Positions 1 through 64,000 of a DNA stretch of 64,000 bases are shown here, in pieces. The notes under the pieces were generated by a model. It saw only the letters and a list, made by a program, of their open reading frames with translations, was not told where the DNA came from and ran no database searches. The stretch spans positions 32,800 through 96,799 of the forward strand of contig SUWU01000002.1 in assembly GCA_015061295.1 (NCBI GenBank), in the 5' to 3' direction. This stretch comes from Lentimicrobiaceae bacterium. GTDB taxonomy: Bacteria; Bacteroidota; Bacteroidia; Bacteroidales; F082. A program made the translations under genes and the position numbers. Position 1 is the stretch's first letter, and every line of letters begins with the position of its first letter.

Positions 1-26
1 TATAAACAATAAAAAAACAAAAAGTT

Positions 27-1421
27 ATGAGTATCATTCCACATTACTCGCGCATCAAGTACCAAAAGATTTTTGAAATGGGACGCATGCGTCTCATGAG
101 CAAACCATGGATTTCTGGAGTACTTTTAATGACATGTGTAGTAATTGCCATGTTGTTAGCCAATCTTCCATCGACGAAGCATCTCTATCACGCTTTCTTA
201 GAGACAAGTTTATCTATCAACATCAGTAATTCTGATGGTCTCAATTGGGTCTTTCCTAAAGAAATGACTGTAGAGAAATTTATCAACGACATCTTAATGG
301 TTGTTTTCTTCTTCACCGTCGGATTAGAGATTAAGAGAGAGGTTGTATGTGGAGAGTTATCATCGATGAAGAAAGCCATGCTTCCTGTGATAGCTGCATT
401 AGGAGGTATGCTTATGCCAGCTCTTATCTACATACTCATCAACGGTGGCACCTCTGCATCGAGTGGTTGGGGTATCCCTACTGCTACCGACATCGCCTTT
501 GCTGTCGGTATCATGTCGATATTAGGTGACAGAGTTCCAGTATCGTTAAAGATCTTCCTCACAGCACTCGCCATTGCCGACGACTTGGGAGCCATTTTAG
601 TGGTAGCATTCTTCTACGGAGGCACGATACAACTGACATTATTAATAATATCACTGCTTATCATAGGTCTTGTATTTTTACTCAACAAAGCTGGAGAAAA
701 ACGCATGATATATTACATCATACCAGCTATAGCGATATGGTTCTTATTCTATTACGCTGGCATACACGCCACCATGTCGGGCGTAGTGATGGCTATGATG
801 ATACCTATGGATGCACGTTACTCACGTTCTTATTTCAACAAAAAGACAGACCACTATCAAGATCTTATCATAAAACATGAGAATGAAGGTGAGTTCCCTA
901 ACGAGAATCAACGTACATGTCTCAGAAACATCAGTCACGTATCTAATGGTGCTGTTGGTATGAGTTATCGATTAGAACACGCCCTCAACCCATGGGTCAA
1001 CTTCCTTATCATGCCAATCTTTGCTATCGCCAATGCTGGCGTAGAGATTCCTGGTTTAGAATATCTCAACTTCTTCAAGTACTCTCCAGAGCTTGGTTCA
1101 GTAGGACTCGGTATCTTCTTCGGATTATTACTCGGAAAACCTATAGGCATCACTCTTGCAAGTTGGATTGCCATCAAGTTGAAAGTAGGTGAGATGCCTA
1201 ATGGCGCTTCATGGAAGATGCTCTTCGCTGTTGCATGTCTCGGTGGTATTGGCTTCACTATGTCAATATTCGTTGACACTTTGTCGTTTGGAGAACTTGC
1301 TCCTGAGATAACATTACAGCTTCGTAACTTAGGTAAGATTGCCATCTTAGCAGCTTCACTGTCGGCAGGTATCTTAGGCAGTCTGCTGATAACATTATTC
1401 AGCAAGAAACAAGAATGTTAA
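27..1421 (+). CDS. nhaA: Na+/H+ antiporter NhaA
   Basis: 464 aa multi-TM protein with NhaA signatures (VGLEIKREVVCGELS, PTATDIAFAVGI, ALAIADDLGAI, GIGFTMSIF). Confidence 0.95.
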   Translation: MSIIPHYSRIKYQKIFEMGRMRLMSKPWISGVLLMTCVVIAMLLANLPSTKHLYHAFLETSLSINISNSDGLNWVFPKEMTVEKFINDILMVVFFFTVGLEIKREVVCGELSSMKKAMLPVIAALGGMLMPALIYILINGGTSASSGWGIPTATDIAFAVGIMSILGDRVPVSLKIFLTALAIADDLGAILVVAFFYGGTIQLTLLIISLLIIGLVFLLNKAGEKRMIYYIIPAIAIWFLFYYAGIHATMSGVVMAMMIPMDARYSRSYFNKKTDHYQDLIIKHENEGEFPNENQRTCLRNISHVSNGAVGMSYRLEHALNPWVNFLIMPIFAIANAGVEIPGLEYLNFFKYSPELGSVGLGIFFGLLLGKPIGITLASWIAIKLKVGEMPNGASWKMLFAVACLGGIGFTMSIFVDTLSFGELAPEITLQLRNLGKIAILAASLSAGILGSLLITLFSKKQEC

Positions 1422-1432
1422 AAGGATAAAAC

Positions 1433-1470
1433 AAAAAAACTTCGATGAGATTTCATCGAAGTTTTTTTTT
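1433..1470. terminator. Bidirectional Rho-independent terminator between nhaA and rpmF
   Basis: AAAAAAACTTCGATGA-GATT-TCATCGAAGTTTTTTTTT perfect hairpin with A/T tails on both sides, between convergent genes. Confidence 0.85.
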
Positions 1471-1485
1471 AATGCTAAATTAAAA

Positions 1486-1674
1486 TTATTTTTTAGCACC
1501 TTCCATGACTAACTTACCTTTGTAATATAAGTCGCCATCTACATAGTAAGCTCTATGATAAACATGGATTGTACCTGTTTCTTTGCATACTGCTAATGTT
1601 GGAGCTTCTGCTTTGTAATGTGTTCTTCTTTTTGCGCCTCTTGTGTGAGACTGTCTTCTCTTAGGATGTGCCAT
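1486..1674 (-). CDS. rpmF: 50S ribosomal protein L32
   Basis: 62 aa MAHPKRRQSHTRGAKRRTHYKAEAPTL, typical L32. Confidence 0.96.
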   Translation of the reverse strand: MAHPKRRQSHTRGAKRRTHYKAEAPTLAVCKETGTIHVYHRAYYVDGDLYYKGKLVMEGAKK

Positions 1675-1697
1675 TTTACACTATTTTTTGTTGTTAA

Positions 1698-2225
1698 TTA
1701 ATTATCTTTCTTATCTTTTAATTCTTCTAAACATTTCCAACGTGGGTCGATCTCATCGTTGTCAACTTCGGCATCATCTGTTCTTTCAAGGTAATCTATC
1801 ACCTCTTGATTACATTGACTCACATCTTGATGCACTCTATGAATAGGTAATGATAAAATTATATATTCATAAATCAGAGAACTAATATCGAACTCACCTT
1901 CCTCTGCAGGGATGACGATGACGTCATCAGATTCTTCCTCGTATGAGTTACCATATCTCAGATATATGACAGCTTCATTTTCTATTGGCTGTTCATATTC
2001 ATCATTACATCTATCACAAGCGAGATACACATTACCTTCAAATTTAAATGTCAATATCAACTCTCTTTCATGTTTTTCAACATTTAAATCAACATTAACA
2101 CTGCCTTTTTTAACTTCTGAGAAGTCGAAATTGTCAAAGAACTTATCATCGATTTGATACGTAAAATCATGATAACCAACTGACAATCCAGCTATTGGCA
2201 ATATGTAATCATTTTTAATGCTCAT
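1698..2225 (-). CDS. DUF177/YceD family protein
   Basis: ORF upstream of rpmF with the CxxC region LACDRCNDEYEQP; start moved from 2258 to the internal ATG (MSIKNDY) because a promoter-like TATCTTTG lies at 2247-2254. Confidence 0.85.
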   Translation of the reverse strand: MSIKNDYILPIAGLSVGYHDFTYQIDDKFFDNFDFSEVKKGSVNVDLNVEKHERELILTFKFEGNVYLACDRCNDEYEQPIENEAVIYLRYGNSYEEESDDVIVIPAEEGEFDISSLIYEYIILSLPIHRVHQDVSQCNQEVIDYLERTDDAEVDNDEIDPRWKCLEELKDKKDN

Positions 2226-2246
2226 AATATCCCCAAAATCGGGCTG

Positions 2247-2254
2247 CAAAGATA
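2247..2254 (-). promoter_or_regulatory. Bacteroidota -7 box (TATCTTTG) for DUF177-rpmF
   Basis: CAAAGATA on + = TATCTTTG on -, about 20 nt upstream of the revised ATG; matches TAnnTTTG. Confidence 0.6.
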
Positions 2255-2323
2255 ACAAAATTATTTCATTTTTTAAACGAAATTTCTTTATTTTTTTAAC
2301 ATAAGAAATAATAGAAAGTCAAT

Positions 2324-3946
2324 TCAGTGTTCTATGTCTGCGTTATGTGTCAGTTGCTTTATCGCTTCTTGAAGAATATCATCCATCGGCTCATAGATAG
2401 GATAGAAAGCCTCATCGCCGAAGACGTTTCTTGCCACATATGCCTTAAACAAAGGTTCCGATAATTCTCTTGCGATTTTCTCATCCACCTCATTACCTTC
2501 AATTTTTTTATCATGAGCACGTCGCATCAACTCATCAAACATGGCATCTGTAAAGATGAATTTATCATTAAATTCCACGACATCGTCATATTTTAAGATA
2601 TCGGCACGATGTGCATCTGAATAATCGAAAGCATATTGGAACAATATCCCTGCATTTGCCATCTTGTTAAAGAAATAATGAGTGCTATCGTCTTGTAAAG
2701 GCACGTAAATATCGGGCATGATACCTCCGCCACCATAGACTATCTTACCTCCTGGAGTGATATATTTCAATGAGTCGGCAAAATGAATGCTATCAACACT
2801 GAACATCTCGCCCGACGCATAACGTTCAAGTTCTTCAAGCAAATATTCTGTCTTATCACCTGTGAAAGGCTTCTGTATGCAACGGCCTGTTGGTGTATAA
2901 TAACGAGCCACGGTAAGACGAATTGCCCCATTGTCACCAAGTTCAAACTGTTCCTGCACTAAGCCTTTTCCAAATGAGCGACGTCCTATTATTGTACCTC
3001 TGTCATTATCTTGAAGTGCGCCCGCCACTATCTCACTTGCACTTGCTGAGCCTTCATTTATAAGTACCACCACGTCTTCTTTTTCCCACAAGCCTTTTTG
3101 GCGAGCGAATATATAAGAACGAGGACGATGTTCTCCTTCAGTATAAACGATAAGTTCGTTGCCAGGCAGCATATGATCGGCCACAGCCACAGCCTCTCCG
3201 AGATAACCTCCTGTATTATCTCTCAGATCGAGGATTAATTTTGTCATGCCTTGACTTTTCAATTCTTTCAATGCTTTGACAAATTCATTTGATGTAGTCT
3301 GTGAGAACTTGGTAAGTTTGATAAAACCTATCTCTTTGTTTATCATATAAGAGACATCTATACTATAAGTAGGTATCACATCTCTCGTAATGGTGAAGTC
3401 TAACAATTCTGCTACGCCATGACGTTTTATCTTAACATCAACCTTCGTCTTCTTAGGACCTTTGAGGAGACGCATCGCAGCATCATTATCGACTTTCACG
3501 CCGGCGACAAGGGTATCTCCTACATAAACTATTCTGTCGCCGGCGAGGATGCCCACCTTTTCGGAAGGACCTCCTTTGATAGTTTCAATGATAGTGATAG
3601 TATCTTTCTCTATCCTAAAAGACACTCCTATACCTTCAAAACTTCCATGCAGATTGTCGTTGACATCGTCGAGTATCTTAGGCTCGATATATTCGCTATG
3701 AGGATCCATCGATTCAAGAACATGAGTAACAGCTTTAATCTGAATATTATTCATGTCAATAGTATCGACATATTCATCATTGATAAGAGAAAATACCTCA
3801 TTTATAAACAAAGAGTCATCGCCACTTTTACTGACTGTAGCAATGCCATTTGACTTAGAGATATATAAACCCATACACACGCCAATGGCGAGAACTGCTG
3901 CTAATATTATTGGTGTTATTACTTTATTTTTCATTGTAAAAGTCAC
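2324..3946 (-). CDS. S41 family carboxyl-terminal processing peptidase with PDZ domain
   Basis: 540 aa; PDZ-like region, LILDLRDNTGGYLGEAV, INEGSASASEIVAGALQDNDRGTIIGRRSFGKGLVQ. Confidence 0.92.
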   Translation of the reverse strand: MTFTMKNKVITPIILAAVLAIGVCMGLYISKSNGIATVSKSGDDSLFINEVFSLINDEYVDTIDMNNIQIKAVTHVLESMDPHSEYIEPKILDDVNDNLHGSFEGIGVSFRIEKDTITIIETIKGGPSEKVGILAGDRIVYVGDTLVAGVKVDNDAAMRLLKGPKKTKVDVKIKRHGVAELLDFTITRDVIPTYSIDVSYMINKEIGFIKLTKFSQTTSNEFVKALKELKSQGMTKLILDLRDNTGGYLGEAVAVADHMLPGNELIVYTEGEHRPRSYIFARQKGLWEKEDVVVLINEGSASASEIVAGALQDNDRGTIIGRRSFGKGLVQEQFELGDNGAIRLTVARYYTPTGRCIQKPFTGDKTEYLLEELERYASGEMFSVDSIHFADSLKYITPGGKIVYGGGGIMPDIYVPLQDDSTHYFFNKMANAGILFQYAFDYSDAHRADILKYDDVVEFNDKFIFTDAMFDELMRRAHDKKIEGNEVDEKIARELSEPLFKAYVARNVFGDEAFYPIYEPMDDILQEAIKQLTHNADIEH

Positions 3947-4824
3947 ACTGTTGCACTCGACAACTGCAGCTCTACTCCAGCTTTTTTAAACAGACCTTGA
4001 AGTACCGTTCCTGGTCCTACCTCGACGACTTCTGTCAATCCGTTAGCTATCATGTTACCCATAGTCTGAGTCCAACGCACAGGGGCTGTCAGTTGTGAGA
4101 TGAGGTTAGCCTTGATAATATCAGGAGAGTTAACAGCCTGACCTGTCACATTTTGATATATTGGGCAGATACCTTGACTGAACTTTGTATTCTGTATAGC
4201 TTCAGCGAGTTTCACTCTTGCAGGTTCCATAAGAGGGCTATGGAAGGCTCCACCTACCTGAAGAGGAAGTGCACGTTTAGCGCCAGCTTCTTTAAGAAGT
4301 TGACATGCTATCTCTACACCTTTAATACTTCCCGACACAACGACTTGTCCGTTGCAGTTATAATTAGCAGCTATCACCACTTCATCTTTTATAGAGGCGC
4401 ACACTGATTCTATCTTTTCGTTATCTAATCCTATTACTGCTGCCATAGTACCTGGATTCTTCTCACAAGCCTCCTGCATAGCATTAGCACGTGCTGCGAC
4501 GAGACGAAGACCATCTTCAAATTGCAATGTATTATTTGCCACCAATGCAGAGAACTCACCTAAAGAATGACCTGCCACCATGTCAGGTTTGAAGTCATTT
4601 AACATCTTTGCCAAAATGACAGAATGAAGGAAGATGGCAGGCTGAGTAACCTTAGTCTGTTTCAGGTCTTCTGCTGTCCCTTCAAACATAATATCAGTAA
4701 TAGAGAATCCGAGGATGTCGTTAGCTTTTTTAAACATATCCTTCGCCTTTGGGAAGTTGTCGTACAAATCTTTTCCCATTCCAACAAATTGGGCACCCTG
4801 TCCCGGAAAAACGTAAGCTTTCAT
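3943..4824 (-). CDS. fabD: Malonyl-CoA:ACP transacylase
   Basis: MKAYVFPGQGAQFVGMG, VAGHSLGEFSALVA; 4-nt overlap with the downstream peptidase. Confidence 0.95.
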   Translation of the reverse strand: MKAYVFPGQGAQFVGMGKDLYDNFPKAKDMFKKANDILGFSITDIMFEGTAEDLKQTKVTQPAIFLHSVILAKMLNDFKPDMVAGHSLGEFSALVANNTLQFEDGLRLVAARANAMQEACEKNPGTMAAVIGLDNEKIESVCASIKDEVVIAANYNCNGQVVVSGSIKGVEIACQLLKEAGAKRALPLQVGGAFHSPLMEPARVKLAEAIQNTKFSQGICPIYQNVTGQAVNSPDIIKANLISQLTAPVRWTQTMGNMIANGLTEVVEVGPGTVLQGLFKKAGVELQLSSATV

Positions 4825-4856
4825 CTAGTATTAATTGTTTTTTTGTTAATTTATAA

Positions 4857-5588
4857 TCAATCTCTTGAACTTCCGAAGAATCTAAGTAAATATAAGAACA
4901 GATTTAAGAAGTCTAAGTATAATGTCAACGCTGCATGAACTGTAATCTTTGCCATGACATCACCATCGTTGATACCAGCTTCACCTATCTGTTTAATCTT
5001 CTGCACGTCGAATGCTGTCAAGCCTGTGAATATCAAAACACCGATAATGCTGATGATATAATCTAATCTTGCGCTGTGCATAAAGAAATTAACCAATGTT
5101 GCTATGATGATACCTATCAATGCCATCATAAGGAAAGAACCAAATTTTGTAAGGTCTGTGTTAGTGGTATATCCTACTACGGCCATCACTCCGAACATAC
5201 CAGCAGCAATGATGAAGGTCTTAAATATTGATGCTGTGGTATATGCCATAAAGATGAAACTAAGACTCATTCCCATCAGGATAGAATATATCACATACCA
5301 TAGAACTGTCTGTTGTACCGACATCTTATTAACTCTTGCCGACATAACAAGAACGATGATAAAAGGGGCAAATGTAACTATCCAACCAAGGATGCTAACA
5401 CTTGCTCCACCTTGAGGCGAGACATTTATCAACATACTCATTAAGTTGACATTGGATCCGAACAAGAACGCTGTAGCTGCTGTGATACCGAGCGCAGCAA
5501 ACATCCATAAGAAAACATTAGACACAAAAGACCTTGTCATAGCCTGTGTCATAGATCCTCTCTGATTGTAATTTTCAAATTGATTCAT
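4857..5588 (-). CDS. Bax inhibitor-1/YccA family membrane protein
   Basis: 243 aa, 7 TM pattern, GLTAFDVQKIKQIGE, ALTLYLDFLNLFLYLLRFFG. Confidence 0.92.
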   Translation of the reverse strand: MNQFENYNQRGSMTQAMTRSFVSNVFLWMFAALGITAATAFLFGSNVNLMSMLINVSPQGGASVSILGWIVTFAPFIIVLVMSARVNKMSVQQTVLWYVIYSILMGMSLSFIFMAYTTASIFKTFIIAAGMFGVMAVVGYTTNTDLTKFGSFLMMALIGIIIATLVNFFMHSARLDYIISIIGVLIFTGLTAFDVQKIKQIGEAGINDGDVMAKITVHAALTLYLDFLNLFLYLLRFFGSSRD

Positions 5589-5611
5589 AACAATAAATTT
5601 ATTGGTTGATA

Positions 5612-6223
5612 TTAATGTAAATTAGAACCTATAAGTTGCAGAAACTCAGCTCGTGTCTCGCTACGTTCGAAAGCTCCTATGAAGTCGGATGTCGTAGTGA
5701 CAGAACTCTGCTTTTGAACGCCGCGCATACTCATACACAAATGACGTGCCTCGATGACGACTGCCACACCAAGAGGGTGCAAGGCATCGTTGATAGCCTC
5801 TTTAATCTGTGTCGTGAGTCGCTCCTGTACTTGAAGCCTCCGTGAATAAGCCTCAACAACTCTCGCTATCTTGCTCAATCCAGTGATATAACCGTTGGGG
5901 ATATATGCCACATGAGCCTTACCAACAAATGGTATCATATGATGCTCACATAATGAGAACAGTTCTATATCTTTTACCACGACCATCTGGCGATAGTCTT
6001 CCTTAAACTTAGCAGAAAGAAGTATCTCCTTAGGATCCATATTGTATCCTTGTGTTAAAAACTGCATCGACTTAGCCACACGCAGAGGCGTCTTCTCAAG
6101 ACCTTCTCTATTAACATCTTCTCCCAACAATTCCAAGATCGCTGCATAATGTTCTTGAAGTTTCTCTAACTTCTCAGGATTAAACTTATCAATCCTTTCA
6201 TATCCTATTATCTCGTCATTCAT
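5612..6223 (-). CDS. folE: GTP cyclohydrolase I
   Basis: [45 protein letters not shown]. Confidence 0.96.
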
Positions 6224-6265
6224 AATCTTTTCTATAAATCTGAAAACCTGAATATCTGAAAGTCA

Positions 6266-6640
6266 TCAGTTTTTATTCCTAACCAATATACAAGTTTCAA
6301 AAACTGTAAAACAAAGGTAATATATCAAAAATGTTATAATAAATGCTTTTGAATCTTCACGAAACATTAACGAATACGTGGCCAACACCGCCAGATATAA
6401 GATAAGTTTCGCTACTGTTGTCAACATATAAAAATTATTAAATTTATGGAAGTCGTTTCTGTTTCTCATTTTTGTAGTGAACAGATATACTATCACACTC
6501 ACCAACACAAAAAACAGCATCTGCGCCCACCACAGATGCGTGATAAACTGAGGCAACGACAGCCTTATCAACTGCGTAAGACCTAACACCGCCACTATCA
6601 TAAGCGACAGAGCTATAAAGAAACTTTTATGTCTCGTCAT
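6266..6640 (-). CDS. Small four-TM membrane protein, AtpI-like by position
   Basis: ORF track start at 6721 runs into the bactofilin gene; internal ATG (MTRHKSFF) at 6640 avoids most overlap; about 4 hydrophobic segments. Confidence 0.6.
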   Translation of the reverse strand: MTRHKSFFIALSLMIVAVLGLTQLIRLSLPQFITHLWWAQMLFFVLVSVIVYLFTTKMRNRNDFHKFNNFYMLTTVAKLILYLAVLATYSLMFREDSKAFIITFLIYYLCFTVFETCILVRNKN

Positions 6641-6644
6641 TCTG

Positions 6645-7037
6645 TTATTTCTTCTCAAACTTAGGAGCCTCTTTTGGAGGTTCAGGCTTACCCATCTCGC
6701 ATTTACCTGTGAATATAGCACCTATCTCTATATACAGCTGTTTCGTCGTCAACTCACCTTCAACTTTAGATGTCGATTTTAACGAAGTAAGTTCATCAAC
6801 AATGATAGAGCCTTTGACATATCCCGAGACATCGGCTTGTTTACAATGTATCTCTCCTTCTATCGAGCCGTTCTGTCCGACAACGACCTTTCCCGTCGAT
6901 CTCAGCGAACCGACTACCTTTCCATCGATACGAATATCACCATTTGATTCTATCTCTCCTTTTATCAAAGTGCCATTGCCTATGATATTTCTTGCAGGGC
7001 TTTCATTCACTGACATATTACTATTATTTTTTAACAT
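6645..7037 (-). CDS. Bactofilin (polymer-forming cytoskeletal protein)
   Basis: NIIGNGTLIKGEIESNGDIRIDGKVVGSLRSTGKVVVGQNGSIEGEI, typical bactofilin beta-helix. Confidence 0.93.
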   Translation of the reverse strand: MLKNNSNMSVNESPARNIIGNGTLIKGEIESNGDIRIDGKVVGSLRSTGKVVVGQNGSIEGEIHCKQADVSGYVKGSIIVDELTSLKSTSKVEGELTTKQLYIEIGAIFTGKCEMGKPEPPKEAPKFEKK

Positions 7038-7038
7038 T

Positions 7039-9750
7039 TTATTTATTGTTTATATTCCAAAATTCTAAATATTCATCAACATTTTTGTTTGAGTAGAAGA
7101 TAGGATAGTTTGTCTTTGAGATAATGAACACCTTATATTGGTCCTCTTTGATACCTCCAAAGATATAGTCATTCAAGAACATAGCTTTCTTATAATCTTC
7201 TGCCTTCGACAACTCATCGAACATCTCTATCGTCACCAGCGCCTCTTGTTTGCTCAGCATGACGTTTTTAACTTCGAGTTGCATCATTCTGAAGCTATCT
7301 TTATTAAAATCGTTGATACGTACTTTCAAAGGATTAATTCTTACACTTTTAGAATTACATACTACCACGACATAATATTTATCGTTGGCGTTGTATTCGT
7401 ATGGATATTCTTTTTCTTTCACTGCTTCTTTTCTTTGTCGTGCGCTCTCTACCGGCAATCCAAGGTTATACATCTCGTTAGCTTTCAGCAGCACCTCCAT
7501 TGCACGAGGTTTCACACTACTCGTAGGATATGTATTTACCAATCTATACAGGGCATAAGCCATCGAATCGACCACTTCAAGATAACCAACAGATATTGCA
7601 TCAAGGAACTCAAAGCGTGGCATAAGAGCAGTGTCGTTGGCATACAACTCTCTCGCCTTCTCCACATTCATTCTAACACGCTGATATTGACCTTTGGTGT
7701 AAGCCTCATATGTCTTAGCATAATGATTAGAGGCTTCTTGTCCTTTCTCTTTCTCTTTGATAAAATATTCAGGATCTATGATAATCTTAGCCTGATTAGA
7801 GTCAGGATACTTTGTCAGAACTAAATCTTTATAATGCTCCGACTTTTCTTTTTCATCTCTATCTTTATACATCTTATAGAGGTAGAACCACGAAGAGAGT
7901 TCGTACTCACTCGATGGATAACGTTCGTTCATCTCTATATATGCGTCAATAGAGTTGCTATAATCTTCTATGTTATCGTAATAGATGTAACCGATATTAT
8001 TAAGAGCATCTAATATCTGGGCGTTAGCTTCTTTCTGTTGTTCTTCTGTGAATGGAAGTTGTTGGATATAATATTCTGGGTCGGTAGGAGTATATCTCGC
8101 TGTATCAGCAGGCGCGTCGCCTTTCTTCATCTCCTTTAGTTTCATCAGCTCTTCCTCAGATAGATTAGCTATCTCTTCTTCCGTCATATTCTCAAAAGGA
8201 TTTTCCTCTGTTTCTTCTTCTCCCGATGATAAACTCTGCTTATTGCTTATAAACCAATAATCTTCTAACACTCTATTACCCCATTTCGTTCTAAAATCGT
8301 TACTTCCCCGCATCACAGTAGTCTGATTATAAAAATACCACCCCGCCTGAGAATTCATCTGATCTGATGTAGTCATACTAACAATCTCATCGCCTCCTAA
8401 AAGATCCAACTGCTTCTGCAACTCCTGCTCTTCCTTTATGCGTTCCTGTTCTTTCTTATAATCTTCTATCACCTGCGCTATTATCTCGTTGCGCGACACC
8501 GAATCCATCTGCGCTAAACGCAACAAACTGTCTTGCAATTGATATGTAGTGAGGCTATACACCAAATCACCTAAAACAACAGATAGGTTAAGTATGCTGT
8601 CATACTCAGGATACGTCCTATCCATCGTCATTACCACAGTGTCGTAATATGCTTGCGCTGTAATATATTCCTTATTGTCAAACAACATCGTAGCGACTTT
8701 GAGCGACGACATCACTCTTTGTTTGTTATTATTACCACTCTCTGCTACAGATCTTTTAAGATATTCTATACCAAGAGGTTCATTATCCTCTCTTATAGCC
8801 ACTTCCGACATAGCATAGAAAATCCTGTCTTTATAATCATCGTTCTTATTGTCATCGAGCATCTTCCAAAACATCTTCATGATATATGCCGTATCCTCAG
8901 ATTGATAACATCTTGCAAGACCCATCTTCGACTCAAAGGTCATCTCATAATTTGGATGTTTCTTAACCACAGTCTTAAACTGTTCTACTGCTCTATCATA
9001 ATCTTTCTGATATTCATAGATTTGCCCCAAAATAAACATCACTCTTACTTTTGTGTCTTTATCTTTACATGTAAGAAGAGAATTTCTAAGGTATTTTGTC
9101 GCCTCATTATAGTTATTCAGTCTAATCTGATAATCTGCAAGAACCAAGTCGAGATTTTGTCGCACATATTTAGGCATTTTGTCATTTTCCGACATTGCCA
9201 CTATCAACGACTGAAGCAGCGCCTCTGCCTTGTGATATTGTTCTGTCTCTATATATGTCTTTGCCAGCCAAAGACTTGCATTATAGGAATTTGGATCTGT
9301 CTTATAAGAATTTACTATATAATCGAATGTTCGGCGAGCAGGTATATAATCTTGTTTGTAAAAGTGAGCTTTTGCCATGGAAAGATACGCATCGTCGATC
9401 CACTTGACGTATTCTTTACCATTAAAACGCATCGAGTGACGTTGAATACAAATGGCAGATTTCTCTATCGTTCTGTCCATATGAGAGTTAAGTGCTAAAG
9501 CATCTTCCTTACTTCCGTAGTTGTAAACAGGAAGCACCTTTGTAAAATCGTCTTTCACACTCTCTTTTAAAGCTTTTTCTCCGTCTTTGATACTCTGTTC
9601 TCCATTCCACCAGACATTATAATGACTCGTCAGGTTATGATAAACTCTTCTGTTCCATTTATTTTTCTTTGTTGAACACGAGCTTAAGATCAACAATGAT
9701 ACAAGCGACAATAATATGACTCTTGATATATTTCTTCTAATTTTCAACAC
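7039..9750 (-). CDS. porW: PorW/SprE-like TPR lipoprotein (T9SS/gliding associated)
   Basis: 903 aa; lipobox SLLILSSCSTKKN, then RVYHNLTSHYNVWWNG; many TPR-like helices; adjacent to bactofilin. Confidence 0.8.
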   Translation of the reverse strand: MLKIRRNISRVILLSLVSLLILSSCSTKKNKWNRRVYHNLTSHYNVWWNGEQSIKDGEKALKESVKDDFTKVLPVYNYGSKEDALALNSHMDRTIEKSAICIQRHSMRFNGKEYVKWIDDAYLSMAKAHFYKQDYIPARRTFDYIVNSYKTDPNSYNASLWLAKTYIETEQYHKAEALLQSLIVAMSENDKMPKYVRQNLDLVLADYQIRLNNYNEATKYLRNSLLTCKDKDTKVRVMFILGQIYEYQKDYDRAVEQFKTVVKKHPNYEMTFESKMGLARCYQSEDTAYIMKMFWKMLDDNKNDDYKDRIFYAMSEVAIREDNEPLGIEYLKRSVAESGNNNKQRVMSSLKVATMLFDNKEYITAQAYYDTVVMTMDRTYPEYDSILNLSVVLGDLVYSLTTYQLQDSLLRLAQMDSVSRNEIIAQVIEDYKKEQERIKEEQELQKQLDLLGGDEIVSMTTSDQMNSQAGWYFYNQTTVMRGSNDFRTKWGNRVLEDYWFISNKQSLSSGEEETEENPFENMTEEEIANLSEEELMKLKEMKKGDAPADTARYTPTDPEYYIQQLPFTEEQQKEANAQILDALNNIGYIYYDNIEDYSNSIDAYIEMNERYPSSEYELSSWFYLYKMYKDRDEKEKSEHYKDLVLTKYPDSNQAKIIIDPEYFIKEKEKGQEASNHYAKTYEAYTKGQYQRVRMNVEKARELYANDTALMPRFEFLDAISVGYLEVVDSMAYALYRLVNTYPTSSVKPRAMEVLLKANEMYNLGLPVESARQRKEAVKEKEYPYEYNANDKYYVVVVCNSKSVRINPLKVRINDFNKDSFRMMQLEVKNVMLSKQEALVTIEMFDELSKAEDYKKAMFLNDYIFGGIKEDQYKVFIISKTNYPIFYSNKNVDEYLEFWNINNK

Positions 9751-9827
9751 TTCACGAATATTTTAAATCAAATCAGATATATAACTCGTTTTCTCTCATT
9801 TTATTTCGAGTCTCGTCTCCGAGTATG

Positions 9828-9835
9828 CAAAAATA
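9828..9835 (-). promoter_or_regulatory. Candidate -7 box TATTTTTG for porW-bactofilin operon
   Basis: CAAAAATA on + strand in the divergent porW/dnaX intergenic region. Confidence 0.4.
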
Positions 9836-9934
9836 AACATTTACACTATATTATTAGTTATTTTTTTCAAAAAAATATACAAAAAAATCAGATAAAACTT
9901 GTAATTTTACGGCTCAAATAAAAAATCAAAAAGC

Positions 9935-11653
9935 ATGGATAATTTTGTCGTTTCTGCAAGAAAATACAGACCTGTTACTTTCGATAGCGTTGTAGGACAG
10001 AAAGCTATCACATCGACTTTACAAAATGCTATAAGGACCAACACATTAGCACAAGCTTTCTTATTCTGCGGACCGAGAGGTGTTGGCAAAACAACATGTG
10101 CTAGAATAATGGCAAAGACAATCAACTGCATGAATCCTACGGCAGAAATGGAAGCGTGTAACGAATGTGAGTCATGTAGAAGTTTCAACAATTCCAACTC
10201 CTTCAATATTTACGAATTAGACGCTGCATCAAACAACTCCGTCGATGACATTCGTAACTTAGTCGATCAAGTAAGGATTCCTCCTCAAGTAGGCAAATAC
10301 AAAGTCTATATCATCGACGAGGTTCACATGCTTTCTCCGGCAGCCTTCAATGCTTTTTTAAAGACATTGGAAGAACCACCTGCATATGCTAAATTTATAC
10401 TTGCTACGACAGAAAAACACAAGATTATCCCTACTATATTATCTCGTTGTCAGATATTCGATTTCAAACGTATCACAGCTGAAGATATAGCAAAACATCT
10501 ACAGAACATAGCTTCTAAAGAGAATGTCGTCGCCGAAGAAGAGGCTCTTAACATCATTGCCCAGAAAGCCGATGGAGCACTCCGCGATGCACTATCAATT
10601 TTCGACCAGATGGTAAGTTTCTCTGGAAACAACATCACTTATAAAGACGTCATCACCAACCTCAACGTACTCGACTACGAATACTATTTCAAAATGGTAG
10701 ATTATATCTTAGCAAAAGACAATAACTCTATACTGTTGTTGCTTAACAATGTCGTAGAAAACGGATTTGACCTTCAACATTTTATACAAGGATTATCGAG
10801 TCACTTTAGGAACTTATTATTGGGAAGCAATGATGGAATAATAGATCTGATGGAAGTAAGTCGCCAGTTAAAAATGAGATACCGCGAACAATCACAAAAG
10901 TGTACACAACATTTCTTACTCAAAGCCCTCGACTTAGCAAATCAATGCGACCTAAATTATAAGAACAGCAGCAACAAGAGATTACATATAGAAATATGTC
11001 TCTTAAAAATGTGCTATATACCTATGACTCAGACGCAGACTCAATTTCAGGCTCAACCTCAAACTCAAACTCAACCTCAAACTCAAAATCAATCTCAGAC
11101 TCAATCTCAGACTCAATCTCAAGCTCCTATATCCCGTCCCCAAATTCCGTCCCCAAGACCAGCTCCTGCATCCTCATCCCCAACTCCCGTCACAAGAGAA
11201 GTAAGGACTCGTTTACATAACAAGCAAGGCACAATATCCATAACAGAAGATACTAAAAAAGAAGAAAATATAGCGGAGGAGATATGGTCGGATGCTTTCT
11301 CACAAGAGCAACTAACCAAAGCATGGAATGATTTTGTAACTTCATATCAAGACAAATCGCCTGTATTTGCTGCAGGCATCAAGAATGCTGAGCCACAAAA
11401 GACGAGTGATACAGAGATACGTTATAAGATTGATAACATTTTAGTTATCAAGGACCAAGAACATCTACAGGCCCTACACGATTATCTCAAAAAAGCGTTA
11501 CACAACAATCAATTTATTCTAAAAGAAGAAATTGAGGAGCATCACAAAGAATATGTTCCATATACCGACAAAGACAAATTTGAAAAAATGGCAAGTCAGA
11601 ATCCAGAGCTTCTAAAGATGAAAGACATGCTTGGATTACAAATAAATTTATAG
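9935..11653 (+). CDS. dnaX: DNA polymerase III subunit gamma/tau
   Basis: YRPVTFDSVVGQKAITSTLQNAI, GPRGVGKTTCARIMAK, YIIDEVHMLSPAAFNAFLKTLEEPP. Confidence 0.96.
   Translation: MDNFVVSARKYRPVTFDSVVGQKAITSTLQNAIRTNTLAQAFLFCGPRGVGKTTCARIMAKTINCMNPTAEMEACNECESCRSFNNSNSFNIYELDAASNNSVDDIRNLVDQVRIPPQVGKYKVYIIDEVHMLSPAAFNAFLKTLEEPPAYAKFILATTEKHKIIPTILSRCQIFDFKRITAEDIAKHLQNIASKENVVAEEEALNIIAQKADGALRDALSIFDQMVSFSGNNITYKDVITNLNVLDYEYYFKMVDYILAKDNNSILLLLNNVVENGFDLQHFIQGLSSHFRNLLLGSNDGIIDLMEVSRQLKMRYREQSQKCTQHFLLKALDLANQCDLNYKNSSNKRLHIEICLLKMCYIPMTQTQTQFQAQPQTQTQPQTQNQSQTQSQTQSQAPISRPQIPSPRPAPASSSPTPVTREVRTRLHNKQGTISITEDTKKEENIAEEIWSDAFSQEQLTKAWNDFVTSYQDKSPVFAAGIKNAEPQKTSDTEIRYKIDNILVIKDQEHLQALHDYLKKALHNNQFILKEEIEEHHKEYVPYTDKDKFEKMASQNPELLKMKDMLGLQINL
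11025..11122 (+). repeat. Low-complexity CA(A/G)ACTCA-type hexamer repeat within dnaX encoding (TQ)n/(SQ)n
   Basis: Encodes TQTQTQFQAQPQTQTQPQTQNQSQTQSQTQSQAP in the linker before the C-terminal region. Confidence 0.9.
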
Positions 11654-11655
11654 AC

Positions 11656-12213
11656 ATGGGATTTTTCAGTTGGACAGGCAAGAATTTATTAAGATTATCA
11701 GGTTGGAAAATCGTTGGCAGCATCCCTGAAGATGTCAAGAAATGCGTCATTGCAGTAGCGCCTCACACTTGTATAGCCGACTTTATTTTAGGCAGGCTCG
11801 CCTATTGCGCAGTAGGCAGACCCGTTAAATTTCTCATTAAAAAAGAGTTCTTCAAAACACCCATTTTAAGGTGTTTGTTAATAAAGATGGGAGGCATACC
11901 TGTTGACAGAAGTAGAAACAACAACGTAGTTAACAGCGTATCTGCATTATTCAAACAACACGACAGCTTGAATATCATCATCACACCCGAAGGCACGAGA
12001 AAACTCGTACATCAATGGAAAAGAGGATTTTATTATATCGCAGAAAAAGCCGAAGTACCTATTGTTTTAGGATTTTTAGATTATAAGAAAAAAGAATTAG
12101 GATTTGGGCCAATCTTATATCCTACAGGCAACTATGAAGAAGACTGGAAGATAATGGAGAAATTCTACAGAGGCATCACAGCAAAACATCCTGAGAGATA
12201 TAATCTTTCGTAA
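11656..12213 (+). CDS. 1-acyl-sn-glycerol-3-phosphate acyltransferase-like protein
   Basis: VAPHTCIADFILGRLAY (HxxxxD-like), GGIPVDRSR, IIITPEGTR motifs. Confidence 0.85.
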   Translation: MGFFSWTGKNLLRLSGWKIVGSIPEDVKKCVIAVAPHTCIADFILGRLAYCAVGRPVKFLIKKEFFKTPILRCLLIKMGGIPVDRSRNNNVVNSVSALFKQHDSLNIIITPEGTRKLVHQWKRGFYYIAEKAEVPIVLGFLDYKKKELGFGPILYPTGNYEEDWKIMEKFYRGITAKHPERYNLS

Positions 12214-12227
12214 ACAAAGAATACTTT

Positions 12228-13115
12228 ATGAGTGAGAAGAGAAAAAAACTTAAAGAAAAGCTACACAAGAAATATCGTATCGTAATTTATAATTACGACA
12301 CTCACGAGGAGAGATTTCATTTTAGACTAACTAGGATGAACGCCATCGGTATCGTCATAGTGTCTATGTTATTACTCATAATTTTAACAACATATATCAT
12401 AGCATTCACGCCATTGAGAGAATATATCCCTGGATATACTGATGTCAGCCTCAACAAACGTGTATATGAGATGGAACGCCGAGCCGACTCCTTAGAGATA
12501 ATATTTCAACAAAAAGATCAATATATCAATAACATAAAGAGAATCATCATGGATGACGACTTTACAACAGACAGCGTCAATTCATTATTAACACAATCGA
12601 GCAATACCGACTTCAACAACATTACCATAAAAAAATCTAAAGAAGATAGTATCTTCCGCGCCAATTTTGAGATAGAGACCCGCAATAATTTATTCAACAG
12701 TCCTATCATGAGCGACATAACTGCTGATCTTAAAATAGTATCATTTTATAGTCCCATTGACGGCATTGTGACAAATCATTTCGACAGAGCAAACAAGCAT
12801 TATGGCACCGACCTCGTAGCAAGCAATAATGCCGTTATCAAAGCTACTGCCGATGGCACCGTAATATACTCAGGATGGAGCGTCGATAATGGATATTGTA
12901 TTGGAATACAACATAATGGAAATCTATTGTCTTTCTATAAACACAATGCAGTATTGCTTAAAGAAGAAGGCGAATATGTCAGCGCCGGCGATCCTATCGC
13001 AATCTATGGCAACAGCGGCAGTCTCTCCACCGGACCACATCTACATTTTGAACTATGGTACAATGGAACACCTCTAAATCCAGAAGATTATATTTCTTTT
13101 GACAGCAACAACTGA
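12228..13115 (+). CDS. M23 family metallopeptidase, membrane anchored
   Basis: N-terminal TM; HYGTDLVASNNAVIKATADGTVIYSGWS, GPHLHFELWYNGTPLNPEDYI. Confidence 0.93.
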   Translation: MSEKRKKLKEKLHKKYRIVIYNYDTHEERFHFRLTRMNAIGIVIVSMLLLIILTTYIIAFTPLREYIPGYTDVSLNKRVYEMERRADSLEIIFQQKDQYINNIKRIIMDDDFTTDSVNSLLTQSSNTDFNNITIKKSKEDSIFRANFEIETRNNLFNSPIMSDITADLKIVSFYSPIDGIVTNHFDRANKHYGTDLVASNNAVIKATADGTVIYSGWSVDNGYCIGIQHNGNLLSFYKHNAVLLKEEGEYVSAGDPIAIYGNSGSLSTGPHLHFELWYNGTPLNPEDYISFDSNN

Positions 13116-13133
13116 TTAGTACATTTTTTTCTT

Positions 13134-13141
13134 TATCTTTG
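13134..13141 (+). promoter_or_regulatory. Bacteroidota -7 box TATCTTTG upstream of rseP
   Basis: TATCTTTG, 19 nt before the rseP ATG. Confidence 0.55.
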
Positions 13142-13160
13142 CACACTAATTTTTTGAAGT

Positions 13161-14630
13161 ATGGCTATTTTAATGAAAATAATACAACTCTTCTTAGCAT
13201 TATCAATCTTAGTGATGGTGCATGAGTTCGGACATTTTATTGCAGCGAAAATATTTAAAACGAGAGTCGAGAAATTCTATATCTTTTTCAACCCATATTT
13301 CTCAATACTACGTTTCAAAAAAGTACATGGCAAATGGCGTTTTGCGTTTTTCAGTAAAAACACACCTGAAAATTACATCACACACGAGCGCGTAAATCCT
13401 ATCACCAACAAAAAAGAAATCAGCTATGAGGCTGTAGATATAAGCACTTTGCCACAAGATGATTGGCGCACCGACGAAGACCACACTGAGTTTGGCATCG
13501 GCTGGATACCTTTAGGAGGCTTCTGTAAAATATCAGGCATGATCGATGAGTCGATGGACTTAGGACAGATGAATCAAGAACCACGGCCTTGGGAATTTAG
13601 AAGCAAACCAGCATGGCAACGTCTGATAATAATGATCGGAGGTGTCGTCATGAACGTAATACTCGCATATTTCATCTACACAGGATTACTATCAGCAGAA
13701 GGAGAACAATATCTACCGACTTCAGAAGTCAACAAATACGGAATCTATACCGATGATTTAGCAAAAGAGTTAGGACTTAAAGACGGTGACAAGATCTTGA
13801 CAATAGACGGCGATACAATAGAAGATTTTCATCAGATACAGATGAACATAATACTCAACGACAGCAAAACCATTGAAGTTGAAAGAGACGGAGAAAAAAC
13901 CATTATAGAACTTAATGATGATGCAATAGCGAAACTCATTCAACATCAGTCGCTCTTCATATCATACCGCACACCATTCATCATCAACAACTTCTCAGAA
14001 GGCTCATTGGCAAAAGAAGCAGGAATGCAGAAAGGCGACAAGATAATAAAAATCAACGATATCTATACTCCATATTACCAAGATTTCTCCCAAAACATAA
14101 AACAATTTGCGGGTAACGAGGTTACACTTGAGGCTGTGCGCGGCACCGACACTCTACAATTCCAAATCCAACTCACAGAGGAAGCCCTAATAGGTGTTTA
14201 CGCAGAACCACTTTTAACTTTAAAGACACAGGACTACACCTTGTGGGAAGCCATACCACGCGGTTTCTCTAAGACAGGAAAAGAATTAGGCGATTATTGG
14301 AAGCAACTAAAGCTCATCTTCAACCCAAGCACTAAAGCATATGAAAGTCTCGGAGGATTCATCACCATAGGCAGCATCTTCCCTGATAAATTCAACTGGA
14401 TACAATTCTGGAGATTAACAGCCTTATTATCAGTGATATTAGCGATAATGAACATCCTTCCTATTCCGGCACTCGATGGAGGTCATGTGTTATTCTTATT
14501 AGTTGAAATAATAACACGCAGAAAACCGAGCGACAGATTTATGGAGATTGCACAAAGCGTAGGTCTTATCATCTTACTTATTCTTCTCGTCTATGCTAAT
14601 GGCAATGATATTATCAGATTATTTAAATAG
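13161..14630 (+). CDS. rseP: RIP metalloprotease RseP/site-2 protease
   Basis: MVHEFGHFIAAKIF (HExxH), two PDZ-like regions, NILPIPALDGGHVLFLLVE. Confidence 0.95.
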   Translation: MAILMKIIQLFLALSILVMVHEFGHFIAAKIFKTRVEKFYIFFNPYFSILRFKKVHGKWRFAFFSKNTPENYITHERVNPITNKKEISYEAVDISTLPQDDWRTDEDHTEFGIGWIPLGGFCKISGMIDESMDLGQMNQEPRPWEFRSKPAWQRLIIMIGGVVMNVILAYFIYTGLLSAEGEQYLPTSEVNKYGIYTDDLAKELGLKDGDKILTIDGDTIEDFHQIQMNIILNDSKTIEVERDGEKTIIELNDDAIAKLIQHQSLFISYRTPFIINNFSEGSLAKEAGMQKGDKIIKINDIYTPYYQDFSQNIKQFAGNEVTLEAVRGTDTLQFQIQLTEEALIGVYAEPLLTLKTQDYTLWEAIPRGFSKTGKELGDYWKQLKLIFNPSTKAYESLGGFITIGSIFPDKFNWIQFWRLTALLSVILAIMNILPIPALDGGHVLFLLVEIITRRKPSDRFMEIAQSVGLIILLILLVYANGNDIIRLFK

Positions 14631-14704
14631 GTATAAAATCTAACAAAACATTAACACAATAAACCAATAGAAAAGAAGTTTTTAATTACGATTAAATAAT
14701 AATT

Positions 14705-15658
14705 GTGCATAAGTTAAGATACATATTAACAATCATCATCATTGCTATATCAGCAGCAGCCGTTGCCCAACAAGCTCCGATGTTTACCAACTACAGCAAC
14801 TCGTATGCCTGCGTAAATCCTGGATTTGGAGGACTAAGCGATGGTATCAATGTGATGGGTATCTATAGAGATCAATGGACGGGATTTAAAGATGCTAACG
14901 GCAATGCAGTGACTCCAAGAACCATGTTATTCTCTGGAGACATGCCGATAAAACTATTACATGGAGGTCTCTCATTATCAGTAATGAACGACAAAATAGC
15001 TTTTGAAGATAATATCAACGTCAATTTAGGATACTCATTTCACATGGATTTAGGGGCAGGTACCTTAGGAATGGGATTAGCATTCAGTATGGTAAACCGT
15101 TCCGTTGATTTCAGCAAATATGAGCCACTAAATCCTAACGATCACATTATTCCAAGCGGAGAACAAAGCGACATGCTGTTAGATGCCAACATTGGTTTGT
15201 TTTGGCAGATACCAGAGACATTTTACATAGGCATCTCTGCAACTAACCTATTTGAATCTAAAGGAAAAAATCTATCATCATCATCAGAAACAAGTAGCAG
15301 TTTCGTAGGCGACAGAACATTTTATCTCATGGCAGGCTACGAATATCAATTTAACAACCCTTTATTTGTGTTAATGCCAACGATGTGTCTGATGACCGAT
15401 ATTGCATCTACACAAGTCAATGTAGGAGCAAAATTATTTTACAACAACAAAATATGGTTCGGAAGTAATTATAGGTATCAAGAATCTGTTGCTTTGATGG
15501 CGGGTTTCAAAATCAAAGACATTCAGATTTCTTATTCATACGATATCAATACTATGGGTATTGCTGTTCAAGGTTCACATGAGGTTTGTGTGAGCTATTT
15601 ATTCAAGATGAATTTAGAGAAATCGCCAAGAATTTATCGTAGCATTAGGTATCTCTAA
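14705..15658 (+). CDS. porP: PorP/SprF family T9SS outer-membrane protein (GTG start)
   Basis: QQAPMFTNYSNSYACVNPGFGGLSDGINVMGIYRDQWTGFKDANG typical PorP/SprF N-terminus; immediately upstream of gldK. Confidence 0.88.
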   Translation: MHKLRYILTIIIIAISAAAVAQQAPMFTNYSNSYACVNPGFGGLSDGINVMGIYRDQWTGFKDANGNAVTPRTMLFSGDMPIKLLHGGLSLSVMNDKIAFEDNINVNLGYSFHMDLGAGTLGMGLAFSMVNRSVDFSKYEPLNPNDHIIPSGEQSDMLLDANIGLFWQIPETFYIGISATNLFESKGKNLSSSSETSSSFVGDRTFYLMAGYEYQFNNPLFVLMPTMCLMTDIASTQVNVGAKLFYNNKIWFGSNYRYQESVALMAGFKIKDIQISYSYDINTMGIAVQGSHEVCVSYLFKMNLEKSPRIYRSIRYL

Positions 15659-15689
15659 ATAATAAAAATATGGATTTAATATTTTTTTA

Positions 15690-15720
15690 TTTGGAAAATA
15701 CTTTTTTTTTTATAATTTTG
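15690..15720 (+). promoter_or_regulatory. Bacteroidota-type promoter upstream of gldK (TTTG-N19-TAATTTTG)
   Basis: TTTG at 15690-15693 and TAATTTTG at 15713-15720, spacing 19 nt, in the porP/gldK intergenic region. Confidence 0.65.
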
Positions 15721-15790
15721 GCGGTTCAAAATTTACGCTCTATTTTGAGCAAATTTAAAACTGAGGAAATTTTTAATCAATCGTAATACA

Positions 15791-17161
15791 ATGAAAAGAT
15801 TATTAGTAGTATTTTTAGTCACTCTGCTTCTCGCAAGTTGTGGCAACACAAATCAAGGAGAGTTAGTAGGAGTTCGTAAAACATCGAAGCCATTTTATCA
15901 ACCAGATCCTTATGGTATGGTTTTCGTTCCGATGGGCAGTTATACAATGGGAGTTGGAGGACAAGACATTACATCGAGTCAGCTTGCACAACCAAAGACA
16001 ATTTCAGTTTCTTCGTTCTATATGGACGAGACAGAGATAACGAACAACGAATATCGTGAATTTGTGTATTGGGTAAGAGACTCTATCGCACGTACCTTAC
16101 TTGGCGAGATTCAACCTGATGTATATCTCATCAGCGAGAATGAGAGAACAGGAGAGGTATATGACCCACCTTATCTCAATTGGGATGAAAAGATAGAGTG
16201 GAACAGCACAGAGCAAGACGTAAGAGACGCTTTGGAAGACATGTTCCTCCCAGAACATGAACGTTTCTTTGGCAGAAAGGAGATAGATACAAGAAAATTA
16301 TTCTACGAATATTATTGGATCGATCTTCAAGCAGCTTCAAGAAAAGAGTTTGGAAGCGATGCCGACTACCAGAATGCAAGTTTAGCCAATCGTCCTCAAG
16401 GCTTAAAAGACCGTTCTGTATATATCAAGAAAGAAAAGATCAATGTATATCCAGACACATTATCATGGATTCATGATTATTCATATTCTTTCAATGATCC
16501 TCTTACAGAGAGATATTTCTGGCACTCAGCATACGACCATTATCCTGTAGTAGGAGTAAACTGGAACCAAGCAAGAGCCTTCTGTATCTGGCGTACAGAG
16601 AAATTGAACAACTATCTCAAATCACAAAAAGGAGAAATGACATTGTCGGAGTTCCGTCTGCCAACAGAAGCAGAATGGGAATGGGCAGCACGCGGTGGCA
16701 ACCATCTCAATCCATATCCATGGGGAGGTCCTTACACACGTAACGAGAGAGGTTGTTTCTTAGCAAACTTCAAACCAGTGAGAGGCAACTATATCGCTGA
16801 CGGCGGATTAACAACATTGATAGTAGGACATTATCCACCTAATGATTGGGGATTATACGATATGGCAGGTAACGTAGCAGAATGGACCAATAGTGCATTC
16901 GACCCATTAGCATACAACATGACATGGGATATGAATCCTAATTATACATATAATGCAAAAGAAAGCGATCCTCCAATTATGAAGAGAAAAGTCATACGCG
17001 GAGGCTCATGGAAAGACATCTCACACTATTTGGAAGTCACAGCACGTTCCTACGAGTATCAAGATACAGCGAAGTGTTATATAGGTTTCCGTTGCGTTCA
17101 GCCATATCTTGGACGTAATAAAGGTGATAATCCATCAAAAGCTTCAAGAGTATATAATTAA
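15791..17161 (+). CDS. gldK: T9SS ring lipoprotein GldK/PorK (FGE/SUMF1 fold)
   Basis: Lipobox LLLASCGN; FVPMGSYTMGVGG, RLPTEAEWEWAARGG, GLYDMAGNVAEWTNSAF. Confidence 0.95.
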   Translation: MKRLLVVFLVTLLLASCGNTNQGELVGVRKTSKPFYQPDPYGMVFVPMGSYTMGVGGQDITSSQLAQPKTISVSSFYMDETEITNNEYREFVYWVRDSIARTLLGEIQPDVYLISENERTGEVYDPPYLNWDEKIEWNSTEQDVRDALEDMFLPEHERFFGRKEIDTRKLFYEYYWIDLQAASRKEFGSDADYQNASLANRPQGLKDRSVYIKKEKINVYPDTLSWIHDYSYSFNDPLTERYFWHSAYDHYPVVGVNWNQARAFCIWRTEKLNNYLKSQKGEMTLSEFRLPTEAEWEWAARGGNHLNPYPWGGPYTRNERGCFLANFKPVRGNYIADGGLTTLIVGHYPPNDWGLYDMAGNVAEWTNSAFDPLAYNMTWDMNPNYTYNAKESDPPIMKRKVIRGGSWKDISHYLEVTARSYEYQDTAKCYIGFRCVQPYLGRNKGDNPSKASRVYN

Positions 17162-17212
17162 TTAACATAGTAAATTATCAAATAAAAATACTAATTTTAA
17201 AACATTAAAGAC

Positions 17213-17920
17213 ATGGGTAGTTTCAGTAAATTTTTAGAAAGTAGAAAGTACAAAAAAGTAATGGGTGTGGTCTATGGTATCGGCGCATCTATCGTTCTCG
17301 TAGGAGCCTTGTTTAAACTTACACACTGGCCAGGTGCTAATATTATGCTTACAGTTGGTTTGTTGACAGAAGCTGTTATCTTCTTCTTATCTGCTTTCGA
17401 ACCACCACACGTAGAACCAGACTGGAGTCTTGTTTACCCAGAGTTCGCATACGCATATCACGGAGATGAAGGTGTAGAAGCACCAGAACCTAGAGCCAAA
17501 GCTAAAGGAACTACTACAAAAAGTTCAGCAGTAGAACAATTAGATGAGATGTTTAACAAAGCTAATATCAGCGAACAAGCTCTTGAGAGATTAGGCGCAG
17601 GTATTAATAAATTGAGCGACAATGCTGCTAAAATGGCTGAAATCAGTAACGCAGTAGCTGCTACAAACGAATACGCTGCTAATATGCGTAAAGCAGCTGA
17701 GTCAGCAGGAGCCCTCGAAGTTCAACTTCAAAGCTCGTTGATCTTAAGCGAGACCAACAAACAGTTAAACAGAACAATGACAGAATATATAGAGAAAATT
17801 AACTTATCAGCTAATTCAACAGAAGCTCTCAATCATCAGTTAGTTGACTTATCAAAACGTATGACAGCTCTCAACACCGTTTATGGCAACATGCTCTCAG
17901 CTATGAACGTGAAATCCTGA
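17213..17920 (+). CDS. gldL: T9SS inner-membrane motor protein GldL/PorL
   Basis: YKKVMGVVYGIGASIVLVGALFKLTHWPGANIMLTVGLLTEAVIFFLSAFEPPH. Confidence 0.96.
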   Translation: MGSFSKFLESRKYKKVMGVVYGIGASIVLVGALFKLTHWPGANIMLTVGLLTEAVIFFLSAFEPPHVEPDWSLVYPEFAYAYHGDEGVEAPEPRAKAKGTTTKSSAVEQLDEMFNKANISEQALERLGAGINKLSDNAAKMAEISNAVAATNEYAANMRKAAESAGALEVQLQSSLILSETNKQLNRTMTEYIEKINLSANSTEALNHQLVDLSKRMTALNTVYGNMLSAMNVKS

Positions 17921-17965
17921 TAAATTTTCAATAACCTAATGTTTAACAATAAAAGATTATAGAAA

Positions 17966-19648
17966 ATGGCAGGAGGAAAAGAAACCCCAAGGCAGAAGAT
18001 GATCTCTATGATGTATCTTGTATTGACTGCCTTGTTAGCATTGAATGTTTCTGTTGACATTCTTGATGCTTTCGCAATCGTTAATGATGGTATAGAAACA
18101 TCAAACGCTAGCGTCGAGAAGAAAATAGAAGATTATTATTTGACATTCCAACAACAATACGACAAGCAACCAGACAAAGCTGGTGAGTATTGGACTAAAG
18201 CTCAAGATATACGCAAAAAAACTGATGAAATCATTAACTACATTGAGACTGAGATAAAAGTCCCATTGGTAATGGTGACAGAAGGCACCACATTAGAGAA
18301 CATCTTGAATCCAGCAGATCCAGAAAAAGCTCTTCTGAGAAACAAAGATAAAACAGATGCCACAAAACACAGTCGCGTATTTTATGAGTTCGACCTTAAG
18401 AATATCAGCGCAAAGGATAAATATGACGCTCCAACAAACTTCATGATTAACGAAAATCATGGTGCAGAGTTGCGCGCTAAGATTGATGAATATCGTAATT
18501 ATATCATTAACACGATAGAATCTGCAGGCATTCCTAACTATGCAAGCCACGTAGGTCTTATCACAGACGGTGATTACTACGATGCCAACAACAACAAACT
18601 ATCATGGGAACAAAAGAACTTCTACCATGTTATCTTAGCTGCTGACATTGCTATCTTAAATAAGATTATCGGTGAGATCCAAACAACAGAATTTGACGCT
18701 GTGTCAGAGTTGTTCAAGAGAATCGGCGCTACAGATTATAAGTTCAACGCATTAGAGGCAAGAGTTATACCAAAGACCACATACGTCTTCACTGGTCAAG
18801 AATATGAAGCCGACATCTTTATCGCAGCATCAGACACCACAAAGAAATTTGATGTCAAATATGCAAGAGGCATCAAAGATTATTCAAAAGCTAACCCTAA
18901 CAACATTCAAGTTGTATCTAGCAAAGAAGGTGTTGCAACTGTGAAATTCAGAGCAAATAACGAAGGATTACAAAACTACGCTGGTATCATAGAAATGATT
19001 GATCCTGAGACAGGCGAAGTTGTACCTTATCCATTCCAATCATCATATACAGTAGCACCGCCATCAGTGACAGTCGCTCCTACACAAATGATGATATTCT
19101 ATCAAGGTCTGCAGAATCCTATCTCTGTGTCAGCACCTGGTATATCACACGACAAAATTGATGTCACAATCTCTAAAGGTAAGATCTCTAAAGGAAATCA
19201 AGCTGGTCATTATTTAGTTGAAGTACCTTCAAATGAAAAGGTTACTACCATCACAGCAACGACAACAATGGACGGCAAGAGAGTGGTCTTAGGAAGCTAT
19301 GACTTCCGCATCAAACGTGTTCCTAACCCAGAAGCAAAGATAGCTGGTAGATCAAGTGGTAAAATCGACAGAAGCGAGTTTGCTGGAGCAGGCGGTATCA
19401 TCCCTGATATGGGTGACTTCGAGTTCGGCGATTACCAATATAATATCGTATCTTATAACTTAGGAACTATAGTAGGTGGTGACTACAAAACATCAGGAAC
19501 AGTAAGAGGCGGACGTTTCAATGCAGAAGTTAATGAGATGATCAACAAAGCTCGTCCAGGACAAAAATTCTTCTTTGAAAACATCCAAGCTAAAGGTCCA
19601 GATGGCGTCACACGTACCTTAAATCCTATTAACTTAGAAATTAAATAA
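17966..19648 (+). CDS. gldM: T9SS motor protein GldM/PorM
   Basis: MAGGKETPRQKMISMMYLVLTALLALNVSVDILDAF typical GldM N-terminus. Confidence 0.97.
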   Translation: MAGGKETPRQKMISMMYLVLTALLALNVSVDILDAFAIVNDGIETSNASVEKKIEDYYLTFQQQYDKQPDKAGEYWTKAQDIRKKTDEIINYIETEIKVPLVMVTEGTTLENILNPADPEKALLRNKDKTDATKHSRVFYEFDLKNISAKDKYDAPTNFMINENHGAELRAKIDEYRNYIINTIESAGIPNYASHVGLITDGDYYDANNNKLSWEQKNFYHVILAADIAILNKIIGEIQTTEFDAVSELFKRIGATDYKFNALEARVIPKTTYVFTGQEYEADIFIAASDTTKKFDVKYARGIKDYSKANPNNIQVVSSKEGVATVKFRANNEGLQNYAGIIEMIDPETGEVVPYPFQSSYTVAPPSVTVAPTQMMIFYQGLQNPISVSAPGISHDKIDVTISKGKISKGNQAGHYLVEVPSNEKVTTITATTTMDGKRVVLGSYDFRIKRVPNPEAKIAGRSSGKIDRSEFAGAGGIIPDMGDFEFGDYQYNIVSYNLGTIVGGDYKTSGTVRGGRFNAEVNEMINKARPGQKFFFENIQAKGPDGVTRTLNPINLEIK

Positions 19649-19664
19649 TTGAAAGGAACTATTT

Positions 19665-20519
19665 ATGAAACAATTGTTTGTAATACTTGGTCTCATCGGA
19701 TTGTCGCTGTTCTGCGCACCTAATACATCAGCACAGACTATCTTCGACCAGACATATACCGATGGCATCTATGTTGAGAACGCCACAGGCGTAAAAGCCC
19801 CGATGCCGCTTCCTAACATCAGAGAAGCAGACATCATGTGGAAAAAAAGAATATGGCGCGAGATTGACTTCCGCCAGAAAATGAATCAAGGATTTTACTT
19901 CCCTGTCGTTTCTCATCAAAATTGGAAGAGCTTCATCACAGTGATTCTTGATGGCATGAAAGAAGGTAAGATCACAGCTTATGAGGTAGAACCTACTGAC
20001 GAGTTGCTGAATCCTATCTCTTACAATCAGTTCATGAGCAAGCAATCAGATACTGCGTACAGAACCTTCAGAAGACCTTATCCTCCATACGACGAATACG
20101 ACACTATGATCGTATCGCACTTTGAACCAACAGATGTAATGCGCTGCCGTATTAAGGAAGATTGGTATTTCGACAAACAAAGATCACAGCTTATGGTACG
20201 CATAATTGCTATATGCCCTGTAAAGATGATTGAACTCGAAAGTGGTGACAGAGTCCCTCAACCTTTATTCTGGATTCCTTACGAATCAGCACGCGAGGTG
20301 CTCGTACAAGCTCCATTCTATAACCATAACAATTCAGCAGCACGCCTATCATATGATGAAGTGTTCCTGAAGAGAATGTTCGATAGTTATATCTTCAAAG
20401 AAGAGAACGTTTATGATCGTAACATACAAGAATATGCAAAAGGCGTTGATGCTCTCTTAGAATCAGAGCGTATCAAACACTCACTCATAGAGTATGAAGA
20501 ATACCTCTGGGAATATTAA
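19665..20519 (+). CDS. gldN: T9SS ring protein GldN/PorN
   Basis: IREADIMWKKRIWREIDFRQKMNQGFYFP; fourth gene of the cluster. Confidence 0.94.
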   Translation: MKQLFVILGLIGLSLFCAPNTSAQTIFDQTYTDGIYVENATGVKAPMPLPNIREADIMWKKRIWREIDFRQKMNQGFYFPVVSHQNWKSFITVILDGMKEGKITAYEVEPTDELLNPISYNQFMSKQSDTAYRTFRRPYPPYDEYDTMIVSHFEPTDVMRCRIKEDWYFDKQRSQLMVRIIAICPVKMIELESGDRVPQPLFWIPYESAREVLVQAPFYNHNNSAARLSYDEVFLKRMFDSYIFKEENVYDRNIQEYAKGVDALLESERIKHSLIEYEEYLWEY

Positions 20520-20523
20520 AAAC

Positions 20524-20551
20524 AATTGAGAAATAATAGTTAACAATTGAT
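20524..20551 (+). repeat. Degenerate 7-nt tandem array downstream of gldN
   Basis: AATTGAG-AAATAAT-AGTTAAC-AATTGAT, 4 nt after the gldN stop. Confidence 0.4.
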
Positions 20552-20559
20552 AGTAAAAT

Positions 20560-20595
20560 AAGGATGTCACTTCACTAGTGACATCCTTATTTTTT
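20560..20595 (+). terminator. Rho-independent terminator of the porP-gldKLMN cluster
   Basis: AAGGATGTCACT-TCACT-AGTGACATCCTT perfect 12-bp stem followed by ATTTTTT. Confidence 0.9.
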
Positions 20596-20680
20596 AGATA
20601 TTAATATCAAAAAATTACCCACGTCTCTCTCCTAATTCCCAATTATTTCTTATCTTTACAAACCAAATTTATGATATAAA

Positions 20681-22783
20681 ATGGTCGATTTATTACAGAC
20701 AAAGATAGAGTTTCTAAAGGGAGTAGGACCAAAAAGAGCCGAACTTCTCAACAAAGAACTTGGCATATATACGTTTCAAGACATGCTTGAATATTTCCCT
20801 TTCCGTTATGTTGACCGCAGTAAGATACATAAGGTTAATCAGATATATGACGACACAGTATATTACCAACTCGTTGGAACAGTATCTAATGTAAAGACTC
20901 ACGGAGAGCCACGTATGACACGTATCAGTGCTACATTCTCCGATGAGACCGGTTCTATCGAACTCGTCTGGTTTAAGGGATTGAAATGGATAAAAAACAA
21001 GTTCATACCTGGTAAAAAATATCTCCTCTTCGGAAAAGCCAACGTCTTCAACAACAGATTCTCTTTCACTCACCCTGACATAGAAGAATACGACCCAAAC
21101 GACAAGGTGATAGGAGAAAGTCTGCAAGGAGTATATAACACAACAGAGAAACTACGTAATGCAGGACTTGGCACAAAACAAATAGCCAAGATTATGAAAA
21201 GCCTCGTACTTCAGACATGGGATGTTATCCCAGAAAATCTGCCCAAAAGTTTGATAATACAAGACCGGCTTCTCACACGTAAAGCAGCATTCTATAAGAT
21301 ACATCTACCATCAAACAGCAATGATATTCATCAGGCAACGACACGACTTAAATACGAAGAACATTTCTTCTTCCAGCTGAGACTTCTCCTCAACAAAAAA
21401 GAAAGAACACAAAATACAAAGAGTGTCGTCTTTAGCAATGTAGGTAATTATTTTAATACCTTCTATAACAAACATCTGCCATTTCCTCTTACAAATGCAC
21501 AGAAACGCGTCATCAAAGAGATTCGTAGCGATTTAAAAACTGGTTTTCAGATGAACCGTTTGTTGCAAGGCGATGTCGGTAGCGGAAAAACCATAGTAGC
21601 TCTCATGGTCATGTTACTCGCTTTAGATAATGGATACCAAGCCGCACTGATGGCTCCGACAGAGATACTTGCTAACCAACATTACGAGACAATAAAGAAG
21701 ATGCTCGGTGATATGAATATAACAGTGGCATTACTCACAGGCTCGACGAAACAAAAAGAGAGAAAGAATATACTCCCTGCACTCGAAAATGGTGATATTA
21801 ACATCTTGATAGGAACACACGCACTCATAGAAGAGAGTGTAAAATTTAAGCAACTTGGACTGTGTATCGTTGATGAGCAACACAGATTCGGCGTGGCACA
21901 ACGCGCACGTTTCTGGGAGAAAACAGAATATCCGCCACACACACTCGTCATGACAGCAACACCTATACCTCGTACACTCGCGATGACACAATATGGCGAC
22001 TTAGACGTGTCGAAGATAGATGAACTTCCTCCAGGAAGAAAACCTGTCAAGACTGTTCATATGTATCAAGAACAAAGACTGACGATAATATCTTTTATGA
22101 AAAAGCAGATTGCAGAAGGACATCAGATATATATTGTCTATCCACTGATTAAAGAATCTGAAAAGATGGATCTTATCAATCTTCAAGAAGGATATGAGGC
22201 TTTGCTCCGTGATTTCCCAGAACCTGAGTATAGGATTTGTGTCGTTCACGGACAGCTAAGCGCCGACGACAAGGAGTTCGAGATGCAACGTTTTATCAAA
22301 AATCAAGCACATATTATGGTAGCGACAACGGTTATAGAAGTGGGAGTAAATGTGCCTAATGCTTCTGTTATGATAATCGAAAATGCTAACAGATTTGGTT
22401 TGTCGCAGCTACATCAGCTACGAGGTCGTGTGGGGCGTGGTGCTGAGCAGTCGTATTGTATTCTCGTAACTGACCATAAGATAACAGGCGAAGGTAAGAA
22501 GAGAATGGAGACGATGGTACGCACCAACGATGGCTTCGAGATAGCTGAAGCCGACCTTCAACTGAGAGGTCCAGGAGAGACACAAGGTACACGACAATCG
22601 GGAATGATAGAGATGAAGATAGGCGACTTCATGAAAGACGAACCAATAATACGTCACACAAGAAGGATGGTAAATCTATTGTTAGATACAGATCCAACGT
22701 TAACAAAACCAGAACATCAGATCACCAAAGAATATTTTAATAAGAGTTTCGCTTCAGGCTTCGACTGGGGTAGGATAGGATAA
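20681..22783 (+). CDS. recG: ATP-dependent DNA helicase RecG
   Basis: LKGVGPKRAELLNKELGI, LLQGDVGSGKTIVALM, VDEQHRFGVAQRA, LRGRVGRGAEQSYC. Confidence 0.97.
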   Translation: MVDLLQTKIEFLKGVGPKRAELLNKELGIYTFQDMLEYFPFRYVDRSKIHKVNQIYDDTVYYQLVGTVSNVKTHGEPRMTRISATFSDETGSIELVWFKGLKWIKNKFIPGKKYLLFGKANVFNNRFSFTHPDIEEYDPNDKVIGESLQGVYNTTEKLRNAGLGTKQIAKIMKSLVLQTWDVIPENLPKSLIIQDRLLTRKAAFYKIHLPSNSNDIHQATTRLKYEEHFFFQLRLLLNKKERTQNTKSVVFSNVGNYFNTFYNKHLPFPLTNAQKRVIKEIRSDLKTGFQMNRLLQGDVGSGKTIVALMVMLLALDNGYQAALMAPTEILANQHYETIKKMLGDMNITVALLTGSTKQKERKNILPALENGDINILIGTHALIEESVKFKQLGLCIVDEQHRFGVAQRARFWEKTEYPPHTLVMTATPIPRTLAMTQYGDLDVSKIDELPPGRKPVKTVHMYQEQRLTIISFMKKQIAEGHQIYIVYPLIKESEKMDLINLQEGYEALLRDFPEPEYRICVVHGQLSADDKEFEMQRFIKNQAHIMVATTVIEVGVNVPNASVMIIENANRFGLSQLHQLRGRVGRGAEQSYCILVTDHKITGEGKKRMETMVRTNDGFEIAEADLQLRGPGETQGTRQSGMIEMKIGDFMKDEPIIRHTRRMVNLLLDTDPTLTKPEHQITKEYFNKSFASGFDWGRIG

Positions 22784-22784
22784 G

Positions 22785-24044
22785 TTACAAAATATTCATT
22801 TTGTTAGCATCTTGTTTTAAGAAGACAAAAAACATCAGGCTAAACATCAGAAGACTCGATCCTCCATAGCTGAGAAAAGGTAACGGAATACCGATGACAG
22901 GCATCAGACCAATCGTCATTCCAATATTTACCATCAGATGAAAGAATATTATAGAAGCAATGGCATAACCATAGATTCTGCTAAATGAAGACCTCTGCCG
23001 CTCGGCAAGCAATATTATCCTTATGAGAAATGCCAGATAAAGCATCAGCAGTATAAAAGAACCAACAAAGCCAAACTCCTCTCCTATTGTACAGAAAATA
23101 AAGTCGGTGTGCTGTTCTGGAACAAAGTCATATTTTGTCATAGTGCCTTGCATATAACCCTTGCCAGAGAAGCCTCCCGAACCAATAGCAATCTTCGACT
23201 GATGCAAGTTATATCCAACACCATAAATATCTTTCTCAACACCCAAAATAATATTGATACGAGTCCGCTGATGTTGTTTCAAAACCTTATAGAAAAAGAA
23301 ATCTACTGAGAATACAAACATAACAGAAACGGCAAAGACAGCTATCATCTTCCAGATATTCTTCTTCGTCCTTTCTATTATAAATAAAAGTATCACAAAG
23401 ACGACGACTAAGCCTATCAAGACATACCACTTTGAGAAATATAGAGTTATCAAAAACAAAACAACTGCAGAAAATCCTAACACCAATATTTTCCCTGACA
23501 TTCCCTCACGATAGAAAACAAGTATAAAGACTAAGAATACCAAAGCAGAACCAGCATCACCTTGAAGCAATACCAACATCATAGGGAAGAGAACAAGACC
23601 GTATGCTATCATCTGTGACTTTATCTTAGAAAAATCGGTATTGATATCTCCAAGATAATGTGCCACCGCCAATGCTGTGGCGAACTTAGCAAACTCCGAA
23701 GGTTGAAAAGAGAACCCACCAAATTGTATCCAAGAACGAGAGCCAGCGATAGTAGAACCTGCTACGAGAACATAAATCAACAATAATATCGACAGCCCAT
23801 ATATCACATAGGCAAAAGCATTAAAAAACTTAGCATCGATAAGCATTATAACAAGACCTAAGCAAAGACTCAATCCAAGGAAAAGCAGTTGTTTGCCGTA
23901 ATGCTGCGACATATCGAAGATACTTGGATTGTTCTCGTTGAAGGCAGCTGCATATATCGTTGACACTCCTATTATCACTAAAGCGAGATACATCAACAGC
24001 AATGCCCAATCAATCTTACCTATTATGTTATTTCTTGTCGTCAT
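22785..24044 (-). CDS. rodA: Rod shape-determining protein RodA (SEDS)
   Basis: FVPEQHTDFIFCTIGEEFGFVGS, GIPLPFLSYGGSSLL. Confidence 0.95.
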   Translation of the reverse strand: MTTRNNIIGKIDWALLLMYLALVIIGVSTIYAAAFNENNPSIFDMSQHYGKQLLFLGLSLCLGLVIMLIDAKFFNAFAYVIYGLSILLLIYVLVAGSTIAGSRSWIQFGGFSFQPSEFAKFATALAVAHYLGDINTDFSKIKSQMIAYGLVLFPMMLVLLQGDAGSALVFLVFILVFYREGMSGKILVLGFSAVVLFLITLYFSKWYVLIGLVVVFVILLFIIERTKKNIWKMIAVFAVSVMFVFSVDFFFYKVLKQHQRTRINIILGVEKDIYGVGYNLHQSKIAIGSGGFSGKGYMQGTMTKYDFVPEQHTDFIFCTIGEEFGFVGSFILLMLYLAFLIRIILLAERQRSSFSRIYGYAIASIIFFHLMVNIGMTIGLMPVIGIPLPFLSYGGSSLLMFSLMFFVFLKQDANKMNIL

Positions 24045-25848
24045 TTGTCTTTATAAACCTTTTCTCTTTTGCAGTATCTTTAATGTAGCCACGCAGATAT
24101 TTCTCTATCATGAGACTTGCTATTGGGGCAGCCCATTGCGAGCCGAAGCCAGCGTTTTCCACCACTACAGCGATAGCAATTTGAGGATTATCCGCTGGAG
24201 CGAAACCCATAAATAACGAATGGTCGTCGCCATGAGGATTTTCTGCTGTACCTGTCTTACCTGCCACTTGGATGCTATCTATCTTTGAGAAACGAGCTGT
24301 ACCGCTTTCACCTTCAAAAACACGACACATACCTATCTTCACATCTTTAAAGTGATTAGCCTTTATATTGATAAGTCTTTTCGTCCTCATGTTAGAATCG
24401 ATTGGAGTTCCATCTTTGAAAGACCTGATGAGATGAGGTGGATAATAATAACCTTCGTTTCCTATGGCAGCAGCCATATTAGCTAATTGTAACGGAGTCA
24501 CGAGTATCTCTCCCTGACCTATACTCAACGACCTTATTGTCAGAGCATTCCATACTCCTCTATACATCTTATCATAAAATGAGCTCTTAGGAATATTGCC
24601 AGCCACTTCAGCAGGAATATCAGTCTTGAAAGTAGAACCGAGTCCGAAACTCGTAACCATGTCGTACCAATATTGATAAGCCTCTTTAGAAGAAGCGAAG
24701 CGAGATGAGGCGAACATCACCTTGAAAGTCTCCCAGAAATAAGGGTTACACGAATTTTCAATAGCCTCGTAAAGAGCAACGGGAGAGTTATGATGATGTG
24801 TACATCGTATAGGCTGAGACTCAGGACCACTACACGGGAAGGTAGAATTTTTTGTTATGGCACCACTCTGCAATACGACTAATCCATTAACCATCTTAAA
24901 GGTAGAACCTGGTGGATATATGCCGCTTGTAGCTCTGTTGACGAGCGGTTTCAAACTATCGTTAAGAAGCTGTGAATAATTTACTCCACGCACACGACCT
25001 ACGAGTTCGTTAGGATCATAAGAAGGACTCGTTACCATCGCCAATATCTGACCTGTTGAAGGCTCAATAGCCACAATGGAACCTGTTTTGTTTTTCAGGA
25101 GAGTCTCGCCATACAGCTGAAGTTCAGCATCAAGACCGAGAATGATGTCTTTGCCAGCTACAGGAAGTGTGTCGAACTGTCCGTCCATAAACCGATCCTT
25201 TTCTCTGTTATGCACATCAACCACGACTATCTTCAATCCTTTGTCGCCACGAAGTTCCTTCTCGTAATATGACTCAACTCCTGACTTTCCAATATAATCG
25301 CCGCCTTTATAATACGAATCTCTCTCAAGATCTTTCCTATCGACCTCACCAATATTTCCTAAGGCGTGAGCTGCGATAGGATATGGATAATTACGAACAG
25401 AACGAGTCTGAAAATAAAAGCCAGAGTACTGATGCAGATTCTCTGCTATCATACCATATTCCTCCTTAGTAATTTGAGCCATAAAGACTGAAGGACTAAA
25501 AGTAGAATAACGTCTCGCCTTCATCATCCTCTCGTTGAACGACTCCCGCGAGATATTTATCGTCGAACAAAAGCCTATAGTGTCGAGATTTCTTACCTGA
25601 CGAGGAATAACCATCAAATCATATATCGCCTCATTATAAACCAAAAGCCTACCATCTCTATCATAGATCTTACCTCGAGCTGGATATTGCGTAACATAAC
25701 GAAGCGTATTATTGTCAGATGACGTTTTATACGATTGATTTACAACCTGAATCATAAATAATTTAACAAGAAGAACCAATACCACTATCACAAAAATAGC
25801 CATTATAACATATTTCCGAGAAGCATAATTAGTTCTATCTTTAATCAT
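24028..25848 (-). CDS. mrdA: Penicillin-binding protein 2
   Basis: PGSTFKMVNGLV (SxxK), AGKTGTAENPHGDDHSLFMGFAP; overlaps rodA by 17 nt. Confidence 0.95.
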   Translation of the reverse strand: MIKDRTNYASRKYVIMAIFVIVVLVLLVKLFMIQVVNQSYKTSSDNNTLRYVTQYPARGKIYDRDGRLLVYNEAIYDLMVIPRQVRNLDTIGFCSTINISRESFNERMMKARRYSTFSPSVFMAQITKEEYGMIAENLHQYSGFYFQTRSVRNYPYPIAAHALGNIGEVDRKDLERDSYYKGGDYIGKSGVESYYEKELRGDKGLKIVVVDVHNREKDRFMDGQFDTLPVAGKDIILGLDAELQLYGETLLKNKTGSIVAIEPSTGQILAMVTSPSYDPNELVGRVRGVNYSQLLNDSLKPLVNRATSGIYPPGSTFKMVNGLVVLQSGAITKNSTFPCSGPESQPIRCTHHHNSPVALYEAIENSCNPYFWETFKVMFASSRFASSKEAYQYWYDMVTSFGLGSTFKTDIPAEVAGNIPKSSFYDKMYRGVWNALTIRSLSIGQGEILVTPLQLANMAAAIGNEGYYYPPHLIRSFKDGTPIDSNMRTKRLINIKANHFKDVKIGMCRVFEGESGTARFSKIDSIQVAGKTGTAENPHGDDHSLFMGFAPADNPQIAIAVVVENAGFGSQWAAPIASLMIEKYLRGYIKDTAKEKRFIKTNDDKK

Positions 25849-25927
25849 ATCTATCTATCGAATTGTAAAACGTAACAAAATTACGAAAAAATAACAACTT
25901 ACACTTTCTTAGAAAAGAAAAAAATTG

Positions 25928-25935
25928 TAAATTTG
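25928..25935 (+). promoter_or_regulatory. Bacteroidota -7 box TAAATTTG upstream of gldH
   Basis: TAAATTTG in the divergent mrdA/gldH region. Confidence 0.5.
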
Positions 25936-25969
25936 CGCTTTGTATTTTTCTTAACTTAGAGGTAGTTAT

Positions 25970-26458
25970 ATGCGTTACAAAACCGTTATATTAATTTCTT
26001 TACTTATTGCTTTTATGTCGTGTTCAAACACTGATAATAGTGCAGTGATCACTAGAGATTTCAGCGAGGAACAATGGTCGAGGTTCGAGTATTTGCAAGC
26101 AGATTTCAGAGTTGACAGAGCGCCTGTTGAATATGATATAGTTATGGAAGTTGTAGTATCAGATATTTTCCCCAACGTATATGAAGCTCATCAAGAGGAA
26201 AGTACATTGTCATTTAACTTAACTATCACCAATCCTAACGACGATGGTTTCCGTTCGAGAAATTACAATTTCAACCTCAAAGATAAAGACGGCAATTGGA
26301 AGGCAGAGAAGGAAAACGGTTATTACCATTATAAGTTACCTATAATAAATGACATGACATTTTCAGAAGAAGGCATATATAAATTTCAGATAGAAAACAA
26401 ATACTCAAAAGAGCCTTTGTACGGAATTAAGAGTTTAACATTAAAGTGTATCAATTAA
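25970..26458 (+). CDS. gldH: Gliding motility lipoprotein GldH family
   Basis: 162 aa, lipobox LIAFMSCSN; GldH-like composition and length. Confidence 0.75.
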   Translation: MRYKTVILISLLIAFMSCSNTDNSAVITRDFSEEQWSRFEYLQADFRVDRAPVEYDIVMEVVVSDIFPNVYEAHQEESTLSFNLTITNPNDDGFRSRNYNFNLKDKDGNWKAEKENGYYHYKLPIINDMTFSEEGIYKFQIENKYSKEPLYGIKSLTLKCIN

Positions 26459-26471
26459 AAAACAAGTCATA

Positions 26472-27290
26472 ATGAGAAAGATTTTATTTTTAACCTGTAC
26501 CTTATCAATTTTAGCTGTATCTGTGTTTACCTCGTGTGTATCGCAGAAAAAAGTCTTGTATTTACAAAATGAACAGATGCTTAACGACAGTGTTTTCATG
26601 TCGAGAGAATATCCTAATGAGCGTACATTCGAGTATAAGGTACAACCTGGTGACAACTTATATATCAGAATGGCAAGTCTTGACGAGAAATTTGCTGCTT
26701 ACTTCAACAGCATGAACCAAGGTTCGTTTTCAACTTCAACAGGATCCAATACAAGTGGCAATGCTGGAATATATCTGAATGGATACACAGTTGGCAGCGA
26801 TGGCAATATCGACCTCCCTTTTATTGGAGAAATCTCTGTTAAAGACTTGACAGTGGAGGATATACAAAGTAAAATCCAAGAAGAGATGTCATATTATCTC
26901 AAAGAGACTGTCGTATATGTTAAATTAGGACTCTTCAACCTCACTATACTCGGTGAGGTAAATCGTCCAGGACAATATCAAATCTATCAACCTGACATCA
27001 ACATATTCCAAGCCATTGCATTAGCAGGCAATGCAACAGACTTCGCCAACAAATCAAAAGTAAAAATAGTACACCAAACCACAAAAGGTTCGCAGATTGT
27101 AAGAGTCGATCTCAATGATGCAAACATTTTATCATCACCAGAATACTATCTCAAGCCTAACGATATCATTTATGTAGAACCATTGAAACTCAAGAAGTAT
27201 GGTTTCACTAGCGTTCCTTATGGAACTATCATATCAGCGGTATCGCTCTTAATAACATGTTTGACATTCGTATCTGTATATTTAAAATAA
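26472..27290 (+). CDS. Polysaccharide export protein, Wza family
   Basis: Lipoprotein SCVSQKKVLYLQ; YKVQPGDNLYIRM; LGEVNRPGQYQIYQPDINIFQAIALAG. Confidence 0.93.
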   Translation: MRKILFLTCTLSILAVSVFTSCVSQKKVLYLQNEQMLNDSVFMSREYPNERTFEYKVQPGDNLYIRMASLDEKFAAYFNSMNQGSFSTSTGSNTSGNAGIYLNGYTVGSDGNIDLPFIGEISVKDLTVEDIQSKIQEEMSYYLKETVVYVKLGLFNLTILGEVNRPGQYQIYQPDINIFQAIALAGNATDFANKSKVKIVHQTTKGSQIVRVDLNDANILSSPEYYLKPNDIIYVEPLKLKKYGFTSVPYGTIISAVSLLITCLTFVSVYLK

Positions 27291-27309
27291 AATTGAAACA
27301 TAAATTATC

Positions 27310-29772
27310 ATGAACAATATAGATCAACAAAACATTCCTCAGTATCAGGAGGAAGACAACATCGACCTAAAGTCGATAATAATAAAGATTTTAAGTTATT
27401 GGTATCTATTTGTAATAGGTGTTATAGTAGCTTTAGCAATAGGTTTCCTATATAACAGATACACACCTAAGGTATATCAGAACTCCGCCACCGTCTTCGT
27501 CAAAGAAGATAAGATGGGAATAGACCCCACATCGATGATGACAGGCTTGACATTTAAGAGCAGTATCAATATCGATAATGAGATAGCCATATTACAGTCT
27601 TTCTCACTAAAAGAGAGGACACTTAGAGAATTAGAATTTTTCAATGTCTCTTATTATGCAACGGGTCGTGTCGCTACGAGAGAGCTATATACCGAAACTC
27701 CTTTCATCGTTGAGTTAGATTACGACACCTTGCAGACTGTTGGTATCAAATACGAGATAGAATTCTTAGATCAAGACAAATATCGTATTAAAGCTAAAGA
27801 AGGTTTATATAACATTTTCGACTACAATGAGTCTATAAATGTCGGCAAGAATAAGATAGAAGACATAGAAAACGTATATCGTTTGGGAGAATGGGTTAAC
27901 AACGGTAAAAATAAATTCCGCGTCATCCTAACTTCATACTATAATCCAGATCCAGACAAGTCGATGAAACTCAGTTTCGTAGTAAATAGTAGGTTGGCAT
28001 TAATAGCTGAAATGAGCAATGTCTCCATCGGATTGACAACAAAGACTTCCTCTATCTTAATGATGACGATACAAGGTCATAACCCACAGAAAATAACCGA
28101 CTATCTCAACAAATTGTTGGAAGAATATATGGAAAGAAACTTGGAACAGAAAAACACTATATCCAAGAACACGGTATTATTCATAGACGAACAGTTGATA
28201 GGCATTCAAGACTCATTAAACAAAGCAGAATACGACATACAGAACTTCCAAGAAGGTAACGTACTAATGGACTTAGATGCTCAATCTAAAGACATGTTCA
28301 ACAACCTAAAGGCAGTAGAGAAACGTAAATCAGAATTAGAGTTGAGCATCAAATATTATGAGAACCTTCAAGATTATATTAAGAGAAACATCGACGATAT
28401 CAATAAAATGGTAGTCCCAAGTGCTATGGGAATACAAGATCAGATGCTTAACAAACTCGTCCTTGAACTTGTATCTCTTTCTTCGGAGAAGTCAAAGAAG
28501 TTGGTTACATCAACTGAAAACAACCCATTAGTGCAAACACTTGATGAGCAGATAATACAGACAAAGAAACAATTATTAGAAAACATCGACAACTTAATCA
28601 ACAATACAAATGTCACTATAGAAGAACTAAACCAACAGATCAAGATGTATGAGAGTCGCATGAAAGAACTTCCTACCACACAACGTGCATATCTCGGCTA
28701 TGAGCGTAAATTCTCTCTCAACAACGACCTATATAAGTTCTTGATGCAGAAACGTGCTGAAGCCCAAATTATGATGGCAAGTAATAGTCCCGACAACAGC
28801 ATCATTGATGCAGCTATCATATCAAGAGCAAGAATCATAGCACCAAGAACTATGATGATTTATTTAGTATGTATAGTATTAGGCTGTGCTATACCAGCAG
28901 CATTCATCTTCCTGAAAGAGATTCTCAACACTAAGATTCTTGAGAAGAACGATATAGAGAAAATCACTAAGTTACCTATCATCGGACAGATACCATACGT
29001 CAGCCCTAGCGATTCACAGTCTAGTGCAACTTTCGTCATCGACTCACCTAAGTCACCTATTTCAGAAGCTTTCCGCTCTATTAGGACCAACATAGAATAT
29101 GTAGTACAAGGTAAAGAGAAATGCGTCTTCTCTGTAATAGCCGACTCTCCTGGTATTGGAAAGACATATATCTCCATCAATATGGCTTCAATATATGCGA
29201 TGTACGGGAAAAAGACCGTTCTTATCGGCTTCGACCTTCGTAAACCACGTATCTATCAGGAGTTTGGATTATCGAATAAATTAGGTGTCACATCATACTT
29301 ATGCGGCAAGGCTTCTATCAACGAAGTAATACAGCCTTCAGGAAAACTTCCTACTCTAGATGTTATAACAGCAGGTCCTATACCACCTAACCCTGCTGAG
29401 CTTATAGCATCAGACCGCTGCAAAGAATTTATCGACGAACTCAAAGAGATGTACGACTATATCATCATAGATACTCCTCCACTCATGTGGGTCACCGACG
29501 CTCTGTTGTTGATGAAACATGTAGATACAGCAGTATATGTCGTCCGTCAAGGTGTCTCTAACAAGCATGTATTCGAGTCTGTTATCAAAGACCTAGAAGG
29601 TCGTAAATATAATGTCAACATCGTAGTGAATGGCATCAAATATCAAGGAATATATGGATACCGTTATAGCTACGGATATGGCGGATATGGATATGGCTAC
29701 GGATATGGTTACGGCAAAGGCTATGGCTATGGCTACTATGATGAAGAACACGAAAGACAAAAACGCAAATAA
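27310..29772 (+). CDS. Wzc-like polysaccharide co-polymerase/tyrosine autokinase
   Basis: Wzz domain N-term; DSPGIGKTYISINMASIYA (Walker A), VLIGFDLRKPRIY, DYIIIDTPP; Tyr/Gly-rich tail YGYGGYGYGYGYGYGKGYGYGYY. Confidence 0.95.
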   Translation: MNNIDQQNIPQYQEEDNIDLKSIIIKILSYWYLFVIGVIVALAIGFLYNRYTPKVYQNSATVFVKEDKMGIDPTSMMTGLTFKSSINIDNEIAILQSFSLKERTLRELEFFNVSYYATGRVATRELYTETPFIVELDYDTLQTVGIKYEIEFLDQDKYRIKAKEGLYNIFDYNESINVGKNKIEDIENVYRLGEWVNNGKNKFRVILTSYYNPDPDKSMKLSFVVNSRLALIAEMSNVSIGLTTKTSSILMMTIQGHNPQKITDYLNKLLEEYMERNLEQKNTISKNTVLFIDEQLIGIQDSLNKAEYDIQNFQEGNVLMDLDAQSKDMFNNLKAVEKRKSELELSIKYYENLQDYIKRNIDDINKMVVPSAMGIQDQMLNKLVLELVSLSSEKSKKLVTSTENNPLVQTLDEQIIQTKKQLLENIDNLINNTNVTIEELNQQIKMYESRMKELPTTQRAYLGYERKFSLNNDLYKFLMQKRAEAQIMMASNSPDNSIIDAAIISRARIIAPRTMMIYLVCIVLGCAIPAAFIFLKEILNTKILEKNDIEKITKLPIIGQIPYVSPSDSQSSATFVIDSPKSPISEAFRSIRTNIEYVVQGKEKCVFSVIADSPGIGKTYISINMASIYAMYGKKTVLIGFDLRKPRIYQEFGLSNKLGVTSYLCGKASINEVIQPSGKLPTLDVITAGPIPPNPAELIASDRCKEFIDELKEMYDYIIIDTPPLMWVTDALLLMKHVDTAVYVVRQGVSNKHVFESVIKDLEGRKYNVNIVVNGIKYQGIYGYRYSYGYGGYGYGYGYGYGKGYGYGYYDEEHERQKRK
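29662..29742 (+). repeat. GGATATGGCTAC-type repeat encoding the Wzc (YG)n tail
   Basis: Alternating TAY-GGN codons encode YSYGYGGYGYGYGYGYGKGYGYGYY. Confidence 0.85.
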
Positions 29773-30289
29773 CAAAAGTAAGGAATGGTTCGCTATCTAT
29801 GTCAAATCGAGATATGAGAAGAAAGTCTCAAACAGACTCAACGAGATAGGTATCGAATCATTTCTACCTTTGATAATGCGCATGAAACAATGGAGCGACC
29901 GTAAAAAAAAGGTCGAAGAGCCATTGTTTCGATCTTATATCTTTGTACATATAAGCCAAGATGAATATTATAACGTATTACATTGCGATGGCGTAGTTAA
30001 GTTTGTTTGTTTTGAAGGTAAAGCGACTATTGTACCTGAGAATCAGATTCTCGCCATAAAAGAATATCTGAACGACAAAGATATTCATGATATAGAATAT
30101 GATAACGACTTCAAAGAAGGTCAGTTGGTAAGAATTAAAACAGGACATCTAAAAGGCTTGGTAGGACGGTTTGCCGAGATTAGAGGTAAACACCGACTTA
30201 TTATCAACATAGAAGTTGTTGGAAAATCGCTGCCAATCAACGTAATACGTTCAAACGTAGAGGCATATCCTGAAAACTTAAACTCCTAA
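29738..30289 (+). CDS. UpxY-type NusG paralogue (transcription antiterminator)
   Basis: WFAIYVKSRYEKKVSNRLNEIGIESFLPL, KKVEEPLFRSYIFVHI, KGLVGRFAEIRGKHRLIINIEVVGKSLPINV; start placed at the ATGATG at 29738/29741, because the longer ORF (29630) is the +2 reading of the Wzc tail. Confidence 0.85.
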   Translation: MMKNTKDKNANNKSKEWFAIYVKSRYEKKVSNRLNEIGIESFLPLIMRMKQWSDRKKKVEEPLFRSYIFVHISQDEYYNVLHCDGVVKFVCFEGKATIVPENQILAIKEYLNDKDIHDIEYDNDFKEGQLVRIKTGHLKGLVGRFAEIRGKHRLIINIEVVGKSLPINVIRSNVEAYPENLNS

Positions 30290-31009
30290 TATCTCATGCA
30301 AGATACCATATGATTGAATCTCTTTGATATTATCAAAATGAAGTTTGAAATAAGAGACTACTACATCTAACAATAGTAGTCTTTTTTTGTTATCAATAGC
30401 AAGATTCATTCTATCAATATCTTGCATACACATCTCGTAAAAACATTTACTTATCTCTTTATCAACAGGATAGATAATATTTTGGTCTTTTCTAAATCTA
30501 CCATCTAATATATCAAAGTGAAAGCCTTCCTCATAAGAATCGATATTGGGGGAAAAACCAAGATAACGACACAAGCCCATGGCGAAGACGAGAGGAAAAT
30601 TGGCGTAGTTAGCCTCTGCCGTGTCGAGCCACATCATAGACTTTTTTATATAGTTGAACAGCATCTTATCTGTCTCTGCTTCAGTGATGGATTTCGACAG
30701 CAACTCACTTACAAACAACAATATAGATGATTTCTTTATATCGAAAAAGAGATTAGTATAATGATGCGACAAAGAGATTTCTTTTATGAAAGCAAGAGAA
30801 CTCTTATTTTGTGTCGCTACAATATCAAGTATTGTCATATTCTGAAACAAGGCAGGTCTGAACTTCGATCTACTTCCATAGACACCTTTTACCATATACG
30901 ACTGCATTCCATACTCTTCCGTCAGCATCTTGACAATCAAGCTACTGTCGCCATACCGTATAGATTGTATCACTATAGCTTCTGTTTTCTCTAAGATCTT
31001 AGACATCAC
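30278..31009 (-). CDS. recO: DNA repair protein RecO
   Basis: EKTEAIVIQSIRYGDSSLIVKMLTEEYG, SKFRPALFQNMTILDIV. Confidence 0.93.
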   Translation of the reverse strand: MMSKILEKTEAIVIQSIRYGDSSLIVKMLTEEYGMQSYMVKGVYGSRSKFRPALFQNMTILDIVATQNKSSLAFIKEISLSHHYTNLFFDIKKSSILLFVSELLSKSITEAETDKMLFNYIKKSMMWLDTAEANYANFPLVFAMGLCRYLGFSPNIDSYEEGFHFDILDGRFRKDQNIIYPVDKEISKCFYEMCMQDIDRMNLAIDNKKRLLLLDVVVSYFKLHFDNIKEIQSYGILHEILGV

Positions 31010-33300
31010 TGAACAAGGACTTTCGTAGCATAATGTTCTTTGTTTCCGCTTTCATCGCTGATGAAAATGAGATATATACCAGGTTCTACTCTTTGCCCGT
31101 CAATCGTTGTACAATCCCAAACAGCCTGACCTCCTTCTGCATAAAGATGCGTTACAAAGGATCCGTCTATAGTAGTAATCTTAACCAAAGCATTAGTGGT
31201 GAGATTCTTTATTCCCACTAGACCTGAGTATCCTTGTCTTACAGGATTAGGAAATACTACGACTTCAGAGTTATTTTCCTTACCTGTGGTAGCTTTCCCT
31301 CTAAAAGAGATAATACCATTGTCGGTTGCAAAAAACACATTACCATCATCATCAATAGCTATATCTTTAACAGTATTAGAAAGTAAAGGACTATTCTCTT
31401 GTGTAAAATGATGATATTCTGTCAAACCATTGTTAGCAATATAAAACACTCCATTTGTAGTTCCAATCCAAAGATTATTGTCGCCATCAACAGCGATGCT
31501 AAGCACCGACTCTCCTGAGAGAAGATAATCAGCCTGACCTGAGCCATCGTTACGAGGTACTAATATCCTTGTAGCATCATAGTTAGCCCCCGACTCGAAT
31601 ATCCTCGATGTCGATGTAAACATAGCAAGACCATCAGCAGTGCCAACCCATACCGTACCATTATGATCCGTAGCCATACAATTCGCCGTCTGAGGTAAAC
31701 CTCCTTGTCCTTCTCGTGTCGATATTATCTTATATCTGTCATCAACAGTATAGGACAAAGTATTGTTATCATTAAAGACAATAAAAGTACCGTCACGCGT
31801 CAATATCCATTTATAATCGTTATCATCAACCATGAGACGGCTGATATAATTATCCCCTACACTATAAGAATACCAATCACCATTAGCAGTCTTAACCGAC
31901 AACATCTTGTCTGTCTTACTATTAGCGACCCATAGATTGTTATCACTATCGAAGTCCATACCAGTGACATATACATAATCATAGCCTTTCAACTTTCCAA
32001 GACTACTATTTCTATCATCGTATATATTTTTCAGTTTACAATCTTCAAACTCCAAGATGCCAGCATCATAACTTCCTACATACACTTTAGAATCGTTGGT
32101 AGGATCAAAAGCTATACAAACGAGATCGGTGATTGTATCAAGAGCTTCAACATTTTCCCTGTTAAGATACGACCAAGAATTGTTATCATAAAATGAGACG
32201 CCATCATTCAACCATCTCTTAGCCCACGTGAGAGTATATCCGCCCGATGCCACCCAAAGTCGATTACCTTTGGCTTTTATCTCGAAACTTGAATTACTAT
32301 AAGGTCCATTAAAACGCACATATTCATAGTCCTTATCTTTTTTCATTTTAACGAGACTATTGGTAGCATCACCAATCCAATAAACATTTCTATTCCTATC
32401 ATAAATACCAGCAAAGGGCTCTATCGAAGTAAAATACATTATTGTCATGTTATCGACATCGACAACACTTGCAGAAAAATGCTCTACAAACAACATACGA
32501 TCTTCATAGGCTCTAATCTCTCTTTTTATAGAAGTTGCAGATTTATCATAATAATCCCATGATTCTCCGTCATAAACGAAGAGGGTGTCTGCATACCATT
32601 GATTGTCAGAATAATTAGCATATAACTTATTATTAAAAGTCTCTATCTCAGAATAGTTTATATCGTGATGCTGCATCGATGTATCGAGAGTCCATTGAGA
32701 AAAGTCGGCTAAATGTTCGTTAGGATAATCTGCATAATACACTCCATTGCTCGTCGCTGCATATAACTTATTATCATATAATGTTATGTCGTTGACATTG
32801 ATATAAGTACCATTCTTACCAATGATATATGTATCATGAATTTCTTTTCTATTCATATCAACGACAACGATACCGAAGCTACAACATACATAAGCTAAAT
32901 GATCTATAAAATATACATCGTTGATAGTCTTGGTCCCTATTATATTTTTGTTCTTTATATCGTTGATATTTATAACGTTATCATCATTATCTATAAGATC
33001 TATATTTGTATTTGAATATCCAACGAAGAGATGATTTGTGTGAGGGTTATGGCGAATAACACTGACGCCGAAGTCGGATAAACCATTGACTTTTGACAAC
33101 TTATTGATGCTATTATCATTGGTATTATAGTAAAACACCTCGTAAGGTGTGGCTGCGAAGATTTTATCCTTCATCATATCGACGCTGACCACTTTCATTG
33201 CAGGAGCATGAGTCGTCCATTGATGGATAGCGGTTTGCGCATAACTTATTGAAAATGTGCTTAGAAGTATGCTTATGATAAATAAATATTTTTTTGTCAT
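31006..33300 (-). CDS. porZ: PorZ-like T9SS beta-propeller protein
   Basis: Signal peptide, QWTTHAPAMKVVSVDMMKDKIFAATPYEVFYYN, propeller repeats (NLWIGTTNGVFYI, GTVWVGTADGLAMF), C-terminal VVVFPNPVRQGYSG...GIYLIFIS; overlaps recO by 4 nt. Confidence 0.8.
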   Translation of the reverse strand: MTKKYLFIISILLSTFSISYAQTAIHQWTTHAPAMKVVSVDMMKDKIFAATPYEVFYYNTNDNSINKLSKVNGLSDFGVSVIRHNPHTNHLFVGYSNTNIDLIDNDDNVININDIKNKNIIGTKTINDVYFIDHLAYVCCSFGIVVVDMNRKEIHDTYIIGKNGTYINVNDITLYDNKLYAATSNGVYYADYPNEHLADFSQWTLDTSMQHHDINYSEIETFNNKLYANYSDNQWYADTLFVYDGESWDYYDKSATSIKREIRAYEDRMLFVEHFSASVVDVDNMTIMYFTSIEPFAGIYDRNRNVYWIGDATNSLVKMKKDKDYEYVRFNGPYSNSSFEIKAKGNRLWVASGGYTLTWAKRWLNDGVSFYDNNSWSYLNRENVEALDTITDLVCIAFDPTNDSKVYVGSYDAGILEFEDCKLKNIYDDRNSSLGKLKGYDYVYVTGMDFDSDNNLWVANSKTDKMLSVKTANGDWYSYSVGDNYISRLMVDDNDYKWILTRDGTFIVFNDNNTLSYTVDDRYKIISTREGQGGLPQTANCMATDHNGTVWVGTADGLAMFTSTSRIFESGANYDATRILVPRNDGSGQADYLLSGESVLSIAVDGDNNLWIGTTNGVFYIANNGLTEYHHFTQENSPLLSNTVKDIAIDDDGNVFFATDNGIISFRGKATTGKENNSEVVVFPNPVRQGYSGLVGIKNLTTNALVKITTIDGSFVTHLYAEGGQAVWDCTTIDGQRVEPGIYLIFISDESGNKEHYATKVLVQ

Positions 33301-33319
33301 AGATAAAAACTTTAGTTCA

Positions 33320-33327
33320 CAAAGTTA
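33320..33327 (-). promoter_or_regulatory. Bacteroidota -7 box TAACTTTG upstream of porZ-recO
   Basis: CAAAGTTA on + = TAACTTTG on -, about 20 nt upstream of the porZ ATG. Confidence 0.55.
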
Positions 33328-33346
33328 TAACAAAAAAAGCATTTAT

Positions 33347-34120
33347 TTATTGTTTTTTTACTGTCCATTTAGAGAAGTCAACTTCTGCTTCGATCTTTTC
33401 TTCTATTTCGTCAGGAAGAGAAGGGAAGAAATTGATATTTGTCAGTTCTTCTACTTCATCGATTGTCCTTGCATATGTTGACATTGGCTTACGACCGCTT
33501 ATATTCTCGTAGATAAAACCTATTGCATGAAGCTTACCATCTTCCTCTTGCAGCAAAACTTTGAAGAACGCTTGAGGAACAACGACTTTGTTCATACCGA
33601 TGGTTTTATCTGTATTATTAACGATAGGACCACATACTACGAATATACTTCCTTTTTGTGATGCGAGGTCACGCACCTGTTCCTCTAAGTCTTTCCATGC
33701 GCCACCGTTAAGATTAGGATTCTGCGGGCATATATTAGACAGATAAAACGACTCCTTCATAACTTGTTCGTCCCATTTCATATCCGCTGCTGGAGCCATA
33801 TGACCTCTATCATAGCCCGAATGCTTATAATCATCGGTGACAGCTGTAACGTTTTTAGGCACCATAGGATCAGGCTTAAATCTGTCATAACGAGGCACCT
33901 CTCCTGCCACCTCCACATCGGTCAACTCATACGCCACCCAATTAGGGATTTTCCAATCATAGTTATACGACAGACTAAACCCTTTGTGAGTTATCTTTCT
34001 GTTGCTTCTATCATCTTCTATCACAGGAATTTCTACATTAGATAAATCTATAGCATCCTGTCCTACTACATTTACAATTAAAAAAACAACAAATATAAAA
34101 AGGAAATAAAACTTTCTCAT
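33347..34120 (-). CDS. Secreted DNA/RNA non-specific endonuclease
   Basis: GYDRGHMAPAADMKWDEQVMKESFYLSNICPQNPNLNGGAWKDLE (DRGH motif), signal peptide. Confidence 0.94.
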   Translation of the reverse strand: MRKFYFLFIFVVFLIVNVVGQDAIDLSNVEIPVIEDDRSNRKITHKGFSLSYNYDWKIPNWVAYELTDVEVAGEVPRYDRFKPDPMVPKNVTAVTDDYKHSGYDRGHMAPAADMKWDEQVMKESFYLSNICPQNPNLNGGAWKDLEEQVRDLASQKGSIFVVCGPIVNNTDKTIGMNKVVVPQAFFKVLLQEEDGKLHAIGFIYENISGRKPMSTYARTIDEVEELTNINFFPSLPDEIEEKIEAEVDFSKWTVKKQ

Positions 34121-34127
34121 CGATTTA

Positions 34128-34159
34128 CATACTCGTTGACTTATAGTCTCATAGACCTA
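34128..34159 (+). repeat. 8-nt repeat units (TTGACTTA-TAGTCTCA-TAGACCTA)
   Basis: CATACTCG-TTGACTTA-TAGTCTCA-TAGACCTA in phase, between the nuclease gene and the tRNA. Confidence 0.4.
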
Positions 34160-34164
34160 CTTTG

Positions 34165-34236
34165 TACCCCCACCGGGAATCGAACCCAGATTTAAAGTTT
34201 AGGAAACTTTCGTTCTATCCGTTGAACTATAGGGGC
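34165..34236 (-). tRNA. tRNA-Arg(CCU)
   Basis: GCCCCTA-TA-GTTC..GAAC-G-AAAGT-TTCCTAA-ACTTT-AAAT-CTGGG-TTCGATT-CCCGG-TGGGGGT-A folds as a cloverleaf; anticodon CCT; no encoded CCA. Confidence 0.93.
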
Positions 34237-34403
34237 AATTTTAATTGACACTGACAATTAACTCTGACCTTGACAATTATTAAAATGAACAACGAGCGAC
34301 AACTACATACCTGTCTGTTGACTCATAATTACCGTCTGCAAAAATAATATTTTTTTTCGATAATTTATTTTTCATTTTACATTTATTATTTTACCAAAAT
34401 AAT

Positions 34404-34411
34404 TACCTTTG
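34404..34411 (+). promoter_or_regulatory. Bacteroidota -7 box TACCTTTG upstream of panC
   Basis: TACCTTTG, 39 nt before the panC ATG. Confidence 0.55.
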
Positions 34412-34450
34412 TGGCGTTTTTTTGGAAAAACATCATAAACTATTTTAGAA

Positions 34451-35293
34451 ATGAACGTTTATAATTTCATCGTTGATATTCAACGTTTTGTAAAAGAAAA
34501 ACATAATTCAGGTCTTAAAGTAGGTTTCGTCCCTACGATGGGTGCCTTACACGAAGGGCATATTTCCTTGATAAATCGTGCTAAAAAAGAGAACGACATC
34601 GTGGTTTGTAGCGTCTTCGTAAACCCTATTCAGTTCAACAATCCTACAGACTTAGAGAAATATCCTCGCACTCCTGAGAAGGACATCACAAAACTTGAAC
34701 AGGCTGGCTGCGATGCTGTATTTATGCCTTCGGTAGAAGAGATGTATCCAAACAAGGTAGAAGACCATTACGATTTCGGCGATATTGAACACGTCATGGA
34801 AGGTGCCTGCCGTCCTGGTCATTTCAACGGTGTCGCTATCGTGGTGCGAAAACTCTTCGAAATCGTAAATCCCGACAGAGCTTACTTCGGAGAAAAAGAT
34901 TTTCAACAACTTGCAATCATCAAGAAGATGGTCAGAGACCTCAACATGAATCTTGAAATAGTGCCATGTCCTATCGTAAGAGAAAACGACGGACTCGCCA
35001 TGAGTTCGCGTAACGTCCGTCTCAACGAGACAGAACGCGCCATCGCTCCTAAAATCTTCGCCACTTTAAACGATGCCATCTCTAAAAAAGCTTCGATGAC
35101 TCCTGCCGAGATGAAAGAATACACTCTTGCCAAGTACGCAGAAATCAAGGAGTTTGAGGTTGAATATGTTGAAATCACCGATGAAACAAACCTTAAATCA
35201 TTAGAAAACTGGAACGAATGCGATCACGCACGTATCTTCGTGGCTCTTCAACTTGGTCCAGTCCGCTTAATAGATAACGTTAGAATCTTTTAA
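34451..35293 (+). CDS. panC: Pantothenate synthetase
   Basis: [52 protein letters not shown]. Confidence 0.97.
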
Positions 35294-35294
35294 T

Positions 35295-35639
35295 ATGAAT
35301 ATCGAAGTACTAAAATCTAAAATCCATCGCGCTACCGTAACTCAAGCCGACCTTAATTACATCGGCAGTATTACTATTGACGAAGACTTGTTAGACGCAG
35401 CTAATATCATTGAAAACGAACGCGTTGATATTTACAACATCACTAATGGCGAACGTCTTTGCACCTATGCCATAAAAGGTGAACGCGGCTCTGGTGTCAT
35501 CGGAATAAATGGCGCTGCAGCCCATAAAGTAAATGTAGGCGACTTGGTAATAATCGTTTCTTACTGCTCAATGGATTTCGAAGAAGCTAAGAAACATAAG
35601 CCTTCTATCGTTTTCCCTGATAAAAACAATAAAATATAA
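35295..35639 (+). CDS. panD: Aspartate 1-decarboxylase
   Basis: [44 protein letters not shown]. Confidence 0.97.
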
Positions 35640-35643
35640 AGCA

Positions 35644-36663
35644 TTGAATAAGAAGGTCTCCAACGCATTAACATACATCTTTTTCCTCTCATTGGGGATT
35701 CTTCTTCTTTGGCTTTGCTTTAGAAAAATCGAGTTTTCACAAGTAATAGATTACGTCAAGACAGCCAAATATTCCTGGATGATTATCAGTCTTGTCTGCT
35801 TAGGAATTTCATTATTCTTCAGAGCCTTACGATGGAATATCTTGATAGAATCGTTAGGATATAAGACAAGAGTCTCAACAACTTACGAATCAGTTCTTAT
35901 AGCTTATTTCGCCAACACTGTCTTCCCTCGTCTCGGCGAAGTGACACGTTGCGGCACCCTGACAAAAAAAGAAAATATTCCCTTCGACAAATCCTTTGGA
36001 ACCGTTATCTCAGAACGTGTCCTCGATTTAGTAGTGTTATTTGCAATGGCATTGTTAGTCATTCTCTTTCAATGGAATTTACTCGGAAGCCTCATCACCT
36101 CATGGCTAAATCCTTTAATTGAAAAGATTACAGACAACGTTGTCTTAGGTTCTGTAACAATCATTGTAGCGATAGCATTGTTCATAGCTATTATATTCGT
36201 TATCAAGAGAAATAAACAAAGATTATCTCAAAATAAATTATACAAAAAAATCACCTCATTATGGGAAGGCTTCGTTGATGGAGTGAAGTCGATTTTCACG
36301 ATAAAGAAGAAAGGTCTGTTTATCGTCTATACACTGCTGATATGGGGTTTCTACGTTGTTATGACATGGCTGCCATTCTACATGCTTCCTGAGACATCAC
36401 ATCTCGGTTTGACAGAAGCAGTGACTTTGTTAGGGCTCGCCACCTTGGGTGTCGTGGCTCCAGTACCAGGCGGAATGGGCGTATATCATTTTATAGGAAT
36501 ATTGCTGCTCAACGGTTTCTACGGAATCTCCGAGTCAGCAGCAGTTTCTTTCGTCACAATAAATCATACAAGTCAAATGATATTTTACTTGGTGACAGGT
36601 GTAATAGCTTACGTCATTATGTTCTTTGTTGACAGAAGAGAAGCGATGAATAATGAACAATGA
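35644..36663 (+). CDS. Lysylphosphatidylglycerol synthase TM/UPF0104 family membrane protein (TTG start)
   Basis: FFRALRWNILIESLGYKTRVSTTYESVLIAYFANTVFPRLGEVTRCG; VAPVPGGMGVYHFIG; C-terminal residues and stop lie in a 7-nt repeat. Confidence 0.88.
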   Translation: MNKKVSNALTYIFFLSLGILLLWLCFRKIEFSQVIDYVKTAKYSWMIISLVCLGISLFFRALRWNILIESLGYKTRVSTTYESVLIAYFANTVFPRLGEVTRCGTLTKKENIPFDKSFGTVISERVLDLVVLFAMALLVILFQWNLLGSLITSWLNPLIEKITDNVVLGSVTIIVAIALFIAIIFVIKRNKQRLSQNKLYKKITSLWEGFVDGVKSIFTIKKKGLFIVYTLLIWGFYVVMTWLPFYMLPETSHLGLTEAVTLLGLATLGVVAPVPGGMGVYHFIGILLLNGFYGISESAAVSFVTINHTSQMIFYLVTGVIAYVIMFFVDRREAMNNEQ

Positions 36664-36728
36664 ATAATGAACAATGAACAATGAATAATGAAGAATGAAG
36701 AATGTATAATGAAGAATGTATAATGAAT
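36652..36728 (+). repeat. 7-nt tandem array, 11 units of AATG(A/T)A(C/T/G)
   Basis: AATGAAC-AATGAAT-AATGAAC-AATGAAC-AATGAAT-AATGAAG-AATGAAG-AATGTAT-AATGAAG-AATGTAT-AATGAAT, no indels. Confidence 0.97.
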
Positions 36729-36810
36729 AGTAGATTACTTCATAGTAACGAAAAATCATCTTTTCGTTAAAAAATTTCAAAAACCTCTTGACAAAACTTC
36801 ATTCATGTAT

Positions 36811-36818
36811 TATATTTG
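36811..36818 (+). promoter_or_regulatory. Bacteroidota -7 box TATATTTG upstream of queA
   Basis: TATATTTG, 38 nt before the queA ATG. Confidence 0.55.
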
Positions 36819-36856
36819 TGACTTTTGTGAAAAAGCATTACAAAATCATAATATAA

Positions 36857-37906
36857 ATGAAGTTATCGCAATTTAAATTTAACCTTCCTGCAAACCTCAT
36901 CGCGAGTTATCCTGCGAAGAACAGAGATGAAGCTCGTTTGATGGTTGTCAATCGTAGAGATGGTTCTATCGAACATCGTATCTTTAAAGACATCTTAGAT
37001 TACGTCAATGCAGGCGACGTTTTCGTTCTTAACAACACCAAAGTCTTCCCAGCACGTCTTTATGGCGAGAAGGAAAAGACCGGAGCTAAGATTGAAGTTA
37101 TGTTGCTTCGAGAACTTAATCATGAAAGTCGTCTTTGGGATGTCCTCGTCGATCCAGCCCGTAAGATTCGTATCGGCAACAAGTTATATTTCGGTGAAAA
37201 TGACGAACTCGTAGCTGAAGTCATTGACAACACCACATCGCGCGGAAGAACATTACGTTTCTTGTTCGATGGCACACACGAAGAATTTAAGAAGACTATT
37301 ACCGATCTCGGCAATACGCCGCTTCCTCCAGAGATAGCTCGTCCCGTTGAGCCAGAAGATGCAGAGAATTATCAAACTGTCTTTGCCAGATGCGAAGGTG
37401 CCGTAGCAGCTCCAACAGCTGGTATGCACTTCAGCAAATCGCTCATGAAACACCTCGAACTTCGTGATGTCACATTCGCAGAACTTACGCTTCACACAGG
37501 CGTGGGCAACTTCCGCGACATCGAAGTAGAAGACCTCACCAAACATAAAACAGACTCAGAAGAGATGGAGATAACTCAAGAGGCTTGTGACATCATCAAT
37601 GAAGCTAAAGCTCAACGTTGTAAAGTGTTTGCCGTTGGAACAACAACACTAAAAGCTATGGAGACTGCCGTGACTATCACAGGACAGATAACACCTTTCA
37701 AAGGATGGACTAATAAATTCATCTTCCCTCACTATGACTTCAACACAGCCGATGCTCTTATCACCAACTTCCACCTTCCTAAGTCGCCAATGATGATGGA
37801 AGTAGCAGCTTTTGCAGGCTATGAACTTCTCATGGAAGCATATAAAGTGGCTGTTGAAGAGAAATATAATTTCTTTACATATGGAGATGCAATGCTCATT
37901 TTGTAA
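36857..37906 (+). CDS. queA: tRNA preQ1(34) S-adenosylmethionine ribosyltransferase-isomerase
   Basis: [70 protein letters not shown]. Confidence 0.97.
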
Positions 37907-37960
37907 TGTACAATGTATAATGTACAATGAAGAATGAACAATGTATAATGAAGAATAAAT
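37905..37960 (+). repeat. 7-nt tandem array, 8 units, containing two nt of the queA stop codon
   Basis: AATGTAC-AATGTAT-AATGTAC-AATGAAG-AATGAAC-AATGTAT-AATGAAG-AATAAAT. Confidence 0.96.
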
Positions 37961-37975
37961 GATTAAAAATTGATA

Positions 37976-38015
37976 ATTACTTGTTGACTTGTTGACTCGT
38001 TGACTTGTTGACTTA
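37976..38015 (+). repeat. 8-nt tandem array (TTGACTTG) between queA and glyS
   Basis: ATTACTTG-TTGACTTG-TTGACTCG-TTGACTTG-TTGACTTA, followed by A-rich RBS region of glyS. Confidence 0.95.
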
Positions 38016-38026
38016 AAAAAAAGAAC

Positions 38027-39550
38027 ATGAATCAAGAAGAATTTTTCAAGAAGATAACGTCTCACGCTAAGGAATATGGCTTTGTATTTCCTTCGAGTGA
38101 TATTTATGACGGTCTCTCCGCCGTCTATGACTACGGTCAGAATGGAGTGGAATTAAAGAATAACATTCGCCAATATTGGTGGAAGGCGATGGTGCAGATG
38201 CACGAAAATATCGTTGGTGTAGATGCTGCGATTTTCATGCATCCTACAGTATGGAAGGCATCAGGTCACGTCGATGCATTCAACGACCCTATGATAGATA
38301 ATAAAGATAGTAAGAAACGCTATCGTGCCGACGTGCTCGTAGAAGATTATATCGCTAAGATTGAAGATAAAATCAACAAAGAAGTCGAGAAGGCAAAGAA
38401 ACGTTTCGGCGATGCTTTCGACAAAGAACAATTCGTATCTACCAACGCCCGCGTGCTCGGCTATAAACAAGAGATAGAAGACATCAGTCATCGTCTCTAC
38501 AGCCTTATGGAAGCTAACGACCTCGCTGGCATCAAGCAACTCATAGAAGACCTCGGCATCGTATGTCCTATCTCTGGCTCACGCAACTGGACCGACGTAC
38601 GTCAGTTTAACCTCATGTTCGCCACTCAGATGGGTTCGCTCGCCGAAGGTGCTAATGAGATTTATCTACGTCCAGAGACAGCTCAAGGTATCTTCGTCAA
38701 CTATCTTAACATCCAAAAGACAGGTAGAATGAAAGTCCCTTTCGGTATCGCTCAGACAGGTAAAGCTTTCCGCAACGAGATAGTAGCTCGTCAGTTTATA
38801 TTCAGAATGAGAGAGTTTGAACAGATGGAAATGCAGTTCTTCGTACGCCCTGGTACCGAGTTAGAGTGGTTCAAACACTGGAAAGAAGAACGTCTCAGAT
38901 GGCACCTCTCACTCGGTATCCCTGCTGAGAAATATCGCTACCACGATCATGAGAAACTTGCTCATTATGCCAACGCAGCTACCGACATCGAATTTGAATT
39001 TCCATTTGGATTTAAAGAACTTGAAGGTATCCACAGCCGCACCGACTTCGACCTTGGCTCACATTCTAAATTCTCAGGCAAAAAACTTCAATACTTCGAC
39101 CCAGAGACTAACGAGAGTTATATCCCATACGTCATAGAGACTTCTATCGGCTTAGACCGTATGTTCCTCGCCATGTTGAGTCATGCTTATACAGAAGAGA
39201 AACTTGAAGATGGCTCGGAACGCGTGGTGATGAAATTCCCAGCAGCTCTCGCTCCTTACAAAGTAGCTATCCTCCCTCTCGTAAAGAAAGACGGATTGCC
39301 AGAGAAAGCACGCGAGATCATGGATCAACTCATGCCTGACTTTATGTGTCAATATGAAGAAAAAGATTCTATCGGAAAACGTTATAGAAGACAGGATGCC
39401 ATAGGAACTCCTTTATGCGTCACAATCGACAACCAGACTTTGGAAGATAACACTGTTACAGTCCGCGACCGCGACACCATGGAACAGGTCAGAGTCAATG
39501 CCGATGAACTTTATAATATCATAAGAAACAAGATCGCTCCTAAGAGATAA
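38027..39550 (+). CDS. glyS: Glycyl-tRNA synthetase
   Basis: LYDGLSAVYDYGQNGVELKNNIRQYWW-like, YLRPETAQGIFVNYLN, IGTPLCVTIDNQTLEDNTVTVRDRDTMEQVRV. Confidence 0.96.
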   Translation: MNQEEFFKKITSHAKEYGFVFPSSDIYDGLSAVYDYGQNGVELKNNIRQYWWKAMVQMHENIVGVDAAIFMHPTVWKASGHVDAFNDPMIDNKDSKKRYRADVLVEDYIAKIEDKINKEVEKAKKRFGDAFDKEQFVSTNARVLGYKQEIEDISHRLYSLMEANDLAGIKQLIEDLGIVCPISGSRNWTDVRQFNLMFATQMGSLAEGANEIYLRPETAQGIFVNYLNIQKTGRMKVPFGIAQTGKAFRNEIVARQFIFRMREFEQMEMQFFVRPGTELEWFKHWKEERLRWHLSLGIPAEKYRYHDHEKLAHYANAATDIEFEFPFGFKELEGIHSRTDFDLGSHSKFSGKKLQYFDPETNESYIPYVIETSIGLDRMFLAMLSHAYTEEKLEDGSERVVMKFPAALAPYKVAILPLVKKDGLPEKAREIMDQLMPDFMCQYEEKDSIGKRYRRQDAIGTPLCVTIDNQTLEDNTVTVRDRDTMEQVRVNADELYNIIRNKIAPKR

Positions 39551-39561
39551 GAGAGTGTAAT

Positions 39562-39603
39562 AAAAAAAGCTGTCTAACAAACAATAGTTAGGCAGCTTTT
39601 TTT
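39562..39603. terminator. Bidirectional terminator between glyS and the T9SS cargo operon
   Basis: AAAAAAAGCTGTCTAAC-AAACAATA-GTTAGGCAGCTTTTTTT between convergent genes. Confidence 0.9.
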
Positions 39604-39637
39604 ATTTTTAGATACATCTAAGTATCTTCACTGAACA

Positions 39638-42600
39638 TCATTTCTTAACAAAACGATTGATAATTTCACGATCTTCTGTTCTGACTTTGAGAATGTAAAC
39701 ACCAGCTTCAAATTCAGAGACATTCAATTGTACATTATTCGCAGTACATTGTTCATTATAGACCATTACACCTGTTATAGTATAGATACTTATTTCTTCG
39801 ATGTTGTTACCGTTTTCGATGAAGAGGACATCGTTAACAGGGTTAGGATACATATTTATTGAGGAAGCGAGTTCTTCTATTCCATCAGGCTCTGTTGTAG
39901 CACATGCTTCCTCCGACTCCTCAGAATAATCTGTTATATAACCTTCATCATCGATACCTGTAATAGAGACTACAGTGAAGCAGTACTCTGTTTCAGGAGT
40001 CATTTGTTCGAGGTCAACAGATGTGTTATAAGTTCCTCCGAGGTATTCACCGAAAAGGAATATACCATATGCCAATGCGCCATCGACAGGATCCCACGAT
40101 AGTGTCATTGTATATGGACCTGTCGCTACAGCTGTAACATTTGTTGGAGGTCCTACGGTTTTAGGAGTCTCAAAACTACTTTGAGCCGACCAATCAGTTA
40201 TACGATCGACGGTACAATAAGCGCGTACATTCCATAAGTATGTCACGCCTTCTTCGAGTTCGTTAAGAACGAGAAGTGGCTCTTCAATATTTTCTATAGT
40301 ATTCCATGTTGTTGAGTTACCATCACGGTATCTTACTTCCCAAGAGAGATGTTCCTCATTACCATCCCAAGAAAGAGTCACTATTCCTTCTTCCAAGAAC
40401 AATGTCACATCTGACAAGAGATTAGTAGGAGCATCACATTCAGGCCATGCCGCTGTTGTAAAAGTAACTACCTCCGACCAGTAGGAATAGTCATTCTCTG
40501 CTGCTATGCCACGTACTTTCACCTGATACTCTGTTTCTGCTTCGAGGTCAGAGAACGTAACCTCTGTAGCACCTTCAACAACTTGAGTGGTAAATTCCTC
40601 TCCACTCTTAGCAAATGCCACTTCATAATTCTCTTGAGCGCCACGCCATGATATATTTGCAGATATATGTGTAACGTCTTCAACTTTAACTATTGGAGTC
40701 TCAGGGATCTCACGACCTTCAATTGCGATATTGTCGATAACGAGTATTCCTGGCACGAAGGCTGTACTGAACAAATGCCAATGGATACGGATCCATATTT
40801 TTTGTCCTTCATATTGCGCCAACTCACCTTCAAAAGCGACAAAAGTCTTATCCTCATAAGAGAACTGAGGATGATCTTCTGGAGTAAATGTCGCTATATC
40901 TTCAAATATTTCACCATCGGTACTAATTTGTACGGCAAACACATCACCCTCAGCCCATTCGTTATAAGCATCGGTAGCAAAACGTGAAGGCTGATAATAC
41001 ATGGTATAATCGAATTTTACAACAGCGTCACGCTGATCGACCATGATAGGGCAGCTTGTCAGTTGGTTTATGATACCATTTTCTGCATCTTTACGGGTTT
41101 CCTTGCACCAGATGACATAAGGGTTTTCTTCTGATGTATAACCTGTTACTGAGTTAGGGACTTCAAATCTATCTTCTTCATTCTTTGTCCAGCCAGCAGG
41201 GAGTCCATATGTCTTGGCAGCGGACAAGTCCAAAGAATAAGGAAGATGAGCTGTGGTAGCGGCATCGGCAGATAATTTATCTGATGAATAACCATAGACT
41301 GGGTCGTAGCTATAAGCCTCAAAGAAATAACCTTTTGAATGTTCAAGTCCTGTTATCTCTATATTTTCAACGGCATCGCCGAAATAGGCGACGAAGCCTC
41401 CTCCATCTATTTCTTGTCCTGCCACATACTCGCCATAGAGTTCCCCGATAAGAGGATAATCTCCGTAGTTGTCACGCACTAACTCTGTGTTATAAACCAC
41501 GAGAACTTTATTGTCGGCAGCGTTGGCACTAAGGTTTATGACAGCTGTTGAATCACCTACTTCAACAAACTCAAACAATGTTGCAGCTGCAGGATTGGTA
41601 TATGTCACCACGGTAGGAGGATTTACGGTATTGTATAGAGGACCGTTGGCACCATAAGCGTTAACAGCATATACTGCGAATGTATAATCTGTAGCACTTG
41701 GAAGATCCCACAATTCAAATTCAAACACATCATCATAATCCCATGATTCATAGTACTCAACAACGACAGCATCACCAACATTATCTCCAGGGGAATATGA
41801 AGTCTTGTCGATAGGAGTTGATGTGATTTCTGTTCCCTCCTGATAGATCAAGAGATATGTATCAACACCTTCAACAGCAGTAAATGAGCCTGTCAACTGA
41901 GTAGAATATTGATTAACGATTAAATTCATTGGTTGTACTTCTGGAGTGACCACATCATCTGGTTCTGTAAGTTTAAATGTTGTACCGTCTAAGATATTAT
42001 AATCTAAGTAAAAATCGTTTGAGGTAGCGTTTTCAGGATACCACTCATTTAGTTCGCCAGCGAACACTCTTGTGGCATCATCGCCTTCACCTTTAACACC
42101 AATAGTGGCGTTGGTACTATATGTCTCTGTGTTACCTTCATCGTCAATACCCACAAAAGCCTCATCAGCACCATTGACAACAAGTTCTATCTCGTTGCTT
42201 CCTTCATACAGACGGAACTGAATATCGAAGAAGTAGGCTTCTATCCCCCAAAATCCTTGAAGAAATCCTAAGTTATCAAACTCTACTGTAAGAACACGAT
42301 TTGGAGCTTCACCTTCTGTCTTATAACTGATGATAGTTTCATCGTTACATATATTACCACGGTTGCCAACAAAACCAATGAGGTTGTTTCCACTTCCGCT
42401 TGAGAATGTATATCTACCATCAGTATATAATGTCACAGTCTCATCACCTAAGTAAATAACTCCGTTGGTAGCAATACCAAAAGATGAGAACATCTTCTCA
42501 TTGAATTTAAAATCGAAACCAATAGGGAATCCCTCTGCTGTTATCTCTTCATCGAAGATACCAGAAGGTAATATCAATTTTTCATTGAAGTTGTTAACAG

Positions 42601-42784
42601 GATCACCCCAATCATCATAGGTAGTTTGGAACAATTCGTTTGTTCCTAAAGCCACTGTAGTACCATCTGTTATTGGAGTGTAGCTACCCTCGTTGATTGA
42701 GAGTCCATAACCATAGATAGCTTGCGCATTTGCCGACATGGTCACACATAGAACCACGACGAACGATAATAAAAACTTTTTCAT
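39638..42784 (-). CDS. Large secreted multidomain protein with fibronectin type III-like repeats and T9SS type A C-terminal signal
   Basis: Signal peptide; FN3-like segments (ATEVTFSDLEAETEYQVKVRGIA, SWDPVDGALAYGIFLFGEYL); tail INMYPNPVNDVLFIENG...AGVYILKVRTEDREIINRFVKK. Confidence 0.85.
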   Translation of the reverse strand: MKKFLLSFVVVLCVTMSANAQAIYGYGLSINEGSYTPITDGTTVALGTNELFQTTYDDWGDPVNNFNEKLILPSGIFDEEITAEGFPIGFDFKFNEKMFSSFGIATNGVIYLGDETVTLYTDGRYTFSSGSGNNLIGFVGNRGNICNDETIISYKTEGEAPNRVLTVEFDNLGFLQGFWGIEAYFFDIQFRLYEGSNEIELVVNGADEAFVGIDDEGNTETYSTNATIGVKGEGDDATRVFAGELNEWYPENATSNDFYLDYNILDGTTFKLTEPDDVVTPEVQPMNLIVNQYSTQLTGSFTAVEGVDTYLLIYQEGTEITSTPIDKTSYSPGDNVGDAVVVEYYESWDYDDVFEFELWDLPSATDYTFAVYAVNAYGANGPLYNTVNPPTVVTYTNPAAATLFEFVEVGDSTAVINLSANAADNKVLVVYNTELVRDNYGDYPLIGELYGEYVAGQEIDGGGFVAYFGDAVENIEITGLEHSKGYFFEAYSYDPVYGYSSDKLSADAATTAHLPYSLDLSAAKTYGLPAGWTKNEEDRFEVPNSVTGYTSEENPYVIWCKETRKDAENGIINQLTSCPIMVDQRDAVVKFDYTMYYQPSRFATDAYNEWAEGDVFAVQISTDGEIFEDIATFTPEDHPQFSYEDKTFVAFEGELAQYEGQKIWIRIHWHLFSTAFVPGILVIDNIAIEGREIPETPIVKVEDVTHISANISWRGAQENYEVAFAKSGEEFTTQVVEGATEVTFSDLEAETEYQVKVRGIAAENDYSYWSEVVTFTTAAWPECDAPTNLLSDVTLFLEEGIVTLSWDGNEEHLSWEVRYRDGNSTTWNTIENIEEPLLVLNELEEGVTYLWNVRAYCTVDRITDWSAQSSFETPKTVGPPTNVTAVATGPYTMTLSWDPVDGALAYGIFLFGEYLGGTYNTSVDLEQMTPETEYCFTVVSITGIDDEGYITDYSEESEEACATTEPDGIEELASSINMYPNPVNDVLFIENGNNIEEISIYTITGVMVYNEQCTANNVQLNVSEFEAGVYILKVRTEDREIINRFVKK

Positions 42785-42795
42785 AGGCTGAAAAT

Positions 42796-44520
42796 TTATT
42801 TAATTAATATTTTGCATGTCAACACCTCGCTGTCGGTTGATAATTTAGCGATATAAGTACCACGTTTGTTAGTCCAAGCGATTGTGTTTAAACCTGCGTT
42901 AAGTTCTACATTATTAATATCGTCTATCTTTCTTCCCATAAGGTCGAATATCTCGATATGTGCCTTGCATGCATTTGCGACCTTGACCATAAACTGTTCG
43001 TTTGAATGATAGAAATCATTTGATGAGGCTATAATATTTTCAACACTTGTAGTGTCATTCACTCTATAGTCGATGCGGCATAGCAAATGTTTTTCTAAAG
43101 TATTATTATTCTCGTCTTTATAATCTTCTTTCCATTTAAGGATCCAGAAGCCTTCTTCTTGGCAGATATAAGATGACAATCCGGAGCGTTCTTCTGTTCC
43201 TGCTATCAATTGGTGAGGTTCTTCCATTATAAATTCGCCTGTTTCTGTTTTAAATGTGATATAAAGAACATCGACATCACCGTAGCCAGCGTTTTGTCTC
43301 ATATAGAACAAAGCGGCTTCGCCTTCATTGCCAGGCTGTATCGAGTTATATCCGAAGCTTGTCTCTTCAAAATCAGCTATCATGATGCCTTCGTCACCGT
43401 AGAGAAGTTCACCTTCCTTCGACACTTTCTGCATCACCATTCTTTGCCAACTCTGACCATCGCTAGTCTCTCTCCAGAATGCGAGGAATCCATCGCCAGC
43501 AGGGTCTGCCATGACCTTACAATTGAAATTTCTAAACCCGCTGTAGTTTAATTTCACGTCGTCATTATCTGATGCTCCACTGAAGCCTATTTCTCCGTCT
43601 TTGGTAACGTATGACATATACGCTGTTTCAATATTTGTCATGCTTCTATCGTCGTTCCAACCCAAAATCACGCCGCCATCGCCCGAAGGCTTCACGTCTA
43701 AGATTGTCCATAACGGGATACTACCCCAGCCACCGCGATAGATACGGGTGTCTTCGCTCCATACAGATGTGCCATCGAAATCCATCTTGCGGGCATATAA
43801 GTCCTGAGCACCGCCTTTAGCATAAACAAGAATAAATTGATTCATGCCAGCATCGACCAAATAAGGATATTGGTAAGTGACTGTCTCCGAGTTCAATCCC
43901 ACTTCTGTTGGATTCCATTGACACTCGCCTTCAGCAGAGATACGTTGAAGGTCTATAGCCATGAGCTGTCCATAAGAACGCATCCATGCGAATACGATGC
44001 TGCCGTCAGAAAGTTCCACCATTTTCATGGCAGCGACCAAGTCTCTTCCGTTACCAAGCAAAACACCGTCTTCTCCCCAGAGCATTTCGCCTTCTGGAGA
44101 AATCTTATAGGCATAAGCTCCCATAAGGTCTTCATATTCATGAGCACGTGCATCAAAAACCACAACAATAATGTTGCCTTCTTTGTCGAGATAGAGATAA
44201 TCATTAACAACACAATAGGAACGATTTGGATAATCGGAAATCAACAGACCTAAGTCACCGAATTTCCTTACGCCATTCTTATCTATCGCCTGAAGACGAT
44301 ACTCGTAAACGACATTATCAGTGTCATACTCATCTTCAGCTTCCTTTAAGTTAGGACAATAACCAAGGAAATAAGTAGTTCCGTCTTTTCCGACAACGGT
44401 TTCATTGTCGTAGATAGAAGTTCCTTCTGTCACAATAGGAATACCTTGATTTTCAACCCACTGTCCATATACACTAAACATACCGAGAAATAAAAACAGT
44501 GTAACGATTAATTTTTTCAT
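42796..44520 (-). CDS. Secreted T9SS-sorted protein, paralogue of the N-terminal half of the upstream 1037 aa protein
   Basis: Signal peptide; DFDGTSVWSEDTRIYRGGWGSIPLWTILDV matches the neighbour; CTD-like tail AHIEIFDLMGRKIDDINNVELNAGLNTIAWTNKRGTYIAKL. Confidence 0.8.
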   Translation of the reverse strand: MKKLIVTLFLFLGMFSVYGQWVENQGIPIVTEGTSIYDNETVVGKDGTTYFLGYCPNLKEAEDEYDTDNVVYEYRLQAIDKNGVRKFGDLGLLISDYPNRSYCVVNDYLYLDKEGNIIVVVFDARAHEYEDLMGAYAYKISPEGEMLWGEDGVLLGNGRDLVAAMKMVELSDGSIVFAWMRSYGQLMAIDLQRISAEGECQWNPTEVGLNSETVTYQYPYLVDAGMNQFILVYAKGGAQDLYARKMDFDGTSVWSEDTRIYRGGWGSIPLWTILDVKPSGDGGVILGWNDDRSMTNIETAYMSYVTKDGEIGFSGASDNDDVKLNYSGFRNFNCKVMADPAGDGFLAFWRETSDGQSWQRMVMQKVSKEGELLYGDEGIMIADFEETSFGYNSIQPGNEGEAALFYMRQNAGYGDVDVLYITFKTETGEFIMEEPHQLIAGTEERSGLSSYICQEEGFWILKWKEDYKDENNNTLEKHLLCRIDYRVNDTTSVENIIASSNDFYHSNEQFMVKVANACKAHIEIFDLMGRKIDDINNVELNAGLNTIAWTNKRGTYIAKLSTDSEVLTCKILIK

Positions 44521-44531
44521 ATGAATAAAAT

Positions 44532-47500
44532 TTATTTGATTAGTTTAAAAGTTTTATTTGATTCTGATGTCATGACATTGACGAGATATATTCCCTTACT
44601 GAAATCTGCCATGTTAATAATGTTGACATTGACAGCTTTAATAACGCATCTACCAGACATATCGTAGATTGACACTTTGAAATCACGGCTTTCGTCGATA
44701 ATGATACAATCGTTGATATATGTTATTTTTATCTCATCATTGCTGATTTCATCTATATTTTCTCCTTCTTCAACTTCAAGGAAAACACGCCAACCAAAGT
44801 CTTTGACCTCCATATTCTGAGTGAGAAGATTGCCTTCATCTGAATAAATTTTCACATGACCACGTGGCGATGTTATTCCGTCGCCCCAGACATCAGTAAC
44901 TTCAAAGCAATATATTTCTCCTTGATCAAGGCTTAATTCAAACTCCAATTCCTTAGCTTCGCCATTGACAAAGCCTTCAAATTCCTCCACTACATTTCCA
45001 TCTTTATCTTTAAGCATAAAGCGGTTGTCGTCAGCGTAACTATCAGATTTTATCTTTATCTTGACATTATCTGTAACGAGTGTCGGTTTGTTGAACGAGC
45101 CTTTTATCTTATTGCCTTCATATTCCTCTCCGTTGATAGAAGCGAGTGCCACCGACCATTCATTTTCTTCTATTTGTGTCGTTGTCCAATCGACAGGAAT
45201 AGCGATTTGTTTCATTGACAAAGCAGGAACTTCACCTGTCCACTCCACTTCTTCTGTAAGACCATTAAGTTCCACATCGAAGGTTGCTTCCGTTATTATC
45301 TCCGTCGATTTATTTTCGAGATATAATTCCACGAAGGAATAGAAGTAGTTTTTATTAATTGGTATTTTAGGTTCTGATATTTCAGCGTTGACAGGTAAAT
45401 AAAACTCAGGATGCGTGAGTTTCTTTCCTGTCACGTTGAGGATATTCGACTCTGTTTCGGAGACGAAAGCTATTATTTCCAATTGTTCTGGCACTACTAC
45501 AACGCCATTATAGTCGGAAGGCAAAGCATATTTATATGACTTACTGAAGAAGTCGCCTTTAGCGTGTTCTGTTATTTCATCGCCTAATGCGTCTGACAAA
45601 TAATCACGCAACACATGTTGGTGCATATATTCGTCACCGACACCGCTGCCAGCCTGATAACCTTGTATGTTGTTCTGAAGGAGAGCTACCGACAACATAG
45701 GCGCGTCTGATGGTGAGTGATCTGTCCAATAACCTTCGATATTAACAGTCAGTTCTTCGAAGAAATCGTCGTATTCACAATTTATCCACAGGTTCACAGG
45801 TGCTATCTCTGTATTTGTCTCTTTCGCTATCATCACCCACGAAGATCTTCCTACTACGATGTTATCATAATATTCTCTACGATTCACCATTCCTGAAGGA
45901 TAGCTGTTAGCCTCGTAGAAATCATGTATCGTGACACCATCTTCGGCGCGGAGGTCAGGTTGATCGGGTGAAGGCTCAGAGAAATGTCCTGCATGAATAG
46001 CGATGATAAAGACTTCGTCATCTTTAGCCAATTGTATCTGCTTTGCCATAGCATGACCATCGGGACAATTGCCACATTTTATTCCGGTAAATTCCTCTAT
46101 AAGTATCTTTTTATTTTCAGCGATAGTACTTACATTATGACTATCAAATCCTACCGTACCATTTTTGGATATACGTTGCATATAAAGACGGCGTGGCAAC
46201 TCTGTAACATCTACATTAGTGTTATCGGCAGGCAAGATACGATAATCTTCCCACATTGTTATCCAATATTCATCGTTGACAATCTTACTGATTTTAAGAT
46301 TTGCCCTATTACCTGTGGATGGTGAGAATGCTATAGGCTCATCAAAAATGAGAGAGCCGTCTTCCTTATCTACCTTCATAAAGAAATTCGTTACATTATC
46401 ACTACCGTAAGTCTTGTCATTTCTCATAAAGAATATAGCTATATTACCTTCTCCATCGTCAGTAATACTTTCGTATCCTAAATTAGTCTCAGAATAAGGA
46501 TATACCTCTACACCTTCTATATCCCAGAGCAGTTCTCCTTGCATCGACATTTTCTGCAACACCATTCTACTATAACCCTGTCCTAACGATGTCTCTCTAC
46601 GAAGTACATATACATACCGATTTTCTTTATCATAATATATTGAAGGAGAGAAGCTACGCAATGTATCGGTATATCCTACTGTCTCACCACCTTCGCCCGA
46701 TACGAAGCCATGACTACCATCGTTCAAAATATGAGCTAAATATGTCCTTTCATAGTTAGTTCCAAGACGGTCGTCATACCAACCTACGAACACGCCTCCT
46801 TCTTCATCCGACTGAACTTTTAGGAATGTCCAGATCGGGATAGAACCAAAGCCGTTTCTATAAATACGTGTATCTTCACTCCACACTTCAGTACCATCGA
46901 AGTCAAGTTTTTTGGCATGTAACTCCTGTCCAGAACCTTTGGCATACACCATAATGACTTGGTTATTGCCAGCGTTGACAAGATAAGGGAATGTCATAGG
47001 TGTGATGCCATCACCTAATATTATCGGCTCATTCCATAACATCTCACCATCTTCTGAGACACGTTCCAAATGTATGGTACCTATCTCATAATCATTATTC
47101 CATGTATGTTCAACCCATGCAATATAATAAGAGCCGTCTTCGATTTGTACCATCGAGAGACAGCCCTGTGTTGTTTCCGAATATCCACCTCTGTTGAGAT
47201 CTATGCCATCATCTCCCCAAAGCATCTCGCCATCTGGAGATATTTTATACAAACGATAATTTTCATTTACATTGGTATCCATGCCGTCGTTTACAGCATT
47301 ATCAAGAGTCTGATAAACGACAATAGTGTTATCGTCCCTATCTAAAAGCGTCAGTTGTTTAGCAGTAGTATATAGCTTCGATTCGAGCTCATCGACAAGC
47401 ATCGCACCCTCGTCAAGGTTACATTGTCCTTTTTCATTATGTACATTAAAGTAAGTAGCTATGCCTCCATTTTCACCAGGACCATTCCATGCAGTTAGCA

Positions 47501-47645
47501 CTGTCCCATCAGAAATTACATTGAACTCCCAGTCATAAACAATAGTTTCTGGCGATAATACATCTACATCATTATTCTGAGCCCTGGAAAGAGGTATTAA
47601 ACCAACGATGAATAAACCAACGATAAGATAAAACTTCTTAGACAT
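44532..47645 (-). CDS. Secreted T9SS-sorted protein with an Omp28/thioredoxin-like domain
   Basis: N-terminal half paralogous to the 574 aa neighbour; KILIEEFTGIKCGNCPDGHAMAKQIQ Omp28-type domain; CTD-like tail KVSIYDMSGRCVIKAVNVNIINMADFSKGIYLVNVMTSESNKTFKLIK. Confidence 0.8.
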   Translation of the reverse strand: MSKKFYLIVGLFIVGLIPLSRAQNNDVDVLSPETIVYDWEFNVISDGTVLTAWNGPGENGGIATYFNVHNEKGQCNLDEGAMLVDELESKLYTTAKQLTLLDRDDNTIVVYQTLDNAVNDGMDTNVNENYRLYKISPDGEMLWGDDGIDLNRGGYSETTQGCLSMVQIEDGSYYIAWVEHTWNNDYEIGTIHLERVSEDGEMLWNEPIILGDGITPMTFPYLVNAGNNQVIMVYAKGSGQELHAKKLDFDGTEVWSEDTRIYRNGFGSIPIWTFLKVQSDEEGGVFVGWYDDRLGTNYERTYLAHILNDGSHGFVSGEGGETVGYTDTLRSFSPSIYYDKENRYVYVLRRETSLGQGYSRMVLQKMSMQGELLWDIEGVEVYPYSETNLGYESITDDGEGNIAIFFMRNDKTYGSDNVTNFFMKVDKEDGSLIFDEPIAFSPSTGNRANLKISKIVNDEYWITMWEDYRILPADNTNVDVTELPRRLYMQRISKNGTVGFDSHNVSTIAENKKILIEEFTGIKCGNCPDGHAMAKQIQLAKDDEVFIIAIHAGHFSEPSPDQPDLRAEDGVTIHDFYEANSYPSGMVNRREYYDNIVVGRSSWVMIAKETNTEIAPVNLWINCEYDDFFEELTVNIEGYWTDHSPSDAPMLSVALLQNNIQGYQAGSGVGDEYMHQHVLRDYLSDALGDEITEHAKGDFFSKSYKYALPSDYNGVVVVPEQLEIIAFVSETESNILNVTGKKLTHPEFYLPVNAEISEPKIPINKNYFYSFVELYLENKSTEIITEATFDVELNGLTEEVEWTGEVPALSMKQIAIPVDWTTTQIEENEWSVALASINGEEYEGNKIKGSFNKPTLVTDNVKIKIKSDSYADDNRFMLKDKDGNVVEEFEGFVNGEAKELEFELSLDQGEIYCFEVTDVWGDGITSPRGHVKIYSDEGNLLTQNMEVKDFGWRVFLEVEEGENIDEISNDEIKITYINDCIIIDESRDFKVSIYDMSGRCVIKAVNVNIINMADFSKGIYLVNVMTSESNKTFKLIK

Positions 47646-47750
47646 AACATTATATTATTAACATTACGACTTCAAAGTTCTCGACTTATTTTTCTCTAAT
47701 AATTATTTTTTAATCGAAAAAGAAAAAAAAAAACCTCAACCAACATATTT

Positions 47751-48401
47751 TCAACATGATGCACACATTGCCTCTACCATATTATAAGCATCTTCATAGA
47801 TGTCTTTCAGTGTGGCATCAAGCATAAAACATGGTGTAGTAAAAATCTTATTCTTTATGTCAGCAACATACTCCCCGTTTGCCGTTGCCTTGTGATGTGC
47901 TCCCATTTCGAGGATGTCTTTTGCGGGACCACAATTATTGTCACCCAATGTTATCGTTATATCTTTTAACACATTAGCCAACATAACAGGAGCTATACAC
48001 ATAGCGGCTATAGGTTTATTCTGCTGATGTATGGCGATGATAGCGTCTCTTACTTCAGGTAACACTGTCATCTTCATGCCATTAATGAAATATGTAAAGA
48101 GATTATTGGCAATGCCGGCGCCACCAGGAATAGCGAGTCCGTCAAAGTCATCAGCGTTAAAATCTGCCAACGGCAATATCTCACCACGAACGATACGAGC
48201 AGACTCTACTAACATATTACGTCTCTCTTCTGTGACTTCTCCCGTAAGATGGTTAACAACTTGATACTGATCCCTGTCTGGAGCAAAACATTGGTATTTG
48301 ATATTATGTTGATCTAAAGCCAACAACAGTGTCACTGTCTCATTGATTTCGGAACCGTCTTTGGTACCGCAACCACCTAATATTACTGCTATATTTCTCA
48401 T
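47751..48401 (-). CDS. elbB: ElbB-like DJ-1/PfpI family protein
   Basis: IAVILGGCGTKDGSEINETV, GLAIPGGAGIANNLF, PIAAMCIAPVMLA. Confidence 0.92.
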   Translation of the reverse strand: MRNIAVILGGCGTKDGSEINETVTLLLALDQHNIKYQCFAPDRDQYQVVNHLTGEVTEERRNMLVESARIVRGEILPLADFNADDFDGLAIPGGAGIANNLFTYFINGMKMTVLPEVRDAIIAIHQQNKPIAAMCIAPVMLANVLKDITITLGDNNCGPAKDILEMGAHHKATANGEYVADIKNKIFTTPCFMLDATLKDIYEDAYNMVEAMCASC

Positions 48402-48943
48402 ATTATGTTACAATCTTCAAATTTTACGATATTATCAGCCACAACACTCTTCTTCATAGAGTCTTTCACCACCTCATGATTTTGGTACAAGACGTTAGCG
48501 ATATTTTCTATGTAAGGATAGAGGAATGACGACTTCTTGACATTAGAGCCTATTAGATTCGTCAGTCCGAATATATTCATTATTAATATTATCACACTTA
48601 ATATCAAGCCGCCTTTTAATATTCCGAAGAGGAAGCCACCTATTTTATCGAAGAAACCGAGATATATAGCCGATACGAAATCGCTCACCAATCTACCTAA
48701 GAAACGTGTCAAGACTACGAATATCACGAATGTGATGACAAATGCTATTATTGTCAGATAATCTAATGCAGCATCTACAAAGCCAGCGAGCCACGATGCG
48801 ACCCAGTCGGAGAAATACATGGCGCCAAAAATACCGACGATGAACGATGCCAAATAAAAAGCCTCTATGATAAGACCTTTTCTCAATCCTGATATAGCGA
48901 ATAATATCAAGATTATTCCGATAATTAAATCTAAAACATTCAT
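48398..48943 (-). CDS. CvpA family membrane protein
   Basis: MNVLDLIIGIILILFAISGLRKGLIIEAFYLASFIVGIFGAMYFSD. Confidence 0.92.
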   Translation of the reverse strand: MNVLDLIIGIILILFAISGLRKGLIIEAFYLASFIVGIFGAMYFSDWVASWLAGFVDAALDYLTIIAFVITFVIFVVLTRFLGRLVSDFVSAIYLGFFDKIGGFLFGILKGGLILSVIILIMNIFGLTNLIGSNVKKSSFLYPYIENIANVLYQNHEVVKDSMKKSVVADNIVKFEDCNII

Positions 48944-48949
48944 AATACC

Positions 48950-49699
48950 TTATTTTGTTATTATTCTTTTTGTTAATTCTGTAGAGAACAAGAAATTGTT
49001 GAGCTCTTTGTTATCGGAACTTATCACCGATTTATTGTCACCCGACCACCACAATTTACCCTTGTGAATGAAATTTATCGTCTGTCCTATTTTTATCACC
49101 GAGTTAATGTCGTGAGTATTTATGATAGTGGTGATGTTGTATTCTTGAGTTATCTCGCTGATGAGGTCATCGATGAGTTCTGATGTTATTGGGTCGAGGC
49201 CTGAGTTTGGCTCATCGCAGAAGAGATACTTAGGGCTGTTGGATATTGCGCGAGCTATAGCCACACGCTTCATCATTCCTCCGCTGAGTTCCGATGTCAT
49301 CAAGTTATTCACGCCATCGAGGTTTACTCTTTTCAAGCAGAAATTCACTCTCTCCAATTTCTCCTCATACGACATATCGGTAAACATGTTAAGAGGGAAC
49401 ATCACATTCTGTTCCACGTTCATAGAGTCGAAGAGAGCTCCTCCTTGGAAGAGCACGCCCATCTCCTTACGTATGTCGTTTTTATATTTCTCTTTCACGT
49501 TAGAGAACGATCTATTATCGAATGTCACCATGCCGTGGTCTGGTTCAAAGAGCCCGATACATATCTTCATCAGCACCGTCTTGCCTGAGCCGCTCTGTCC
49601 GATAATGAGGTTTGTCTTGCCTCTTTCAAAGGTCGCGTTAATATCATCCAAGACGAGATGATCCCCAAATCTCTTAGTTATATTCTTAACCTCTATCAT
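48950..49699 (-). CDS. mlaF: ABC transporter ATP-binding protein, MlaF-like
   Basis: IIGQSGSGKTVLMKICIGLFEPDHG, SELSGGMMKRVAIARAI, LFCDEPNSGLDPITS. Confidence 0.93.
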   Translation of the reverse strand: MIEVKNITKRFGDHLVLDDINATFERGKTNLIIGQSGSGKTVLMKICIGLFEPDHGMVTFDNRSFSNVKEKYKNDIRKEMGVLFQGGALFDSMNVEQNVMFPLNMFTDMSYEEKLERVNFCLKRVNLDGVNNLMTSELSGGMMKRVAIARAISNSPKYLFCDEPNSGLDPITSELIDDLISEITQEYNITTIINTHDINSVIKIGQTINFIHKGKLWWSGDNKSVISSDNKELNNFLFSTELTKRIITK

Positions 49700-50430
49700 A
49701 TCAAAAGCATCTGTGTTAGAATCAAATCTGAGACTATGATAGCGATGCTGCTCATCACCACGCCTCGAGTGCTAGCCTTGCCCACTTCAACGGAGCCGCC
49801 TTTGACAGTGTAACCGACGAAACTCGATATTGACGTTATCATGAAAGCAAAAACCACTGTCTTTATCATGGCAAATGTTATAGTATAAGGTTCAAACCAT
49901 GCACGTAGTCCTACAACATAATTAGTCGGGGTGATAACACCTGTGAGAACACAAGCCAGCCATCCGCCGAGAATACCTACCACTATACTGAATATTATCA
50001 ACACCGGAATGAATAAAAGGCATGAGATAATCTTAGGAAGTATGAGATAGTTTGCTGGATTGATACCCATGACTTTAAGAGCATCGATCTGCTGAGTGAC
50101 ACGCATCGTCCCTATCTCGGAGGCTATCTGAGAGCCTAACTTACCTGCGAGAATAAGACTTATCATGGTAGGAGAAAACTCTAATATTATCATCTGTCGT
50201 GCAGAGAAGCCAACGAGTTTCTCTGGCAAAAGAGGGTTGTCGGTATTGTATGCAACCAATATTGTAGCTACGGCACCAACGAAAACCGATAAGATAAGGA
50301 CAATGCCGATGGATGTATATCCGAGATTATAAAACTCATGAAGAAGCCTCTTTCGAAATATGAGAGCCTTGTCAGGTTTGCGAAAAACCTGCGACATCAG
50401 AATAAGATAATCTCCTAATTTCTTCAGCAT
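49696..50430 (-). CDS. mlaE: MlaE family ABC transporter permease
   Basis: GFSARQMIILEFSPTMISLILAGKLGSQIASEIGTMRVTQQIDALKVMGINPANYLILPK. Confidence 0.94.
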   Translation of the reverse strand: MLKKLGDYLILMSQVFRKPDKALIFRKRLLHEFYNLGYTSIGIVLILSVFVGAVATILVAYNTDNPLLPEKLVGFSARQMIILEFSPTMISLILAGKLGSQIASEIGTMRVTQQIDALKVMGINPANYLILPKIISCLLFIPVLIIFSIVVGILGGWLACVLTGVITPTNYVVGLRAWFEPYTITFAMIKTVVFAFMITSISSFVGYTVKGGSVEVGKASTRGVVMSSIAIIVSDLILTQMLLI

Positions 50431-50519
50431 AAGAAATGTCCTTTTTTAAACCGTAAAATTACATTTTTTTTAATTACAAAACATAGCCACAATAAAATTT
50501 TACGTTTGAAAAAAATAAT

Positions 50520-50527
50520 TATCTTTG
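50520..50527 (+). promoter_or_regulatory. Bacteroidota -7 box TATCTTTG upstream of ftsX
   Basis: TATCTTTG, 18 nt before the likely ATG at 50546. Confidence 0.55.
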
Positions 50528-50545
50528 CAAGGAAATAATATATCG

Positions 50546-51427
50546 ATGTATTCCGAAAATAAATCAACAAAGAGAAGGTTTGTAGGCTCGTATTTCGTGT
50601 CGCTGCTGAGTATCACGTTAGTGCTCTTCGTATTGGGAATGTACGCTTTCTCTGTTGTATATACCGACAGACTATTAAATCATCTGAGAGAAAACATCGG
50701 CTTTGAGATAGTGATAAAGAACAATGTCAAAGAAGCATCGATAGAAGCTCTGAGAGATGAGTTGAAGAAAAAAGATTATGTTAAATCTGCAGAGTATATC
50801 AGCAAGGAAGAAGCCACAAAACGTTTGGAGAAAGACCTTGGTGAGAATTTTATGCAGTGGCTTGGCGATGTAGAAAATCCGTTGCTACCTTCAATAGATG
50901 TGCGACTCGTATCTAACTATGCCAACAGCGACAGCATGGCGATGGTAGAAAAATGGGTGAAATCAAAAACCATAGTGAAAGAGATATTATACCAGAAATC
51001 ATTATCCGACACCATCAACAGAAACATTGACAAAGTCAAGACAATATTGTTTTTTGTGAGTGTGATACTACTAATCGTGGCTTCAACTTTGATAAGTCAC
51101 ACAGTACGACTCTCAATATATTCCAAACGTTTTACGGTAAGAAGTATGCAGTTGGTAGGTGCCACCGAGCCTTTTATCATAAAACCGTTTCTCAAGACTT
51201 TCATGTCGCAAGGCGTAATAGCTGCGATATTTTCTTTGATATTAATCACTTTGACATTGGTGGCAATGAACGACTTCATGCCAGAGATAAGCATCTTCAA
51301 TGGATATAGATATATTATAGCGATATATGCAGGTGTCATTGTCTTAAGCATGATACTTACTATGTTATCTACCATTGTGGCAATGAGAAAATATCTTAAT
51401 GCCGATGTCGATAAGTTTTATATGTAA
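50546..51427 (+). CDS. ftsX: Cell division protein FtsX-like permease
   Basis: FKLGRFFS-like topology; VLYQKSLSDTINRNIDKVK..., RSMQLVGATEPFIIKPFLKTFMSQGVIAAI; start moved from 50525 to ATG (MYSENKS). Confidence 0.88.
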   Translation: MYSENKSTKRRFVGSYFVSLLSITLVLFVLGMYAFSVVYTDRLLNHLRENIGFEIVIKNNVKEASIEALRDELKKKDYVKSAEYISKEEATKRLEKDLGENFMQWLGDVENPLLPSIDVRLVSNYANSDSMAMVEKWVKSKTIVKEILYQKSLSDTINRNIDKVKTILFFVSVILLIVASTLISHTVRLSIYSKRFTVRSMQLVGATEPFIIKPFLKTFMSQGVIAAIFSLILITLTLVAMNDFMPEISIFNGYRYIIAIYAGVIVLSMILTMLSTIVAMRKYLNADVDKFYM

Positions 51428-51444
51428 CAATAAAATATCTAAAT

Positions 51445-51717
51445 ATGAGCAAGTTAGAAAATAAGAACAAAAACTCCAAAATCGAACAAGAAGATAAAGT
51501 GATGCCTTTTGGTCGTGACAATTATCTATGGGTGATAATAGGATTAATATTTCTTCTCGTTGGATTTCTCCTGATGATAGGCGGCGGTTCCGACAATCCT
51601 GATGTATTCAACGAGGCTATATTTAGCTTCCGCAGAATCACATTGGCACCAATACTCGTGTTGGTGGGTTTTGGTATAGAGTTTTATGCAATAATGAAAA
51701 AACCTAAAAACAAATAA
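51445..51717 (+). CDS. DUF3098 family small membrane protein
   Basis: [65 protein letters not shown]; between ftsX and uppP. Confidence 0.85.
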
Positions 51718-51722
51718 GATTT

Positions 51723-52526
51723 ATGAATTGGTTAGAAGCCTTATTATTAGGGATCCTTCAAGGATTAACAGAGTTCCTGCCTGTCAGCAGTAGCGGACAT
51801 TTAACTATAGGTCAAGAGTTGTTAAACTTAAACACATCAGCTGCCGACAATCTATTATTCACCGTGACAGTTCACGCAGCTACCGTTCTGAGTACTATAG
51901 TTATCTTATGGAAAGAGATAGAAGTCTTGTTTAAAGGCACTTTCTTTACGACAAAATGGAATGACGAGAAGACTTATGTAGCGAAGATTTTACTCTCATG
52001 TATCCCTGTGATGATAGTAGGTCTGTTCTTTAAAGATTATGTAGAAACTATTTTTGGTAGCGGCTTGTTGATAGTTGGATGTTGTCTCCTGATGACAGCA
52101 CTTTTATTGACATTTGCATATTATGCCAAGCCACGTCAGAAAGAAACTATCTCATATAAAGACGCTTTCATCATTGGATTAGGACAAGCTATCGCTGTGT
52201 TGCCAGGACTCTCACGCTCTGGAACCACCATAGCAACGGGACTTATCTTAGGAAATAAAAAAGAAAGCATAGCACAGTTCTCATTCCTCATGGTCTTGAT
52301 ACCTATCTTAGGTGAGACATTCTTGAATGTCATCGACATCATCAAAGAACCTGCATTGTTGGGAGGAATAGGTTTCATGCCTTTATTCGTAGGATTCCTC
52401 GGAGCTTTCATCTCAGGCTGCATAGCTTGTAAGTTCATGATCAATTTAGTTAAAAAGGGTAAACTCATTTATTTTGCTATCTACTGCGCCATCGTCGGTA
52501 TCGCTACTATAATATTCGCACTATAA
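51723..52526 (+). CDS. uppP: Undecaprenyl-diphosphatase
   Basis: [45 protein letters not shown]. Confidence 0.96.
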
Positions 52527-52527
52527 T

Positions 52528-53232
52528 ATGTTTCATTTTGAAGAAGGAGAAGTTTTTCTTGTAGATAAACCTTTAGATTGGACATCATTCGATGTCGTCA
52601 ATCTGATACGTTCTGTGATAAAACGTTTTCACGGGATAAGGAAGTTGAAAGTAGGTCATGCCGGGACATTAGATCCTCTTGCAACAGGATTGCTAATTAT
52701 CTGCACAGGACGCATGACAAAACAGATAGACAACTTCCAAGCTCAGGAGAAAGTATATACAGGCACGATGCTCTTAGGACAAACGACACCTACTTTCGAC
52801 ATGGAAAGTGAAGCCGACGCATTCTATTCTACAGACGACATAACTATTGATATGATGGAAGATGCAAGAAAATCGTTTATAGGCGACATCATGCAACGAC
52901 CACCCAAATTCTCCGCAATAAAGATAAACGGCAAAAGAGCCTTCGACTACGCACGCTCCGACGAAGAAGTAGCTCTCAAAGAAAGACTCGTTCACATAGA
53001 CGACTTTAAATTAGATTACACCAACTTCCCTAAGATCGAATTTGAAGTCAAATGCAGCAAAGGAACATATATCAGGTCTCTCGTCAATGATTTCGGAAAA
53101 AAACTCGGCAACGGAGCTTGCCTCATCTCCTTGAGAAGAACAAAAATAGGCGAATTCTCCGTAAACGATGCCCGTAAATTAGAAGACCTCAGGAAAGAGA
53201 TTATTGAAACAGGAGTTGACAACGTACAATGA
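52528..53232 (+). CDS. truB: tRNA pseudouridine(55) synthase
   Basis: DKPLDWTSFDVVNLIR, KVGHAGTLDPLATGLLIICTGRMTKQI, RPPKFSAIKINGKRAFDYAR. Confidence 0.96.
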   Translation: MFHFEEGEVFLVDKPLDWTSFDVVNLIRSVIKRFHGIRKLKVGHAGTLDPLATGLLIICTGRMTKQIDNFQAQEKVYTGTMLLGQTTPTFDMESEADAFYSTDDITIDMMEDARKSFIGDIMQRPPKFSAIKINGKRAFDYARSDEEVALKERLVHIDDFKLDYTNFPKIEFEVKCSKGTYIRSLVNDFGKKLGNGACLISLRRTKIGEFSVNDARKLEDLRKEIIETGVDNVQ

Positions 53233-53283
53233 GCAATGTACAATGAACAATGAACAATGAATAATGTACAATGAACAATGTAC
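53221..53283 (+). repeat. 7-nt tandem array, 9 units, containing the truB stop codon
   Basis: AACGTAC-AATGAGC-AATGTAC-AATGAAC-AATGAAC-AATGAAT-AATGTAC-AATGAAC-AATGTAC. Confidence 0.97.
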
Positions 53284-53389
53284 AAATGTAGAGAAGATAC
53301 GTCTTATTCTATGAATAATCATAAATTTAAAAATCAGAAAAAAATAATTCCTCATCTCTAAATTCCTCATCCCTAATTAAAAAAAATAT

Positions 53390-53397
53390 TATCTTTG
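53390..53397 (+). promoter_or_regulatory. Bacteroidota -7 box TATCTTTG upstream of ileS
   Basis: TATCTTTG, 36 nt before the ileS ATG. Confidence 0.55.
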
Positions 53398-53433
53398 TCG
53401 CTTATTAATAATTCATTAAATATCAAGTGATAT

Positions 53434-56400
53434 ATGAAAGGTTCATATAGAGAATATAAAAATCTGAATCTTACGCAAATTGCTAAAGACGTTCGTAAGT
53501 ATTGGGAAGAGAATGACGTCTTCCAAAAGAGTTTAGACAACCGTAAAGATGGTCCAGCATACGTATTCTACGAAGGACCACCGTCAGCAAATGGAACACC
53601 AGGTATCCACCACGTCATGGCTCGTACCATCAAAGATATTTTCTGCCGTTATCAGACTTTGAAAGGTAAGAAAGTGTCGCGTAAAGCTGGCTGGGACACT
53701 CACGGTCTCCCTGTAGAACTCGGCGTAGAGAAGAAACTCGGCATCACCAAAGAAGACATAGGCGTGAAAATCAGCGTCGATGAATACAACAAAGCTTGCC
53801 GCGAAGAAGTCATGAAATATAAAGACCTCTGGGACGAACTTACTCGCACCATGGGTTATTGGGTCAACCTTGACGATCCTTATATCACATTCAAGAACGA
53901 ATATATCGAAACCTTATGGTACCTTCTCTCTGTAATCTACAAGAAAGGTCTCCTCTATAAAGGCTACACAATACAACCTTATTCACCTGCTGCCGGAACA
54001 GGATTGAGCTCTCACGAGCTTAATATCCCTGGCTGCTACCGCGACGTTAAAGACCTCACATGTACAGCATTGTTCCGCGTCAAGGCAGAACAGACGACAG
54101 TGAAAAACAATCCTTTCGGCGTTGACGTTCCTTTCAACGATATTCAAATCGCAGCATGGACAACAACACCTTGGACTCTGCCATCAAACACAGCATTGTG
54201 CGTAGGTAACAGCATCGACTACAACCTCGTAAAATCTGTCAACCCTAACAGCGGAGAACTCGCCTATTACGTCATAGCAACTCCATTGATGGGCGCATTC
54301 TTCCCAAGCGAGGCAGAAAAACCATCATTTGAAGATTATAAAGTCGGCGACAAGAAACTTCCTTACGAAGTTCTCGGGACATGTAAAGGTAAAGACTTAG
54401 TTGGCTTAGAATATGAACAACTCATTCCATGGGTCAATCCAGGTGAAGGAGCATTCCGCGTGATACATGGCGATTACGTCAGCACAGAAGACGGTACAGG
54501 TATCGTCCACATCGCTCCTACTTTCGGTGCCGACGACGACCGCGTCGCAAAACAAAGTGGCATACCTCCACTCCAAATGATAGATAAAGACGGTAAGGCT
54601 CAACCAATGGTTGACAAGACAGGTAAGTTCTTCAAGATAGAAGACTTAGATGAAGAGTTCGTAAAGAACTTCATGAACGTAGAAGCCTATCGTCCTTACG
54701 CAGGTCAGTTTGTTAAAAACGCCTTCGACCCAACAAAGACAGAGAAAGACAAGTCGTTAGATGTCGATATCGTCGTGTTGTTAAAAGAAGAAGGCAAACT
54801 CTTCAAGAGCGAGAAACACACTCACAACTATCCACACTGCTGGCGTACCGACAAACCTGTTCTCTACTATCCATTAGACAGCTGGTTCATCCGCAGCACC
54901 GCTCTTAAAGACAGAATGATAGAACTCAACAAGACTATCAACTGGAAGCCAGAAGCAACAGGAACAGGACGTTTCGGCAACTGGTTAGAGAACTTAGTAG
55001 ATTGGAACTTGTCACGTTCACGTTATTGGGGAACACCACTTCCAATCTGGAGAACCGAAGACGGCACAGAAGAAGTATGTATCGGCAGCGTCGCTGAGCT
55101 TCGTGAGAGAATAGACGAAGCAGTGAAAGCAGGTTTCATGACAGAAAACCCATACGCTTCAGAAGATTATAACAGCTTCGACTTACACAGACCTTATATC
55201 GATAACGTAATATTAGTCTCATCCGACGGAAGAAAGATGTTCCGTGAGCCAGACCTCATCGACGTGTGGTTTGATTCGGGTGCTATGCCTTACGCACAGA
55301 TACATTACATGGGCGAGGAAGGCAAACTCAACGCTGAGACATTCCCAGCCGACTTCATCGCAGAAGGCGTTGACCAGACACGTGGTTGGTTCTTCACACT
55401 TCACGCCATCGCTACCATGATCTCAGACTCTGTCTCTTATAAGACAGTTATCTCTAACGGTTTGGTATTAGACAAGAACGGCAACAAGATGTCGAAACGT
55501 CTTGGCAATGGTGTCGATCCATTTGAAGCAATAGAGACTTACGGTGCCGATGCTGTACGTTGGTATATGATAACAAACTCACAGCCATGGGACAACCTCA
55601 AGTTCGACAAAGAAGGCGTTGATGAAGTACGTCGTAAGTTCTTCGGAACATTGTATAACACATACGCATTCTTCGCATTATATGCCAACATCGACAAATT
55701 CGATTTCTCAGAAGCAGAGATACCTTATGAGCAACGTCCTGAGATAGACAGATGGATCTTATCAGAGTTGAACTCCTTGATAAAAGAGGTCGATGAGCAT
55801 TTCAACAACTATGAGCCTACAAAGGCTGGTCGTGCAATAGCAGAGTTCGTTGATGCACACTTAAGTAACTGGTATGTACGTCTCTCACGTCGTCGTTTCT
55901 GGAAGAGCGATGCCTCTACCGATAAGACATCAGCATATCAGACATTATACACATGTTTGAATGTATTGGCAAAGATTTCAAGTCCTATAGCACCATTCTT
56001 CGCAGAACGTTTGTATCAAGATTTGAATGCAGCTACAGGCCGTGAAGCTGCTGAGTCAGTACACCTTACCGACTTCCCTGTCGCCGACAAGAACTTAATC
56101 GACAAAGATTTAGAAGAGAGAATGGAGATGGCACAGCTCGCATCATCGATGGTATTGTCGTTGAGAAAGAAAGCCAACATCCGTGTTCGTCAGCCATTAT
56201 CAAAGATTATGATTCCTGTCAAGACTGATAAATTCCTCGAGCAATTCAAGAAGGTGGAACAACTCATTCTTTCGGAAGTCAACGTCAAGGAGATAGAATA
56301 TCTCACAGCAGATAAGAATATCTTGGTAAAGAAAGTCAAGCCAAACCTTCCAAACTTAGGACGTCGTTATGGTAAGATGATAAAACAAATCACCAAGTTC

Positions 56401-56853
56401 TTCGCTGAGATAGATCAAGAGACTATCAGAAACTTAGAAAGCGTCGGTTATTTAGATGTCACATTAGAAGGACAAGAGTTACATCTTGAGTTATCTGATG
56501 CCATCATCACAACAGAAGACATCCCAGGTTGGGCTGTAGTTACACAAGACGATTCGACAGTGGCATTAGACATCACCATAACGCCAGAGCTTGCAGAAGA
56601 AGGACTCTCAAGAGAGATTGTCAACAGAGTTCAGAATATGAGAAAAGACAGCGGACTGGAAGTCACCGACCATATCATTCTGACAATAGAAAAAGACGAT
56701 AATATCAACAAAGTCGTTGAGAGATATAAAGACTACATCTGCTCAGAGACATTAGCAAGTCTTAATATTGTAGATAATATTGGTTCAGATGTTGAGGCTA
56801 TAGAACTTATAGACAAGATTTCTGTTAAAATTAAAATTGAAAAGGCGCAATAA
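53434..56853 (+). CDS. ileS: Isoleucyl-tRNA synthetase
   Basis: YEGPPSANGTPGIHHVMARTIKDIFCRYQTLKG, GWDTHGLPVELGVEKKLG, NKMSKRLGN (KMSKS-like). Confidence 0.97.
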   Translation: MKGSYREYKNLNLTQIAKDVRKYWEENDVFQKSLDNRKDGPAYVFYEGPPSANGTPGIHHVMARTIKDIFCRYQTLKGKKVSRKAGWDTHGLPVELGVEKKLGITKEDIGVKISVDEYNKACREEVMKYKDLWDELTRTMGYWVNLDDPYITFKNEYIETLWYLLSVIYKKGLLYKGYTIQPYSPAAGTGLSSHELNIPGCYRDVKDLTCTALFRVKAEQTTVKNNPFGVDVPFNDIQIAAWTTTPWTLPSNTALCVGNSIDYNLVKSVNPNSGELAYYVIATPLMGAFFPSEAEKPSFEDYKVGDKKLPYEVLGTCKGKDLVGLEYEQLIPWVNPGEGAFRVIHGDYVSTEDGTGIVHIAPTFGADDDRVAKQSGIPPLQMIDKDGKAQPMVDKTGKFFKIEDLDEEFVKNFMNVEAYRPYAGQFVKNAFDPTKTEKDKSLDVDIVVLLKEEGKLFKSEKHTHNYPHCWRTDKPVLYYPLDSWFIRSTALKDRMIELNKTINWKPEATGTGRFGNWLENLVDWNLSRSRYWGTPLPIWRTEDGTEEVCIGSVAELRERIDEAVKAGFMTENPYASEDYNSFDLHRPYIDNVILVSSDGRKMFREPDLIDVWFDSGAMPYAQIHYMGEEGKLNAETFPADFIAEGVDQTRGWFFTLHAIATMISDSVSYKTVISNGLVLDKNGNKMSKRLGNGVDPFEAIETYGADAVRWYMITNSQPWDNLKFDKEGVDEVRRKFFGTLYNTYAFFALYANIDKFDFSEAEIPYEQRPEIDRWILSELNSLIKEVDEHFNNYEPTKAGRAIAEFVDAHLSNWYVRLSRRRFWKSDASTDKTSAYQTLYTCLNVLAKISSPIAPFFAERLYQDLNAATGREAAESVHLTDFPVADKNLIDKDLEERMEMAQLASSMVLSLRKKANIRVRQPLSKIMIPVKTDKFLEQFKKVEQLILSEVNVKEIEYLTADKNILVKKVKPNLPNLGRRYGKMIKQITKFFAEIDQETIRNLESVGYLDVTLEGQELHLELSDAIITTEDIPGWAVVTQDDSTVALDITITPELAEEGLSREIVNRVQNMRKDSGLEVTDHIILTIEKDDNINKVVERYKDYICSETLASLNIVDNIGSDVEAIELIDKISVKIKIEKAQ

Positions 56854-56925
56854 TTTGCTTGCTTAATAAGATAATTGTTATTAACTTTGACGGCAGTTAT
56901 TCTGTTTCACTAAAATTCGAGAGTT

Positions 56926-57324
56926 ATGGAAGAAAATGTAAACAACGCTCAAGAAAAGGTCAGATATTCTGACGAAGAGTTGATGGAATTTAAGGAATTA
57001 ATATTAGAGAAATTAGCGAGAGCACGCAAGGATCTCGAATTGTTGAATGAAAATGTATCTGGTGGTGACAACAACGCAGACGACACCGCCCCTACTTTCA
57101 AGGTCTTAGAAGAAGGTTCTAACGTCTTGTCGAAGGAAGAAAATGGACAGTTGGCTGCTCGTCAATACAAATACATTCAGAATTTGGAGAATGCCTTGAT
57201 ACGCATAGAGAACAAGACATACGGTATATGTCGTGTCACAGGCAAGTTAATTCCAAAGGAGAGACTGCGTGCGGTGCCACATGCAACTTTAAGTGTAGAA
57301 GCTAAAATGGGGCAAAAGAAATAA
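56926..57324 (+). CDS. TraR/DksA family protein with degenerate zinc finger
   Basis: RQYKYIQNLENALIRIENKTYGICRVTGKLIPKERLRAVPHATLSVEA; only one Cys in the finger region. Confidence 0.9.
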   Translation: MEENVNNAQEKVRYSDEELMEFKELILEKLARARKDLELLNENVSGGDNNADDTAPTFKVLEEGSNVLSKEENGQLAARQYKYIQNLENALIRIENKTYGICRVTGKLIPKERLRAVPHATLSVEAKMGQKK

Positions 57325-59491
<2,167 letters not shown>

Positions 59492-59497
<6 letters not shown>

Positions 59498-59515
59498 TGT
59501 TGGCTTATAGACTTA
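59492..59515 (+). repeat. Degenerate 8-nt array between atpD and atpC
   Basis: GTTACTTG-TTGGCTTA-TAGACTTA then AAAAAG; same unit family as 37976-38015. Confidence 0.6.
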
Positions 59516-59522
59516 AAAAGAT

Positions 59523-59756
59523 ATGAACTTAAAGATAATAACACCGGAGCGACAAATATTTGAGGGCGAGGCAGACTTGGTACAACTGCCTGGCAGTGAT
59601 GGTTTATTCGAAATATTGAAGAACCATGCTCCTATGATAGCGTCTTTGGGGAAAGGCAAAATTAAAATAGGTAATAACAACGAATATCAATATTTTGAAA
59701 TAAACGGAGGCGTAGCAGAAATCATTAATAACGAGGTACTCGTGCTCGCAGAGTGA
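59523..59756 (+). CDS. atpC: F-type ATP synthase subunit epsilon, short form
   Basis: MNLKIITPERQIFEGEADLVQLPGSDGLFEILKNHAPMIASLGKGKIKI; 77 aa, lacks C-terminal helical domain. Confidence 0.94.
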   Translation: MNLKIITPERQIFEGEADLVQLPGSDGLFEILKNHAPMIASLGKGKIKIGNNNEYQYFEINGGVAEIINNEVLVLAE

Positions 59757-60601
59757 TTATGATCTGGATTGTAATGCCCATTCTGATTGTCCTAATGTTT
59801 TTATTAGGCACAGACTTGAACAAAGAATCTTTTACTAATGTAGCACGTAACCCTCGTGCTGTTGTTGTTGGGATGATCGGACAGTTGATATTATTACCAG
59901 TCATAGCTTTCGTTTTGGCATATCTATTAAAATTACCTCCTGTCTATTTCATGGGAATAGTGCTTATTGCTTGTTGTCCTGGCGGCAGCTCGTCAAATGT
60001 ATTCTCCATGTTGGCAAAAGGTGATGTCGCTCTATCGGTCACTCTCACTGCAATAAGTAGTGTCGTCACCATGTTCACTATTCCTTTCATCATGGAGTTT
60101 GTAGCCGATTTTGTAACTGAACAAAGCGGTATTGAGATTCATCTTCCTTTCGGGAAACTCATCATACAGAATATAGTACTCCTTTTCGTACCTTTGATAA
60201 TAGGAATATTATTTAAGTATCTATATCCAAACGCTGCAACAAAAGTAAATAAGGTGCTGAGCAAATTAGCATTCCCCGCTTTGATGCTTTTAGCTTTCGT
60301 ATTTTTCCTTCAATATACTCAGGAAATCAGAGACAATTTCGCAGTGCTTGGGGTTACTATCACATTTCTTATATTGGCAGCAATGTTATGCAGTTCACTA
60401 TTATCGAGACTTACAAAATCAAACACAGCTGTAAGAAGGACTATCGTCATTGAAGTAGGGATGCAGAACGCAGCACAAGCTATAGCCATAGCGACATCGC
60501 CCTTTATCTTTAACAATAATGAAATGGCTATACCTGCAATAATATACGCTCTCTTGATGAATGTGATATTGTTGATATATGTGGCGGTAGTGAAAAGATG
60601 A
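59753..60601 (+). CDS. Bile acid:sodium symporter (BASS) family transporter
   Basis: VARNPRAVVVGMIGQLILLPVIAFVLA, GIVLIACCPGGSSSNVFSMLAKGDVALSVTLTAISS, EVGMQNAAQAIAIA. Confidence 0.92.
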   Translation: MIMIWIVMPILIVLMFLLGTDLNKESFTNVARNPRAVVVGMIGQLILLPVIAFVLAYLLKLPPVYFMGIVLIACCPGGSSSNVFSMLAKGDVALSVTLTAISSVVTMFTIPFIMEFVADFVTEQSGIEIHLPFGKLIIQNIVLLFVPLIIGILFKYLYPNAATKVNKVLSKLAFPALMLLAFVFFLQYTQEIRDNFAVLGVTITFLILAAMLCSSLLSRLTKSNTAVRRTIVIEVGMQNAAQAIAIATSPFIFNNNEMAIPAIIYALLMNVILLIYVAVVKR

Positions 60602-60607
60602 CACTTA

Positions 60608-61099
60608 TCACTCACTCTTTAGTGCCTCAATAACTTTTGTCGTAGAGAAACCCTCAACCAACTCTATAGTTTCTACGCGTCCACCGCTATTAGTGACTAT
60701 ATCGTAACCTACTATATCTTCTGCTTTGTAATCTTTACCTTTGACAAGCACGTCAGGATGAACGCATTTGATTAGGTTATATGGTGTGTCTTCATCAAAA
60801 AACACTACAGCATCAACAAATTGTAAGGCTGCCAGAACAACAGCACGTGCCTTCTCGTCATTAACTGGTCGCGATGGACCTTTTAATCTCTTTACCGAGG
60901 CGTCGGTATTTAGACCTATAACAAGAATATCGCCCAGGTCAGCCGCCTTAGAAAGATATTCCACATGACCACGATGTAAAATGTCGAAACAACCATTGGA
61001 GAAGACGATACTTTTACCTTCACGACGCCATACCTTCAATCTATCAAGGAGAGCGTTTTCACTTAGTATCTTGTCGTTGATTTTTTCTAAATACCTCAT
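60608..61099 (-). CDS. rfaE2: D-glycero-beta-D-manno-heptose 1-phosphate adenylyltransferase
   Basis: [50 protein letters not shown]. Confidence 0.93.
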
Positions 61100-61109
61100 A
61101 GACAGTCAA

Positions 61110-61676
61110 TCACTTATTCATTCCTAATTGTTTAACGAACCTCTCATACCAATCTTCACCGAAACGTCGAATCAGCGGCACTTTCAAGAATTTATATAAA
61201 GGAATACCTTCTTTCTCACCTTTACGCTTCGCTGGCACACATACACTCCACTCGTGATACATGATATGGATGAAACCATTTTGTTCGACAAGACGAATGG
61301 GATAAAGATGACAACTAATTGGTTTCCAAAAATCTATCTTACCTTCCAAATATGCTTTCTCTATAGCACATAAAGCGGTGCCGTTTTCATGAAAATAAAC
61401 GAAAGCACATTCTTCATCATTGACCAATGGTGTTACGAGAGCGCCTCGCTCATCATAATCATAAACATCGTTATTCTCGATGACCGCGATGCCTTCTGGC
61501 CGCATATATGGCTTTATCTCTTCAATATTCTCTTCTATAAGACCGACTTCCTCTGGCTCCAAAGGAGCTCCAGCATCGCCAGCTACGCAACATTCACCTT
61601 TGCATCTCGCAAGATGACAACAAAAACGAGCATTGATAAACTCGTCAGAAACAATTACATTATCTACTATTATCAT
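61110..61676 (-). CDS. DUF3109 family Cys-rich protein
   Basis: ARFCCHLARCKGECCVAGDAGAPLEPEEVGLIEE, WKPISCHLYPIRL. Confidence 0.9.
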   Translation of the reverse strand: MIIVDNVIVSDEFINARFCCHLARCKGECCVAGDAGAPLEPEEVGLIEENIEEIKPYMRPEGIAVIENNDVYDYDERGALVTPLVNDEECAFVYFHENGTALCAIEKAYLEGKIDFWKPISCHLYPIRLVEQNGFIHIMYHEWSVCVPAKRKGEKEGIPLYKFLKVPLIRRFGEDWYERFVKQLGMNK

Positions 61677-61680
61677 GCGG

Positions 61681-61688
61681 CAAAGATA
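61681..61688 (-). promoter_or_regulatory. Bacteroidota -7 box TATCTTTG immediately upstream of DUF3109 gene
   Basis: CAAAGATA on + = TATCTTTG on -, only 4 nt from the ATG. Confidence 0.55.
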
Positions 61689-61692
61689 CTAA

Positions 61693-61724
61693 AAAGTCAA
61701 CAAGACTACAAGTCAACGATCTGT
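61693..61724 (-). repeat. 8-nt repeat units on the minus strand
   Basis: Minus strand reads ACAGATCG-TTGACTTG-TAGTCTTG-TTGACTTT in phase. Confidence 0.6.
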
Positions 61725-61733
61725 AGAAATATT

Positions 61734-63374
61734 CTAAAACAATCCTACTATTATTATAACTATCATCATGACAATCGTGAATGCTAAAAACAGCACCTTA
61801 CATGCTAACGCTGTTATTCCTATATATGTCAATAATATAGCAAATGCGGTAAATATGATGAAATTCCATATTCCTACGATGAAACCTCTGATAAAACGCC
61901 TCAACGGTGACGCCACCTTGTAAGCAAACTTAGGAAGATTTTTCTTACAATCTTTCATACTACAATACATCACGAAGATTAGTGACATCATCAGCATTCC
62001 TATAGAGGTGTTGTCAAATTTATCTATCAGCCAATCAGTCCAGGGGGCGTAAAATCCTGATTCATAAAGAGTATATATAAGAGGAGCTAATAGAATGCAA
62101 CATAACACTATTGCGAGGTTTGCGCCAAAACGTGCCATCAGCGACATACGCTCTTCCAACTGTTCCTGCATATATGCCTCTTTAGAACCAGCCTGCGGAA
62201 ACTTATTTACTTTCTGCAATACACTCCACGCCTTGCCGAAACGACGCATCGAACAATAATGATTTACCTTGTCTTTGAGGTCGTCCATGTGATCCGACAC
62301 AGGCGAAGTTACCGTTATCAACTTCCAGTCGGAGCCGAGCAATAAACAAGTATATCTTTTTCTATCCACTTCATACACAACAGTCTTAGCCTCACATTCG
62401 CAGGCTTCCAAAAGATTAAAGCAGACTACAGTATTCGAAGGATGATCAATTCTATTTGGCAGTCGCGACAACATACTTCCTACAATTGGACGAGATGCGA
62501 GATCATTTTTATCAAAATTTTCTTTGTCGATATTCAGTTTCTCTATTACTTGCCAAGGAGTACTGTTGTTAAATAATTTTATAATCTTTGGGACTTCATC
62601 TGAAGGAATTTGAGAAGGGAAACAATAATCGACATGTGTCTTGAAATAATGACTGCAACTCAATTTCCAGAAACGCACCAATTCTTTGTCGCCAATGCAT
62701 GTTGGGCATGTAACTCTACCGCTACCGATGCAAGTAGGACAAGTCTCCGTTACATACTTGATACCTTCTACTTTTCCAGATCTATTACATTGATAACAAG
62801 TTTTGTATCGAGTATGTGTTTTTGTAACATAACGAGTTTTTACTCCTTCTGGACTGTTGTAATATTCTAATTCTTGCGTAGTGTAAGTTCCATCATACAA
62901 CTCACCTTTACCACCACAGGTCTCACATGTTTTTGTGTATTTTTCAGCACGCTCTATAGTTCCTTTTCCTCCGCATTTGCTACAAGTGACTTTTCCAGTG
63001 GCACTACAAGTGTGACATGCAGTGATGTATTGAGAACCAGGAACAGAAAACGATTTGTCATTATTGGCGAAAGAATTAGGATAAATATTGAAAGACCAGC
63101 GATTTATCTGCGATTCAGAACTGATGGTTTTTGGCGGAAATTTTCTTCCTCCGACTCTTTCATACGTATTTTCAAGTGTACGGCTATCATATTGAGTCTT
63201 AATCAATCCTCTGTAAATTGGCGAGTCCCATACTTCTACAATCTTCAGCTGGTCGCCAAGTCTGTTACGGTTGTAACCTTCTATTGATTTTGCCCAGTCG
63301 TTGAACAACTGACGAAAACGATTTTCCTCTGCTTTGGAGAAATTAATCTTTTGTGAATCTCTGTAGTTTGCCAT
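61734..63374 (-). CDS. Membrane protein with DnaJ-type CxxC zinc-finger repeats, no J-domain
   Basis: Six CxxC pairs (CHTC, CSKC, CETC, CYQC, CPTC, CPTC), CxxCxGxG-like; 3-4 C-terminal TM segments; ATG (MANYRDSQ) at 63374 preferred over TTG. Confidence 0.8.
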   Translation of the reverse strand: MANYRDSQKINFSKAEENRFRQLFNDWAKSIEGYNRNRLGDQLKIVEVWDSPIYRGLIKTQYDSRTLENTYERVGGRKFPPKTISSESQINRWSFNIYPNSFANNDKSFSVPGSQYITACHTCSATGKVTCSKCGGKGTIERAEKYTKTCETCGGKGELYDGTYTTQELEYYNSPEGVKTRYVTKTHTRYKTCYQCNRSGKVEGIKYVTETCPTCIGSGRVTCPTCIGDKELVRFWKLSCSHYFKTHVDYCFPSQIPSDEVPKIIKLFNNSTPWQVIEKLNIDKENFDKNDLASRPIVGSMLSRLPNRIDHPSNTVVCFNLLEACECEAKTVVYEVDRKRYTCLLLGSDWKLITVTSPVSDHMDDLKDKVNHYCSMRRFGKAWSVLQKVNKFPQAGSKEAYMQEQLEERMSLMARFGANLAIVLCCILLAPLIYTLYESGFYAPWTDWLIDKFDNTSIGMLMMSLIFVMYCSMKDCKKNLPKFAYKVASPLRRFIRGFIVGIWNFIIFTAFAILLTYIGITALACKVLFLAFTIVMMIVIIIVGLF

Positions 63375-63386
63375 AATCAATCCTCC

Positions 63387-63833
63387 TTAAAATGATGTTG
63401 CATCGTTATCGAAATCAAGTTTACGTATTGCACTTAAGCCGAGTCGTATCGACACGACAATGGCGATGATTATCAGTATCACCGCTATCAAAGGTAAGAA
63501 CAGAGCCAATTCTTTCTGAACGTTTATCTCATCTTTATATTCGTCTAATGCCTTCCAACAATATTTAATTACTGTGAAGCCTTTAAACTCTTTGTCAGTC
63601 TCGCCTTCTGCAAGTTCTTTCTGATACAAGGATTCAGCATAATGAACCATTTTATCTTTTGCTGCATCAAAGCTCGATAATGAATAGGCTCTATATGAGG
63701 CAGAAATCGACTCTTTCAAATCGGCCGTTTTATTTGGCTGATCAGATTTGCTTATAGTAAAATGATGAAAGATTATTATCAATCCAAACGCCAAAGCTAG
63801 AAAGAAAACTTTTTTGATTGTCTTCCAAAACAT
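63387..63833 (-). CDS. Small membrane protein with N- and C-terminal TM segments, partner of the CxxC protein
   Basis: FWKTIKKVFFLALAFGLIIIFHHFTI and ELALFLPLIAVILIIIAIVVSIRLG flank a soluble region; ATG at 63833 preferred over the GTG at 63863; 12 nt from the next gene. Confidence 0.7.
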   Translation of the reverse strand: MFWKTIKKVFFLALAFGLIIIFHHFTISKSDQPNKTADLKESISASYRAYSLSSFDAAKDKMVHYAESLYQKELAEGETDKEFKGFTVIKYCWKALDEYKDEINVQKELALFLPLIAVILIIIAIVVSIRLGLSAIRKLDFDNDATSF

Positions 63834-63886
63834 GACTGTAAATTTTATTGGTTTAACACCCACAAAGTTTATAATTCCTTAATTCC

Positions 63887-63982
63887 GCAACACTATAATT
63901 TAACTTTATTTATAAGTTCCTGAGCAACAAAAAGTTGCCCAGGATTTTGCCATGTCAGAATTTTCACTTATCTTAGTGTTGC
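63887..63982. other. Nested inverted repeats at the right edge, possible end of a mobile element or regulatory region
   Basis: GCAACACTA (63887-63895) / TAGTGTTGC (63974-63982); inside it TCCTGAGCAAC-AAAAA-GTTGCCCAGGA (63918-63944) followed by TTTT. Confidence 0.4.
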
Positions 63983-64000
63983 AAAAAGAAAACAAGCAAA

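Follow-up and report, generated by a model that had tools for sequence, protein, structure and literature searches.

How does a bacterial protein work that carries DnaJ-type CxxC repeats without a J-domain, ends in membrane helices and is encoded next to a small membrane protein? The question is raised by two adjacent genes, here called A and B, in the 64,000-nucleotide stretch of a Lentimicrobiaceae contig that we analysed (the window; SUWU01000002.1, positions 32,800 to 96,799). Most work on DnaJ-type zinc proteins that lack a J-domain has been done in plastids. The two genes of the window are a real, conserved and undescribed two-gene membrane module, in which the kind of zinc domain is known and the architecture of A and its pairing with B are new. 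The parts of the module are listed in Table 1.

Table 1. Features of the B-A module in window coordinates.
Feature	Position	Strand	Description
B	63387..63833	-	148 aa partner of A
A	61734..63374	-	546 aa; N-terminal domain, predicted CxxC zinc ladder, middle domain, four membrane helices
A residues 1-118	63021..63374	-	Soluble N-terminal alpha/beta domain, matching no known family
A residues 120-226	62697..63017	-	Six CxxC, mirror-symmetric; hairpin and three zinc sites predicted
A residues 227-399	62178..62696	-	Middle alpha/beta domain, matching no known family
A residues 400-546	61737..62177	-	Four-helix membrane domain; positively charged loop 479-492 predicted cytoplasmic
AAGGAGG Shine-Dalgarno-like site	63382..63388	-	Precedes A, overlaps the B stop codon

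B lies directly upstream of A on the same strand, and the 12 nt gap and shared direction given in an earlier, sequence-only reading of this DNA are correct. A starts with the ATG at 63374 and encodes 546 residues followed by a stop codon; the gene had been placed correctly, and the protein length of 547 aa stated for it had included the stop. Both are real genes, because both are under purifying selection (pairwise dN/dS against four relatives of 0.10-0.22 for A and 0.04-0.20 for B, the lowest B value coming from a saturated dS). Only 167 nt of contig precede B, which limits the view of upstream DNA in this genome. On the other side, 57 nt separate A from a DUF3109 gene (window 61110-61676, minus strand; Pfam E 2.5e-71) that follows it on the same strand; this gene adjoins A in one relative only (L023).

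Ahead of A, all nine close copies have the Shine-Dalgarno-like site as AAGGAGG, and so do L047 and L030, in the latter within the final codons of B; L031 and L032 have AAGGAG, and L034, L035, L037 and L038 lack the site. GGAGG stands at such a position in 6 of 295 sampled genes of the window genome (~2%), and ribosomes of Bacteroidia largely ignore Shine-Dalgarno sites unless bS21 is missing (PMC9976891). The idea that A is marked for bS21-less ribosomes is weakened by these other GGAGG genes and by the strong sites that also precede cytochrome bd subunit II, an Rnf/Nqr subunit and uvrB. The site is conserved and rare, and translation control that depends on bS21 in Bacteroidia may be connected with it; since some ordinary genes share GGAGG, we draw no strong conclusion on the translation signal of A.

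Within the genus, 14 of 99 genomes contain a relative of A, and within the family 23 of 173 (6 of its 16 genera); in the remaining order such relatives are rare (3 of 393 genomes). The named ones are Bacteroidales metagenome bins, mostly from the guts of ruminants, roe deer and horses. Two bins, labelled Alistipes and Bacteroidaceae (L046, L047), also contain the pair, with an A of the 3-rung clade that is ~47-48% identical; this reflects either gene transfer or mis-binned contigs. A B-type gene, defined by an N-terminal signal or anchor helix that ~80-100 residues separate from a second membrane helix, which a tail follows, lies directly upstream of A on the same strand in all 26 loci with visible upstream DNA (11 3-rung, 5 4-rung and 10 5-rung; two A genes at contig ends were excluded), with gaps ranging from small overlaps to 53 nt. 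Flanking genes are common to close relatives only, and the B-A pair is the sole unit present in all; the proposed two-gene module was thus borne out by synteny, the pair being kept while other neighbours differ by lineage. Since A and B occur together wherever this can be checked, they are probably one working unit.

A small TonB_C protein adjoins the pair at four loci (L023:401-775, L027:11183-11569, L028:58-444 and L029:10929-11315; PF03544 in the two tested), upstream of the pair in one genome (~15 nt) and downstream in three (~50 nt).

Two genes with a patchy distribution and changing locations may suggest an accessory defence system or a toxin-antidote pair. We regard this as very improbable, as neither A and B nor three relatives matched a PADLOC model, the neighbours are housekeeping genes, and phage records, plasmid records and viral contigs contain no match.

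The sequence-only reading had described the partner as a short protein with a transmembrane helix at each end. Indeed, B has hydrophobic segments at residues 9-27 (the N-terminal anchor helix) and 109-127. Three lysines stand ahead of the first helix, and the helical middle of ~80 aa is predicted to be periplasmic and the short tail cytoplasmic; AlphaFold2 models B with low confidence (mean pLDDT 68). The tail contains a conserved F[DN]N motif in the 3- and 4-rung clades, and the B proteins of these two clades are homologous over their full length (profile E 2.3e-7). The B of the 5-rung clade resembles window B weakly and around the membrane helix only (E 2.4e-4, probability 44%), so that homology is not demonstrable beyond this helix and the pairing claim in that clade rests on position and architecture. 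In the most distant copies of B, position and architecture are conserved, and sequence weakly.

Is A a DnaJ? It has no HPD motif and no J-domain match (sequence, Pfam and NCBIfam), and the window genome encodes elsewhere its own DnaJ with four CxxC and HPD. The Pfam DnaJ_CXXCXGXG family (PF00684) scores 25.9 bits in A, below its cut-off of 32.7, and hhalign of A against a profile of twelve Bacteroidota DnaJ proteins aligns nothing but the zinc region (E 2.7e-12); the parts of A outside it show no homology to DnaJ in profile comparison (N-terminal E 0.074, C-terminal E 0.65). A phylum-wide profile search with full-length A was swamped by DnaJ zinc fingers, which made up nearly all matches, and the N-terminal and C-terminal parts were therefore searched separately. 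NCBIfam, PADLOC and PDB sequence searches of A and B returned solely zinc-region or noise matches, no Pfam, NCBIfam, PADLOC or PDB family spans A outside the zinc region, and Pfam gave no credible match on B. Foldseek with the A model against the PDB returned nothing at E <= 0.001; its top matches were long-beta proteins with TM-scores of ~0.1 or less, which we take as noise. Classification as a type I DnaJ/Hsp40 was rejected, because A has six CxxC rather than four, no J-domain and, by profile, no DnaJ substrate-binding domain. A shares one domain with DnaJ while its remainder is without match; it is therefore not a DnaJ. The earlier statements that A is not an Hsp40 and that the pair is an undescribed protein system both stand, the latter within the libraries searched: neither A nor B falls into a characterised family in the Pfam, NCBIfam, PADLOC and PDB checks, nor does A in Foldseek.

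The six CxxC pairs of A, at residues 120, 131, 150, 193, 212 and 223, had been counted correctly, and the CxxCxGxG arrangement ascribed to them holds in part: three motifs are full and the remaining three each miss one glycine. The spacing in window A is 11,19,(43),19,11, with the central interval in brackets. Across all members there are 6, 8 or 10 CxxC, and in every member the spacing is mirror-symmetric around a central loop, exactly or within one residue: 11,11,19,(25),19,11,11 or 11,10,19,(28),18,11,11 with 8, and 11,11,11,11,(loop),11,11,11,11 with 10. When the central loop was fixed and only the spacings on either side were permuted, the total asymmetry of 2 residues (mean of the shuffles 40) was reached in 0.25% of shuffles (fraction 0.0025). 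AlphaFold2, run on 14 sequences and without zinc, folds this region into a single antiparallel hairpin with its midpoint close to residue 175, in which, as deduced from strand positions, 139-149 pairs with 201-211 and 158-174 with 177-192. From the mirror-symmetric spacing and the modelled hairpin, we infer that A probably holds a stacked zinc ladder of 3, 4 or 5 rungs (two in DnaJ), and the simplest reading is one putative zinc site per pair of facing CxxC. The Zn1 site of DnaJ is formed by C147, C150, C200 and C203, which belong to motifs I and IV (PMC8262869), and so obeys the mirror rule seen in A.

The cysteine-rich domain of type I DnaJ therefore resembles that of A in its CxxCxGxG repeats, its antiparallel arrangement and its cross-arm zinc sites (I with IV; predicted for A). 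However, DnaJ has four CxxC, spaced 16,26,14 in the window genome and 16 or 17, 22 or 26, and 14 in the same phylum, whereas A has six to ten in mirror symmetry; and, unlike type I DnaJ, A has four predicted membrane helices and a partner gene, and neither J-domain nor DnaJ substrate domain.

In a tree of A computed after removing the zinc region, the 5-, 4- and 3-rung proteins form three groups, each on one side of a branch (4-rung group support 86/82), and rung number changes twice in all, the minimum possible, as expected if rungs come and go as matched pairs. Each change is one CxxC gained or lost per arm, which fits cross-arm pairing. As rung number varies, the ladder may be a structural rod and not a substrate site. 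It could then serve as a rigid arm or spacer, making A a scaffold that sets the distance of the N-terminal and middle domains from the membrane within a larger complex with B. Mainly cysteine and glycine are conserved in the ladder while the rungs go from 5 to 3, and in other parts of the order the ladder is joined to different domains (L177, L178), both of which favour such an arm; against it, there is no larger conserved neighbourhood, B alone being constant, and we consider it rather unlikely.

Other J-less ladder proteins exist in the Bacteroidota. L087 and L088 are separate proteins with 8 CxxC (11,13,13,(35),13,13,11) and one C-terminal helix, and align with residues 57-233 of A (hhalign E 2.4e-21). 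They and L177 and L178 differ from A in their flanking domains and have no four-helix membrane domain, L177 and L178 being soluble. No B-type gene stands beside L178 or downstream of L177; contigs end upstream of L087/L088 and L177. Further J-less CxxC-repeat proteins were seen at L177:3137-4897 and L178:4359-5846 and in L059, L070, L072 and L073, several with mirror-symmetric spacing; L178 has 15 CxxC.

For the C-terminal part of A, hydropathy gives 2-4 membrane segments, varying by homologue, and the AlphaFold2 model has helices at 397-438, 457-478, 490-518 and 520-545 (mean pLDDT 83, pTM 0.50). Four is the best count from the model, in line with the three to four helices noted from the sequence; with a pTM of 0.50 the domain orientation is unsure, and the hairpin agrees with the CxxC spacing. 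Loop 479-492 contains 3 K+R and 0 D+E, and loop 439-456 contains 1 K+R and 3 D+E; these charges and the absence of a signal peptide place the ladder, as a prediction, in the cytoplasm. Such a domain could also belong to a membrane transport or insertion device, in which a Tim17-like (PRAT) four-helix domain works with a ladder that receives substrate. Two distant A homologues match Pfam Tim17 (E 0.002-0.0045), and the top PDB profile match of the C-terminal part of A is NDUFA11 (E 0.11), a Tim17-family member, all below cut-offs. Window A itself has no Pfam Tim17 match and membrane helices yield chance matches, so we hold this reading to be improbable.

What, then, may the pair do? We propose that B and A would be two subunits of one inner-membrane unit. 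On the cytoplasmic side, a long antiparallel beta hairpin of A would stand between its N-terminal and middle domains and be pinned by zinc, each site taking one CxxC from each arm (in window A, motifs 1+6, 2+5 and 3+4), and the four C-terminal helices would anchor A in the membrane. B would cross the membrane twice; its helical part would lie in the periplasm, and its short tail would reach into the cytoplasm, where it probably contacts A. Together they would hold unfolded or unassembled proteins, possibly membrane proteins, at the membrane and would not recruit DnaK, and B would supply position or substrate. In short, the pair may be a membrane-tethered, J-domain-independent holding or assembly chaperone with B as its obligate membrane partner, a reading that we put forward tentatively, by analogy with ZnJ2 and ZnJ6. 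In vitro, both of these J-less zinc-finger proteins hold proteins that are unfolded; ZnJ2 gives DnaK no help in this, and ZnJ6 resides at the thylakoid membrane (PMC5818400, PMC7865324). The plastid proteins ZnJ2/BSD2, ZnJ6, ORANGE and LQY1 have, like A, a J-less DnaJ-type zinc-finger region, and some are membrane-bound; they are plant or algal and have four CxxC (two zinc fingers) as described, whereas A has 6, 8 or 10, they show no homology to A outside the zinc region in the libraries searched, and no B partner is known for them. Human fls485 and similar eukaryotic proteins, a possible parallel, are also J-less, have at least four CXXCXGXG repeats and are annotated as DnaJ-class (PMC2838759). 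Several points speak against this proposal: the patchy occurrence (14/99 in the genus, 3/393 in the order) is odd for a general chaperone, the N-terminal, middle and membrane parts of A are unlike any known one, the number of rungs varies, and the 5-rung B proteins match window B no further than the membrane helix.

Alternatively, the pair could be a redox or zinc sensor, in which zinc release or disulfide formation in the cytoplasmic ladder alters the membrane part and B senses the periplasm. The thiol chemistry of zinc site 2 in DnaJ (PMC8262869), the redox activity of J-less ZnJ6 (PMC7865324) and the predicted two-sided topology of B are consistent with this; however, the cysteines are invariant and lie in a zinc-structural CxxCxG context, and Pfam, NCBIfam and profile searches found no catalytic, DNA-binding or signalling domain. 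We judge the holding or assembly chaperone to rank ahead of the structural arm and of the sensor, the last being the least likely of the three.

Apart from function, we suggest, with a little more assurance but still less than even confidence, that the pair forms an undescribed two-subunit inner-membrane complex, comprising a cytoplasmic zinc-pinned beta rod that evolves through 3, 4 or 5 matched sites, a four-helix domain and a periplasm-facing partner. If true, this would add to the J-less proteins a bacterial, membrane-bound case that is strictly partnered and comes in natural versions of 3, 4 and 5 rungs. The pair would let the role of the DnaJ zinc repeats be probed separately from the J-domain, and the mirror-spacing rule may serve as a simple sequence test of cross-arm zinc pairing in other CxxCxGxG proteins.
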